Shown in pieces: positions 1 through 44,831 of a DNA stretch of 44,831 nucleotides. The stretch's first letter is position 1. Each line of letters opens with the position of its first letter. Source of the DNA: SAR324 cluster bacterium (GTDB lineage Bacteria > SAR324 > NAC60-12). Where the stretch lies: the NCBI GenBank assembly GCA_029245725.1, contig JAQWOT010000345.1:1-44831 (forward strand), read 5' to 3'. The notes beneath the pieces are model-generated. The model saw only the letters and a list, made by a program, of their open reading frames with translations. It ran no database searches and was not told where the DNA came from. The translations under genes were made by a program, and so were the position numbers.

Positions 1-992
1 GCCCTGACAGCCTCAGCGATCTTTTCTGGACTTGGAATGTAGAGATCCTCCAATACATCCGAAAATGGCGGCGGACAGTGCGGTGCCGTCACCATCTTCA
101 CTGGACCCTTCAACGAACCAAAGGCCTGCTCCGTCACCTGAGCACTAATGTCCGCTGCCATGCTGCAGCGTGGGTTCGACTCATCCACCACCACCAAGCG
201 ACCCGTGTTCTCCACGCTCTCGATGATCGTCTCCAAATCCAACGGTGAGGTTGTCCTTGGATCAATCACCTCACACTGGATCCCTTCCTTGGCCAACGCC
301 GATGCTGCTTCCATCGCCTTGTGAACCATCATCCCCATCGCCACTACCGTCACATCTCCCCCTTCCCGTACCACGTTGGCCTCATTGAACGGGATCGCAT
401 ACGATCCCTCTGGTACATCTCCCTTGAGACCATAGAGCGACTTGTGCTCACAGAAAATCACCGGATCATTGTCCCGGATCGACTGGATCATCAACCCCTT
501 GGCATCATACGGATTCGATGGAATCACCACCTTCAAACCAGGAATATGCGTGAAGACCGGATACAAGCACTGTGAGTGCTGAGAAGCTGCTCGTAAACCT
601 GCCCCAATCATCGTACGTACCACTAGCGGCGTCTCCGCCTTGCCACCAAACATGTACTTGAACTTCGCTGCCTGGTTGAAGATCTGATCAAAACAAACCC
701 CCATGAAGTCGATGAACATCAACTCCGCCACCGGGCGCATCCCACAGGCTGCCGCTCCCGCTGCTGCCCCAATGAAGGCCGACTCCGTGATCGGCGTGTC
801 CATGATTCGATCCCCCACCTGGGCATGCAGACCCTTGGTCACCCCAAGCACCCCACCCCAGGCATCAATCTCTCCTTCGGCTCCCATCCCACCAACATTG
901 TCCTCACCCATCGCAATCACCGTCTCATCGCGAGCCATCTCCTGGGCCAACGCCTCGTTGATTGCGTCCTTGAATGTTAACTCTCTGGCCAT
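1..992 (-). CDS. acoB: 2-oxo acid/acetoin dehydrogenase E1 beta subunit (partial at left edge)
   Basis: Minus-strand frame open from an ATG at 992 to the window edge, 330 codons with no stop, so the 3' end is just outside. It begins MARELTFKDAINEALAQEM and contains the conserved E1-beta stretches MGEDNVGG, TPITESAFIGAAAGAAACG, RPVAELMFIDF, HSQCLYPVFTHIPGLKVV and ENTGRLVVVDE. The family is usually about 325-335 residues, so it is almost complete. E1 beta pairs with E1 alpha to decarboxylate a 2-oxo acid, or acetoin, using thiamine diphosphate and pass the acyl group to the lipoyl E2. It lies 32 bp downstream of the E1 alpha gene on the same strand, so the two are probably co-transcribed; E2/E3 genes would be expected beyond the left edge. 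Whether the substrate is acetoin or pyruvate cannot be settled from E1 alone. Confidence 0.9.
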   Translation of the reverse strand, partial: MARELTFKDAINEALAQEMARDETVIAMGEDNVGGMGAEGEIDAWGGVLGVTKGLHAQVGDRIMDTPITESAFIGAAAGAAACGMRPVAELMFIDFMGVCFDQIFNQAAKFKYMFGGKAETPLVVRTMIGAGLRAASQHSQCLYPVFTHIPGLKVVIPSNPYDAKGLMIQSIRDNDPVIFCEHKSLYGLKGDVPEGSYAIPFNEANVVREGGDVTVVAMGMMVHKAMEAASALAKEGIQCEVIDPRTTSPLDLETIIESVENTGRLVVVDESNPRCSMAADISAQVTEQAFGSLKGPVKMVTAPHCPPPFSDVLEDLYIPSPEKIAEAVR

Positions 993-1024
993 GTCTTGTT
1001 CTCCTTTGTGTTGCCGTTCATCGT

Positions 1025-1996
1025 TCAGGGATAGCTTACGTAGACGTCGGTCATCAGGTCGACCGAGGTCGGCTTCGCTGAAGACTTCGCATGCGCTACC
1101 GAGGCTTCAATCTCTGCAGCCACTTCCTTGTCGATGGCATCCAGCTGCGCCTGGGTCAATAGCCCCTGCTCGGTCACTCGCTTGCTGAAGAGCATCAGAC
1201 AGTCCTTACTCTCCTTGACCTTCTTGACCTCATCCACCCCACGGTAGGTCTGGGCATCCCCTTCAAAGTGACCATAGTAGCGGTTGAGCTTGCACTCAAT
1301 CAGCGTCGGACCTCCCCCTTCACGGGCCCGCTTGATCGCTTCACCAGCCACCTCATAGACTGCAAAAAAATCGTGACCATCGACCACAACCCCTGGCATC
1401 CCAAAGGCTGCCGCACGGTCAGCGATGTTCTCACAGGAGACGGACCACTTGCTGCCGGTTGACTCGGCATAGCCATTGTTCTCGGCCACAAAGATGCAGG
1501 GCAGGTTCCAGACAGTAGCCAGGTTCAGGGACTCCAGCGTTGTCCCCTGGTTGGAGCCACCATCGCCAACAAAGGCGATCGCTACCCCACCGTTCTTGCG
1601 GAACTTGGCAGCCAGGCCAGCACCACAGATCAGTGGAGGTCCTGCGCCAACGATCCCGTTGGCCCCCATCATCCCTTTCTCCAAGTCAGCAATGTGCATC
1701 GATCCACCCTTGCCAGCACAGGTGCCATTGCGGCGACCGTAGATCTCCGACATCATCCCTTTGATCTCTACCCCCTTGGCGATGCAGTGTCCGTGACCAC
1801 GGTGGGTACTGGCGATGCGGTCTTCATCATTGAGGTGCATACAGAAGCCAACGGCAGAAGCCTCCTCGCCAGCGTAGAGGTGGACGAAGCCCGGGATCTC
1901 TCCCGTGGCAAACTCGTCGTGGACGCGGTCCTCAAAGACCCGGATTTGACGCATCTTTCGATACGCCTGCAGTAACTGTGTTTCGTTTAAGTTCAT
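1025..1996 (-). CDS. acoA: 2-oxo acid/acetoin dehydrogenase E1 alpha subunit
   Basis: 323 residues, full family length. The thiamine-diphosphate motif runs from GDGGSNQG to AENNGYA (GDG, about 28 residues, NN) in the middle of the protein, preceded by HRGHGHCIAKGV and GKGGSMHIADLEKGMMGANG, which are typical of the AcoA/PdhA group of short E1 alpha subunits. The MHIADLEKGM and ENNGYAESTG stretches resemble acetoin-dehydrogenase alpha chains more than pyruvate-dehydrogenase ones, so AcoA is the first choice. The ATG is preceded by AAGGGGG at good spacing. First gene of a minus-strand operon with the beta subunit; the 260 bp to its right separate it from a divergent ModF-like gene and must hold its promoter. 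Cytosolic. Confidence 0.9.
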   Translation of the reverse strand: MNLNETQLLQAYRKMRQIRVFEDRVHDEFATGEIPGFVHLYAGEEASAVGFCMHLNDEDRIASTHRGHGHCIAKGVEIKGMMSEIYGRRNGTCAGKGGSMHIADLEKGMMGANGIVGAGPPLICGAGLAAKFRKNGGVAIAFVGDGGSNQGTTLESLNLATVWNLPCIFVAENNGYAESTGSKWSVSCENIADRAAAFGMPGVVVDGHDFFAVYEVAGEAIKRAREGGGPTLIECKLNRYYGHFEGDAQTYRGVDEVKKVKESKDCLMLFSKRVTEQGLLTQAQLDAIDKEVAAEIEASVAHAKSSAKPTSVDLMTDVYVSYP

Positions 1997-2255
1997 ATCT
2001 TACCCCCTTGATGTTATTTGATGCCTACAGGTATCGGTGCAAAGTGAAGTGTTGAATTCATCAAGAACAAATATTAAAGATCTGATTGTCTGATAATATC
2101 AAATTTTCAAAAATATTTGCGTCCTGAAAAATTCGGCGTGATTATGGTGCAGGGCCTTGCCAAAAATCAACACTGAATTTTGAGTGCCAGGGATTTTTTT
2201 GCAATAACTAATTCAAACAGATTCTTGATTAATCTTCTTTGTGGAGTGTCTAAAC

Positions 2256-3773
2256 ATGCCTGATTTAGCAGAGGACAGCATCAATTGGTTTGAGATGAAA
2301 GGTATTGCTGTTCGACTACAGGGCAGAATTGTTTTGGAAAAAGTTGATTGGTCGTTTGAGAAAAAAGAGCACTGGGCAATCTTGGGTGGAAACGGGGCGG
2401 GAAAGTCTACAATCCTGCGGATTTTGGCGCAACAAATCTCCTATTGTAAGGGAACATTGCGCAGACATCCTGAATTGCAGGGAGTTACTCACCTCGGATG
2501 GGTTCACCTCAATCAACCTTTGAGACTACTTGCGCATGAGAAACTCAAGGATCGATGGGAAGAATATAGTGGTAAGGAGCAAAAGCAACAAACCATTCGA
2601 AGCATGTTCTCTGAGCATATGCTTGCTGAAAAGGAAAGTAAGGACTTGCTTCACCTTATGCAATTGGACTCAAAAATAGACCGTCCAATTCGTGGACTAT
2701 CCAATGGGGAATGGCGGAAACTCTTACTCTTTCAATCCCTGATCCTATTACCAAAGCTATTGATGCTGGACGAACCATTTGATGGTTTGGACAAGAATTC
2801 AAGCAAGGATTTTAAATCATTGCTCAGAGAATTGGTTCAACACTCCAAATTATCACTTATTCTTGTTAGTCATCGTCAAGATGAGTTGATCCCAGAAATT
2901 ACTGATGTGATGGGTTTGCGGAATGGGAAAATAGAATATTCAGGAAGGCGATCTTCTGTTCTTAATGAACCAAACTTGAAGAAACTTTACAGAAGTGAAA
3001 CCAAGTCCACCAACACCAGGAAATTCCAAAGCGGAATTATTGTTTCTAAATTTAGAAATATTGAAGATTCCTCAATTTCACCCGTTAAAATGGAAAATGT
3101 TCATCTCTATTTTCAGAGTCACACTGTCTTTAAAGATTTTTCTTGGACATGGCCACCCGGAGAGCATTGGCAAGTTGCTGGACCAAATGGTTCGGGGAAG
3201 TCATCTCTTGTAAAGTTGATAGTAGGGGAGCACCTTCAGGCTTACAGCAACAAAGTTTGGATTTTTGGAAAACGTAGGGGTTCTGGGGAGAACATTTGGG
3301 ATCTGCGCAAACGAATTGGGATGGTCACTCCCGAACTACAGATGAACTATCATAAAAAAATTACTGGCCGGAAAGTTGTTTATTCAGGTTTTAATGATTC
3401 AATTGGCTATTATGGAGCTATTTCGGAACAACAAAAAGAGACGGCTGAGAATTGGTTAAACCAATTTGATCTTTTCGAAATTGCGGAAAATTCCTTTTTG
3501 AACATGTCCTATGGCCAACAACGGTTGTTTTTATTGGCCCGTGCTATGGTCAAATCCCCAGAAATTCTATTACTTGATGAACCCTGCCAAGGACTTGATC
3601 CTTATCAAAGATCAGAATTAATTAATAATATCAATTTATTGGGTAAATCAAAGGCTACACAAATTCTTTACATCAGCCATCAGGTTGAGGACAAGTTAGA
3701 CTGTATTGGCGCAACAATTTTTTTACCTGATGGAAGAATCGAAAGGAATTTGTCAGCTTTTCAGAAATTTTAG
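2256..3773 (+). CDS. modF: ModF-like tandem ABC ATPase
   Basis: 505 residues with two ABC cassettes and no membrane segment. Cassette 1: Walker A GGNGAGKST, signature LSNGEWRK, Walker B LLMLDEPFDGLD. Cassette 2: Walker A GPNGSGKSS, signature MSYGQQRL, Walker B ILLLDEPCQGLD. The stretch PGEHWQVAGPNGSGKSS, then YSNKVWIFGKRRGSGENIWD and YSGFNDSIG, matches the C-terminal half of ModF/PhrA (about 490 residues in Escherichia coli). ModF is a double-ATPase protein usually found with molybdate transport genes, with an unclear role. No mod gene or molybdopterin gene lies nearby. Start: GGAG at 2243-2246 is a ribosome site for the ATG at 2256; the upstream GTG at 2241 overlaps that site and was not used. 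Confidence 0.85.
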   Translation: MPDLAEDSINWFEMKGIAVRLQGRIVLEKVDWSFEKKEHWAILGGNGAGKSTILRILAQQISYCKGTLRRHPELQGVTHLGWVHLNQPLRLLAHEKLKDRWEEYSGKEQKQQTIRSMFSEHMLAEKESKDLLHLMQLDSKIDRPIRGLSNGEWRKLLLFQSLILLPKLLMLDEPFDGLDKNSSKDFKSLLRELVQHSKLSLILVSHRQDELIPEITDVMGLRNGKIEYSGRRSSVLNEPNLKKLYRSETKSTNTRKFQSGIIVSKFRNIEDSSISPVKMENVHLYFQSHTVFKDFSWTWPPGEHWQVAGPNGSGKSSLVKLIVGEHLQAYSNKVWIFGKRRGSGENIWDLRKRIGMVTPELQMNYHKKITGRKVVYSGFNDSIGYYGAISEQQKETAENWLNQFDLFEIAENSFLNMSYGQQRLFLLARAMVKSPEILLLDEPCQGLDPYQRSELINNINLLGKSKATQILYISHQVEDKLDCIGATIFLPDGRIERNLSAFQKF

Positions 3774-3884
3774 TTTCATAATAGTTACAAATTTATCTAA
3801 TTTTGTCTTGACTGACAGCCAGGCTTGTTATTACAACTTTTTAAAAAAGAGACTTAATGATTTAAATTAGCCCTAATAATAAAA

Positions 3885-5063
3885 ATGAATTCAAAAGTTG
3901 ATCGCCCAGAAAACTTTGATGAGTCGGTCTCACATATTCCAATTGAAACTTGGTTTCAACTCTTACAAATGGGGAGTTGGAAATTAAACCTCCGCAACAA
4001 AAAACTCATTTGTTCCCTTGAAACTCTAGATCTCCTTGGCTTCCCGAAAAGTCATCAGATAACTTTGGACGTATGGCTGGGCCTTGTTCATTCAGACGAC
4101 CTCCAGCGATTCAAGCAATTTATGAAACCGGAAGAAGGATCTTCAAAGAGAGAGTTGGATTTTCAGATTCATCATCCTAAGAAATCAATCATCTGGCTCC
4201 GTGCAGTTGCTGAATTGAGCTTCGATCTGGAAGCAAAACCCTTTGAATTCCTTGGGGTTGTTTCTGATATTACTGCTCAGAAAGAAAAGGTACTGAAAGC
4301 TACTGATTCACTGCGTGAAGAATTAACCCACGCACACAAGGCCATAAAATCATCAAACAGATTAGCAACGATTGGAGAAGCCAGTGCATCATTGGCGCAC
4401 GAACTTAAGACACCATTGAGTGTTTTAATGACACAACTGCATAATCTGAACATCCAGCGTCAGCTTAACAGACTAGGAGAAAAAGAACTTGATGAGCATA
4501 TTTTATCAATGACAACTGTCACTGAGGGATTACTCAATAGGTTAAGGCTGATGCAGGAAATGACTCATGTTGGAAAAACTGGATTGGGACCTTGTTGTGT
4601 GGGGGAAGTTCTGAAGGGTGTTAAATCTTTGATTGGACCTACCCTAGAAGACAGGGGATTCAAAATGATGGTAGATTTGCCCAAGCAGTTACCATTGATC
4701 AGGACAAACAGGAGCCAACTTGAGCAGGTCCTTCTAATTCTCTGCAACAATGCGGTTGACGCACTGAAGCATGCACCCAAGCCGTCTCTTGTATTGATTT
4801 TCTCTATGGAAGAACAATTCGCAAAAATAGAAGTCATAGATAATGGCCTTGGCATGAATGAAACCACCATATCCAATATTTTCAGCCCATTCTTTACAAC
4901 AAAAAAACGAGGTCAAGGAACAGGACTCGGCCTTTCAATCGCCAAGAAAATCATAGAAGAACACAATGGACAAATATCTGTCAAAAGTTCACTTGGGTTG
5001 GGAACCACTTTCACGATCAGATTACGCTTAGCAGAAAAAATTTCTAGGAAAGTGGCCTGCTAA
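3885..5063 (+). CDS. soluble PAS-domain sensor histidine kinase
   Basis: 392 residues. Order: PAS fold about 25-130 ending in LGVVSDIT, a helical linker, HisKA with H-box ASLAHELKTPL (phospho-acceptor His172), then HATPase_c with N-box CNNAVDAL (Asn288-289), G1 DNGLGM (319-324), F-box FSPFFTT and G2 GTGLGL (345-350). All residues for autophosphorylation are present. No signal peptide or transmembrane segment is visible, so it senses in the cytoplasm. No response regulator is adjacent, so it is an orphan kinase whose partner is elsewhere. The ATG at 3885 has only a weak ribosome site in an A-rich leader; no better in-frame start was seen. Its end faces the convergent small gene at 5119. Confidence 0.9.
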   Translation: MNSKVDRPENFDESVSHIPIETWFQLLQMGSWKLNLRNKKLICSLETLDLLGFPKSHQITLDVWLGLVHSDDLQRFKQFMKPEEGSSKRELDFQIHHPKKSIIWLRAVAELSFDLEAKPFEFLGVVSDITAQKEKVLKATDSLREELTHAHKAIKSSNRLATIGEASASLAHELKTPLSVLMTQLHNLNIQRQLNRLGEKELDEHILSMTTVTEGLLNRLRLMQEMTHVGKTGLGPCCVGEVLKGVKSLIGPTLEDRGFKMMVDLPKQLPLIRTNRSQLEQVLLILCNNAVDALKHAPKPSLVLIFSMEEQFAKIEVIDNGLGMNETTISNIFSPFFTTKKRGQGTGLGLSIAKKIIEEHNGQISVKSSLGLGTTFTIRLRLAEKISRKVAC

Positions 5064-5118
5064 CCATACCCCCCGGTTGAATCATCCTTTCTCTCAAAAA
5101 TCCTCCACACACTGGTTT

Positions 5119-5343
5119 TCAGAACCATCGAAACATTCCAATTATTCCAGCTGAAGCGTAAAATAATTGGAGTATCAAGATCCCACGATGGCCTCCCCAA
5201 TAAGCCCAGACGCCAATCAAGAATGAAGAAATCAACAACAATGCAAACCCAACGAATTCAGCACCAATATTCAAAGCCACCAAAAGCGAATACAAAATTG
5301 CGGTGATCACACCCAACCATTCGAAGAGTTTTGATCGATCCAT
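5119..5343 (-). CDS. small multi-pass membrane protein of unknown function
   Basis: 74 residues, almost wholly hydrophobic, with about three short membrane spans: roughly 8-25, 30-49 and 54-72. Features: MDRSKLFEWLG start, a GVWAYWGGHRG loop and a C-terminal LQLFYASAGIIGMFRWF. The pattern (short N-terminal amphipathic piece, three helices, terminal WxF) resembles small uncharacterised inner-membrane families such as CBU_0592-like proteins, but the match is too loose to name. It is convergent with the histidine kinase (56 bp between stops). Hydrophobicity and uninterrupted length support a real gene; function unknown. Confidence 0.6.
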   Translation of the reverse strand: MDRSKLFEWLGVITAILYSLLVALNIGAEFVGFALLLISSFLIGVWAYWGGHRGILILQLFYASAGIIGMFRWF

Positions 5344-5549
5344 GTTTTTAAATCTTAAATTTTTGTGATGACTTCCAGCAAACTTCTACAGGATTGATTC
5401 ATTTAGATAGACCCCTACCGCTACAGATTTCTTCTAGGTAATCCTTTTTCCTGCCAAAGCACTTGCCCCAATAAAGCCAATCTGGCAACGTGAACTAATC
5501 GAGCTTAAACAGAGCAACTTACAATTTCCCAATCTAAAGCTAGGACAAA

Positions 5550-6560
5550 ATGGGGCTGCTGATCAATGGACAATGGCATGACCAATGGTACGAAACAAAA
5601 TCCAACAAGGGTCACTTTATTAGGGAGGATACCCAATTCCGAAACTGGGTTACCAGTGATGGAAGACCCAGTCCCAACAGAACAAAAGGTTTTCCAGCGC
5701 AGGCAGGAAGGTATCATCTTTACGTTTCAGGTGCATGTCCTTGGGCACATCGAACATTGATTTTTCGACAATTAAAACACCTAGAGAAATTGATTGGGGT
5801 TTCAGTGGTTCATCCACATATGCTTCAAAGTGGTTGGGAGTTTCGGAAAGCAGCTGAAGATTATAGATTTATGGATCATCTATATGGATTGCCTTGCTTG
5901 CACAGTCTATATACGAAATGTGATCCTGAATATACTGGGCGGGTGACAGTCCCAGTTTTATGGGATAAAGAGACCCAGCAGATTGTCAGCAACGAATCCT
6001 CTGAAATTATTCGAATGTTCAACTCTTCTTTCAATGAGTTGACAGGAAATCATGAGGACTACTACCCGATCGAGAATCAACAAGAAATCGATGAGTGGAA
6101 TGATTTAATCTATAGAACTTTCAATAACGGAGTCTACAGGTGTGGATTTGCCACCACTCAGACTGCTTATGCAGAGTCCTTCGTTGAACTTTTTGAAACA
6201 CTCGACCACATTGAAGAGCACTTGGCAGACAATACTTACCTTTGTGGAAGCAAACTAACTGAAGCTGACTGGCGCTTATTCCCTACACTGATCAGATTTG
6301 ATCCTGTCTATCACGGCCATTTCAAATGCAACCAACGCAGGATAAAAGACTATCCACGTTTGTTTGGCTACACTCGAAGATTATTACATTATCCTGGAAT
6401 TCTTGAGACAGTAGACCTCTGGCAAATTCAACAACACTATTACTTCAGTCATGAAACAATAAATCCCAGTCGAGTAGTACCGCTCGGTCCAGATATGCAA
6501 GCCTATGCTAAGCCCACAGTAGATGAGTCTGCAGCTTCAGAAGAAAACCCTAGCCAGTAA
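5550..6560 (+). CDS. yqjG: glutathionyl-hydroquinone reductase (GST xi class, YqjG-like)
   Basis: 336 residues, close to the 328 of Escherichia coli YqjG. The thioredoxin-fold N-domain carries GRYHLYVSGACPWAHRTL, with catalytic Cys63 in the CPWAH motif, the hallmark of S-glutathionyl-hydroquinone reductases (YqjG, PcpF, ECM4). The C-terminal helical GST domain includes the family stretch NNGVYRCGFATTQTAY. Known reaction: it reduces glutathionyl-hydroquinones to hydroquinone with a second glutathione, giving GSSG. Cytosolic. AGGA lies a few bases upstream of the ATG. The next gene starts 10 bp after its stop on the same strand, but their relation is unclear. Implies a glutathione-using organism. 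Confidence 0.92.
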   Translation: MGLLINGQWHDQWYETKSNKGHFIREDTQFRNWVTSDGRPSPNRTKGFPAQAGRYHLYVSGACPWAHRTLIFRQLKHLEKLIGVSVVHPHMLQSGWEFRKAAEDYRFMDHLYGLPCLHSLYTKCDPEYTGRVTVPVLWDKETQQIVSNESSEIIRMFNSSFNELTGNHEDYYPIENQQEIDEWNDLIYRTFNNGVYRCGFATTQTAYAESFVELFETLDHIEEHLADNTYLCGSKLTEADWRLFPTLIRFDPVYHGHFKCNQRRIKDYPRLFGYTRRLLHYPGILETVDLWQIQQHYYFSHETINPSRVVPLGPDMQAYAKPTVDESAASEENPSQ

Positions 6561-6570
6561 TCTCTGCAAA

Positions 6571-8712
6571 ATGACGAATCAATTTAATTTATTGAAAAAA
6601 ATCTTAAATTCTGTGACCCCTTCGATCGCGATTGCTTGTGTCATAGCAACCATCTTTGCTGAAGAAAATGTATTTGCTCAGTCAACCGACTGCGACTTCC
6701 GCCAATCACAACTGCAGCAATCGATGCCTCCAAGGGGAAAACGTTTGGTGTTAAATGCCTTGGAAGAGTGGCCACAGGAAATAGCGGGAAGAGGTACCGA
6801 TACTGAGGAGGCAATTCGAAGGGCACAGGAACGAATTGCTGAAGCTATTTTTCTCAGAGTCGAGTCAATCACTAGCAATCAGATGAAACTGAAAGTCAAC
6901 GATGGTGATGAGAATTTCATAGAAGAATCGACTCAACGAATCCGCACCTCTAGTAGAATCGATATACCACTACCACCACCAGAGATCTTACGTTGCACTG
7001 ATGAAACAATTTTAGTGATCTACCCACTGACGATTGGCCAGTTAGCCGAGCCTTCGGTTCAATACTCAAAGGATGTAGCAGCTTTAATGGATGAAGCTTC
7101 CAAAGCATCATCTGGCCAAACCCTACTTGAAAGATTATTTGGCCAATCTGGTCCTGATGCAGTCGATTTCAGCCGACTCTTAAGAGCATATCGTAGCGCA
7201 TTGCTGGTTGAACAGCGATCACGATATAGTGATGCTGCGCTGCAGCTAGCAAAATTAAAAAGCATACCCGCCAGCAGTGAAATTCGCAGTGAATTGGATC
7301 CGCTACTTTCAAAATTGAATCTAACCTACAGACCTAATCCAGTTCGCTTAATTCCAGCCTCCAGTAATGCAAGTTATCGCTTTGAGAGCCCTCTGCAATT
7401 AGATTTAACCTTCAAAGAGGAACCGCTTCCCGATGTTCCTTTGAGACTCAGATTCACATCCAGAAAAAGAGAGCTTGAACAACTGAACACTATTTCAACA
7501 AGTGGAAATCTTCGCTTGAGTGAGATTCCTATTCAGGTAACTCAAGGTGGAAAGGGACTTAAGCAACAATCCCAATTGGATGAAACCTGCCCATCTACGT
7601 TGAATGTCCAATTGGATTTGGGACCCGAGGCCCAAACACCGCTAGAGTTGGCAAACATTGAACTAGATTGCGTTCCCTTATCTAAGCTGGAATTCAATAA
7701 ATCAGCTCGGATCAATACTATGGATGCATGGAAGAATTACCTAGAGCGTTTTCCTGATTCTCCTCAACAGATTGAAGCAGTTCAAGGGTTGGCTAAAATC
7801 CAGCTAATCTTAGTAGAAGATCAATTAGCAGAGAAGGAGTTCAAGAAAAGAGAGTTGATGGCACTCCGTGAGTATCAGATGGTTGCAACTTTAAACGAAC
7901 AAGTCGAAGAAACCATTAACCGTCTGAGTAGAGAAATTGAGGAACTAACAGCAATTCTTTTGGACGACCCTTTGGCTGAGGACATATTTGTATTGGAAAT
8001 GAGAAGCGTGGCTAATCCGCGTTTTTACATTCATCCTGAATTACGAATTGCAACAGACGAAGGTCGTGAAGAGCGCTTCAGTCTGAGGCGTCTGGTCTTG
8101 GGAATGGGCCAAGAAGAGGGAGCATTTGGGGGCCTCATTGACCTTCGTTATGACCCATCATGGAAGCAGCCAGTCAGGGAGCTTCAATTCAGTGGCCAAT
8201 TTAGGGCATGGGGAAACCGAAGTACTCCATTGGCCCTAGCCCTTGGGGGAACTTACCTGAGCTATGCCGAAGACTATGAACTCCTTAGCGAAGGTCCCTA
8301 CAAAGGAGTTGAAAAAGATGGTGAAAGTAAATTTTCACCAATCGTTGATGAATGGGAGATCTACGCAGTTGGAATTGTAAAATTTCCCAGCAGAAATAGT
8401 TTCATCCATGTTTTTCTGGGTTCAACACAAATTCAGGGAGCATTTCAGTATTTCCTGAAAGCTCCAAGCTTTGCGCTAATCTCGGAAGCTAAGTGGAGAT
8501 ACAAGGATTACAAGATTGATCCTCGTCCCACTGACTCAACTGTCAACAACGATTTAAAGGAGCGCGAAAAACAGGTTGAGCTCCAACAACGTGATTTTCG
8601 TTTTGGCTTCAAGTTTGGCAATACCATCGCTAACCGAGTCAATGTACAAACTCGTGTCTGGTACAGCACCCAAGAAGAAAAACTTTTGCTTGGCATTGGA
8701 TCAAGTTTCTAA
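6571..8712 (+). CDS. secreted protein with predicted outer-membrane barrel C-terminus, unknown function
   Basis: 713 residues from ATG 6571. A signal peptide is clear: Lys-Lys near residue 9, hydrophobic core about 14-30, cleavage after NVFA. Residues about 40-130 hold a helix with RRAQERIAEAIF followed by SSRIDIP and a strand-rich piece, reminiscent of LPP20-type envelope proteins that start with a repeated-Ala/Arg helix. The middle is helical, with a TPR-like LERFPDSPQQIEAVQGLAKI and a long charged helix near 430-480. From about 500 the sequence alternates strand-like and turn-like segments and ends in GIGSSF with terminal Phe, as outer-membrane barrels do. An in-frame ATG at 6523 would overlap the previous gene and bury the signal peptide, so 6571 was preferred. 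No family recognised. Confidence 0.65.
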   Translation: MTNQFNLLKKILNSVTPSIAIACVIATIFAEENVFAQSTDCDFRQSQLQQSMPPRGKRLVLNALEEWPQEIAGRGTDTEEAIRRAQERIAEAIFLRVESITSNQMKLKVNDGDENFIEESTQRIRTSSRIDIPLPPPEILRCTDETILVIYPLTIGQLAEPSVQYSKDVAALMDEASKASSGQTLLERLFGQSGPDAVDFSRLLRAYRSALLVEQRSRYSDAALQLAKLKSIPASSEIRSELDPLLSKLNLTYRPNPVRLIPASSNASYRFESPLQLDLTFKEEPLPDVPLRLRFTSRKRELEQLNTISTSGNLRLSEIPIQVTQGGKGLKQQSQLDETCPSTLNVQLDLGPEAQTPLELANIELDCVPLSKLEFNKSARINTMDAWKNYLERFPDSPQQIEAVQGLAKIQLILVEDQLAEKEFKKRELMALREYQMVATLNEQVEETINRLSREIEELTAILLDDPLAEDIFVLEMRSVANPRFYIHPELRIATDEGREERFSLRRLVLGMGQEEGAFGGLIDLRYDPSWKQPVRELQFSGQFRAWGNRSTPLALALGGTYLSYAEDYELLSEGPYKGVEKDGESKFSPIVDEWEIYAVGIVKFPSRNSFIHVFLGSTQIQGAFQYFLKAPSFALISEAKWRYKDYKIDPRPTDSTVNNDLKEREKQVELQQRDFRFGFKFGNTIANRVNVQTRVWYSTQEEKLLLGIGSSF

Positions 8713-8852
8713 AATCAGAATATGTGACGGTCAGTGGGATCAAAAAGATAATTTCAATTCTGGGAAATCGAGGATCGATACCTTTAAAAACCTGAATAAT
8801 TGATCCTGAAAATTAAATCGGTCTATCAATCATAATTTTATACAGAATCTCT

Positions 8853-9635
8853 ATGCCCCGCTTTAATGCTAATTTGTCAATGATGTTCCATGAACATGAT
8901 TTTCTTGATCGTTTTGGAGCTGCAGCAAACGCAGGTTTCCAGGGAGTTGAGTTCCTCTTTCCCTACGCATATTCACCTTCTGATCTAAAAGAAGCCCTTG
9001 AAGCGAATCAATTAACTCAAGTGCTCTTTAATCTTCCTCCAGGAGATTGGGAGAAAGGGGAGAGAGGAATGTGTTGTCACCCAAATCGTCAAAACGAATT
9101 TCGTGAAAGTGTTGAGATCGCTCTTGAATACGCTAAAGGTCTTGGATGCCAGCAAATTCATGCTATGGCTGGTATCAAGCCAGAAGATGTTCCTTGGGAA
9201 GCTCTTTTAGAAACCTATGCAGAAAATCTCAAATACGCTTCTCAACTTTGTGAACAAAAGAATGTTAGATTGCTGATTGAAGCAATCAATTCTCGAGACA
9301 TGCCTGGATATTTCTTGAACAAATCTGCTCAAGCAATCTCAGTGATTGAGAAAGTGGCATCTGCGAATCTTTGGTTTCAGTATGATATTTACCACATGCA
9401 AATCATGGAAGGAGATTTATCACCCACAATCACTGAACTCCTTCCCAGGATCGCTCACTTTCAAATTGCTGATACTCCAGGGCGTCATGAACCAGGCACT
9501 GGTGAGATCAACTACCCATTCCTCTTTTCAAAACTTGATGAACTGGGATATGAAGGTTGGGTTGGTTGCGAATATAGGCCGATCTCGGGAACTCTTGAGG
9601 GACTGAGTTGGGCATCATGTTGGTTAAGCAAATGA
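8853..9635 (+). CDS. hyi: hydroxypyruvate isomerase
   Basis: 260 residues, AP-endonuclease-2/xylose-isomerase-like TIM barrel. Begins MPRFNANLSMMFHEHDFLDR, and has the Hyi landmarks NLPPGDWEKGERG, LLIEAINSRDMPG, QYDIYHMQIMEGD, QIADTPGRHEPGTGEINY and WVGCEYRP. Glu143 and Glu240 fall at the positions of the catalytic glutamates of Escherichia coli Hyi (258 residues). The enzyme interconverts hydroxypyruvate and tartronate semialdehyde. It is followed 48 bp later by a glycerate 2-kinase on the same strand; the missing reductase step to glycerate would have to be encoded elsewhere. Related OtnI (2-oxo-tetronate isomerase) is a possible alternative, but no tetronate genes are nearby. Confidence 0.87.
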   Translation: MPRFNANLSMMFHEHDFLDRFGAAANAGFQGVEFLFPYAYSPSDLKEALEANQLTQVLFNLPPGDWEKGERGMCCHPNRQNEFRESVEIALEYAKGLGCQQIHAMAGIKPEDVPWEALLETYAENLKYASQLCEQKNVRLLIEAINSRDMPGYFLNKSAQAISVIEKVASANLWFQYDIYHMQIMEGDLSPTITELLPRIAHFQIADTPGRHEPGTGEINYPFLFSKLDELGYEGWVGCEYRPISGTLEGLSWASCWLSK

Positions 9636-9644
9636 ATAATTTCA

Positions 9645-9669
9645 AAGATCACACTGATTCCTTGATCTT
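9645..9669 (+). repeat. hairpin between hyi and glycerate kinase
   Basis: Perfect 7-bp inverted repeat AAGATCA / TGATCTT with an 11-nt loop in the 48-bp gap between the two genes. It lies just upstream of the next ribosome site and has no T-tract, so it is more likely an mRNA-stability or translation element than a terminator, if it is functional. Confidence 0.35.
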
Positions 9670-9683
9670 CCACGAGATGAAAA

Positions 9684-10979
9684 ATGAGTTCCCTTCCTAA
9701 GATTCTTGATCAAACGTTACGGGCAGCTCTTCAACGCTCTCAACCCAAAATTTGCCTACCAGAGTACTTAAAAGAAATTCAAGAAACAGAAAAATTGCCA
9801 GAGCGGATCATAGTTTTGGGAGCCGGAAAGGCATCAGCCGAGATGGCCAATTCGTTAGAAGATCATTGGCAGGGGAAAGATTGGGGAGCAAAATTGTGTG
9901 GTCTGGTGCTGACACGCTATGGCTATGGAGTACCCTGTAAATCCATTGAAATTGTCGAAGCAGATCATCCAGTACCTGACGAAATTGGCCTAATCACGGC
10001 TCAAAGAATTCTGAATCTAGCTGAATCTGCTACTGATCAAGATTTGGTAATCTGTCTGATTTCTGGTGGTGGTTCTGCTTTGTTGGCTCTACCTGGTAAG
10101 GGTCTTACCCTTCAAGACAAGCAAGCACTCAACAGATCTCTTCTCAATTCTGGGGCTACGATTGGAGAAATGAATTGCGTACGCAAACATCTTTCTGCAA
10201 TCAAAGGTGGGCGTCTCGCTCAAGCAGTTCAACCAGCAAGACTCTGGACTCTAGCAATCTCAGATGTTCCCGGAGACGATCTCTCTGTAATTGCTTCTGG
10301 CCCGACTGTTCCAGACCCTACTACTTTTTCAGATGCGCTAGAGATTTTAAGAAGGTATCAAATACAACCGACCCCAGCGATTCAAGCACTTTTAGAAGCA
10401 GCTGAGGAAGAAACTCCAAAACCTGGGGAAGACATTTTTTCAAGAAATCAAGTAAGGTTGGTTGCCACCCCGCAATTGATGCTCGAAGCTGCTGCAAAAG
10501 AAGCTGAGCAGCTTGGGATTACACCAATCATCCTAAGCGATCGTATTGAGGGTGAAGCCAGGGAGGTAGCCAAGGTTCATGCAGCGATTGCCAAGCAGAT
10601 CAAGCATCGACATCAACCAATCAACTCCCCAGCATTGATTTTGTCTGGGGGTGAAACCACTGTGACGGTTCGCGGTAAAGGTAAGGGAGGTAGGAATACG
10701 GAGTTTATCTTGTCTTTGCTTGAAGCCTTGCAGGGCGAAGAGAGAATTTCAGCAATTTCTGTCGACACTGACGGTATTGATGGCACAGAGGACAACGCTG
10801 GTGCTTGGATAGATCAGAACAGCTTTCTAAAAGCAAAACAGTTGAACCTCAAACCAAATGATTTCCTCGCTAATAATGATACCTACAGTTTCTTTCAGCA
10901 ATTGGAGCAACTTGTATTGACTGGTCCAACCATGACAAATGTGAATGACTTTCGGGCTATCTTCGTTAGTCAGCCGTAA
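9684..10979 (+). CDS. gck: glycerate 2-kinase (MOFRL family)
   Basis: 431 residues, full length for GckA/TtuD-type glycerate kinases. N-terminal DUF4147 domain with LGAGKASAEMA, SGGGSALLALPG and GEMNCVRKHLSAIKGGRLA; C-terminal MOFRL domain with LSGGETTVTVRGKGKGGRNT, SVDTDGIDGTEDNAGAW and the closing TNVNDFRAIFV. Phosphorylates D-glycerate at O2 with ATP, giving 2-phosphoglycerate for lower glycolysis. Second gene after hydroxypyruvate isomerase, consistent with a glyoxylate/hydroxypyruvate-to-glycolysis route. Its last 14 bases overlap the end of the convergent uvrA gene, so neither has room for its own terminator before the other's coding end. Confidence 0.92.
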   Translation: MSSLPKILDQTLRAALQRSQPKICLPEYLKEIQETEKLPERIIVLGAGKASAEMANSLEDHWQGKDWGAKLCGLVLTRYGYGVPCKSIEIVEADHPVPDEIGLITAQRILNLAESATDQDLVICLISGGGSALLALPGKGLTLQDKQALNRSLLNSGATIGEMNCVRKHLSAIKGGRLAQAVQPARLWTLAISDVPGDDLSVIASGPTVPDPTTFSDALEILRRYQIQPTPAIQALLEAAEEETPKPGEDIFSRNQVRLVATPQLMLEAAAKEAEQLGITPIILSDRIEGEAREVAKVHAAIAKQIKHRHQPINSPALILSGGETTVTVRGKGKGGRNTEFILSLLEALQGEERISAISVDTDGIDGTEDNAGAWIDQNSFLKAKQLNLKPNDFLANNDTYSFFQQLEQLVLTGPTMTNVNDFRAIFVSQP

Positions 10980-13900
10980 GTCCTGAATTCCATGATGGTT
11001 GCTGCTGAGGAATCAAAATATTTTTTGATGAACTGGTTTTGGTGCGTTTCCCTTCAAACATCTGGTTTTTAAGAACAGGCCAAAGTGCTCTTCCAGTATG
11101 ACTCGCTTCACAAGCCATGACTTGTTCAGGGGTTCCAGTGACGACTACCTCTCCTCCGTGAATACCCCCTTCTGGTCCAAGATCAATAACCCAATCAGCT
11201 GATTTGATGACTTCCAAATTGTGCTCAATGATCACCATTGTTCCCCCATCATCCACAATTCTATGCAGTACTTCTAATAAACGCCTCACATCATCAATGT
11301 GCAGACCCGTGGTTGGTTCATCAAGAATATAAAGTGTTTCTCCTTTTGATCTGCGAGAGAGTTCAGCCGAGAGCTTCAGCCGCTGTGCTTCCCCTCCTGA
11401 CAGAGTATTCCCTGCCTGACCCAACTTCATATAGCCAAGGCCCACATCTCTCATGGTCTGCAGAATTCTTAAAATCTTGTGCTGAGCTGCAAACAGTTGA
11501 CAAGCCTGTTCAATTTCAAGGTTGAGTACATCTGCGATTGTGTGTCCCTTGTACTCTACACTCAAAGTTTCTCGATTGTATCTCTTGCCCTGACATTGAT
11601 CACAAGTTACCCAAACATCGGAGAGAAAGTGCATTTCAATCAGATGATATCCCAGACCATCGCAGGCCGCACATCTTCCTTCGACAGAATTAAAAGAAAA
11701 ACGCCTAGGAGCAAATCCTCTTTGCCTTGCTGCAGGAAGTTTTGAAAAAAGATCCCGGATTGGTGACAGTGCGCCTGTATACGTTGAGGGATTACTTCTG
11801 GGTGTACGCCCTATCGGCTCTTGATCAATGATTCTGAGATATTTTAATTGCTCTAGTCCCTTGATCGTCTTGTGTTCTCCGATTTCACCAACATACCCAG
11901 AAAGCTTCTTTGCGACAGCTTTCTGCAGGACATCAATGATCAGAGAAGATTTGCCTGAACCACTCACGCCAGTCACAACAGTCAGACAACCCTTTGGGAT
12001 GTCAACGGAAATGTCCTTGAGGTTATTTACCTTGGCGTTTGAGATCGTGATCTGTCGTGCTGGATTGGGAAGTCTCCTGTGTGGGATCAGAATTCTTTGT
12101 CGATGACTCAAGTATTGCCCTGTGAGGGATTCTGAATCCAAGGCTAGGTCTCCTGGTGTTCCAGATGCGATGATTTTTCCACCATAGTGTCCAGCCCCTG
12201 GACCAATATCAATCAGATGATCCGCACGATTGATAACATCAAGATCATGTTCAACTAGCAGGACCGTGTTTCCAAGGTCACGTAGCTGTAGCAAAGTTTT
12301 CAATAATCGCTCGGTATCTCTCGGGTGTAGGCCAATGGTAGGTTCATCCAAGACATACAGCACCCCGGTCAACCCTGAGCCGATTTGAGATGCCAGACGA
12401 ATGCGTTGAGCCTCGCCACCTGAGAGCGTGTTGGATCGCTGATCTAATGTGAGGTATCCAAGACCTACATTGTGAAGGAATTTCAAACGACTGAGGATTT
12501 CATGAAGCGCTTGTTCAGCGATCGCCTGTTCGGTTGCGCTGAGTTCCCAAGTACTCACTTCTCGCAGGGCCTCGTCTACTCGCAATCTGCACAACTGGAG
12601 GATATTCCTCTGTCGAATGAGAACAGATCGATACTCGGGCTTTAACCTTTCACCATCACATGTTTTACAAGCACGAAAAACTAGTGAATCCAAATCTGTG
12701 TCTTCATCAAAATCCAAATTTCCAGTCAGTTCAATTTCACCAAGTCCATCACAATCTGGACATGCTCCAACGTGAGAATTGAAGGAAAACATTCTTGGGT
12801 TGAGTTCTTGAGTCAAGTAGTAGTCGCTTTGAACATTGCCCGGGACTTCAGAAAACCAGATCATCTTTTGGTCGTCCGGACGACGAGCGCAGAACAAGCC
12901 AATTCCCTGTTCGTAAGCGATGCTAGCGCTTTCAGCTAATCTTTGCTGTTCATCGACACTCACTCTGATCCTATCCACAACCAACCAAACCGCTACGGAC
13001 TTGGTAAGTTTAAGTTTTTTTGATTCGGACTCCCAATCATCAAACAAAATTAATTTATCCCCCACGTAAACTCTCAGGAATCCAGATTGTTGAAGCGCTG
13101 CCTGATGTTCTGGAAATTCCTTTGGATGTTTTAGTAAGGTGGGATGCTTGGAATCAGACCTAAACAATGGAGCCAGAATTTCAAGCCGATCTCCATCATA
13201 ATGATCTATAAGGAATCTGGCAGCCCGAGTTGCCGTGAAGCTTTTCAGAGGCAACCCTGTCTTTGGGCAATGAGCAACTCCAATTCTTGCGTATAAAAGA
13301 CGGAGATAGTCAAAAATCTCCGTGGTGGTTGCAACAATGGAGCGGGGATTACGACTGGAAGCTTTCTGATTAATCGCAATCGCTGGAGCAAGTCCATCAA
13401 TGCTATCAACAGGGGCCTTGTCCATTCTGCCGAGAAACCTTCTTGCATAAGTGGAGAGGGATTCAACATATCGAGCCTGCCCCTCCGCGAAGATGGTATC
13501 AAAAGCAAGGGAAGTCTTACCCGATCCGCTGACCCCTGTAATGACCGTAAACTGATGCTTTGGGATTTCAACATCCACATGGCGCAGGTTGTTTTTGCTG
13601 GCACCCCGAACAACTAGATCTCGCTCTTTTTTTTCGCTCCGAAAACCATTTATTGCATTGTGTTCGTTGACTTCCTCAGCTCTAGGAGATTCTTCACTTA
13701 ACTGCGTCTCCAATAGTGGTTTTAAGAATCCGCCTGTTAAAGTATTTAATTCAGCCAATTCCTCTGGGGTACCATTGCCCACCAATTTACCACCAAATTT
13801 GCCCCCACCTGGTCCCAATTCAATGACTTGATCGGCAAAGCGCAAAACATCGAGATTGTGTTCAATGACCAGCACACTATTACCCTGTTCAGCCAAGCGA

Positions 13901-16608
13901 TCCAAAGTCTGTAGCAGCGTGCGAATGTCTTGAAAGTGAAGTCCTGTCGTAGGTTCATCAAAGAGATACAGTGTCCGACCTGTGGATTTTTTTCGTAATT
14001 CTGAAGCTAACTTTACACGTTGAGCCTCACCCCCACTGAGGGTCGTAGATGGCTGCCCAAGCTTGACATACCCCAAGCCGACATCCAGCAGAGTCTGAAG
14101 GATGTGAAGGATTTTTGGTTGGTTTTCAAAAAGTTCAGCAGCTTCTGAGATTGTCAGTTCAAGAATTTCAAAGATCGTTTTGTGCTTGTAACGGATCTGT
14201 AGAGTTTCGGCATTGAATCGCTTGCCATCACAGGTTTCACAGGGAATTTGGACATCACTCAGAAACTGCATTTCAATGGTTTTCAACCCAGCCCCCTTGC
14301 AGTCTTCGCATCGCCCTCCTTTGACGTTGAAGGAAAATCTCCCCTTGTTGTATCCACGAATCCTTGACTCTGGAAGCATGGTGAAGAGATCACGAATCAG
14401 GTCAAAAACTTTGGTGTAGGTAGCCGGATTACTTCTTGGAGTTCGACCAATGGGGGACTGATTGATTTCAATCAGTCGATCCAGATGTTCCAGACCAGTA
14501 ACATGATCCCACTTCCCTTTGATTTCTTTTGATGTTTCCTCCTCGGTCGGTTCATTAGAGTCATCTTTTCCGTTTCCTTGCAGATGTTGCAATAAGGCTG
14601 GCCTCAGGATTCCATGCACTAGGCTCGATTTTCCGGAGCCACTGACTCCCGCCAAAACAACAAATAGTCCCAGGGGAATTTCGACATCCAAGCCCAACAG
14701 ATTATGCAAACGGGCATTTCTAATTGATAAACATCTTCCATCTGGAGTTCTTCGTTCAGTAGGAACTGGCATTTTTTCTTTTCCTACTAAGAACTGGGCT
14801 GTAACAGATTCAGGAGAGTCCAGAATCTCTTGAAAGCCACCTTGCGCAGTAATGTTTCCCCCATCTCGACCCGCTGTTGGTCCGATATCTATAATATGAT
14901 CAGCAGCACGGATGGTTTCTTCATCATGTTCCACCACAAAAACCGTGTTTCCACGGTCTCGTAGCATTTCCAAAGTTTTGATCAATCTCTGATTGTCACT
15001 TTGATGCAGACCGATACTTGGTTCATCGAGGACGTAGAGCACTCCCTGAAGACCAGAACCAAGTTGACTTGCTAAGCGAATACGCTGGCCTTCGCCTCCA
15101 GAAAGCGTAGCAGCTGAACGTTGAAGGCTGAGGTAGCCGAGTCCCACCTCACTTAAGAAAGAAAGGCGCGCACGAATTTCCCGAAAAAGATCCCGACCAA
15201 TCAATTCCTCTCTGTAGGTTAGTTCCAAACCTTCAAAAAAAGTGAGCGCTTCAGTGACTGAACAATCACCTAGGTCAACAATGTTTTGATCTCGGAAAGT
15301 TACAGCCCTTGCCATAGCATTCAGTCGGCTTCCACTACAATCCGGGCAAACAGCCCGCATTTGAAAGCGCTCCAAGGGTCCTTTTGCAAACCTGTAAACA
15401 AATTCCAAAATCGGAATCACACCAGCCCATTTACCTGCTTTGATTTGTTTCTTTAGATGGGAGGGGAATCGAAATACGTTGCCCACATAGAGAGAAACTT
15501 GTGCATTTCCTTTGAGAAACTGCTCTCTCTGCTGCTCAGGTAGTTCACCCCAAGATGAATTCAGATCGAGACCGAGCATCTTGGCCGCTGCATGTAGGTG
15601 GGATTTGTCAATTTTTGTGAAATGAATATTCCCGTTAGCAGTCACACATTGGACCGCACCATCTGTAAGAGTTTTTTCTGAATCACAGAGTCTGTCTTCA
15701 AGAAACTGTCGGGTCTCACCTAAGCCATTGCAGGTTGGACACGCGCCTTGGGGAGCATTGAAAGAGAAAAGTCGTGGTTCCTGTTCCGGTAGTGAAATCT
15801 GGCAGGTTGGACACGCACTCAATTGACTGAAGAGATGATCTTCTCCCTCGAAGTTCAGAATGACTAAGCCCTCACTCATTTTCAGCGCTTTTTCAATGCC
15901 TTCTGTTAGGCGACTTTTTTCATCTAAGCTTAAGACAAGTCGGTCGAGAACCAGCTCAATACTGTGTTTTTCATATCTTTTAAGTTCAATTTCCTCGTCA
16001 AGCCTACGAATCTCTCCATCAATCCGGGCCCTGACAAATCCATCTTGTACCCACTGTTGAATTTCCTTTCGATACTCTCCTTTTCGCTCTCGAACCATCG
16101 GAGCTAAAAGCGAGCAAGCCTCATCAAGAGCTACTGCATAAGCATGATCCGTAATCTGTTCTGGGGTTTGACTGGAAATTGGCGTTTTGCATTCAGGACA
16201 ATGTGGTTGCCCTAAACGAGCAAAAAGTAGTCGAAGATGGTCATAGATTTCAGTTACCGTTCCAACTGTCGAGCGTGGATTTCGGTTAACAGTTTTCTGA
16301 TCAACTGAGATGGTTGGACTCAAGCCTTCAATATGTTCAACCTTGGGTTTTTCCAACTGGCCCAGAAATTGTCGAGCATAAGCTGATAGTGATTCAACAA
16401 ATCTTCTTTGTCCTTCTTGAAAAATTGTGTCAAAAGCAAGTGATGATTTACCAGAACCACTCACACCCGTAAAAACGGTCAAAGTGTCTTTTGGAATATC
16501 AAGACTCAGATTCTTCAGATTGTGTTCACAAGCACCGGTTACCCGAATCATGTCATTTATTTTACTACTATGTTCAGAATTTAAATTGCTGTTTGGCTCT
16601 TCGGACAT
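10966..16608 (-). CDS. uvrA: tandem (duplicated) excinuclease subunit UvrA, four ABC domains
   Basis: 1880 residues, about twice normal UvrA (about 940). Two UvrA copies are fused head to tail: copy 1 about 1-975, a hydrophilic linker, copy 2 from about 995 (RDLVVRGASKNNLRHVD). Each copy has two ATPase modules: Walker A GVSGSGKS or GVSGSGKT near residues 47, 655, 1025 and 1546, signatures LSGGEGQRIRLASQ and LSGGEAQR, and Walker B LDEPSIGLH, FDEPTTGLH, LDEPTIGLH and LDEPTTGLH. Copy 1 keeps the zinc module CPTC...CPTC and UvrB-binding region; both copies keep the C-terminal zinc finger (CEDC/CETC, CAAC/CDQC). Copy 2 lacks the first CxxC of zinc module 1 and about 100 residues between CPDC and CKTC. 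UvrA recognises damaged DNA and loads UvrB. UvrA works as a dimer, so the fusion may be an intramolecular dimer; fused UvrA is known in Chlamydiae. Confidence 0.95.
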   Translation of the reverse strand: MSEEPNSNLNSEHSSKINDMIRVTGACEHNLKNLSLDIPKDTLTVFTGVSGSGKSSLAFDTIFQEGQRRFVESLSAYARQFLGQLEKPKVEHIEGLSPTISVDQKTVNRNPRSTVGTVTEIYDHLRLLFARLGQPHCPECKTPISSQTPEQITDHAYAVALDEACSLLAPMVRERKGEYRKEIQQWVQDGFVRARIDGEIRRLDEEIELKRYEKHSIELVLDRLVLSLDEKSRLTEGIEKALKMSEGLVILNFEGEDHLFSQLSACPTCQISLPEQEPRLFSFNAPQGACPTCNGLGETRQFLEDRLCDSEKTLTDGAVQCVTANGNIHFTKIDKSHLHAAAKMLGLDLNSSWGELPEQQREQFLKGNAQVSLYVGNVFRFPSHLKKQIKAGKWAGVIPILEFVYRFAKGPLERFQMRAVCPDCSGSRLNAMARAVTFRDQNIVDLGDCSVTEALTFFEGLELTYREELIGRDLFREIRARLSFLSEVGLGYLSLQRSAATLSGGEGQRIRLASQLGSGLQGVLYVLDEPSIGLHQSDNQRLIKTLEMLRDRGNTVFVVEHDEETIRAADHIIDIGPTAGRDGGNITAQGGFQEILDSPESVTAQFLVGKEKMPVPTERRTPDGRCLSIRNARLHNLLGLDVEIPLGLFVVLAGVSGSGKSSLVHGILRPALLQHLQGNGKDDSNEPTEEETSKEIKGKWDHVTGLEHLDRLIEINQSPIGRTPRSNPATYTKVFDLIRDLFTMLPESRIRGYNKGRFSFNVKGGRCEDCKGAGLKTIEMQFLSDVQIPCETCDGKRFNAETLQIRYKHKTIFEILELTISEAAELFENQPKILHILQTLLDVGLGYVKLGQPSTTLSGGEAQRVKLASELRKKSTGRTLYLFDEPTTGLHFQDIRTLLQTLDRLAEQGNSVLVIEHNLDVLRFADQVIELGPGGGKFGGKLVGNGTPEELAELNTLTGGFLKPLLETQLSEESPRAEEVNEHNAINGFRSEKKERDLVVRGASKNNLRHVDVEIPKHQFTVITGVSGSGKTSLAFDTIFAEGQARYVESLSTYARRFLGRMDKAPVDSIDGLAPAIAINQKASSRNPRSIVATTTEIFDYLRLLYARIGVAHCPKTGLPLKSFTATRAARFLIDHYDGDRLEILAPLFRSDSKHPTLLKHPKEFPEHQAALQQSGFLRVYVGDKLILFDDWESESKKLKLTKSVAVWLVVDRIRVSVDEQQRLAESASIAYEQGIGLFCARRPDDQKMIWFSEVPGNVQSDYYLTQELNPRMFSFNSHVGACPDCDGLGEIELTGNLDFDEDTDLDSLVFRACKTCDGERLKPEYRSVLIRQRNILQLCRLRVDEALREVSTWELSATEQAIAEQALHEILSRLKFLHNVGLGYLTLDQRSNTLSGGEAQRIRLASQIGSGLTGVLYVLDEPTIGLHPRDTERLLKTLLQLRDLGNTVLLVEHDLDVINRADHLIDIGPGAGHYGGKIIASGTPGDLALDSESLTGQYLSHRQRILIPHRRLPNPARQITISNAKVNNLKDISVDIPKGCLTVVTGVSGSGKSSLIIDVLQKAVAKKLSGYVGEIGEHKTIKGLEQLKYLRIIDQEPIGRTPRSNPSTYTGALSPIRDLFSKLPAARQRGFAPRRFSFNSVEGRCAACDGLGYHLIEMHFLSDVWVTCDQCQGKRYNRETLSVEYKGHTIADVLNLEIEQACQLFAAQHKILRILQTMRDVGLGYMKLGQAGNTLSGGEAQRLKLSAELSRRSKGETLYILDEPTTGLHIDDVRRLLEVLHRIVDDGGTMVIIEHNLEVIKSADWVIDLGPEGGIHGGEVVVTGTPEQVMACEASHTGRALWPVLKNQMFEGKRTKTSSSKNILIPQQQPSWNSGLTAD

Positions 16609-16739
16609 CAGGTGCTTTTTGGTGGGTATTGAAGGGAAAATAAAATTTCATTCCCAACAGTTTCAAATCTTTAGCTTACCTCTGCAAGTATTTCCTCAAT
16701 TGGAATTTTGAAATAGCCTTCTACATGGGGAAAATACTG

Positions 16740-16765
16740 AATTGTTAGAGTTTTGTTAGACAATT
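16740..16765. promoter_or_regulatory. inverted repeat upstream of uvrA
   Basis: AATTGT / ACAATT arms separated by 14 nt. The spacer region also contains two direct GTTAGA hexamers 11 bp apart, about one helical turn. It is 132 bp upstream of the uvrA start in the gap to the decayed lipoprotein gene. A damage-response operator is possible since uvrA is often SOS-controlled, but no recognised LexA consensus fits. Confidence 0.25.
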
Positions 16766-16851
16766 GAAATGTGATCTAGGCTACTGTATTTCAAGAGTAT
16801 CAACTTTTTTTGAAAAAATTGATGATTCGATAATCACTTTGGAGCACCCCA

Positions 16852-17202
16852 ATGATGAAAAAACTTCTCTACGGCAGCGCTGTGTTCAGCATAGTAATGT
16901 CCACAGTTGGTTGTACACAATAGGCCGCTCAACCTAGGCAGACGTCATTAGATGATTTTTGCAAACAGTTTCCTTTGTCACCAAGTTTTCCAGATGGAAA
17001 AAATGCAATCGCTAAGCAGGATACCTTTTGCGCAGAATTTCCATTATGAGTGACCAGTCCAGAAGGAAGAGCATCCATTCAGGAACAAAACGCATTCTGC
17101 TTACAGTTCCCAATGTCCGAAAGTTGCCCAGAGGGAAAATAAGTGATTGAGAAAAAGACAAAATGGTGTGCTGATTTTCCAACCTCCGCTGTTTGCAGTT
17201 GA
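16852..17202 (+). pseudogene. decayed lipoprotein gene with four Cys-rich 23-residue repeats
   Basis: A single reading frame from ATG 16852 (GGAG 7 nt upstream) to TGA 17200 is interrupted by three in-frame stops: TAG 16921, TGA 17047 and TAA 17140. No frameshift is present. The first 23 codons give MMKKLLYGSAVFSIVMSTVG followed by Cys-Thr-Gln, a lipoprotein-like signal whose lipobox is imperfect. After the first stop come four repeat units, starting near 16951, 17020, 17089 and 17158, the last truncated; the first three are exactly 23 codons. Consensus: [DN]xFCxxFPxSxxCPxGKxxIxxK. The TGA sits where repeat 1 has Ser (TCA), one base away. The repeat periodicity across the stops shows a once-intact small cysteine-repeat envelope protein. 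No named family recognised. Confidence 0.7.
16951..17199 (+). repeat. four tandem 69-bp coding repeats (last partial)
   Basis: Units at 16951-17019, 17020-17088, 17089-17157 and 17158-17199. They are diverged in DNA but aligned in protein: FCKQFPLS, FCAEFPL, FCLQFPMS and WCADFPTS each open the unit. Spacing is exactly 69 bp in the first three. Confidence 0.75.
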
Positions 17203-17448
17203 GTACCAACCCGTAAATTTTTGCCTAAGTCAATCAAATTGAATTAGGCAAACTTCTCCTAAATTAATTCCCTGAATTCTAGTTTTCTTGGTACCAGTTC
17301 GCCTTAAGTAATCAAATCTCTCAGTCCTTTCTAGTTTTAAAGAAAACCTCAGAAACTATTTTCTATTCTCCTTGAATATTTTGTCTTTTACTTTAAAAAT
17401 TAGGTTTTAAATCTAGCTTTTTTCTATTTTATTAAAGGATATGTGAAC

Positions 17449-18585
17449 GTGGCATCAATAAAATCTGCAGACTCAAATTTTTCATCAAAAATTAAAGAAT
17501 TAAAAGAAATTTTACCAGGTTTTCTACTTGCTGTTTTAGTTGGTTACTTCAGTTTCCTTCTCAGTGAAATAATTGGTGAAAATATTTTGAGTTTTGAGAA
17601 ATCACCCATCTCTCCAGTAATGCTCGCAATCATCATTGGAATTTTAGCCAGCAATCTAATCTCAATTCCAAAATCATGTGATTCAGGGTTGATATTTTCT
17701 GGAAAAAAAGTGTTAAGTTTTGGGATTGTCCTTCTTGGATTTCAATTGAGTCTTCCTAATATTTTTGACTCTGGCTTAGAGGCTATCCCAGTTGTTTTAG
17801 GTTGCATTATCACCGGGATCATTTTTACGATTTTCCTATCTAGGATGCTTGGTCTTCCAAGGAATCTGGGGATTTTGATAGCGGTAGGTACTTCAATCTG
17901 CGGAGTTACTGCGATTGTGGCAACTGGTCCAATCATTCGGGCCAAGAAGGAAGAGATTGCTTATGCTGTTTCAGTGATTACAGTCTTTGGGATATTAGCC
18001 ACTATTGGGTATCCGTATTTAGCAAATCATCTTTTTGAAAATGATCCCACGAAAGTTGGTTACTTCTTGGGTACAGCTGTTCATGACACATCACAAGTGA
18101 CTGGTTCAGCCTTACTTTATGCTGATCTTTTTAATCAACCTCTAGCTTTAGAAATTGCTGTCATCACAAAATTATTCAGAAATATATGCATGATTTTTGT
18201 CTTACCTTTAATTGCATATTTCTCTTCAGTTTATGGAAATAATTTTGAGTATGAATATACAACTGAATCACAACCAAAACTCAAACTTCAAAGGTATTTT
18301 CCTCTATTTATAATTTGGTTTTTATTGATGGCAGGTGTTAGGTCACTAGGAGATTTTAGTTTAGAATCTACTGAGAAAGTTGTTGGAGTGATTTCTAAAG
18401 AAAATTGGAAGGGATTTGGTGAGATTCTTAAGTCGTTTACAGTTCAGGTATTAGTTATTGCCTTGGCTGCAATTGGATTGAATACCAGATTTGCAAATCT
18501 TAAAGAGTTGGGTTTAAAACCTTTTGCAGTTGGTTGCTTTGCTGCTTCAACAGTTGGGCTAGTGAGCTATCTCTTGGTTGGGTGA
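17449..18585 (+). CDS. YeiH-family (UPF0324) putative sulfate/sulfite exporter
   Basis: 378 residues, multi-pass inner-membrane protein with about 10 hydrophobic spans. Family landmarks: PVMLAIIIGILASN, GIVLLGFQLSL, GTSICGVTAIVATGPIIRAK, EEIAYAVSVITVFG and GTAVHDTSQVTG, all typical of the Cons_hypoth698/YeiH family annotated as putative sulfate exporters. Two GTG codons can start it: 17443 lies only 3 nt from the AGGA ribosome site, 17449 lies 9 nt away, so 17449 was chosen. It converges on the sulfolactate sulfo-lyase operon. SuyAB releases sulfite, so export of sulfite or sulfate is a reasonable inferred role here, though the family's substrate is not firmly established. Confidence 0.82.
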   Translation: MASIKSADSNFSSKIKELKEILPGFLLAVLVGYFSFLLSEIIGENILSFEKSPISPVMLAIIIGILASNLISIPKSCDSGLIFSGKKVLSFGIVLLGFQLSLPNIFDSGLEAIPVVLGCIITGIIFTIFLSRMLGLPRNLGILIAVGTSICGVTAIVATGPIIRAKKEEIAYAVSVITVFGILATIGYPYLANHLFENDPTKVGYFLGTAVHDTSQVTGSALLYADLFNQPLALEIAVITKLFRNICMIFVLPLIAYFSSVYGNNFEYEYTTESQPKLKLQRYFPLFIIWFLLMAGVRSLGDFSLESTEKVVGVISKENWKGFGEILKSFTVQVLVIALAAIGLNTRFANLKELGLKPFAVGCFAASTVGLVSYLLVG

Positions 18586-18614
18586 TCAACACTTAATATT
18601 GATTGATCACCCAA
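18578..18614. terminator. 12-bp perfect hairpin between convergent exporter and suyB
   Basis: TTGGGTGATCAA (18578-18589) and TTGATCACCCAA (18603-18614) are perfect complements around a 13-nt loop. The left arm includes the exporter's TGA stop; the right arm ends 8 bp before the suyB stop. Neither side has a clear T-tract, so it may act as a shared 3'-end stabiliser or a non-canonical bidirectional terminator. Confidence 0.6.
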
Positions 18615-18621
18615 TCATCAT

Positions 18622-19803
18622 TTACGCACTTCGATAAAGCTTTGTCATTGAAAATTCTCGATGTCCAAGTGCTTCTGCTGCTGTGTTTCTACCATTTGCA
18701 GTTCGGCAGATCATTTCGATCAAAACGTCACCCGCCTGATCAATTGTCATTTCCCTTCTTAGAATTCCTGAAACATCGACATCAATGTGTTCACTCATTG
18801 TCCGGATAGTTCTCGGATTCGCTGTAATTTTTATCACAGGCACGATTGGGTGGCCAATCACGTTACCTTGCCCAGTTGGGAAGGTGTGGATCACAAATCC
18901 ACCAGCCGCCATGATCGTCACACACTCAGCGGCAGCGGATGAAGAATCCATAAAGTAAAGCCCCTCACCTGAGTTTGGTGTCTCAGCAGGTCCAAGAATT
19001 TCCTTATACATTGAAGTACGTCCAATTTTCTCAAGATTTCCGAGAGCTTTTTCTTCAATCGTAGTAAGACCACCTGCGATATTGCCTTTAGTTGGCTGGC
19101 TATCAGAAAGATCATCGGTTTGATGTGCAAAGATCACTTCGTCTTGGTATGCTTTCCACATCTTATACCAGCGATCTCCAACTTCTTCATTGACTGCACG
19201 CCGCCGGCAGATGTGCTCAGCTCCGGTAATCTCAGAGGTTTCACCGAAGCAACCAGTTATTCCAACAGGTAGCAGCTTGTCATACATGTTTCCTACAGTG
19301 GGATTAGCACCCAACCCAGTTGTCGTGTCGCTTTCGCCACATTTTGTTGAGATCCACAACTCAGAAATATCACATTCCTCCCGTTGAATTTCTGTAGCAT
19401 AATGTACCATTTCTTTAGCAGCACGGCTTGCATTCATAATGGTTTTCAAATCACCATTTTGCTCTATAGAGAACCCTTCTACTGGTTTTCCTGTTGTGGC
19501 AATTCCATCTACCACTCTTTGAGTCCAACCCGGCTCAATCCCTATGACTACACAAGCAGCAATGTTAGGGTTTGATCCAGTTCCAATGATTGTTTTGAAG
19601 TGTAGCTCAAGATCTTCTCCGAACTGGAGTCGACCATATGCATGAGGTATCGCTATTGTCCCCTTGATGTTATTTGCAACGGCCTCACAAGCTGCGTTGG
19701 AAATATCATCCAAAGGAAGAATAAGCACATGGTTTCTGACGCCAACCCTGCCGTTTTCACGGCGATAGCCAATTATTTTCCTGCCTTCATAACCTAATGA
19801 CAT
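18622..19803 (-). CDS. suyB: (2R)-sulfolactate sulfo-lyase beta subunit
   Basis: 393 residues, UxaA/altronate-dehydratase C-terminal family as a stand-alone subunit. Shows [93 protein letters not shown] and [18 protein letters not shown], the pattern of SuyB. With SuyA it cleaves (R)-sulfolactate to pyruvate and sulfite. The split into a large and a roughly 96-residue small subunit, with an HpsN-like dehydrogenase in the same operon, favours SuyB over altronate or galactarate dehydratase. Start: ATG 19803 is 7 nt from GGGAGA; an in-frame TTG at 19809 is the alternative. Last gene of the sulfonate operon. Confidence 0.85.
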
Positions 19804-19815
19804 GTTCAATTCTCC

Positions 19816-20106
19816 CTACCAGCGCTTGGTTTTGCAATTGTGCGTGTGAACATGGTCGCCTTGAGCAACGTCAGTCACGATTTTACCAATGTCTTCCCCA
19901 TATTTAGTTGCAGTTTCGCCACTCTTCAGATCCAAGAGCGCGATTTTATGACCAATTGGGACGTCCATCTTAGAGGTCAAGCGAAAGGTGGAATTATCTT
20001 CTGTAATGCAACAAAGCATGTCGGTATTGGCTTCCAAGTTCTCAACTACAACCACACCAACATTGTCTCTGCGGTTATGCACCAACAAATGTGGAATTTC
20101 AGCCAC
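19816..20106 (-). CDS. suyA: (2R)-sulfolactate sulfo-lyase alpha subunit
   Basis: 96 residues, SAF-type small subunit of the UxaA family. Begins MAEIPHLLVHNRRDNVGVVV and ends GDHVHTHNCKTKRW; the core has SKMDVPIGHKIALLDL and KYGEDIGKIVTDVAQGDHVH, typical of UxaA N-domains, where the conserved histidines near the HVHTHN tail are thought to serve metal/substrate binding. Works with SuyB. AAGGAGT precedes the ATG at good spacing. Its TAG stop overlaps the ribosome-site region of suyB, so the two are tightly coupled. Located 13 bp after the alcohol dehydrogenase stop. Confidence 0.85.
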   Translation of the reverse strand: MAEIPHLLVHNRRDNVGVVVVENLEANTDMLCCITEDNSTFRLTSKMDVPIGHKIALLDLKSGETATKYGEDIGKIVTDVAQGDHVHTHNCKTKRW

Positions 20107-20119
20107 GGATTACTCCTTT

Positions 20120-21112
20120 CTAGTTAGGTTTTAAAATGGTTTTTGGAGCAGCAATGCTCCCGGATCGAATTTCTTCAAAAGCCTGCTGTCCCTCCCAAAG
20201 AGGACGTTGGATAGCCCAATTCAGAGAGCCCAGCCTACCACCAAACATTGCTTGAGCAGCCTCTCTGAAGTCTTGGTGGGTGTAAGTGTAACTGCCAATG
20301 AAAGTGATTTCTTGAAGCGTTAGTCGGCGAATATCTAATCCTCCCTTGGCTGATCCTAAACCAATGTGAACGATAGTCCCACCTGGTTGGACTTTCGCTG
20401 ATGCCAGTTCACGGCTTGACTCAAAGCCCGCTCCGTCAATGATCACGTCAAAATATGTATTTACATCCAGTTCATCTGAATGAACCATCTGAAGTCCACA
20501 TTTTTCAGTGAGATAATTTCTGCGAATCTCATTGGGTTCACAAACTACAACATCTGAAATTCCAAGTGCTTTTAGACTCAAGGCGCTACTGACTCCGATT
20601 GATCCCCCTCCAATCACAAGCGCATTAGCTGAACCCAAATCGATTGAAATACTTCTTTGGCTTAATTTTGCAGCGTGCCAGCCACAAGCGATGGGTTCTG
20701 CCAGAGCAGCCTGATTTAGATCAATTTGATCAGGGACTGCAACCAAATTGATCTGAGGAATGGCTACAAGTTCTGCAAACGCGCCTTGTCGGGGTTGCAT
20801 CGAAATGATCTGTCGACTTGGACAAATATTATCCTGACCACGTTGACAAGCTTTGCATTTTCCACACGTGGCAAGCGGGTTAAAAGTCACACGTTTGCCT
20901 TCCATTTCCCCCTGCACTACAATCCCAGCAGCCTCATGACCCAGGATAAGTGGGGCTGGTCTTCTTTCATCATGACCTAGAAATGCGTGCATGTCTGAAC
21001 CACAAATCCCCACACTATCCACTCGAACAAGCGCTTCTTCTGGTCGCGGTTCTGGATCCGATGCGTCCGTGTAGATCACCTTTTCAGGACCAGTGTAAAT
21101 CAAAGCTTTCAT
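20120..21112 (-). CDS. zinc-dependent alcohol dehydrogenase (MDR), probable sulfonate-pathway dehydrogenase
   Basis: 330 residues from ATG 21112, beginning MKALIYTGPEKVIYTDASDP. Catalytic zinc ligands are in GICGSDMHAFLGH and LGHEAAG; the structural zinc loop is CGKCKACQRGQDNIC. The Rossmann fold has VIGGGSIGVSSALSLKALG. Resembles threonine/sorbitol dehydrogenases. The start overlaps the SDR stop by 4 bp (ATGA), indicating translational coupling. In DHPS degraders, extra 2-dehydrogenases (HpsO/HpsP) invert the C2 stereocentre so that both enantiomers feed HpsN; this gene and the SDR are candidates for those roles, by context only. A longer upstream in-frame extension to 21232 was rejected because it lacks family sequence and overlaps the SDR heavily. 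Confidence 0.85.
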   Translation of the reverse strand: MKALIYTGPEKVIYTDASDPEPRPEEALVRVDSVGICGSDMHAFLGHDERRPAPLILGHEAAGIVVQGEMEGKRVTFNPLATCGKCKACQRGQDNICPSRQIISMQPRQGAFAELVAIPQINLVAVPDQIDLNQAALAEPIACGWHAAKLSQRSISIDLGSANALVIGGGSIGVSSALSLKALGISDVVVCEPNEIRRNYLTEKCGLQMVHSDELDVNTYFDVIIDGAGFESSRELASAKVQPGGTIVHIGLGSAKGGLDIRRLTLQEITFIGSYTYTHQDFREAAQAMFGGRLGSLNWAIQRPLWEGQQAFEEIRSGSIAAPKTILKPN

Positions 21113-21873
21113 TTTGCGGTAAATCCTCCATCTACCATTAGAATTTGGCCAGTTACGTATCGAGAGGCTTCCGAACAAAAGAATAACAGTGGGCCATCTA
21201 AATCTTCCAAGTTGCCGTTTCGTCCAATGCACGTCTGCTTTGCGTTTCTTGATGATCTTTCTGAATCTTCAAAAACCACCTTGGTCAGTTCAGTAAGAAA
21301 AAAACCGGGGCCGATTGCATTGACATTGATTCCATCTCTGGACCAGGCTTCTGCCATTGCACGCGTCAATTGCCCAACCCCCCCCTTTGAAGTACCGTAG
21401 GCAATCCCTGCTGGGAAGGCTCTGGTGGTCTGTAGGGAAGCAAAATTAACGATTCTACCCCAACCTTTCTGCTTCATAGATTCAACAAACAATTCACTCA
21501 GGAAAAAAGGCAGAGAGAGGTTTAACCAAAGGGTTAACTCCCATTGATCTGAAGTGACTTGGTCTGCAGTCTGACGCGGATTTATTCCGGCTGCATGGAC
21601 CAAAATGTCTGGACTTCCATAAGATTTGGTAATTTCCTCAGCAAGTGCGGGTAATTTCGTTCTATCTGATAAATCATGAACGATATATCCAGTTTTTGGT
21701 CCAGCTAAACTTTGCCAATCTCGTAACTCTGCTTCTCTTCGAGCCACTCCAATTACAGTTGCTCCAGCTTGTGCTAACACTGTAGCTGCCCGCTTGCCTA
21801 AACCTGAACTGGCACCTGTCACACAAGCAACCTTACCCGACACATCGAAAAGCTGACTAGCAATCCCACCCAT
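21109..21873 (-). CDS. short-chain dehydrogenase/reductase, probable sulfonate-pathway dehydrogenase
   Basis: 254 residues, classical SDR. Cofactor motif TGASSGLG, VHAAGINPRQ (NNAG position), catalytic Ser in NFASLQTTRAFPAG, YGTSKGG for Tyr/Lys, and the C-terminal ASRYVTGQILMVDGGF. NAD(P)-dependent oxidoreductase of small alcohols; similar to gluconate 5-dehydrogenase and 3-oxoacyl reductase types. Begins 3 bp after the HpsN stop, with a GAGG ribosome site overlapping that stop, and its own end overlaps the next gene by 4 bp. It therefore belongs to the sulfonate operon and could be a DHPS 2-dehydrogenase, with its partner ADH. Confidence 0.88.
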   Translation of the reverse strand: MGGIASQLFDVSGKVACVTGASSGLGKRAATVLAQAGATVIGVARREAELRDWQSLAGPKTGYIVHDLSDRTKLPALAEEITKSYGSPDILVHAAGINPRQTADQVTSDQWELTLWLNLSLPFFLSELFVESMKQKGWGRIVNFASLQTTRAFPAGIAYGTSKGGVGQLTRAMAEAWSRDGINVNAIGPGFFLTELTKVVFEDSERSSRNAKQTCIGRNGNLEDLDGPLLFFCSEASRYVTGQILMVDGGFTAK

Positions 21874-21876
21874 ACC

Positions 21877-23184
21877 TCAGTTTCCAGCTGTCAGATCAAA
21901 TTGTTCTGTTGGAAAATACTTGGCCAAACGAATGTCTGCTGTTCTGGCATGAGCTTCCATGCCTTCAAGACGAGAGATTCTAGCTGTAGCCTCGGCGATG
22001 TCCTTCATTCCATCTCTGGTTGACTTTTGCCAAGTCACAATTTTCATGTACTTGTGCACAGAAAGCCCCCCAGTGTAAGTCGCGGCACCTGAGGTTGGCA
22101 ACACATGGTTTGGGCCAGACGCTTTATCTCCGAAGGCCACTGTTGTCTCTTCACCTAGAAAGAGAGATCCATAGCACTTGAGACGATCCAGCCACCAATC
22201 TAAATCATTGGCCTGGACGGTGAGGTGCTCAGGAGCATATTCGTCTGAGGTTACTGCCATCTCTTCCCGGTCTTCGCAGAGAATGACTTCAGCATAATCT
22301 CGCCAGGCAGCCTCTGCATTCACACGATTAACCTTGGGTAGGGAATCAATCAGTTTTGGAACAATTTGGATGACCTGTTTAGCAAGATCACGTGAATTGG
22401 TCACCAGCCAAACAGGTGAGTTATAACCATGCTCTGCTTGCCCAACAAGATCAGCTGCCACAATTTCAGCATCAGCAAACTCATCGGCTAGAATTAAGCT
22501 ATTGGTTGGGCCGGCAATCATATCAATACCGACTCTTCCAAAAAGAATTCGCTTCGCTTCAGCAACAAACTGATTTCCAGGCCCTACCAGAATATTAGCC
22601 TTTGGCAAACCGAATAAACCAAAAGTCATTGCCGCCACACCTTGTACCCCACCCATCGCAAGAATAGTATCCGCCCCACATTGGTCTGCCGCAAAAATAA
22701 TTGCTGGAGCAATCCCTTCACCTGGCCGAGGTGGGGAGCAGGCAATGATGTTCTGGCACCCAGCAACCTTTGCGGTGGTGACAGTCATGATCGCACTAGC
22801 AATATGACTGTATCGCCCACCTGGAATGTAGCAACCAGCGGTGGTGACAGGAATACTCTTTTGCCCTGCAATCAAGCCAGGCACCACCTCCAGTTCAACA
22901 TCCTGCATGGTTGATAGCTGAGCTTCCGCGAATCGTTTCACATTATCGTGTGCGAAAATAATGTCTTTCTTCACCTTCTCAGGAACAAGGGTAGCAGCCT
23001 TATTTATTTCTTCCTGATCAAGCAGAATATGCCCATCGTACTTGTCAAACTTAGCAGCAAATTCGAGGGCTTTTTGGTCTCCACCTTCTTCAATTTCACT
23101 GAGAATATTTTGGACAGTTTGGTGGACATTTGAGGCATCTGTTTGAGCAGTGAAGCTAGCTTTCTTCAAATAGATTTTCGACAT
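21877..23184 (-). CDS. hpsN: HpsN-like sulfopropanediol 3-dehydrogenase (histidinol dehydrogenase family)
   Basis: 435 residues, histidinol-dehydrogenase fold. Key stretches: TTAGCYIPGGRYSHIASAI, LVGPGNQFVAEAKRILFG, GIDMIAGPTNSLILAD, YAPEHLTVQANDLDWWL and KASGPNHVLPTSGAATYTGG. No histidine-biosynthesis genes are nearby; instead it sits between TRAP permease and SuyAB genes, which points to HpsN. HpsN oxidises (R)-2,3-dihydroxypropane-1-sulfonate twice with NAD to (R)-sulfolactate, the substrate of SuyAB. Distinguishing HpsN from HisD by sequence alone needs alignment of substrate-binding residues; operon context carries much of the call. Cytosolic, zinc-dependent family. Confidence 0.83.
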   Translation of the reverse strand: MSKIYLKKASFTAQTDASNVHQTVQNILSEIEEGGDQKALEFAAKFDKYDGHILLDQEEINKAATLVPEKVKKDIIFAHDNVKRFAEAQLSTMQDVELEVVPGLIAGQKSIPVTTAGCYIPGGRYSHIASAIMTVTTAKVAGCQNIIACSPPRPGEGIAPAIIFAADQCGADTILAMGGVQGVAAMTFGLFGLPKANILVGPGNQFVAEAKRILFGRVGIDMIAGPTNSLILADEFADAEIVAADLVGQAEHGYNSPVWLVTNSRDLAKQVIQIVPKLIDSLPKVNRVNAEAAWRDYAEVILCEDREEMAVTSDEYAPEHLTVQANDLDWWLDRLKCYGSLFLGEETTVAFGDKASGPNHVLPTSGAATYTGGLSVHKYMKIVTWQKSTRDGMKDIAEATARISRLEGMEAHARTADIRLAKYFPTEQFDLTAGN

Positions 23185-23193
23185 CTCTCAAGT

Positions 23194-24525
23194 TTACTTA
23201 TAGATTTCAGGGAGCATCGTTGTGGAAATTTCTGGCACGAATGCGATCAGTAGAACTACGAGCATCATAAAGAAGACAAATGGAATAGCGCGCCAGGCAA
23301 TGTTGAGGATTGATTCTCCTGTCAATCCTGAAACGACGAAGAGATTGAGCCCTAGCGGTGGGGTGATAAATCCTACCCCAAGAGCTGTGATCATCATCAC
23401 GCAAAACTGAATCTCATTCATTCCAATATTGTCAGCAAGGGGCTTCAGAATAGGAGCCAAAATAACAATATTTGGGGTGGCCTCCATCACACACCCTGCA
23501 ATCACAAGCATTGCCACCATCATCAAAATGAGGATAGCGGGTGATTCTGTGAGTGATGTCACCGAGTAGACAAAACCTTGGGGTACTCCAAGAATCGCTA
23601 GAACCTGAGCCAAAGGTAGTGAAAATGCGATGATTGGTAAGATCACCCCATTGACCTTGGCTGAACTCAACAACATGTCTGGGAAGTCAGACAATTTCAG
23701 GGTGCCAAGAATAAAGCCGATGATAATGGTCACGACGACGGCAGTAGCACCCGCCTCCGTAGGCGTCAAGGAACCAGAGAAAATCCCATAGAAGATGATT
23801 CCGGGAACAATAAAAGCGTACCAACCAGATTTCAAAGCCTTGGTAAGATTCTGCCACCACTTAATAACTGTAATATTTTCACCTAATTCATAGGAATTCA
23901 AACGATTCATCACAATATTTGTGATTAAAATTGACAACAATATCGTTAGACCAGGAATAACAGCTGCCAAGAAGAGAATGGAAGCTGAAATCCCGAGAAC
24001 AAGTCCGATGATGATGTAAGAGATCGATGGTGGGATGAGTATACCTGTACAAGAACCAGCGGCCACAAGTGCACAAGCATAAGGCCTGGGATAACCACTT
24101 TCGACCAGACGGCTGATAGTCATCCGGCCCACAGCAGCAGCTCCCGCTGCATCTGAACCAGAGATGGAGGAAAACATCCCACAAACCAAAACCGTTGCAG
24201 AACCGAATCCCCCCTTTGTCCAACAAGTCAAAGCGTCTGCAATATCCAGAAACTTGCGACTCAAGCCTGTTCGAACAAGGACATCACCTGTTAAAATGAA
24301 CAAAGGGACTGCTGTTAGAGCGAAAGCGTCAATTCCATCAAAGAGGCTTTCTCCGATCAAAGATAGCGGCAGAGCTTCTGACATGATCAGCATCAGGATT
24401 GCTGCTGAACCGATGGAAACCCAAACAGGAACTGCCAAGGCACAGAGCACCACGAACATGATCACTGGTAGGTAAAAGTCCCAACCCAATGTTACAGCCT
24501 GATCCTGTAATTGACTCCATAGCAT
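23194..24525 (-). CDS. TRAP transporter large permease (DctM family)
   Basis: 443 residues with about 12 membrane spans, normal DctM length. Landmarks: AVPLFILTGDVLVRTGLS, FGSATVLVCGMFSSISGSDA, LVAAGSCTGILIPPSISYI, GSLTPTEAGATAVV, MEATPNIVILAPILKPLA and GVGFITPPLGLNLFVVSG, all conserved in DctM/SiaM-type permeases. It couples substrate uptake to a sodium or proton gradient with the small permease. ATG follows GAGGAA. It is 9 bp upstream of hpsN and 13 bp downstream of the DctQ gene, so it is the likely importer for DHPS or sulfolactate; hpsKLM TRAP genes are known in DHPS clusters. Confidence 0.92.
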   Translation of the reverse strand: MLWSQLQDQAVTLGWDFYLPVIMFVVLCALAVPVWVSIGSAAILMLIMSEALPLSLIGESLFDGIDAFALTAVPLFILTGDVLVRTGLSRKFLDIADALTCWTKGGFGSATVLVCGMFSSISGSDAAGAAAVGRMTISRLVESGYPRPYACALVAAGSCTGILIPPSISYIIIGLVLGISASILFLAAVIPGLTILLSILITNIVMNRLNSYELGENITVIKWWQNLTKALKSGWYAFIVPGIIFYGIFSGSLTPTEAGATAVVVTIIIGFILGTLKLSDFPDMLLSSAKVNGVILPIIAFSLPLAQVLAILGVPQGFVYSVTSLTESPAILILMMVAMLVIAGCVMEATPNIVILAPILKPLADNIGMNEIQFCVMMITALGVGFITPPLGLNLFVVSGLTGESILNIAWRAIPFVFFMMLVVLLIAFVPEISTTMLPEIYK

Positions 24526-24538
24526 GATGATTCCTCAG

Positions 24539-25054
24539 CTACTCAAACAACGCCGAGCCTTCAAAGACTTCACGGCCTTCTCTGAAAGCTTTAAAATCAT
24601 GAATCAGGGACTGGATCAAGCGAATGGTGATCAGACTAAAGCCAATTGGAATCGCACAAAGAAACCAGACCATAGAGATACGTAAACCATGGCTCACAGA
24701 GCCAAACTTTGCCGAGACTAGAACAGTTTCAAAAGACCAGTACAGGGCAATGCAAGCAACAGCGAGTGAGATCAAGTCTCCCAACATGTACAGCAAGGAT
24801 TTCCACTTTGGAGCCAAGTAGTGCATGATGACATCGATTCTGATATGAGCTCTGTCCCGAAATGCTGCTGCAGCTCCGATCCAAGCTAAATATATGAAAG
24901 AATACCTAACAATTTCTTCACCCCAAATCGATGAATAAGAAAAAACTTCGCGCCTCAAGACTTCGATTGCCATTGTTGAAACTAACATAATGTAAAACAC
25001 CAATAGCAACCACTTCTCAATATTTTTATTCAGGACTTTTAAAAAGTTCTGCAT
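24539..25054 (-). CDS. TRAP transporter small permease (DctQ family)
   Basis: 171 residues with four membrane spans: about 14-33, 48-64, 87-106 and 130-150. Shows VLRREVFSYSSIWGEEIVRYSFIYLAWIG split across spans 1-2 and AAAFRDRAHIRIDVIMHYL, the common DctQ layout (E...RY...W, then a conserved H.R.D). Forms the membrane complex with DctM and docks the periplasmic binding protein. Separated from the binding-protein gene by 183 bp of AT-rich sequence, but all on one strand. Confidence 0.9.
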   Translation of the reverse strand: MQNFLKVLNKNIEKWLLLVFYIMLVSTMAIEVLRREVFSYSSIWGEEIVRYSFIYLAWIGAAAAFRDRAHIRIDVIMHYLAPKWKSLLYMLGDLISLAVACIALYWSFETVLVSAKFGSVSHGLRISMVWFLCAIPIGFSLITIRLIQSLIHDFKAFREGREVFEGSALFE

Positions 25055-25237
25055 GCAGATTTCACTAAATCAAAAATTTTAATTTTTTTTAAATATTAGA
25101 CGGTACAAGTCTTTTAAGTTTACTGATCTAAAATGTTTAGTAAGACTCATTCTGGAAAAGATCAAACCTCCAAGAATTCAGAAAAGCATCGAATTTGAAG
25201 ATTTGATCCAATTCAGCTTCAAAACAAAGGGGCGGAA

Positions 25238-26386
25238 TCAAGCATCATGAACGTAGTAGCGACTCATGGTTCCTGCAGCCTCCTCTAATCTGTCAAAGGC
25301 CTCCATTGACCCAGCCAATTCAACCTTGAATTGGTCCCATTCAGATCGTTGATATCCACCAGCAGCTTTCCACTCAGCAAGTTGATCCTGTGTCAAAGAA
25401 TGAAATTCTACTCCAGATTTGACCAATTCAGCCATTGCATAGCTTCTTGCAGAAGGCACCTTTGCCAGGTTTTGTTGTGCGGTAACCTCACTCGCAAACT
25501 CAATTCCGTCCTGAACATCGGATGGAAGGGATTTAAACCATTCCAGATTACAAGAATACACTTGGCTGTCTGGAACTGCCTGAGTGAATGTTACATGGCT
25601 CAGGATATCCTTGAAGCCAAACACGAAGAGTGCTCCCACCGAAGGATCTAGAGCGTCAGCAACACCTTGTTTAATCGCTGATGGTGTTTCACCCCATGCC
25701 ACAGGGGTTGGATTGGCCCCTACCATTCGGTAATACTGCTGCAGCATTTTTGAACCGGGAACACGGAATTTCACTCCATCAAGATCTTTTGGAGTAATTA
25801 CCGGACCAGGACCACCCTTACGAATGGCAACAACTCTAGGATCAATGACAATGTAGAAAAGTGCCTTGAATCCACTGGCCTCTACCTTAGGATGAACCTC
25901 ATTCTTCCAAGCGTTCGAAGTCACCAAATTAGTGAAGCGCTGATTCGATCCACAAAAATATGGCATGTTGATTAAGTCAACAGCAGAGGCGAAGGGGGCA
26001 AAGTTTGAGAGGGAATGTTGGGCGGCCTGAATAGTGCCGCCTTGTACTTTTTGAGCAAGCGCACCTCCAGCTCCCAATTGCCCACCTGGAGCCAGCTTTA
26101 CGTAAATTTTGCCGTTGGTGGAGTTTTGAATATTTTCTTTGAGATCCAGCTGTAGAATTGGGTAGCTTCTAGATGCTCCTAAGACGTATGCGGTTGCTAC
26201 TGTCATTACATGAGCAGCTTCCTTTTCACGTTTGCGTTCTTCAGCTGCTGTTTGCGCCACAGCCTCACTAGAAGAGAGAGCACCTGCGGCTCCGGCCACC
26301 ATGGCTGCTGTAAAACTGCCCTTGCCTACCAGTTGCAGAAAATTCCGGCGACTGACTGACTGTAGTTCTTTTGCTTCATCACTCAT
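25238..26386 (-). CDS. TRAP transporter substrate-binding protein (DctP family), Tat-exported
   Basis: 382 residues from ATG 26386. The N-terminus SVSRRNFLQLVGKGSF followed by an Ala/Gly-rich stretch and AVAQ is a twin-arginine signal (SRRNFLQ), implying export after folding. The mature domain has the DctP hallmarks GGQLGAGGALAQKVQGGTIQ, KDLDGVKFRVPGSKMLQQYY, PTPVAWGETPSAIKQGVADA and, near the end, KAAGGYQRSEWDQF. It captures a solute, probably a C3 sulfonate given the operon, for the DctQM permease. Start choice: AAGGAGT lies 7 nt before 26386, and the alternative ATG at 26413 would overlap the upstream small gene. Confidence 0.92.
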   Translation of the reverse strand: MSDEAKELQSVSRRNFLQLVGKGSFTAAMVAGAAGALSSSEAVAQTAAEERKREKEAAHVMTVATAYVLGASRSYPILQLDLKENIQNSTNGKIYVKLAPGGQLGAGGALAQKVQGGTIQAAQHSLSNFAPFASAVDLINMPYFCGSNQRFTNLVTSNAWKNEVHPKVEASGFKALFYIVIDPRVVAIRKGGPGPVITPKDLDGVKFRVPGSKMLQQYYRMVGANPTPVAWGETPSAIKQGVADALDPSVGALFVFGFKDILSHVTFTQAVPDSQVYSCNLEWFKSLPSDVQDGIEFASEVTAQQNLAKVPSARSYAMAELVKSGVEFHSLTQDQLAEWKAAGGYQRSEWDQFKVELAGSMEAFDRLEEAAGTMSRYYVHDA

Positions 26387-26402
26387 GTTTGGACTCCTTT
26401 GC

Positions 26403-26600
26403 TTAAGCGCCATTTACGTTGGACTTGTTTCGTTCTATCCTCTCAACCTGCTCACGTTTCAATATGGTGATTGTGAAAATTATGGAGGCTACCAATAACA
26501 GCAACATTTCACCGACGTCACCCAAAAAAGGTTGTCCTCCCATAGTTCCAATCAAAACATTTGTAAAGAAAATAACGAGCAGAATGATCGTCAGAAACAT
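26403..26600 (-). CDS. small two-span membrane protein leading the TRAP operon
   Basis: 65 residues: span 1 about 3-20 (LTIILLVIFFTNVLIG), a short loop GGQPFLGDVGEM, span 2 about 33-46 (LLLLVASIIFTITIL), then a charged tail KREQVERIERNK. GAGAAGG precedes its ATG. It is the first gene after the predicted operon promoter and ends 16 bp before the binding-protein start, leaving just room for that gene's ribosome site. I believe similar short GDVGEM-containing proteins occur beside marine TRAP genes, but this is from memory and unnamed. Possible accessory subunit; no function assigned. Confidence 0.65.
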   Translation of the reverse strand: MFLTIILLVIFFTNVLIGTMGGQPFLGDVGEMLLLLVASIIFTITILKREQVERIERNKSNVNGA

Positions 26601-26646
26601 CTACCTTCTCATTCGTAATTACCACACAATTATGGCTTCAGTAAGC

Positions 26647-26675
26647 ATTATGTAAACGCTTACATGGCAAATCAA
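26647..26675 (-). promoter_or_regulatory. predicted sigma-70 promoter of the TRAP/sulfonate operon
   Basis: Read on the minus strand: -35 TTGATT (26670-26675), 17-nt spacer, -10 CATAAT (26647-26652, 5 of 6 matches). Start of transcription would be near 26640, leaving about 40 nt of leader before the small membrane protein ATG at 26600. A LacI-family operator occupies the spacer. Confidence 0.6.
26651..26664. promoter_or_regulatory. LacI-family operator 1
   Basis: TGTAAACGCTTACA fits the LacI/GalR consensus TGNAANCGNTTNCA at every fixed position. It lies within the spacer and the edge of the -10 of the operon promoter, where a bound repressor would block RNA polymerase. The divergent LacI-type gene is the obvious binder. 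Confidence 0.75.
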
Positions 26676-26696
26676 TTAACCGAATATAAATTTTGA

Positions 26697-26710
26697 TGCA
26701 AGCGCTTTCA
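26697..26710. promoter_or_regulatory. LacI-family operator 2
   Basis: TGCAAGCGCTTTCA also fits TGNAANCGNTTNCA exactly, 46 bp from operator 1 centre to centre. It lies upstream of the operon promoter and towards the regulator gene, so it could serve autoregulation or a short repression loop. Confidence 0.7.
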
Positions 26711-26787
26711 TAGACTAGTATTTGGAAAAAATTGACTATATATTATTAACTCTTTGAATTGATAGATTTTCTTCAGGATAGAAAAAA

Positions 26788-27834
26788 TTGAATTCCAACA
26801 AAAAAAAGTCGAACAATAGCTTAGAGAAACTCGCGACTCTCGCAGATGTTGCTGAACAGGCTCAGGTTTCGACTGCGACGGTATCACGTTGCCTGAATAG
26901 TCCCGAAAGAGTTAACCCCAACACTAGAGAAAGAGTTTTTAAAGCTATCGATGCTCTGTCCTACACACCAAATTTTGGTGCCCGGGCCATGGCAGCACGC
27001 AGAACTCAAACAGTGGGTGCAGTGATTCCTACAATAGAGAATTCGATATTTGCTAGAGGCATCCAAGCTTTTCAAGAGGAGCTAAGCAACCATGGCTTTA
27101 CCTTGTTGGTAGCTAGTTCCTCTTATAAGCAAGCGAGAGAGGAGGAGCAGATCAAAAACCTGATTGCCCGAGGTGCGGAAGGATTACTGCTGATTGGTTA
27201 CGACCGCAATCCGGTTATCTATGAGTTTTTGAGAAATCGTAAAATTCCAGTCTTGGTAACTTGGGCTTTCGATCCGTCTGAATCTCGGCCAGCAATCGGC
27301 TTTAATAACGTTGAGGCCATGAGTAACTTGACCAAAAAGATAATAGAGCTTGGTCATCGCCAAATTGGCTTTATTACCGCGTCGCTTCAGAATAATGATC
27401 GAGCAAGAAATCGCTTCAAGGGAATTCAGGAGGCTATGAAAAAGGCTGATCTGCCAGAAAAGAATCTTCAATTGGTGCAGACCAGCTACTCAATTGAAAA
27501 TGGTTCAAAGGCTTTCGAGAAAATCATGGGTGGAAAACAGAGACCCACTGTTGTGATTGGAGGTAATGACGTCTTGGCAGTCGGGGCTCTGAGGAAAGCC
27601 ATAGAGATGGGATTTAGAATTCCCGATGATGTTTCTGTCACAGGATTTGATGATATTGAATTAGCACAAGTGGTTGATCCACCACTAACCACTGTACATG
27701 TGCCTCACCGTAGAATGGGTACCCGAGCTGCCCAAATTCTTGTTTCATTGATTAACGGTGAAAAATTTGAGAATAGCGAAAAACTTCAAACCACTATTCA
27801 ATTTAGAGGAACCCTTGGGCAAGCCCCCCAATGA
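26788..27834 (+). CDS. LacI-family transcriptional regulator of the sulfonate operon
   Basis: 348 residues, starting at TTG 26788 with AGGA 9 nt upstream. N-terminal helix-turn-helix ATLADVAEQAQVSTATVSR, hinge helix SYTPNFGARAMAARRTQTVG, then a periplasmic-binding-protein-like sensor domain with VGAVIPTIENSIFARGIQ, VIGGNDVLAVGALRKA, VSVTGFDDIELAQVVDPPLT and a C-terminal TTVHVPHRRMGTRAA. Usually a homodimeric repressor released by a small-molecule inducer. It diverges from the TRAP-hps-suy operon, and two consensus LacI-type operators lie in the 187-bp gap, so the inducer is probably a pathway sulfonate (inference). Confidence 0.92.
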   Translation: MNSNKKKSNNSLEKLATLADVAEQAQVSTATVSRCLNSPERVNPNTRERVFKAIDALSYTPNFGARAMAARRTQTVGAVIPTIENSIFARGIQAFQEELSNHGFTLLVASSSYKQAREEEQIKNLIARGAEGLLLIGYDRNPVIYEFLRNRKIPVLVTWAFDPSESRPAIGFNNVEAMSNLTKKIIELGHRQIGFITASLQNNDRARNRFKGIQEAMKKADLPEKNLQLVQTSYSIENGSKAFEKIMGGKQRPTVVIGGNDVLAVGALRKAIEMGFRIPDDVSVTGFDDIELAQVVDPPLTTVHVPHRRMGTRAAQILVSLINGEKFENSEKLQTTIQFRGTLGQAPQ

Positions 27835-27841
27835 TTTTTTT
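27815..27841 (+). terminator. weak intrinsic terminator of the LacI-family gene
   Basis: A TTGGG / CCCAA stem (27815-27819, 27827-27831) over a 7-nt loop is followed by a 7-T run (27835-27841). The stem is short and includes the last codons. Confidence 0.4.
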
Positions 27842-27983
27842 AAGAAATAGAATAATCCTAAAAGGCCAACAAAAAAACCAACTACTGATTTACTTTTCTA
27901 CTAAGAATGTTAGTTTTACTTTCAAAATCAACTGATCTATTTTGATAAACTTTTCTTTATAAACAATTACTTAATAGGTTTCT

Positions 27984-30113
27984 TTGAAAGTTAAACTCAA
28001 AGTTAACATCATCGTCGCTTTCTCTGCACTTTTGATAGCGACGGTATCAATCATCTTCTTTTATACCCAGAAACAGACATCTACTGGTGTAGACCAAATC
28101 ACTCAAGATCTAGTTTCTACTGTCACGAAAAATGTCAGTGACGAAGCGATCTCTTTCCTGAAGCCTGCAGTACAGATCGCAACCAATCTCACTCAAAATC
28201 CCAGCAGACTCAAAAGTTCTCTCAAGCATAGCGACTCCCTTGAAACTCATTTTGAAGTCCACGCTTTGGACATGTTGAAGATGCACCCTCAGATTTCAGG
28301 AATCTTTGTAGGAGACGAACAAGGACGGTTCCTATTTGCAAAGCAAATGCGAGAAGGAAAAACTGGAATCAAAGTGATTGATCCGACAGGTGAACTGTTA
28401 ACCAAATTTATGAACCTTCTTGAAGAAAAGGGTTTACAAGATTTGAATATAATTGGGGATGAGAACACAGGTACTATCGTGAATAGCTTTTGGAAAAATC
28501 TTAACGCTGCAGGTGAACTCAGTGAAATTAGACTCAATAAAGATGACAACTACGATCCGAGGCTCAGACCTTGGTATCAGGGTGCTCAAAAAGCCGAGAA
28601 GATCTTCTGGACCAATACCTATATTTTTTTCACAGCACAGAAACCAGGAATTACCGTAGCCGAACCCTATTTCAATGCATTTGGAGATCTGATTGGTGTT
28701 GTGGGTGTTGATATCGAGTTAGATCAACTGTCGGTGTTTCTTGAGGATCAACAAGTTGGGAAAGGAGGCCTTGTCTTCATTTTCGATAAAGAAGGAAATG
28801 TCATAGCCTTTCCAAAAATCAAGCTGATGAAAATGGAAAATGAGAAGATGAGACCACTACAATTCGCTGAGCTAGATTTTCCTTCTGTTCAGAAAGCTAT
28901 CAATAACTATTTCGAGACCGGAGAGCACTCCTTCACAGTAACTGAAAATGGGATCAATTATTTTTCGGTCTTCACTCCTTTTCCAAGCAACTTTGGTAAG
29001 GACTGGCTGATCGGAATCGTTGTTCCTGAAGATGATTTTATCGGTTTTTTTAAGGAGATGCAGACAGGAATTGTCCTCATCTCTCTTTGCGTTTTGTTAG
29101 TTTCAATTGGTATAGCCTGGTGGTTATCCAACAGCATTTCTCGACCAATCGAAAGAATCACAGAGGAACAAAAAAGGATTGAAGGGATGAATCTTGATGG
29201 AGAATTTAATATTGATTCATCCATCACGGAAGTAGAGGCACTAAGCCATGGTATGGTCGCAATGCGCAATAGTCTGAAAGCCTTCCAATCCTACATTCCA
29301 GCTGAACTTGTTCGTCAGCTAATCCAGCAAGGAGAAGGCGCAACTCTTGGTGGAAGAGAGCGAACCTTGAGCATTTTGTTTGCGGACATTTCTAACTTCA
29401 CCACGATCTCAGAAAATATGGCCCCCGAACCCCTGATGCTTCAACTGTCAGAGTATCTTGGCATGTTGGCGGACACAATAAGATTTAATCATGGTACCGT
29501 CGACAAGTATCTTGGAGATGGAGTCATGGCATTTTGGGGAGCGCCAGTACCTTCTGAACAACACGCAATTCATGCCTGTCAAGCAGCATTGAACTGCAGC
29601 AAGGGAATCCAGGAAATGAATCGGTCATGGGAGTTGAAAGGCAAGAGGCCTTTTTGGTCACGATTTGGGATTCATACTGGTGTAACTCTGGTTGGCAACC
29701 TGGGTTCGCAGAGTCGAATGAATTACACAGTTGTTGGAGACTGTGTGAATCTGGCTAGTCGTCTTGAGGGCGTCAACAAGATCTATAAGACCGAAATCAT
29801 TGTCAGCAGTGACACTCGTGATGCTGCAGAAAAGGCATTTCTTTTCAGGCCGCTTGGTTCCGTAGCCGTAAAGGGGAAGAAACAAGAGGTGGAAATCTAT
29901 GAATTGATTGAATCCATAACCCAGGCAACGGAAGAACAAATCCAATTCTCAGGAGATTTTACGGCGGCACTTAGCCTGTTTCAGAATGGAGATTTCTTTG
30001 AAGCTAAGAAACTCTTCTCAAAGATTGGGGACCAAAACCCTACAGATCATTCTACCAAAATTTACATTGAAAAATGCTTAGAAAAGGAGGGACCTGGGAT
30101 CTCCAGAAATTGA
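27984..30113 (+). CDS. membrane adenylate cyclase with Cache sensor and HAMP
   Basis: 709 residues from a TTG start (weak TAGG site upstream). Span 1 about 8-27; periplasmic double-Cache-type sensor about 30-350 with DPRLRPWYQGA and GVVGVDIELDQL; span 2 about 360-382; HAMP to about 435; class III cyclase domain about 455-640. Catalytic residues visible: metal Asp468 (FADIS) and Asp512 (LGDG), adenine-selecting Lys508 (TVDKYLGDG) and Asp586 (VVGDCVN), Asn589 and Arg593. These support ATP rather than GTP as substrate. The C-terminal 60 residues look TPR-like (LFQNGDFFEAKKLFSKIG). It makes cAMP in response to an extracytoplasmic ligand; no cAMP-receptor gene is nearby. Confidence 0.92.
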   Translation: MKVKLKVNIIVAFSALLIATVSIIFFYTQKQTSTGVDQITQDLVSTVTKNVSDEAISFLKPAVQIATNLTQNPSRLKSSLKHSDSLETHFEVHALDMLKMHPQISGIFVGDEQGRFLFAKQMREGKTGIKVIDPTGELLTKFMNLLEEKGLQDLNIIGDENTGTIVNSFWKNLNAAGELSEIRLNKDDNYDPRLRPWYQGAQKAEKIFWTNTYIFFTAQKPGITVAEPYFNAFGDLIGVVGVDIELDQLSVFLEDQQVGKGGLVFIFDKEGNVIAFPKIKLMKMENEKMRPLQFAELDFPSVQKAINNYFETGEHSFTVTENGINYFSVFTPFPSNFGKDWLIGIVVPEDDFIGFFKEMQTGIVLISLCVLLVSIGIAWWLSNSISRPIERITEEQKRIEGMNLDGEFNIDSSITEVEALSHGMVAMRNSLKAFQSYIPAELVRQLIQQGEGATLGGRERTLSILFADISNFTTISENMAPEPLMLQLSEYLGMLADTIRFNHGTVDKYLGDGVMAFWGAPVPSEQHAIHACQAALNCSKGIQEMNRSWELKGKRPFWSRFGIHTGVTLVGNLGSQSRMNYTVVGDCVNLASRLEGVNKIYKTEIIVSSDTRDAAEKAFLFRPLGSVAVKGKKQEVEIYELIESITQATEEQIQFSGDFTAALSLFQNGDFFEAKKLFSKIGDQNPTDHSTKIYIEKCLEKEGPGISRN

Positions 30114-30221
30114 ATTTTCCAAATTTGAGACTTTTCTTGGAACGTTGCTTTCTAAAAGCATCTCACAAAACCGTCAAGCAGACTCGTTTTAGGTAATTAA
30201 ACCCCTGGATTAAAGAGAAAA

Positions 30222-31193
30222 ATGGAACGTAAGCAAATTGGAAAATCAGGATTGTTTGTCTCAGAACTTTGTCTTGGTTGCATGACCTTTGGAGAACCCA
30301 CGCGCGGAAATCATGCTTGGACCCTCCCTGAAGAGCAATCAAAACCCTTGATTCGGCAGGCGCTTGATGCGGGCATTGATTTTTTTGATACTGCCAATGT
30401 TTACTCAGACGGCTCTTCAGAAGAAATTCTTGGAAGAGTGCTATGGAGCTGGGTTAGACGGGATCAGATTGTTTTGGCAACCAAGGTCTTTGGAGATGAG
30501 GATCCAAATTGGCGAGGATTGTCTCGAAGAATTATCATGCGACAAATTGATAACTCATTGAAGCGGCTTCAGACTGATTACGTGGATCTCTATCAGATTC
30601 ACCGCTGGGATCCAGTTACCCCGATCGAGGAGACAATGGAGGCTTTGAATGATGTAGTTCGAGCTGGGAAAGCCAGATATATCGGTGCGTCATCAATGTA
30701 CGCCTGGCAATTCGCCAAAGCCCAGCAAGTTGCAAAGGAGAATGGATGGGCTCACTTCACAAGTATGCAGAATCAGGTCAATCTGATTTATCGCGAGGAG
30801 GAACGCGAGATGATTCCACTTTGCTTGGACCAAGGCGTGGGTTTGATTCCATGGTCCCCCATCGCTCGAGGCAAATTGGCGCGCCCAGTTAGTATCTCAA
30901 CAGCAAGGGCTGAAACAGACAACGTTCTCGAAAATATGTATTCCAAAACCATCGATGCGGACAACGCAGTTATCAGTAATGTTGAAGCAATTGCCAGTGA
31001 AATTGGCTGTCCGATGGTACAAGTTGCTTTGGCTTGGATTCGTCAGAAGGAAGGGGTATCAGCACCAATTATCGGCTATACGAGGTCAGAACAGTTTGAG
31101 CAGATGCTCAGTGGTTTGGATTTAGTGCTGGATCTAGAGATGATTGACCGGTTGGAAGCTCCCTATATTCCTCATGTGCCAGTGGGGTTCTGA
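30222..31193 (+). CDS. aldo/keto reductase
   Basis: 323 residues, (beta/alpha)8 AKR fold. Complete catalytic tetrad: Asp56 (FFDTANVY), Tyr61 (VYSDGSSEE), Lys88 (ATKVFG) and His127 (YQIHRWD). Begins MERKQIGKSGLFVSELCLG; the NADPH-binding end has IIGYTRSEQFEQML. Closest in feel to the YajO/YghZ-type group of bacterial AKRs; the substrate is not predictable. Stand-alone plus-strand gene between the cyclase and the convergent Ugp-like operon. Confidence 0.9.
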   Translation: MERKQIGKSGLFVSELCLGCMTFGEPTRGNHAWTLPEEQSKPLIRQALDAGIDFFDTANVYSDGSSEEILGRVLWSWVRRDQIVLATKVFGDEDPNWRGLSRRIIMRQIDNSLKRLQTDYVDLYQIHRWDPVTPIEETMEALNDVVRAGKARYIGASSMYAWQFAKAQQVAKENGWAHFTSMQNQVNLIYREEEREMIPLCLDQGVGLIPWSPIARGKLARPVSISTARAETDNVLENMYSKTIDADNAVISNVEAIASEIGCPMVQVALAWIRQKEGVSAPIIGYTRSEQFEQMLSGLDLVLDLEMIDRLEAPYIPHVPVGF

Positions 31194-31216
31194 AGTCTTT
31201 CGTTTAATGAAGGACT
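31194..31216. terminator. hairpin shared by convergent aldo/keto reductase and permease ends
   Basis: AGTCTTTC / GAAGGACT, 8-bp stem with one G-U wobble and a 7-nt loop, occupies the whole 21-bp gap between the two stop codons. No T-tract follows on either strand. Confidence 0.45.
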
Positions 31217-32051
31217 ACTTGATTCCAGAATGCATGAAGGACTGGATGAACTGTCTTTGAAACAGCAGGAATGCTATCATTAATGGTGCTACCGAAAGCA
31301 GGGTTGCTGCCGAAACAATGGACCAATCGACTCCAGATTCTGGTGCTCCAAAAACCCCTAATCCAACCGTAAGAGGTCTTGTCTCCACAGAATTACTAAC
31401 AATCAAAGGCCACAAAAAATTATTCCAGTGGTGACTGATTGAGACCAACCCGTAGGCAAGGTAGGTTGGTTTTGCTAACGGAACATAAACCCGCAAAAGA
31501 ACACCGAACATCCCACATCCCTCCAATCTAGCTGCTTCCTCCAACTCTTTGGGAGTAGATTTGAAGGTCTGCCTCAACAAAAAAATCCCAAATGCACTTG
31601 CCATGTAGGGCAGTCCAATTCCGGTGATTGTGTCCACCAAACTCAAGTCTGCAAGAGTGCTGTAGTTCTCAACGATTAGGATTTCAGGGGTAATCATTAA
31701 CTGAACTAGCACTAAAGAGAACGCGATGTTCTGTCCGGCAAATTGGTAACGAGAAAAGGCGTAGGCAGCCAATGTACAAATAACCATCTGTGATGCCAGA
31801 AGCATTGTTACTAGCACGAAAGTGTTTAACCCGTATTGCAGAAAAGGGGCTTGAGAAAGCGCCTCACCAAAATTATTCAGAGTGATTGGGGCAAACAGCT
31901 CAAAATTGACAGCATATTCGCTAGGGTGGAAGGCTGCCCAAAATGCATACAATAGAGGTGAGATCCAAATAAGTGCCAGCAACCACGCACCCAGGGTTTC
32001 TAATCGGATAGAATATGTCCAATATTTCTGTAAACGAAGTTGTTCAGTCAT
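31215..32051 (-). CDS. ugpE: Ugp/Mal-type ABC transporter permease 2
   Basis: 278 residues with six membrane spans and the MalG-type signature EEAARLEGCGMFGVLLRVYVP (an EAA loop) near 170-190, which contacts the ATPase. Starts MTEQLRLQKYW; its ATG overlaps the stop of the other permease by 4 bp. The family members UgpE, MalG and LacG import phosphodiesters or oligosaccharides. Last gene of a five-gene minus-strand operon headed by a GlpR-like regulator; this context makes glycerol-3-phosphate-type substrates plausible but unproven. Confidence 0.88.
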   Translation of the reverse strand: MTEQLRLQKYWTYSIRLETLGAWLLALIWISPLLYAFWAAFHPSEYAVNFELFAPITLNNFGEALSQAPFLQYGLNTFVLVTMLLASQMVICTLAAYAFSRYQFAGQNIAFSLVLVQLMITPEILIVENYSTLADLSLVDTITGIGLPYMASAFGIFLLRQTFKSTPKELEEAARLEGCGMFGVLLRVYVPLAKPTYLAYGLVSISHHWNNFLWPLIVSNSVETRPLTVGLGVFGAPESGVDWSIVSAATLLSVAPLMIAFLLFQRQFIQSFMHSGIK

Positions 32052-32974
32052 CGATAATGAATCCTTCTATCGAACAGAAAAAACTGAAGCAAAGCTAAAA
32101 TTGCTAAGAGCGCCAAAAGTACTACCGTGAGTGTGGAAGCATAATTTGGATCAAAATAAGAGAAGGCGTTTTCGTAGATGTAATACAGCAAAAGATTACT
32201 TGCGTTATCAGGACCACCCTTTGTGAGAACAAAAAGATGGTCGACAAGCTTGAAGGAATTCAGAACCGCATTGATCAAAACAAAAAGAGTCGTTGGCATC
32301 AACAAAGGGAAGGTAACTCGCCAGAAGAAGTACCATCGAGAAGCACCCTCTAATTTTGCAGCCTCCTCTAACTCTTTTGGGAGATGTTGTAGTGCTGCCA
32401 GATAAAAGATCATGAAGAAACCCGCCTCTTTCCAAACTGTCATGACAATCACCGCTCCTAGGACGGTATCTGGATCTCCCAGCCAATTGTGCCCTGAAAA
32501 CCCAAGTCCTTGTAAAATCTGATCAATTAAACCAATTTCTGGCGTGTAGAAAAACAACCAGATGTTGGCAACAGCGATCATTGGCAGGATCGTTGGTGTA
32601 AAATAAGCCATCCGCAAAAACCCTTGGCCAGGCAAGGAACGATTGACAAGAAGGGCCATTACAATCGCTATGGCAACTGAAGTAGGAATGGTTCCCAATG
32701 CGAACCAAAGGTTATTGAACAGAACCTTCCAAAAAATTGGATCTTCCAACATTGCTTCATAATTGCCGGCCCCAATAAATCGACTTGGTCGGATGGCCGA
32801 AGACTTGGAAAAGAAGCTGTCAATGAGGGTCGCTATGGTGGGATAGTGCGTGAATGCAATCAGCAAAATAGCAGCCGGAGTCAGCAACAACCATCCGTAA
32901 ACATGTCGCATTCCCGGACTAGAAGATCGCATGAAAAGATATCTTAGTGGGAGGGATGTTGACGGTCCAAGCAA
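32048..32974 (-). CDS. ugpA: Ugp/Mal-type ABC transporter permease 1
   Basis: About 308 residues, six spans, with EEAAKLEGASRWYFFWRVT (EAA loop) near 220 and LFKVLFNNLWFALGTIP-like PMF region. MalF/UgpA family. The start is uncertain: the longest frame begins with TTG at 32974 after the binding-protein stop; ATG codons at 32932 and 32911 (MRHVYGWLLLTPA) are possible, and none has a convincing ribosome site. The hydrophobic core begins just after 32911, so the true protein may be about 20 residues shorter. Pairs with the overlapping downstream permease. Confidence 0.85.
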   Translation of the reverse strand: MLGPSTSLPLRYLFMRSSSPGMRHVYGWLLLTPAAILLIAFTHYPTIATLIDSFFSKSSAIRPSRFIGAGNYEAMLEDPIFWKVLFNNLWFALGTIPTSVAIAIVMALLVNRSLPGQGFLRMAYFTPTILPMIAVANIWLFFYTPEIGLIDQILQGLGFSGHNWLGDPDTVLGAVIVMTVWKEAGFFMIFYLAALQHLPKELEEAAKLEGASRWYFFWRVTFPLLMPTTLFVLINAVLNSFKLVDHLFVLTKGGPDNASNLLLYYIYENAFSYFDPNYASTLTVVLLALLAILALLQFFLFDRRIHYR

Positions 32975-32994
32975 TGTCAGACCGTCAATTGAAA

Positions 32995-34275
32995 TTAGCG
33001 ATAAGAACGCAGTAAACGATCAGCCGTAGATTGGGCCTCCTTCAAGGCAGTTTCAGGTGATTTTGCACCCGTTAAGGCAGCCTGAATGGCATCATCCAAG
33101 GCCTTACGGATTCTGCCTGTTTGGAATGTAGAGAGTTCCGCTGTTGCATAATTTAACTGATCTCGAGCTACAGCTGCATAGGGGAAATCAACAACATAGT
33201 CCTTTAGCTGGGAAGTCTGATAGGCAGCCGGGCTAACACCCATATAACCTGTTTTGATGGACCATTCTGCTGAACGCTCAGGACTTGTCATGAACTTGAT
33301 CAGCTTCATTGCGGCAACCCTTTCTGGTTCTGATGTCTGCTTGAAAATATAAAAATTTCCTCCACCAGTTGGGGTTCCTCTCCGCTTGTTTGCTGGTAAC
33401 ATCGCAACACCAAAATCAAATCTAGCCTTGTTCTTGACCGTTGTTAGGTTTCCTGTTGAGTGCCACATGATCGCAGTCTTACCTTCCAAGAAATTCTGAC
33501 GCAATGTACCCCATTCAATGGTTCCCTCTGGCATTACTTTGTGCTTGGAGCCAAGATCTTTCCAAAATTGAAGCGCATCCACAGTTCCTGCTGCATCAAA
33601 AAATGTTTTATCCCCAGAGCCACTCATCAAAACTTGATCGTTTTGCATGCTCAAGGCTCCAAACATCCAGTACGGATAACCTGTGGATGGAATCATCATT
33701 CCCCACTTTGATCCATCGCTTGCTGTCAATTTTTTTCCTGCTTCCACTAACTCATCCCATGTGGCTGGAGGCTTGTTTGGATCCAAGCCTGCCTCACGGA
33801 ATGCATCCTTATTGTAGTACATAACAATAGTCGATCTCTGAAAAGGAATGCCCCAAGTTTTGCCAGCAGTGCGGCCATTTTCCATTAGGGTTGGATAGAA
33901 GGAGTCCAACCAAGCCTTGTCTTCTGTCGTGGAGACGATGTCATCAAATGCGATGATCGCGTCTTGTTCAATCAATTCATAAATGTCGATAGAAAACATC
34001 ACAGACAACTGAGCAGGCTGCCCACTCTTCAAGGCTGCAAGAGCTTTGATTCTGGCATCATTGTAATTTCCTGCATAAATTGCGCTGACTTTGATATCAG
34101 GGTTTTCCTTCATAAAGTCATCAACGATCCCATCAACGATTTTAGTCAGTGGACCACCAACGGCCACTGGATAGTACATTGTCAACTCAGTTTGTGCATA
34201 AGCTAATGCTGAGGCAAAACAGACCCCTGCAGTCAGCGCAAAACCGGTCGCAAATTTTTTCAGTCTCTTGAACAT
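32995..34275 (-). CDS. ugpB: Ugp-type extracellular solute-binding protein
   Basis: 426 residues, cluster-1 (UgpB/MalE-like) periplasmic binding protein. Signal peptide: Lys/Arg-rich MFKRLKKFATGF, hydrophobic core, cleavage after LAYA before QTELTMYYPVAVGG. Later landmarks: GIPFQRSTIVMYYNKDAFRE, PPATWDELVEAGKKL, GGGNFYIFKQT and FMTSPERSAEWSIKTGYMG. The size matches UgpB (438 in Escherichia coli). AAGGGAG lies before its ATG. It binds the solute for the UgpAE permease. It is flanked upstream by two small hairpins that separate it from the ATPase gene. Confidence 0.9.
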   Translation of the reverse strand: MFKRLKKFATGFALTAGVCFASALAYAQTELTMYYPVAVGGPLTKIVDGIVDDFMKENPDIKVSAIYAGNYNDARIKALAALKSGQPAQLSVMFSIDIYELIEQDAIIAFDDIVSTTEDKAWLDSFYPTLMENGRTAGKTWGIPFQRSTIVMYYNKDAFREAGLDPNKPPATWDELVEAGKKLTASDGSKWGMMIPSTGYPYWMFGALSMQNDQVLMSGSGDKTFFDAAGTVDALQFWKDLGSKHKVMPEGTIEWGTLRQNFLEGKTAIMWHSTGNLTTVKNKARFDFGVAMLPANKRRGTPTGGGNFYIFKQTSEPERVAAMKLIKFMTSPERSAEWSIKTGYMGVSPAAYQTSQLKDYVVDFPYAAVARDQLNYATAELSTFQTGRIRKALDDAIQAALTGAKSPETALKEAQSTADRLLRSYR

Positions 34276-34304
34276 GCTATCTCCCTTTTGACGCTGGGAA
34301 TTAA

Positions 34305-34321
34305 AGAACCAATCTGGTTCT
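34305..34321. repeat. hairpin upstream of the binding-protein gene
   Basis: AGAACCA / TGGTTCT, perfect 7-bp arms with a 3-nt loop, in the leader of the binding-protein gene 30 bp before its ATG. Could protect the downstream mRNA, which would fit the high amounts of binding protein such operons need. Confidence 0.4.
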
Positions 34322-34356
34322 GAAACTCGACTCTAGCTTTGCTACAGTCGGGTGAT

Positions 34357-34375
34357 GTGACTCACTATGAGTCAC
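34357..34375. repeat. hairpin centred on the ATPase stop codon
   Basis: GTGACTCA / TGAGTCAC, perfect 8-bp arms around a 3-nt loop that is exactly the TAG stop (34365-34367) of the ATPase gene. No T-tract follows on the minus strand, so it probably marks an mRNA processing or attenuation point before the binding-protein gene. Confidence 0.45.
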
Positions 34376-35378
34376 AAATTCGGTTGCCATTTCTGTCAAA
34401 TCCATGGCAGTCAACAGGGTCCCAATTGACTGAGACCGATTCTCCGATGGACACTTGAGCTTTTCCATCAATGCGGGCCATCAGACGCTGATCCTGATAA
34501 AGCAATCGCAGAACAGTCTCAGCCCCCATGTAATCAATAGCATCCACACTCATTGGGATGCCATCATTTGAAAGCTTGATTTTCTCTGGTCGAATACCCA
34601 TCAACTCAACAGAGTCTGGGTTTCTAGAAAAAGCAGGAACGACCTTCTTGGATAGAATATTCATAGGAGGGGTACCCAAGAATTGAGCGGCAAAGACAGA
34701 AGAAGGTGTATCATAGAGATCTGCTGGTGCTCCCACCTGAACAATCCAACCATCTTTCAGCAAAACGACCTGATCAGCCATAGACATCGCTTCTGTTTGA
34801 TCATGTGTTACGTAGATCATCGTCAGATTGAGATTCCTTTGCAGTCGATGAATTTCCTCACGCATCTCAGCTCGCAGTTTTGCATCGAGATTGGACAGCG
34901 GTTCATCCATCAAGCAAACAGGCTGATTGGCTACAATCGCTCTAGCCAAAGCAACTCGTTGACGTTGCCCTCCTGAGAGTTGAGCTGGCTTTCTGGAAAG
35001 TAATTTGTCTAGTCCAACCATCTCTACTGCAGCGCGCAGACGAGCCTCTCGTTCTGCTGAGGGAATCTTTCTAACTTTCAGGCCGAAAATGATGTTTTCG
35101 CGAACATCCAGATGAGGAAAAAGTGCATAGGATTGGAAAACCATCGAAACACTGCGTTTCGCGGGATCTGTTTGAGTAACATCTTGATTATCAATTAATA
35201 CTCTTCCAGATTCAGCAAACTCCAATCCCGCAATCAACCTAAGGATTGTTGATTTTCCGCAACCTGAGGGGCCTAGCAGGACTGTTAGCGTGCCTTCGGA
35301 CGCCTCAAAAGAAACCCCATCGACAGCTCGAAAATCATCCCACTGCTTAACAAGATTCTCAACTCGTACACCACTCAT
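34365..35378 (-). CDS. ugpC: Ugp/Mal-type ABC transporter ATPase
   Basis: 337 residues. Walker A GPSGCGKST (36-44), Q-loop in VSMVFQSYALFPHLDVRENI, signature LSGGQRQRVALARA, Walker B CLMDEPLSNLDAKLRAEM, switch His in YVTHDQTEAM. The C-terminal about 100 residues form the TOBE/OB regulatory domain of MalK/UgpC-type ATPases, including GIRPEKIKL. Energises import by the UgpAE permease. Start overlaps the regulator stop by 4 bp (ATGA), so it is translationally coupled to it. Confidence 0.92.
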   Translation of the reverse strand: MSGVRVENLVKQWDDFRAVDGVSFEASEGTLTVLLGPSGCGKSTILRLIAGLEFAESGRVLIDNQDVTQTDPAKRSVSMVFQSYALFPHLDVRENIIFGLKVRKIPSAEREARLRAAVEMVGLDKLLSRKPAQLSGGQRQRVALARAIVANQPVCLMDEPLSNLDAKLRAEMREEIHRLQRNLNLTMIYVTHDQTEAMSMADQVVLLKDGWIVQVGAPADLYDTPSSVFAAQFLGTPPMNILSKKVVPAFSRNPDSVELMGIRPEKIKLSNDGIPMSVDAIDYMGAETVLRLLYQDQRLMARIDGKAQVSIGESVSVNWDPVDCHGFDRNGNRICDS

Positions 35379-36172
35379 TTGCTTCCATCTCGACCACAGA
35401 GAATCAATTCAGACCCAGATTTATCCAAAATCTCCATGATTTTGGTTGGTGGTTTTCCATCACAAAAAACTTTTGTAGCCTCACCGATCTGTCCCCCCCT
35501 GACATGTGCAGTACGTGAGAACTTGGTTTGATCTAAAACCAAGAACGTTTTTCGACTGTTTTTATGAATCAGTTGTCTAGCTTGAACCTCTTCATCTGTG
35601 AAATCCAGTAAAGTTCCGTCTTCATCTACCCCAGCGACTCCATAAATTCCAATGTCGAAAATGTAGGAGGAGAGCAGTGTTTCCATCCCTTTACCCAGCA
35701 CATCACAGTCATTGTTTCGAATTCTGCCTCCTGCAATATGTACTTCAAAGCTTGGATTGGAGCAGGCCAGCATTGCAATGTTCAAATTATGTGTGAAGAT
35801 TCTCAGACTTTCATGCTTGAGAAGAGTTGCTGCTACAATTTCTGGGGTTGTTCCAATGCTGAAGGCTAGGGTTGTATGATGGGGTACACAATCTCGAACT
35901 TTCTCTGCAATATTCTCTTTCGCTCCTCTTGCGAGGATTTGTCTGGATCGATACGAGAGATTGCCAGAGCCACTTATTCGCTCCACTCCTCCGTGACGAC
36001 GCCTGCCCAAACCACAATCACAAATTATATTTAGGTCTCTTCTAATCGTCTGTGAGGTGACGTTATATCGATCAGCCAAACTATCTACATGAAGAAATCC
36101 TTCCTCTCGCACCAAGTCCGCAATTTGTGCCTGACGTTCGGAAAGATCCATGGGACGAAAATTAGTTATCAT
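35375..36172 (-). CDS. glpR: DeoR/GlpR-family transcriptional regulator
   Basis: 265 residues. N-terminal winged helix: LSERQAQIADLVREEGFLHV, LADRYNVTSQTIRRDLN and RRRHGGV (DeoR signature). The C-terminal DeoRC sensor domain contains FSIGTTPEIVAATLL, IFTHNLNIAML, IAGGRIRNNDCDVLG, GVAGVDEDGTLLDF and LVLDQTKFSR. Its layout and its own operator favour GlpR, whose inducer is glycerol-3-phosphate. First gene of the Ugp-like operon, overlapping the ATPase by 4 bp. Start at ATG 36172 has no clear ribosome site; ATG 36151 (MDLSERQ) is an alternative. The symbol is by resemblance. Confidence 0.82.
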   Translation of the reverse strand: MITNFRPMDLSERQAQIADLVREEGFLHVDSLADRYNVTSQTIRRDLNIICDCGLGRRRHGGVERISGSGNLSYRSRQILARGAKENIAEKVRDCVPHHTTLAFSIGTTPEIVAATLLKHESLRIFTHNLNIAMLACSNPSFEVHIAGGRIRNNDCDVLGKGMETLLSSYIFDIGIYGVAGVDEDGTLLDFTDEEVQARQLIHKNSRKTFLVLDQTKFSRTAHVRGGQIGEATKVFCDGKPPTKIMEILDKSGSELILCGRDGSK

Positions 36173-36212
36173 GATGTGGAACTTGCCAAAGAATGTTCAG
36201 ATGCGCAACTAA

Positions 36213-36230
36213 AATGTTCATTCGAACATT
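36213..36230. promoter_or_regulatory. GlpR-like operator upstream of the regulator gene
   Basis: AATGTTC and GAACATT form perfect 7-bp arms around a 4-nt spacer, 41 bp upstream of the regulator start. The half-sites ATGTTC and GAACAT match the Escherichia coli GlpR operator halves, though the spacing is 2 bp shorter. An extra direct copy of AATGTTCA is at 36192-36199. Suggests autorepression of the operon. Confidence 0.6.
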
Positions 36231-36316
36231 ATTAAAAATTATTAGTAGAAATTTCGGCTTTAATGAAATCTAAAATTAGACATCTTATAACAGTAAGTTA
36301 TATTTAATTTTTCATT

Positions 36317-36348
36317 AGAATCATAAGATTTTTTGATTCTATTTTTTT
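36317..36348 (+). terminator. terminator-like hairpin in the gap before the Nudix-like gene
   Basis: AGAATCA / TGATTCT, perfect 7-bp arms, 10-nt loop, followed on the plus strand by ATTTTTTT (T-run 36342-36348). No plus-strand gene precedes it, so it may stop antisense reads or act as part of the 3' region of the minus-strand Nudix-like gene. The rest of the 290-bp gap is AT-rich with the operator above and a possible small ORF. Confidence 0.4.
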
Positions 36349-36404
36349 CAAAAGAACAAATTTTCTGATTCAGATGAAAGTGAAATCAAAGTAGGAGGGG
36401 CCCT

Positions 36405-36524
36405 ATGACAAGAAAAAGAGTTCCTTACTCTTGCCATAGAGTTGGGTCTGGAGATGTTATAAACTCAAAGGGTTTCACATTGAGTATAGAAGCTAAAGCC
36501 GTCATTTCGGATGGGTATCCGTAA
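36405..36524 (+). CDS. possible 39-residue small ORF with a strong ribosome site
   Basis: ATG at 36405 follows AGGAGGGG with 6-nt spacing, the strongest plus-strand ribosome site in this gap. It encodes MTRKRVPYSCHRVGSGDVIN then about 19 more residues, ending at TAA 36522. The last 60 bp are antisense to the end of the Nudix-like gene, so its coding content is ambiguous. No family recognised; could be chance. Confidence 0.3.
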   Translation: MTRKRVPYSCHRVGSGDVINSKGFTLSIEAKAVISDGYP

Positions 36525-38105
36525 GCCCAGAGGTTGGGCGTGCTTAGTTAGCTGTTCGCGAAAAGATCGCTTTGGGTCCCCGAGTTCATCGGTAGGGAGT
36601 CCCTTCAGCACTTTCACCATATCCCGATACACTGTGGGTGTGATTCCACGAATGGAGAGATAACAATCAGGAAGTTCACCGATCGGAGTTTTTAGATCTG
36701 GAACGAGTAAATGCAGTTCGTATTTATCATTCTCGTGATAGGGCCGAAGCGTAAAAAAAGTTTCAGCAAAATAGAGATGGCCTTTACTTACCGACATCCG
36801 AAACCAACCTGCATCGCTCCCTTCAACAATTGGGAGACCTGAATTTCTGAATATTTCTGCTAGCTTATTAAGCTCTTCCCGTTCTGCCTCTCTCGTTTCA
36901 TCCAATTCCAACCAACCAAGCGGATGAATTTGGATCCAATCAGGAATGTCTTCAAGAGGAAAATCAGCCTGATGTAGCCTTAGCCATGCAAGCCCAATCA
37001 ACCAGGACTGCTGCCTTTCGTCCAACTCGATTTCCAGTGACTGTTCTTGTCCGCTGCGTCCATAGAGCAACAGACTTTCAGGCCCATAAGGCAAATCAAC
37101 TTGTTCTTCCACCAAATCAGCCATGACCATAGATTTGGGAACATCCTTGAGTTGTTGCCAAAACAATTTGCCCGCACTCTCTCGCCAAGCATCCACAAAA
37201 AACTTACGGTCACCCTGCTTTCCAATCAAAATTTCATCCGAGGTAGCCCAGACCAATTGGCCCTTTGGCATCTCGATTTGTCTCCTGCAAAGCTGTTGAA
37301 ATCCTGTTTGTGTTAATTGAACTGTGAAACAGTATATCTGATATCTAGTATAAGCATGATTTGCACGGGCTCCCTCCAACTTGTCATAGCTATCAAGTGT
37401 TTGGTGTAACTCAGCCTGATAATGCTGTGATAGCAGACCCAATTCTTCGTTCAGTTCTCTAGACAAAGTATGGGGAAGTGCTTGGAGGATGTGATTTACA
37501 TCCGCAGTTTGTTGCCATACTAGACGCTCTTCGATGGTTGATTCTGGGAAAGCTTTCTCCAAGTCATGTAAATTAAGACGCCCCCCGATCAGTACATGGT
37601 TTGGATTAGCTTTTCGCTCACGATCCTCCCGATGATTAAACAAGAGGCTGTTTTCAATTTTGATCAATGCCCAGGCTACCTGCACCTCACGTATCGGGGC
37701 TGGCTGATGTTCTTTATGGAAGTGAATTCTGCGATTTTCAACCTCGATCAGTAAATTTCGTTGTTGTTCTAGGTAACTTTCATTATGCCACCAGCCACTT
37801 TCAAAAAATTGGGGCCTTGGCGTTGCCAAACTATCCAAGAGGGAACGAGCCATCAGACTGGCTGGGTAACTAGTAAATTGCCACAAACCTTCTCGGAGCT
37901 TCGTTGAATCCAAGAGGCCCATCGCTTCCCAATTCTGTTGTAGCATCATGACCACTCCCTCCACAAAACCGTGTGTAATAGGCAAGTCGTCAGCAATCTC
38001 ATCAATTAGTTCTTTGCATGAAACTGAAGTCAGGAATGGACCTTCCTCAGCTATTCTTGGTAATCTATTCGGTAAAAATTCCAAAATCTTATTTAATTCA
38101 GCCAT
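36465..38105 (-). CDS. large protein with divergent Nudix-like motif, unknown function
   Basis: 546 residues; no signal or membrane span. The central region reads ALIKIENSLLFNHRE, then VLIGGRLNLHDLEKAF, and about 30 residues later TLSRELNEELGL (216-224), which fits the REUxEExGU core of the Nudix box; the Gly pair at 174-175 would be the start of the box, so about 27 extra residues are inserted compared with the standard 23-residue motif. Flanks are an N-terminal helical domain (1-about 140) and a C-terminal region of about 320 residues rich in Trp, Glu and Leu. Nudix enzymes split nucleoside diphosphates linked to X, such as ADP-ribose or NAD. It diverges from a macro-domain gene 338 bp away. 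Not a recognised named family. Confidence 0.6.
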   Translation of the reverse strand: MAELNKILEFLPNRLPRIAEEGPFLTSVSCKELIDEIADDLPITHGFVEGVVMMLQQNWEAMGLLDSTKLREGLWQFTSYPASLMARSLLDSLATPRPQFFESGWWHNESYLEQQRNLLIEVENRRIHFHKEHQPAPIREVQVAWALIKIENSLLFNHREDRERKANPNHVLIGGRLNLHDLEKAFPESTIEERLVWQQTADVNHILQALPHTLSRELNEELGLLSQHYQAELHQTLDSYDKLEGARANHAYTRYQIYCFTVQLTQTGFQQLCRRQIEMPKGQLVWATSDEILIGKQGDRKFFVDAWRESAGKLFWQQLKDVPKSMVMADLVEEQVDLPYGPESLLLYGRSGQEQSLEIELDERQQSWLIGLAWLRLHQADFPLEDIPDWIQIHPLGWLELDETREAEREELNKLAEIFRNSGLPIVEGSDAGWFRMSVSKGHLYFAETFFTLRPYHENDKYELHLLVPDLKTPIGELPDCYLSIRGITPTVYRDMVKVLKGLPTDELGDPKRSFREQLTKHAQPLGLRIPIRNDGFSFYTQCETL

Positions 38106-38284
38106 TGCATTTACTTTAAAATGATAATTTTAATAGCGTCATCAATAACTTCACGCAAATTAATCACTGAGGAAGTACGTGTTGGTTGCGATTTCAATAT
38201 CTTCTTTTTTAGGGAATGTATAAGTTCATCTGCAACGGATCTCTGCCATAAGAAACTTCAGTAGATGATGCTTTTGATAAATTC

Positions 38285-38313
38285 TTGACACAAGTTGAGT
38301 GCAAATGTAGTTT
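38285..38313 (+). promoter_or_regulatory. possible promoter of the macro-domain gene
   Basis: TTGACA (38285-38290, perfect -35) is followed after exactly 17 nt by TAGTTT (38308-38313, a poor -10). The gap between the two divergent genes (38106-38443) holds this, the palindrome at 38307 and nothing else obvious. Confidence 0.4.
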
Positions 38314-38324
38314 CACCAAACTAC
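38307..38324. promoter_or_regulatory. palindrome overlapping the macro-gene promoter
   Basis: GTAGTTT / AAACTAC, perfect 7-bp arms with 4-nt spacer, covering the predicted -10. A further ACTAAC-type half-copy follows near 38336. Shape and place suit a repressor operator shared by the divergent pair. Confidence 0.45.
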
Positions 38325-38443
38325 GATAGCCTATTTACTAACTACGACATCTTCATTTCTTGAAAATAATTGATTTATTCTGAGGGGAAAACATTCCGAT
38401 GCAGCAATTTGAATAAAACCATCATCGTCCTAATAAGGTTTTG

Positions 38444-40138
38444 ATGCGTTTACAAGCAATTCTTGGAGATATCACTGAACTCAGTGTCGATGCTATCGTC
38501 AATTCATGCAATAACCAAATGCATCTTGGCTATTCTGAAATTTCAAAGTGCATCCAAGAAATTACCGAAGGAAGGATTCAGCAAGCATTATTACATGATC
38601 CCAACATTGAACTTCCTGTGCCTCTTGGGACTGTCTGTGTAACAAAAGGAGATTTGTTACCCTGCCGATGGATCTTTCATTTGGCAACACATCGTTCTTG
38701 GGAAGAAATGAGTCGGGATGCTCATCTAGAGGAGGGAGATCAAGAATTTTGGGAAATCGTACAAGAACTCGTCCTAGATGCAATTCGAGTCGGTCTGAAC
38801 AACCTCATTGCTACATCTGAAGAAATTCAGGCAAAGTCTCTAGCACTTCCTCTAATCGGCTCTGGATCATTAGGATTTCCCATTAGTTTGATGGCAGATG
38901 TTATTTTAGGGACCCTCCATCAAATTCTTGAGGAAACTCCTACAAATCACTTAAAGAAAATCCAAGTGGTCACATTGGATGAAAAAGTGTTTCAAGCCCT
39001 TCAAGAGAGAATAGATGGCCTTGACTGGAACTTTGCTGAAAAAAATTCTTTTGCTACAGAAGAGGACTGGGAGGAATTCTTAGCAGAAACTGGCAGTGAA
39101 TCGCCAATCTCCAATGAACCAACTTTAGAGAGTGAGCCTGAAAAAAGAATACTTGAAAAAGGTCTAGAAGATTTACGAAATCAGCTTCAAACCTCTCACC
39201 AACGAGAAAAACGCTTACTACGACAAATAGAGCAGTTGGTTCGTGAAAATAAGGAACTGAAAGCAAAAGCTCATAGAGCTATTACGGGACAATCACAACC
39301 AATTGATCTTTGGGCTAGAATAGATCTACCCTCTCCTTTAGCGTATGCACAAAATTTGAGAATGGCAGAAACAGACCCGAATCGCTGCCACATCAACATG
39401 TTGAATGCTATTGGGATCGTTTCAAAATATTTTTCAGCGCTGATCTGTGCAGAGTATCTTCACGCTGGCTGCTTTTCAAAGGAATTAAATTCAGAATTAC
39501 GTCATCGCTTTCGCCAAGGCCCGATGACAGATGGTAGTTGGGTTTGGGTCGGGAAACGAATCGCCAGAGCTTTTTACGATGCAGATTTGTATGGACAGCT
39601 GGTTCGGGAGGTTCCAAGAGCTTGGATTACAGAACGTGGAGAATGGGGTGGCTTTTCTGAAGCATTGCAACAATTGGTCAGCTATCGTAATCGCATCCAC
39701 GATCCCGTTAATGCAGATTCAGGTCACGCTAGTGCCTGGTTAGAATTAGTTCTGCCGGTTTGGGTACAAATGTGTAAGTACAGCGAACCAATGACGTCAT
39801 ATGAGTTGCTCTTCATTGATCAGATCAGCGATTTCTCAGACGATCTTGGGGAGGAAGTGAGTTATTCAATCAAGCGATTACGGGGAGGATTTTTTGTACC
39901 TCCAAGTGAAACGCTCAAGCTTAGACAGCATCTTAAAAGTGGCCGTCTTTATCTACAGAGTGCGAACAGCCCGGATCTATTATCACTCCATCCATTCTTA
40001 ACCTATGAGTATAGTCGAGTAACGAATAATCGTGAAACCTTCTGCTTAGATCAAATCCAGCATTCCACTTTGCACTACAAGGCTTTTCGCTACGCACACC
40101 GAAGTAGCCTTAATGACGATAAGCAGTTTCCACTGTAA
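38444..40138 (+). CDS. macro domain, coiled coil and HEPN-like helical domain protein
   Basis: 564 residues from ATG 38444 (AAGG upstream; a TTG at 38441 is possible). Residues 1-about 190: macro domain, with LGDITELSVDAIVNSCNN at the start and LPLIGSGSLGFP (136-146), the two ADP-ribose-contact loops; the usual GGG loop is replaced by HLGYSE, so binding or hydrolysis may be altered. About 225-280: charged coiled coil. About 290-440: helical domain with PSPLAYAQNLRMAETDPNRC, AEYL and YRNRIHD (414-420); RNxxxH-like motifs of this sort mark HEPN-type domains, often RNases in defence and toxin systems. The last 120 residues are unassigned. Divergent from the Nudix-like gene, so ADP-ribose or NAD chemistry is a natural but unproven link. 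Confidence 0.7.
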   Translation: MRLQAILGDITELSVDAIVNSCNNQMHLGYSEISKCIQEITEGRIQQALLHDPNIELPVPLGTVCVTKGDLLPCRWIFHLATHRSWEEMSRDAHLEEGDQEFWEIVQELVLDAIRVGLNNLIATSEEIQAKSLALPLIGSGSLGFPISLMADVILGTLHQILEETPTNHLKKIQVVTLDEKVFQALQERIDGLDWNFAEKNSFATEEDWEEFLAETGSESPISNEPTLESEPEKRILEKGLEDLRNQLQTSHQREKRLLRQIEQLVRENKELKAKAHRAITGQSQPIDLWARIDLPSPLAYAQNLRMAETDPNRCHINMLNAIGIVSKYFSALICAEYLHAGCFSKELNSELRHRFRQGPMTDGSWVWVGKRIARAFYDADLYGQLVREVPRAWITERGEWGGFSEALQQLVSYRNRIHDPVNADSGHASAWLELVLPVWVQMCKYSEPMTSYELLFIDQISDFSDDLGEEVSYSIKRLRGGFFVPPSETLKLRQHLKSGRLYLQSANSPDLLSLHPFLTYEYSRVTNNRETFCLDQIQHSTLHYKAFRYAHRSSLNDDKQFPL

Positions 40139-40147
40139 ATTGAGTCA

Positions 40148-40177
40148 GGGGCTGATTGAACATCAACCCCAATTTTT
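40148..40177 (+). terminator. intrinsic terminator of the macro-domain gene
   Basis: GGGG-c-TGAT / ATCA-a-CCCC hairpin (40148-40170) with one mismatch and 5-nt loop, followed by AATTTTT. It is 9 bp after the macro gene stop and just short of the convergent sigma-factor stop at 40194. Confidence 0.75.
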
Positions 40178-40193
40178 AGAGTAAAAGAGAAAT

Positions 40194-41849
40194 TCAACAT
40201 CCCTCCACGTAGTAGCCTCTCAGAAAATTGCTTCGGCAAGGATGTCGTAATTTAACAAGCGCTTGAAAAAGTAGCTGTCGGATCCGCTCCCGAGTAATTT
40301 TAAATTCCTTGCCAATTTCATCGAGTGTGTACTCCCGCTTGTGACCAATTCCAAATCGCATTTTGACAATTTTCTCCTGACGTGGCGGTAGCTGTGTCAG
40401 CATCTCCTCAATAACCTCTGAGAGGTCAGTTTTCATCATAGTTTGAAGAGGATCCACCACATTTTGATCTGGCACCACATTCTGCAGGGTGCTTCCCTCC
40501 TCACTTCCATATGGCTTGTCGATGGAAAGAGGATCATTCATGTTGTGCAACAATTCATGGACAAGTTCTTCTGGCATCCTGCTGCGCTCGACTACCTCAA
40601 CCAGTGTCGGCTGACGTCCCAATTCCATCCCCAATTGCTGAGAGGTCTTCAGTACGCGTTTCCCTTTATCAATCATGTGAACTGGGATCCGAATGGTTCT
40701 CGAATGATCTGCAATTGCTCTGGACATCGACTGGCGAATCCACCAGTTTGCGTAAGTGGATAATTTGCAACCTCGCTCGTAGTCGAACTTTTCGATAGCC
40801 CTCATCAGCCCCAAATTGCCTTCCTGAATTAGATCCTCGATCCCCAGTCCACAATGGAAGTACTTGCGGGCAATGCTAACGACAAGTCGAAGATTGGCTT
40901 CCATTAGACGGTTTTTCGCTGTCTTCATGACTTCTAGTGATTTCTGTAATTTCATCACTTGGGATAAAAATTCCTTTTCATCCTGACCAGTCTGTTCAAC
41001 CAAATCTTTTTTCCACTTCATGACTGATTCCAGCAATTGATATTCCTGCAAGACGTCCTTAAATGACTGTCCTTCCAGATCCTTAATTTCCAATTGTAGG
41101 GCAGCCTCTATTGGGACATTTCCAGGTTTTTTTGCTTCCTCCCAACTTTGCATCGACTTGAAAAGCTTTTTGGATTCTACACTCTGGGATTGTTGAAGCT
41201 CGGCAATTTGCTCGCTTGCACATTCAATTTCTCGAACTCGTTGAACAAGAAATTCTGTGAATTTTTCAATCTGGCTTTGATTGAAAGAAATCCACTGAAT
41301 CTGCGAATGGATTCTATTGGACAATTTATCTATCTCTTCCTTTTCCAATCGGTTTAGTTTTGAAGCTTGACCAGAATTTTTGATCATTTGCCTTGAAATG
41401 AAATCATCAGAAACCAGACGAAGTTGCTGAACTAAGGTCTCAACTCGGCTCTCTTCATCCGTCTCAAAATCATCATCATCATTAACAACAGTGATGTGAC
41501 GAATGGTGATCTCTCCATTCTCCAGTCGTTGTGCCAAGTTTTGGATTTCATCAAAAACCAGTTTTGATCCGAAAAGGATCTCTTCAATCTTTTGACGATG
41601 TGATTCAATTTTTTTGGCTAGTGCTGACTCTTGTTTGCGATCAAGCAGTTCGACCCTGCTGACATCTTTTACATAAAGTTGAAAAGAATCCTGAATCGAA
41701 GATTTCTCTTTATCCACAGCAGATGAACGCGCTGATTTAGCCACAAAATTTCCTTCATCTTCACTTGAATCAGAAGCTTCTAAAACTCCAGCAAATGCGA
41801 GATGATGATTGGTTGTATTGTCTGCGTTTACAAAATTTAGAGCTTCCAT
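40194..41849 (-). CDS. RpoD-like sigma-70 factor (paralogue type)
   Basis: 551 residues. Region 1.2 about 52-80 ([18 protein letters not shown]), a long variable region about 81-305 rich in Glu/Gln, region 2 about 311-385 ([57 protein letters not shown]), region 3 to about 465, region 4 about 475-541 ([34 protein letters not shown]). There is no region 1.1. Loop GLGIEDL differs from the usual RpoD GLQFLDL, and the tail HPCRSN replaces HPSR, so a second RpoD-like factor rather than the housekeeping one is likely. AAGGAGG lies 6 nt before the ATG, a strong ribosome site. Directs RNA polymerase to a promoter set. Confidence 0.88.
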
Positions 41850-42445
41850 AATTGCCTCCTTATTGATTTAGATATGCCATTGGTTTCCGTAGCAAACTTT
41901 CAGATTTCCTGACTAACTCATGAGAATGATAGGAACTGCGACTTTAATTCTCAAAAATATAATTAATCTGAAAAATTCAAAGAAACCTTTCGTTGATCTG
42001 TAGCTGCCTACTCCACAAGCAGTTACGATATCAATAGGATAAATAAGTTAGAGAATATGTGTGAGGAGATCGGGGGGAGAAAAAAATAGTGAAAAAAATC
42101 AATTAATTTACTTTCTTGTCACAATATTTTCAGAGATCTACTGCAGATTTTCGTGCACAAGAACCCGAATAAATCGATGAAAACATTATTTACTGAAATT
42201 TGATCATTAATTTCAGTGGTTTTGAGAACTGATCATTTTTATATATGGACGACCACTTAGTTCAATTGCAGGAGTTTGACTGGCTCTTCAGAGTCAGAAA
42301 TGTCAGAGAAATCCTCTCATTCACCCCCGAAAAACCCTCAATTGGAATGATAATTTAATCAGCTTCTTTATCTTTAAAAAATAAAAGCCTGTAAAAAATA
42401 AATAATAGTTTCAAATATTTACTTGTAAATTATAGAAAAAGAAAA
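41850..42445. other. 596-bp gene-poor AT-rich gap between the sigma factor and the sulfatase
   Basis: Holds the presumed promoters of the minus-strand sigma factor and plus-strand sulfatase, a 9-bp perfect inverted repeat at 42193, and a 37-codon chance-level ORF at 42245-42358. The last 90 bp are almost pure A/T. No tRNA or other RNA fold was recognised. Confidence 0.5.
42193..42218. repeat. 9-bp perfect inverted repeat
   Basis: ACTGAAATT (42193-42201) and AATTTCAGT (42210-42218) with an 8-nt loop TGATCATT. It is centred in the long gap. Not followed by a T-tract; could be an operator or an RNA hairpin. Confidence 0.45.
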
Positions 42446-44032
42446 ATGACTCTTCCTAGGAATGTACTTTTCATCATGGCAGACCAACTTCGCTGGGATT
42501 GCTTGTCCCGCTATGGAGATTCCCTAGTTTCAACTCCAAACATTGACCTACTCGCCAAGGAGGGGGTCACTTTTGACAGGGCCTATTGCCAATCTCCCAT
42601 ATGTGGACCTTCCCGCATGTCTTTTTACACAGGTCGTTATTCACAGTCACACGGTGCTACTTGGAATGGAATTCCTCTAAAAGTAGGAGAACTCACTCTA
42701 GGTGATTTTATGAGAGAGCAAGGCTTGGCGACCTGGCTTGTCGGCAAAACTCATTTCTATCCTGATCTCTCTGGTATAAAACGAATGGGCATTGGGCTAG
42801 ACTCCCCCACTGGCCAATTACTCCAACAATGTGGTTTCCAGATTCTTGATCGGATGGAAGGACTTTATCCAGAAGGACCCAAAGGAAGATGCAATCCTCT
42901 CAAATCAACCTATGAAAAATATTTGAATAACCTCGGCTACTCTGGCCAGAACCCTTGGAATGATTGGGCAAACTCAGCGGAGGGAGAGAATGGGGCGGTA
43001 TTGGAAGGTTGGTACATGCAGCACGCTCATCGACCTGCGAGGGTTGCAGAAGAGCATTCAGAAACAGCTTACACAACAAATCGTGCACTTGAATTTCTAA
43101 AACTGCATGGCCAATCTCCATGGTGTCTTCATTTATCCTACATCAAACCCCATTGGCCTTATATTGCTCCATCTCCCTACCATCGATTATTTCGAGATCT
43201 TGAACTCCCATCAGCGATTAGATCGCAAAATGAGTTGAAGAATCCCCATCCAATCTATGAAGCACTAACTAAAATACGAGTAAGTAGAGCATTCTCTAAG
43301 AGAGAAGTCCGTGATCGTGTCTTGCCAACATATCTTGGCCTCGTCAAACAGTTAGATGACCACCTCGGCAGACTATTTCAGTTCATGAAAGACCAAGGGT
43401 CATTCGATCAAACGTTAATTATTTTCACTTCAGATCACGGGGATTATCTAGGGGATCATTGGTTGGGGGAGAAAGATTGGTTTCACGAACCGTCCGTAAA
43501 GATTCCTTTGATTATTCGAGATCCTTCTCAATCGGCTAATTCCTCACGTGGGTCAAGATCCACAGAGTTAGTGGAATCAATTGACCTGATTCCAACATTC
43601 ATCGAAGCCTTGGGAGGAGCTTTCCCAGATCATATTCTTGAGGGAAAATCTCTCAAACCTTTGCTGCACAGTGAATCTACTAAGTCCATTCGAGAATGCG
43701 CAATCAGCGAATACGATTACTCAGTTGCTCCAATATCTTCACTACTAAACGCAGATCCAAAAAAAGCTCGGATCTACATGGTGGCCACTCACCGTTGGAA
43801 ATACATTCATACTGTCGGATATCGTCCAGTTCTGTTCGATTTGCAGGAGGATCCTATGGAGCTGAATGATCTTGGAGATGACGCTGGCTACTCCAAAATT
43901 AAACGTGAACTTAATGACCAACTCCTGGAGTGGAGTCTCCGTCATTCACAAAGAATCACGATGTCTAATTCAGGGTTGGTTTCTCGGCGGGGCCGTTCAG
44001 AGGGTTTGGGAATTAGGATAGGTTATTGGTAA
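42446..44032 (+). CDS. sulfatase / phosphonate monoester hydrolase-type enzyme
   Basis: 528 residues, alkaline-phosphatase-superfamily sulfatase. Begins with metal-binding MADQLRWDCL (Asp13), then Cys53 in CGPSR, which is the CxPSR signature converted to formylglycine by a maturase, followed by MSFYTGRYSQSHG. The other metal site is IFTSDHGDYLGDHWLGEKDW, and PLIIRDPSQ follows. No signal peptide, so cytosolic, as for choline-sulfatases and phosphonate monoester hydrolases; both are candidates and the substrate is not decided. No maturase gene adjacent. The ribosome site upstream is a weak AGAAAAAGAAAA tract. Confidence 0.85.
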   Translation: MTLPRNVLFIMADQLRWDCLSRYGDSLVSTPNIDLLAKEGVTFDRAYCQSPICGPSRMSFYTGRYSQSHGATWNGIPLKVGELTLGDFMREQGLATWLVGKTHFYPDLSGIKRMGIGLDSPTGQLLQQCGFQILDRMEGLYPEGPKGRCNPLKSTYEKYLNNLGYSGQNPWNDWANSAEGENGAVLEGWYMQHAHRPARVAEEHSETAYTTNRALEFLKLHGQSPWCLHLSYIKPHWPYIAPSPYHRLFRDLELPSAIRSQNELKNPHPIYEALTKIRVSRAFSKREVRDRVLPTYLGLVKQLDDHLGRLFQFMKDQGSFDQTLIIFTSDHGDYLGDHWLGEKDWFHEPSVKIPLIIRDPSQSANSSRGSRSTELVESIDLIPTFIEALGGAFPDHILEGKSLKPLLHSESTKSIRECAISEYDYSVAPISSLLNADPKKARIYMVATHRWKYIHTVGYRPVLFDLQEDPMELNDLGDDAGYSKIKRELNDQLLEWSLRHSQRITMSNSGLVSRRGRSEGLGIRIGYW

Positions 44033-44105
44033 AAATGATCTTTTTGGTTGATCAACTAGATGAAATATTCAAAATGTAACTAAATTAGAGATAAAATTTA
44101 AGCAA

Positions 44106-44345
44106 ATGTGGACTCAAATTTTGATGAAAAAAATCAAAACGTAAGAAACAAAGAGTTTTTTCACTAAATGGATTCGAAACAGCTTAAGCAAAGTTGAAGA
44201 AAAAGCCGTATCACTTAGAATGAAAAGAAAAACCACATTTGCAAAATAATTTGCTTGGCAGCGAATTGACAACGGAGAAATCAATCATAGCTTAACAGAT
44301 TATGGGGATGACATTGAAAGAATCGAAGATGTCAAATCTGATTAA
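44106..44345 (+). pseudogene. probable remnant ORF with two in-frame stops
   Basis: One reading frame from ATG 44106 to TAA 44343 gives about 80 codons of plausible charged sequence interrupted by TAA at 44142 and TAA at 44247: pieces such as SFFTKWIRNSLSKVEEK, then FAWQRIDNGEINHSLTDYG. The frame is preserved across the stops, as in the decayed lipoprotein gene. No family recognised and the DNA is A-rich, so this could be chance. Confidence 0.3.
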
Positions 44346-44380
44346 CCAAGCATGTCTGTGAAAGTGATAATATCAGAAAA

Positions 44381-44824
44381 TTAAAGTAGATTAATTTTAC
44401 CCTTCATAATTGCCCAATGACCTGGAAAAGAACAAAAATAGATAAAACTTTTGGTACTATCTAGCTTGGAAGGATCAACTGTCAAGGAAGTAGATTCTCC
44501 ACCTCCAATCATATCGGATCTGAAGAGTATTTTGTCAGAAGTTGGGAGATAGCCATTTTCAATCCCGTTTTCCATGTTAATTAATTGAGCAACCAGCATA
44601 AAATTGGATTCTTCAGTAATAACAATATTGTGCCCCATTGCTGAAACAGGTAATTTCCCACCATGTTTCAACTTAATGTCAAAAGAAACACACTTTGAAG
44701 AAATGTTAATTTCCTGAAGATCATACTTCATCATATCTGAACCGATAATTTGTATAGAACAATCATCTGCAAATACCAGATTGAAAGCGAACATTATAGT
44801 CATAAAAAAGAAAAGAATTTTCAT
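44381..44824 (-). CDS. azu: azurin (type 1 copper protein)
   Basis: 147 residues. Signal peptide 1-about 19 ending VFA, then the azurin-like mature start DDCSIQIIGSDMM. Copper ligands are visible: His65 (AMGHN), Cys131 (YFCSFPGH), His136 and Met140 (AIMKG), with Gly64 as the axial backbone oxygen; Cys22 and Cys45 match the azurin disulfide. Length and order match azurins (about 128 mature residues). Periplasmic electron carrier in respiratory chains, often to nitrite reductase or oxidases. Only 7 bases upstream are in the window, so its promoter and neighbours are unseen. Confidence 0.93.
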   Translation of the reverse strand: MKILFFFMTIMFAFNLVFADDCSIQIIGSDMMKYDLQEINISSKCVSFDIKLKHGGKLPVSAMGHNIVITEESNFMLVAQLINMENGIENGYLPTSDKILFRSDMIGGGESTSLTVDPSKLDSTKSFIYFCSFPGHWAIMKGKINLL

Positions 44825-44831
44825 AGTATAC

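Follow-up and report, generated by a model that had tools for sequence, protein, structure and literature searches.

CP12 (PF02672) is a redox-switched regulator of the Calvin cycle that binds GAPDH and PRK and has a C-terminal cysteine-pair hairpin. This C-terminal pair has been described with CxxxPxxxxC spacing (PMC9406205), and the same spacing occurs in four copies in the intact relatives of the gene analysed here. Bacterial outer-membrane lipoproteins of the Sec/LspA pathway share with those intact copies a basic N-terminus, a hydrophobic stretch, a V-G-C lipobox and Thr at position +2, but the repeat region fits no described lipoprotein family. Finally, bacterial pseudogenes generated by nonsense substitution resemble the copy in our window (the whole stretch of 44,831 nucleotides analysed, from a SAR324 cluster bacterium) in their internal stops, neutral dN/dS and intact orthologues at the same locus; they differ from it in that three nonsense codons have accumulated here without any frameshift and in that the lesions of a sister species are separate.

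An intact orthologue at the same locus, disabling lesions and a dN/dS near 1 were all found for positions 16852-17202, which we consider very probably a pseudogene. Selection on the protein would have ceased around the time when the window species and its sister species (genome G004) parted, each lineage then gaining its own coding lesions, while in two more distant congeners (G001 and G005) purifying selection maintains the gene. With the gene intact in some congeners, hit once in another and hit three times in the window, all at one locus, gene loss can be seen midway, and the neutral drift of a decaying gene can be measured against its neighbours; the decay is otherwise ordinary.

The locus and its congeneric copies

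Conceptual translation of the 117-codon frame yields MMKKLLYGSAVFSIVMSTVGCTQ, AAQPRQTSLDDFCKQFPLSPSFPDGKNAIAKQDTFCAEFPL, VTSPEGRASIQEQNAFCLQFPMSESCPEGK and VIEKKTKWCADFPTSAVCS, each segment ending at a stop codon (Table 1). This agrees with an earlier note on this DNA, made from the window's letters, which had described one frame with start and ribosome site, interrupted once each by TAG, TGA and TAA, and homologues of this frame were found in three congeneric genomes, so that chance does not account for it. The core of the SD-like site, GGAGCACC, is the same in all four species in the alignment. The neighbours in the window are a divergent UvrA gene of 1880 codons and a downstream gene for a YeiH-type membrane protein (PF03601). 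The UvrA gene (10966-16608) was seen to consist of two tandem UvrA units in a single gene.

Table 1. Features at the lipoprotein locus (window coordinates).
Feature	Position	Strand	Basis or remark
Very probable pseudogene (repeat lipoprotein, 116 residues) with preserved frame and three stops inside	16852..17202	+	Translation, homologues, alignment, dN/dS
Intergenic region common to the gene and divergent uvrA	16609..16851	.	
SD-like site GGAGCACCCCA	16841..16851	+	Precedes ATGATG
Predicted lipoprotein signal peptide	16852..16914	+	Lipobox end ..S-T-V-G-C (Cys21)
Internal TAG, codon 24	16921..16923	+	Gln in three relatives; 23-residue peptide remains
Repeat 1	16957..17025	+	Cys46 to Phe, second Cys of the pair gone
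Repeat 2	17026..17094	+	TGA at 17047-17049 (Ser in relatives); Cys69 to Ser
Repeat 3	17095..17163	+	Holds TAA at 17140-17142, where relatives have Ala
Partial fourth repeat WCADFPTSAVCS and original stop codon	17164..17202	+	Terminal TGA at 17200; a Trp codon here is a stop in G004
Stem-loop right after the gene	17220..17252	+	-13.8 kcal/mol, z -5.3

The stem-loop that follows the gene is maintained in the intact relative G001 (z -3.6) and is weaker in G004 (z -1.6), whose gene copy is broken too. It is a possible transcript end, although no T run follows it. An Rfam search of the locus returned nothing exceeding chance.

Homologues were sought in 58 genomes and in all 52 genomes of the class and phylum in the collection, where the phylum is represented by one class only. 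The gene was found only in the window's genome and in the three congeneric genomes, whose homologues comprise the same 116 codons and show 78-81% protein identity. The four copies were aligned codon by codon with zero indels and no frameshift. The earlier note's reading of decay presupposed intact homologues, and the G001 and G005 copies are indeed open across all 116 codons (116 aa) with no internal stop. In the G004 copy a single TGA stands at codon 105, which encodes Trp in the other copies, and the lipobox Cys21 is replaced by Tyr. The window copy has its stops at codons 24, 66 and 97, and also two lesions that the earlier note had not listed, the replacement of the conserved Cys46 and Cys69 by Phe and Ser, with two of the four CxxxPxxxxC pairs each short of one cysteine. 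The window and G004 copies have no stop in common, and in the alignment the lesions are private to each copy; those in coding sequence arose separately in the two sister species.

G001 and G004 both have uvrA and the YeiH-type gene on either side of the gene, in the same order. The G005 contig runs out 276 bases beyond the gene, and its YeiH-type gene is found at the end of a different contig, which is compatible with the same arrangement. The uvrA of G002 is cut by a contig end, so that the locus beyond it is not covered, and G003, which is 68% complete, gave no match to the locus flanks. Farther downstream, about 4.8 kb of the window (21667-26427) is missing from the corresponding junction in G001, and the match of the G004 contig to the window stops near 27846.

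An intact paralogue elsewhere in the same genome, which the earlier note had suggested looking for, was not found: genome searches detected a single copy and no second one. Phages and viral contigs gave no match to the gene. When genome_contigs, with about 85,000 species, was scanned, only the two intact copies were recovered, in the records Deltaproteobacteria bacterium UBA6967 and PL36313bin_19, although the scan used short exact peptide patterns that could miss distant relatives. The Deltaproteobacteria labels, taken with the single class of the phylum, suggest the SAR324 lineage. A degenerate-motif search for the repeat, also proposed earlier, found real matches confined to the four genomes; the matches in G006 and G036, with one mismatch each, were single and without repeats, and were rejected as chance. 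Likewise, a match in G040 (E 0.004) proved on inspection to be a zinc-ribbon-like frame, and a Paroceanicella plasmid match (E 0.2) coincided with a long, G+C-rich frame under which no gene is annotated; both were attributed to chance. As judged from these searches, the full known range of the family would be four species of one genus.

Selection and divergence

dN/dS was estimated by the NG86 method, and changes were placed on lineages by single-site polarisation. The intact pair G001-G005 is under purifying selection, with a dS of 0.548, a dN of 0.072 and a dN/dS of 0.13 (0.09 in the mature part). Between the window and G004 the gene evolves neutrally (dS 0.089, dN 0.088, dN/dS 1.00), compared with a dN/dS of 0.15 for uvrA (dS 0.072) and 0.27 for yeiH (dS 0.087) in the same pair. 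As the dS of the gene matches that of yeiH and is near that of uvrA, the excess consists of replacement changes. In Fisher tests, the nonsynonymous to synonymous ratio of the gene between window and G004 (23:6) differed from that of the intact pair (19:28, p=0.001), from that of uvrA (47:91, p=9e-6) and from that of yeiH (p=0.013). The recent nonsense decay suggested in the earlier note is upheld by this rise of dN/dS from 0.13 to 1.00, by the intact orthologues at the locus and by the different lesions of the sister species.

Changes on the G001 and G005 branches were mostly silent (4 replacement and 7 silent; 8 and 18), whereas replacements dominated on the window branch (10, stops counted, against 2 silent) and on that of G004 (8 against 2). 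The internal branch leading to the window and G004 carried six of each, and because this ratio is intermediate, relaxation may have begun just ahead of the split, though the two copies have no common coding lesion.

These data bear on whether the stops might be recoded or read through so that a full-length protein is still made, which the earlier note had already thought the less likely option. The retained frame, start and SD-like site and the lack of indels are what such a reading would predict. However, TAG, TGA and TAA all break the one frame while the genes next to it read through uninterrupted with the ordinary code, and the stop positions correspond to three different residues in the relatives. 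As there are three different stops, replacement changes accumulate at the neutral rate and cysteine pairs are broken by the loss of two conserved cysteines, we regard readthrough as not credible.

Between the window and G004, 29 of 351 sites have changed in the gene, 26 of 240 in the downstream intergenic region and 9 of 243 in the upstream one. The latter is probably constrained by the divergent uvrA, which shares it, and this may be why the SD-like site seems preserved despite the lost product. In the window lineage, translation would stop at codon 24 and leave 23 residues, the signal peptide with Cys-Thr-Gln, so that no functional protein of this kind would be expected. That the window species has retained this truncated product as a tiny lipopeptide is very improbable. 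Single-site polarisation placed zero window-specific replacement changes in codons 1-23, in line with retention, but these codons offer too few sites for significance, the upstream stretch is under constraint from uvrA as well, and the G004 copy has no lipobox cysteine.

Mutation spectrum and possible consensus errors

All four genomes are assemblies, probably metagenomic (two are named MAGs), and the lesions were read from consensus sequences. Among the window-lineage changes in the gene, 7 of 17 are C>A/G>T, compared with 3 of 50 in uvrA, and 12 of 17 are transversions. The majority lie within about 110 bases (17041-17150), and the bins over the gene rank top for C>A/G>T across the 27.8 kb aligned with G004. 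In simulations, 14 random changes yielded at least three stops in just 2-3% of runs. The C>A/G>T excess may reflect a local mutation cluster or, in part, low-depth consensus error, and local errors of this kind may account for some of the window lesions.

The stronger version of this concern, that the window contig carries consensus or assembly errors and the gene is really intact, draws on the same enrichment, concentrated in the richest stretch of the aligned region, but appears improbable to us. The adjoining uvrA is open through 1880 codons with a dN/dS of 0.15, and the downstream intergenic region has diverged about as much as the gene, which argues that the gene is not unusually error-laden. 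Moreover, the G004 copy, whose mutation spectrum is ordinary, carries an independent stop and lacks the lipobox cysteine, and this evidence does not depend on the window assembly. The pseudogene verdict does not stand on the cluster alone, because the codon-24 TAG arose by a C>T change outside it and the sister copy is independently broken.

Repeats and the intact protein

A degenerate DNA pattern for FCxxFPxxxxCPxG matched three times with at most one mismatch and an exact spacing of 69 nt (at 16957, 17026 and 17095), compared with a mean of 0.03 matches in shuffled versions of the window. This supports the 23-residue periodicity reported in the earlier note, but its description of four repeats held only in part: there are three full 23-residue units, and the fourth, which closes the protein, is a partial one of 12 residues. 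In the intact G001 protein, 12 to 16 of the 23 residues are common to its three full units. No nucleotide tandem repeat was detected by TRF, and the repeats are thus old at the DNA level.

The signal peptides of the intact proteins, read by eye, end in ..VMSAVGC or ..VMSSVGC (for example ..VMSAVGC-TQQ), with the lipobox cysteine. The mature part comprises 96 residues (10.2 kDa), and the nine cysteines are the lipidation cysteine and the four CxxxPxxxxC pairs. An AlphaFold2 model of a single intact sequence showed helices at residues 28-39, 47-62, 70-85 and 93-108, with pLDDT of 81-89 across the repeats and a pTM of just 0.39. Because the loop within each cysteine pair links successive helices, disulfide-stapled helix turns would be the natural reading of this model. 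A Foldseek search with the model against the PDB found nothing similar.

From these features, the ancestral gene would have encoded a small lipoprotein of about 96 residues in its mature form, presumably exported by Sec and then lipidated at Cys21. Sorting to the outer membrane is probable, since there is no Asp at +2. The mature part would form a rod of short helices, with each CxxxPxxxxC pair acting as a disulfide staple.

The intact proteins had no significant match in Pfam, NCBIfam, PHROGs or the PDB. The only lipoprotein match in NCBIfam was to the PG1828 family (14.2 against a cut-off of 50), at the N-terminus only. The best Pfam match was CP12, at 15.3 and 14.6 bits for the intact proteins, below the cut-off of 22.7. 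Neither intact sequence contains the AWD_VEEL core, and the protein is therefore not filed as CP12; the spacing it has in common with CP12 may be convergent. Further differences from CP12 are the three and a half tandem copies and the lipoprotein signal peptide, which makes the intact proteins probably extracytoplasmic. It is conceivable, though we hold it unlikely, that the intact relatives are lineage-restricted envelope lipoproteins built of tandem CP12-like CxxxPxxxxC disulfide hairpins, serving as a redox-sensitive or disulfide-stapled extracytoplasmic rod. The intact copies represent a small undescribed repeat lipoprotein and a new, if small, family. The earlier note's proposal of a new envelope protein family is in this respect sustained by the intact relatives and the lack of database matches, but qualified by the narrow range of four species of one genus and by an envelope location deduced from the signal peptide only.

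A CP12 match above the cut-off, in G002, was set aside, as it proved to be the tail of an HNH-nuclease-like ORF and not the lipoprotein gene. This ORF (L051:1495-2001, contig C15) has the CP12-type tail YCSLNPSSPECLIYD and adjoins a ThyX-like ORF; although binned with a genome of the window's genus, its contig resembles cyanophage-type DNA and is perhaps wrongly binned. An open frame of 117 residues in G011 (contig C24, L055:701-1051), a genome from the same taxonomic family, likewise ends in a CP12-like tail, EFCIPLPDSTVCRVYD.

Follow-up and report, generated by a model that had tools for sequence, protein, structure and literature searches.

Organization of the gene pair

In the window, by which we mean the whole stretch of 44,831 nucleotides analysed here, two long unnamed genes diverge from one intergenic region. 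The features of the locus are listed below.

36465..38105, minus strand: Nudix-family gene (546 aa), encoding an N-terminal helical/winged-helix-like part, a Nudix domain and an uncharacterised C-terminal domain
37821..38105, minus strand: tentative winged-helix-like N-terminal domain (residues 1-95), suggested weakly by the order of elements in the model
37236..37691, minus strand: Nudix domain (residues 139-290), in which, throughout the family, a stretch of 36-40 residues separates GG from the RExxEE helix
37434..37460, minus strand: RELNEELGL (residues 216-224), the metal-binding half of the Nudix box
38275..38317, plus strand: conserved 43-bp block with TTGACA and an imperfect inverted repeat (TTGACAC..GTGCAA), a candidate promoter/operator
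38444..40138, plus strand: macro gene (564 aa from the ATG), encoding a macro domain, a coiled-coil-like linker and a C-terminal effector-like part
38444..39013, plus strand: macro domain (residues 1-190), assigned from Pfam, PDB profile matches and alignment; GDIT, NSCN and PLIGSGSLGFP are kept
39014..39289, plus strand: charged coiled-coil-like linker (residues 191-282), fast-changing, with weak coiled-coil Pfam matches
39290..39793, plus strand: helical domain (residues 283-450), very strongly conserved, with RNRIH at 39686-39700
39794..40135, plus strand: C-terminal domain (residues 451-564), probably beta-rich from low-confidence strands in the model; dN/dS ~0.01
40194..41849, minus strand: sigma-70 paralogue (divergent, RpoD-type), transcribed towards the macro gene

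The two open reading frames (36465-38105, minus strand; 38441-40138, plus strand) are present as the preliminary description had reported. The macro reading frame opens at TTG 38441 (565 aa), and the ATG at 38444, which lies behind AAGG, is the likelier start. Measured to this ATG, the divergent gap is 338 bp. Both genes showed a dN/dS of ~0.05-0.10 in the comparison across the genus, indicating that the pair evolves like an ordinary stable gene.

A scan of the gap for consensus promoters and terminators found nothing. The 43-bp block was identical in 37 of 43 columns in three genomes, compared with 43% identity outside it, and this conservation was reached by none of 10,000 permutations, in which columns were shuffled and autocorrelation was thus ignored. 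Judged by its conservation, the block is likely a shared promoter or operator.

Domain structure of the macro protein

The N-terminus of the macro protein matched the Pfam Macro profile (E=1.3e-10, 41.7 bits against a cut-off of 22) and macro domains in the PDB down to E=2e-17, confirming the macro domain of the preliminary description. The best PDB matches were the macro domains of PARP14 and macroH2A1.1, both of which bind ADP-ribose. In hydrolytic macro domains, the glycine loop carries the catalytic Asp. In the alignment, this loop, GGGG(V/I)D, is lost and is replaced by LG-YSEIS in the window protein and by LGGRHSV in the homologue of another genus (G012, see below). Since the binding elements are kept and the glycine loop is lost, the simplest reading of the alignment is that the domain would act as a reader (binder) rather than an eraser.

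The linker changes faster than its surroundings (dN/dS 0.16-0.31, against <0.1 in most comparisons of the flanking domains), and the ~280 C-terminal residues are under extreme constraint (dN/dS 0.00-0.06). These residues had no match among Pfam or PDB profiles, and the AF2 structure prediction was of too low quality to show a fold (mean pLDDT 41.5). Matches to the macro protein in phages, plasmids and viral contigs covered the macro domain only, and none reached the C-terminal module.

The C-terminus had earlier been likened to HEPN RNases on account of the motif YRNRIHD. HEPN RNases are defined by an R-x4-6-H motif (PMC3710099). The letters YRNRIHD are there, but RNRIH, or RNQIH, has the spacing R-x3-H in all homologues. 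We rejected a HEPN RNase identity in the form claimed, because the spacing is non-canonical and neither Pfam nor PDB profiles support it.

Domain structure of the Nudix protein

The Nudix assignment, first made from RELNEELGL, holds at the level of the family. By itself the window protein stayed under the Pfam cut-off (14.4 against 21.1 bits); six of eight family members matched NUDIX at E<1 (best, 7.4e-6), and the family profile aligned with MutT-type enzymes, with a match to E. coli CTP pyrophosphohydrolase (2rrk, E=0.0024) that is split by an insertion into two colinear parts. The residues R216, E217, E220 and E221 were invariant in all 47 homologues. The standard-spaced box, G-x5-E-x7-REUxEExGU, does not fit the protein, and no conserved E lies eight residues ahead of R216. 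Instead, 36-40 residues separate GG from R216 in every one of the 47 homologues, which is why the domain escapes Pfam.

The AF2 model of the Nudix protein was poor as well (pLDDT 48.5), and its best-predicted part was residues 1-90 (57-88 by block), where three successive helices are followed by short strands. From this weak model, residues 1-90 may resemble a winged helix. The N-terminal domain also contains EE and W-F-SFPA motifs that are invariant in the family. Of the checks that had been proposed for the two proteins, the profile searches recovered the macro domain directly and the Nudix domain for the family, and gave no support to HEPN. Both predicted models were too poor to bear on these assignments, and a PDB fold search with them carried no information.

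Adjacency of the two genes in the phylum

The census covered 52 genomes of the window's phylum, many of them incomplete metagenome assemblies. The macro protein was found in five genomes and the full-length Nudix protein in four, all four of which hold both; the fifth macro gene (G002, same genus as the window) is cut by a contig end. The pair was adjacent in all four macro-bearing genomes with a long enough contig, including that of the second genus, so the outcome that the preliminary description named as refuting, homologues that are never neighbours, did not occur. The orientation is divergent in the window genome (G000), G001 and G005, which belong to one genus. In G012, from the other genus, the genes are codirectional and 20 bp apart, and their products share 37-43% identity with the window proteins. 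Neighbours kept through a change of orientation are good evidence for a functional link of the two genes, on a basis of two lineages (two genera) only. Together with the dN/dS of both genes, this adjacency argues that the pair is more than chance. The closest named relatives were MAGs labelled Deltaproteobacteria.

Four genomes of the window's own genus share the locus in synteny, with a flanking block at ~87% nucleotide identity, and the pair sits between a sugar-transport operon and the sigma factor gene. A search for the empty site in two congeners without the pair (G003 and G004, 68-80% complete) yielded weak ABC-type matches to the flank and nothing more. Among the neighbouring ORFs scanned in the own genus, no defence system was found around the pair, and no NAD-consuming signal maker (TIR, SIR2 or ART) was seen beside it.

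Defence genes beside the pair and beside Nudix relatives

In G012, the pair closes a same-strand run of PglX, PglZ, BrxL, an ORF of 198 aa, Nudix and macro, in which successive genes overlap or are separated by gaps of at most 20 bp. This BREX run was observed on one contig only, and BrxC would fall beyond its end. PglZ is absent from the window genome, unlike its G012 relative. The survey proposed earlier, of defence islands and unrelated genomes, thus placed the pair beside BREX in a second genus and in no defence island in its own.

The Nudix family profile was also searched in the order of a Methylomicrobium MAG and, with sparser sampling, in the class and phylum of another relative. The family was present in 55 of 301 genomes of the order, and in 4 of 369 (class) and 2 of 399 (phylum) genomes of the sparser samples. 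At 35 of the 45 loci fetched, a receiver/HEPN-like protein is encoded upstream of the Nudix gene on the same strand, mostly preceded by a Sel1/histidine-kinase-like protein. This receiver/HEPN-like protein has RNWxxH, a proper R-x4-H, in all 34 aligned sequences. Homology of the macro C-terminus to it was rejected, as hhalign gave no match.

The cargo between the receiver/HEPN-like and Nudix genes consists of small toxin-antitoxin-type genes (PIN toxins, antitoxin-like ORFs and Uma2). The 35 Methylococcales-type loci showed 25 cargo patterns, and the Nudix gene ends the conserved locus. Elsewhere, a gene for a type ISP restriction-modification enzyme comes after the Nudix gene in G343, and G175 has a truncated Nudix copy beside Mokosh MkoA/MkoB. 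These recurrent defence neighbours, which are counts and not a measured enrichment, are suggestive. On plasmids, the Nudix protein had relatives in Methylomonas and Methylobacter only.

Comparison with known systems

In TM-macro Thoeris, binding of ADP-ribose or IAD by the macro domain of ThsA switches an effector in phage defence (PMC11204291), and this use of a macro domain as an ADP-ribose-triggered effector switch is a precedent for our proposal. Unlike in Thoeris, ThsB/TIR was not found in the neighbouring ORFs scanned, and the PADLOC match to ThsA was insignificant (E=0.06). Where TM-macro ThsA has a transmembrane part, the macro protein here has a coiled-coil-like linker followed by a C-terminal module, and a Nudix partner is present.

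As in DarTG, a macro protein belongs to a two-gene unit, and there is a weak similarity to DarG (NCBIfam, 18 bits). The DarG cut-off of 250 bits is, however, far off, no DarT ART ORF was identified on either side, and the hydrolytic glycine loop is lost. Backup effectors, including HEPN RNases, have been described in BREX loci (PMC12839542), and the G012 pair resembles such auxiliary effectors in closing a BREX operon. It differs from the described ones in that Nudix and ADP-ribose are absent from the text of that 2026 survey of BREX diversity (PMC12839542).

In ARG-centred conflict loci, HTH + Nudix proteins beside ADP-ribose-acting genes have been proposed as ADP-ribose sensors (PMC9503650). 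The HTH-like + Nudix protein beside an ADP-ribose-type gene is similar to these Nudix/WYL regulators, but no ADP-ribosylglycohydrolase or phosphatase was seen at the present locus, and a large insertion and an additional C-terminal domain set the Nudix protein apart. In logic, a ligand sensor joined to an output and accompanied by a ligand-removing enzyme recalls Csm6/Csx1 with ring nucleases of type III CRISPR. Here, in contrast, the sensor is a macro and not a CARF domain, the ligand class is another one, HEPN is not established and no CRISPR was seen.

Proposed function of the pair

From the macro and Nudix domains, the conserved active site, the adjacency and the BREX linkage, we infer a ligand, a direction of control, an output activity and a defence role as follows. 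The pair may form a two-gene ADP-ribose-type signalling module, with the macro protein as reader/effector and the Nudix protein as its counterpart; we give this reading a probability of about 0.45. The ligand of the macro domain would be ADP-ribose-like or a molecule that carries ADP-ribosylation, and the output would come from the very conserved C-terminal helical/beta module, which would most likely act on RNA or bind it. Hydrolysis of the ADP-ribose-type ligand by the Nudix protein would end the signal, and the winged-helix-like N-terminus of this protein may in addition regulate the divergent promoter that the two genes share. Since the pair forms part of a BREX operon in one of its versions, the module would most likely be triggered by infecting phages, or by a related stress in which ADP-ribose derivatives rise.

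An ADP-ribose signalling or conflict module, as first suggested for this locus, is the leading reading, since the macro and Nudix assignments hold, the neighbours in the second genus are BREX-linked and the Nudix family occurs beside defence genes. On the other side stand the own-genus locus, which lies in no defence island, and its purifying selection. An ordinary housekeeping role in ADP-ribose or nucleotide metabolism keeps some probability for the same reason, as the own-genus pair lies among sugar-transport genes. The substrates that the Nudix protein would then clear are ADP-ribose, dinucleotides or capped RNA; the macro protein would bind ADP-ribose derivatives in stress, and neither would take part in phage conflict. 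The synteny of the locus and its flanking genes in four genomes of the genus fits such a role, as do the purifying selection and the surroundings, in which no defence genes were found. The patchy presence (5 of 52 genomes), the BREX placement in G012 and the recurrent defence neighbours would be unusual for housekeeping genes, and we consider this role unlikely.

The winged-helix-like N-terminus, as the best-predicted part of the model, and the palindrome-bearing 43-bp block in the shared promoter region would also suit a Nudix protein that is mainly a ligand-sensing transcription regulator, NrtR-like or as in ARG-centred systems. It would control whichever effector is adjacent: the macro gene here, BREX in G012 and toxin-antitoxin cargo in Methylococcales. 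The changing effector partners of the Nudix family and the Nudix-HTH fusions described in ADP-ribose conflict loci (PMC9503650) point the same way. A pure sensor would have no need of RExxEE, which is kept in 47 of 47 homologues, and the protein, at ~550 aa, is far longer than NrtR, with a wHTH taken from a weak model; we consider a mainly regulatory role unlikely. It overlaps with the reader/eraser explanation. Least probable, and in our judgement very improbable, is a toxin-antitoxin pair in which the macro protein, with an RNase-like C-terminus, would be a toxin countered by the Nudix protein as antitoxin, or the reverse. The adjacency of the two genes and the toxin-antitoxin cargo common beside Nudix relatives agree with it. 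Both proteins are large, however, their orientation is not conserved, there is no DarT- or MNT-like partner and the HEPN catalytic motif is non-canonical.

For the signalling module, a more specific and rather doubtful version is a hitherto undescribed ADP-ribose-gated conflict module. In it, a macro reader would be joined to an output of a new type that acts on RNA or binds it, and a Nudix protein would serve as dedicated eraser and regulator. Such a module would occur stand-alone or in a BREX operon, and in methanotrophs the same Nudix family would form the constant end of loci with exchangeable effectors. If true, it would add an ADP-ribose reader-eraser pair to BREX and would identify a Nudix family found repeatedly next to defence systems of several unrelated kinds. 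Among the papers searched, none joined BREX, Nudix and the macro domain, which is not proof of novelty.

We rejected homology of the sigma factor to MzaA: it matches sigma-70 generically, RpoD scores higher, and the MzaA score was 308 against a cut-off of 800. As far as the G012 contig reaches, no sigma-70 paralogue was seen beside the BREX-linked pair. In the incomplete genomes G003 and G004, only ~36%-identical paralogues were found. All four macro-bearing genomes of the window's genus hold an orthologue, and the sigma-70 paralogue is a possible third component of the module.

Conserved loci of Nudix-family relatives

The Methylococcales-type loci (L027, L031, L038 and L092-L130), whose core genes all lie on the same strand, retained a gene set encoding a protein of about 190 aa, a Sel1/histidine-kinase-like protein, a receiver and HEPN-like protein with an invariant RNWxxH motif, variable toxin-antitoxin cargo, and the Nudix protein. 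The cargo showed 25 patterns among 35 loci, and PADLOC gave no name to the core genes. Such a locus may be an effector locus under two-component control or a cargo hotspot.

Other genes and partial copies

The following features were also annotated.

Window 40194-41849: divergent RpoD-type sigma-70 paralogue
L023 3576-4172, (-): 198-aa ORF between BrxL and the Nudix gene of the BREX-linked pair
L041 1398-7321: truncated Nudix N-terminus adjoining Mokosh-like MkoA and MkoB genes
L040 8733-9482, (-): second Nudix-family copy of genome G343, C-terminal part only
Window 10966-16608: double-length UvrA-like protein, 1880 aa

The sigma-70 paralogue accompanied the macro gene in all four macro-bearing genomes of the genus; the two incomplete congeners lacking the pair contained only sigma factors of about 36% identity. 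The 198-aa ORF had a CxxC-rich end (CQKCMGNGCNECNNGF) and no family match. No obvious defence genes were located in the neighbourhood of the C-terminal-only copy. The truncated Nudix N-terminus also lay next to an overlapping transposase-like ORF. Three stretches of the 1880-aa protein matched UvrA profiles.
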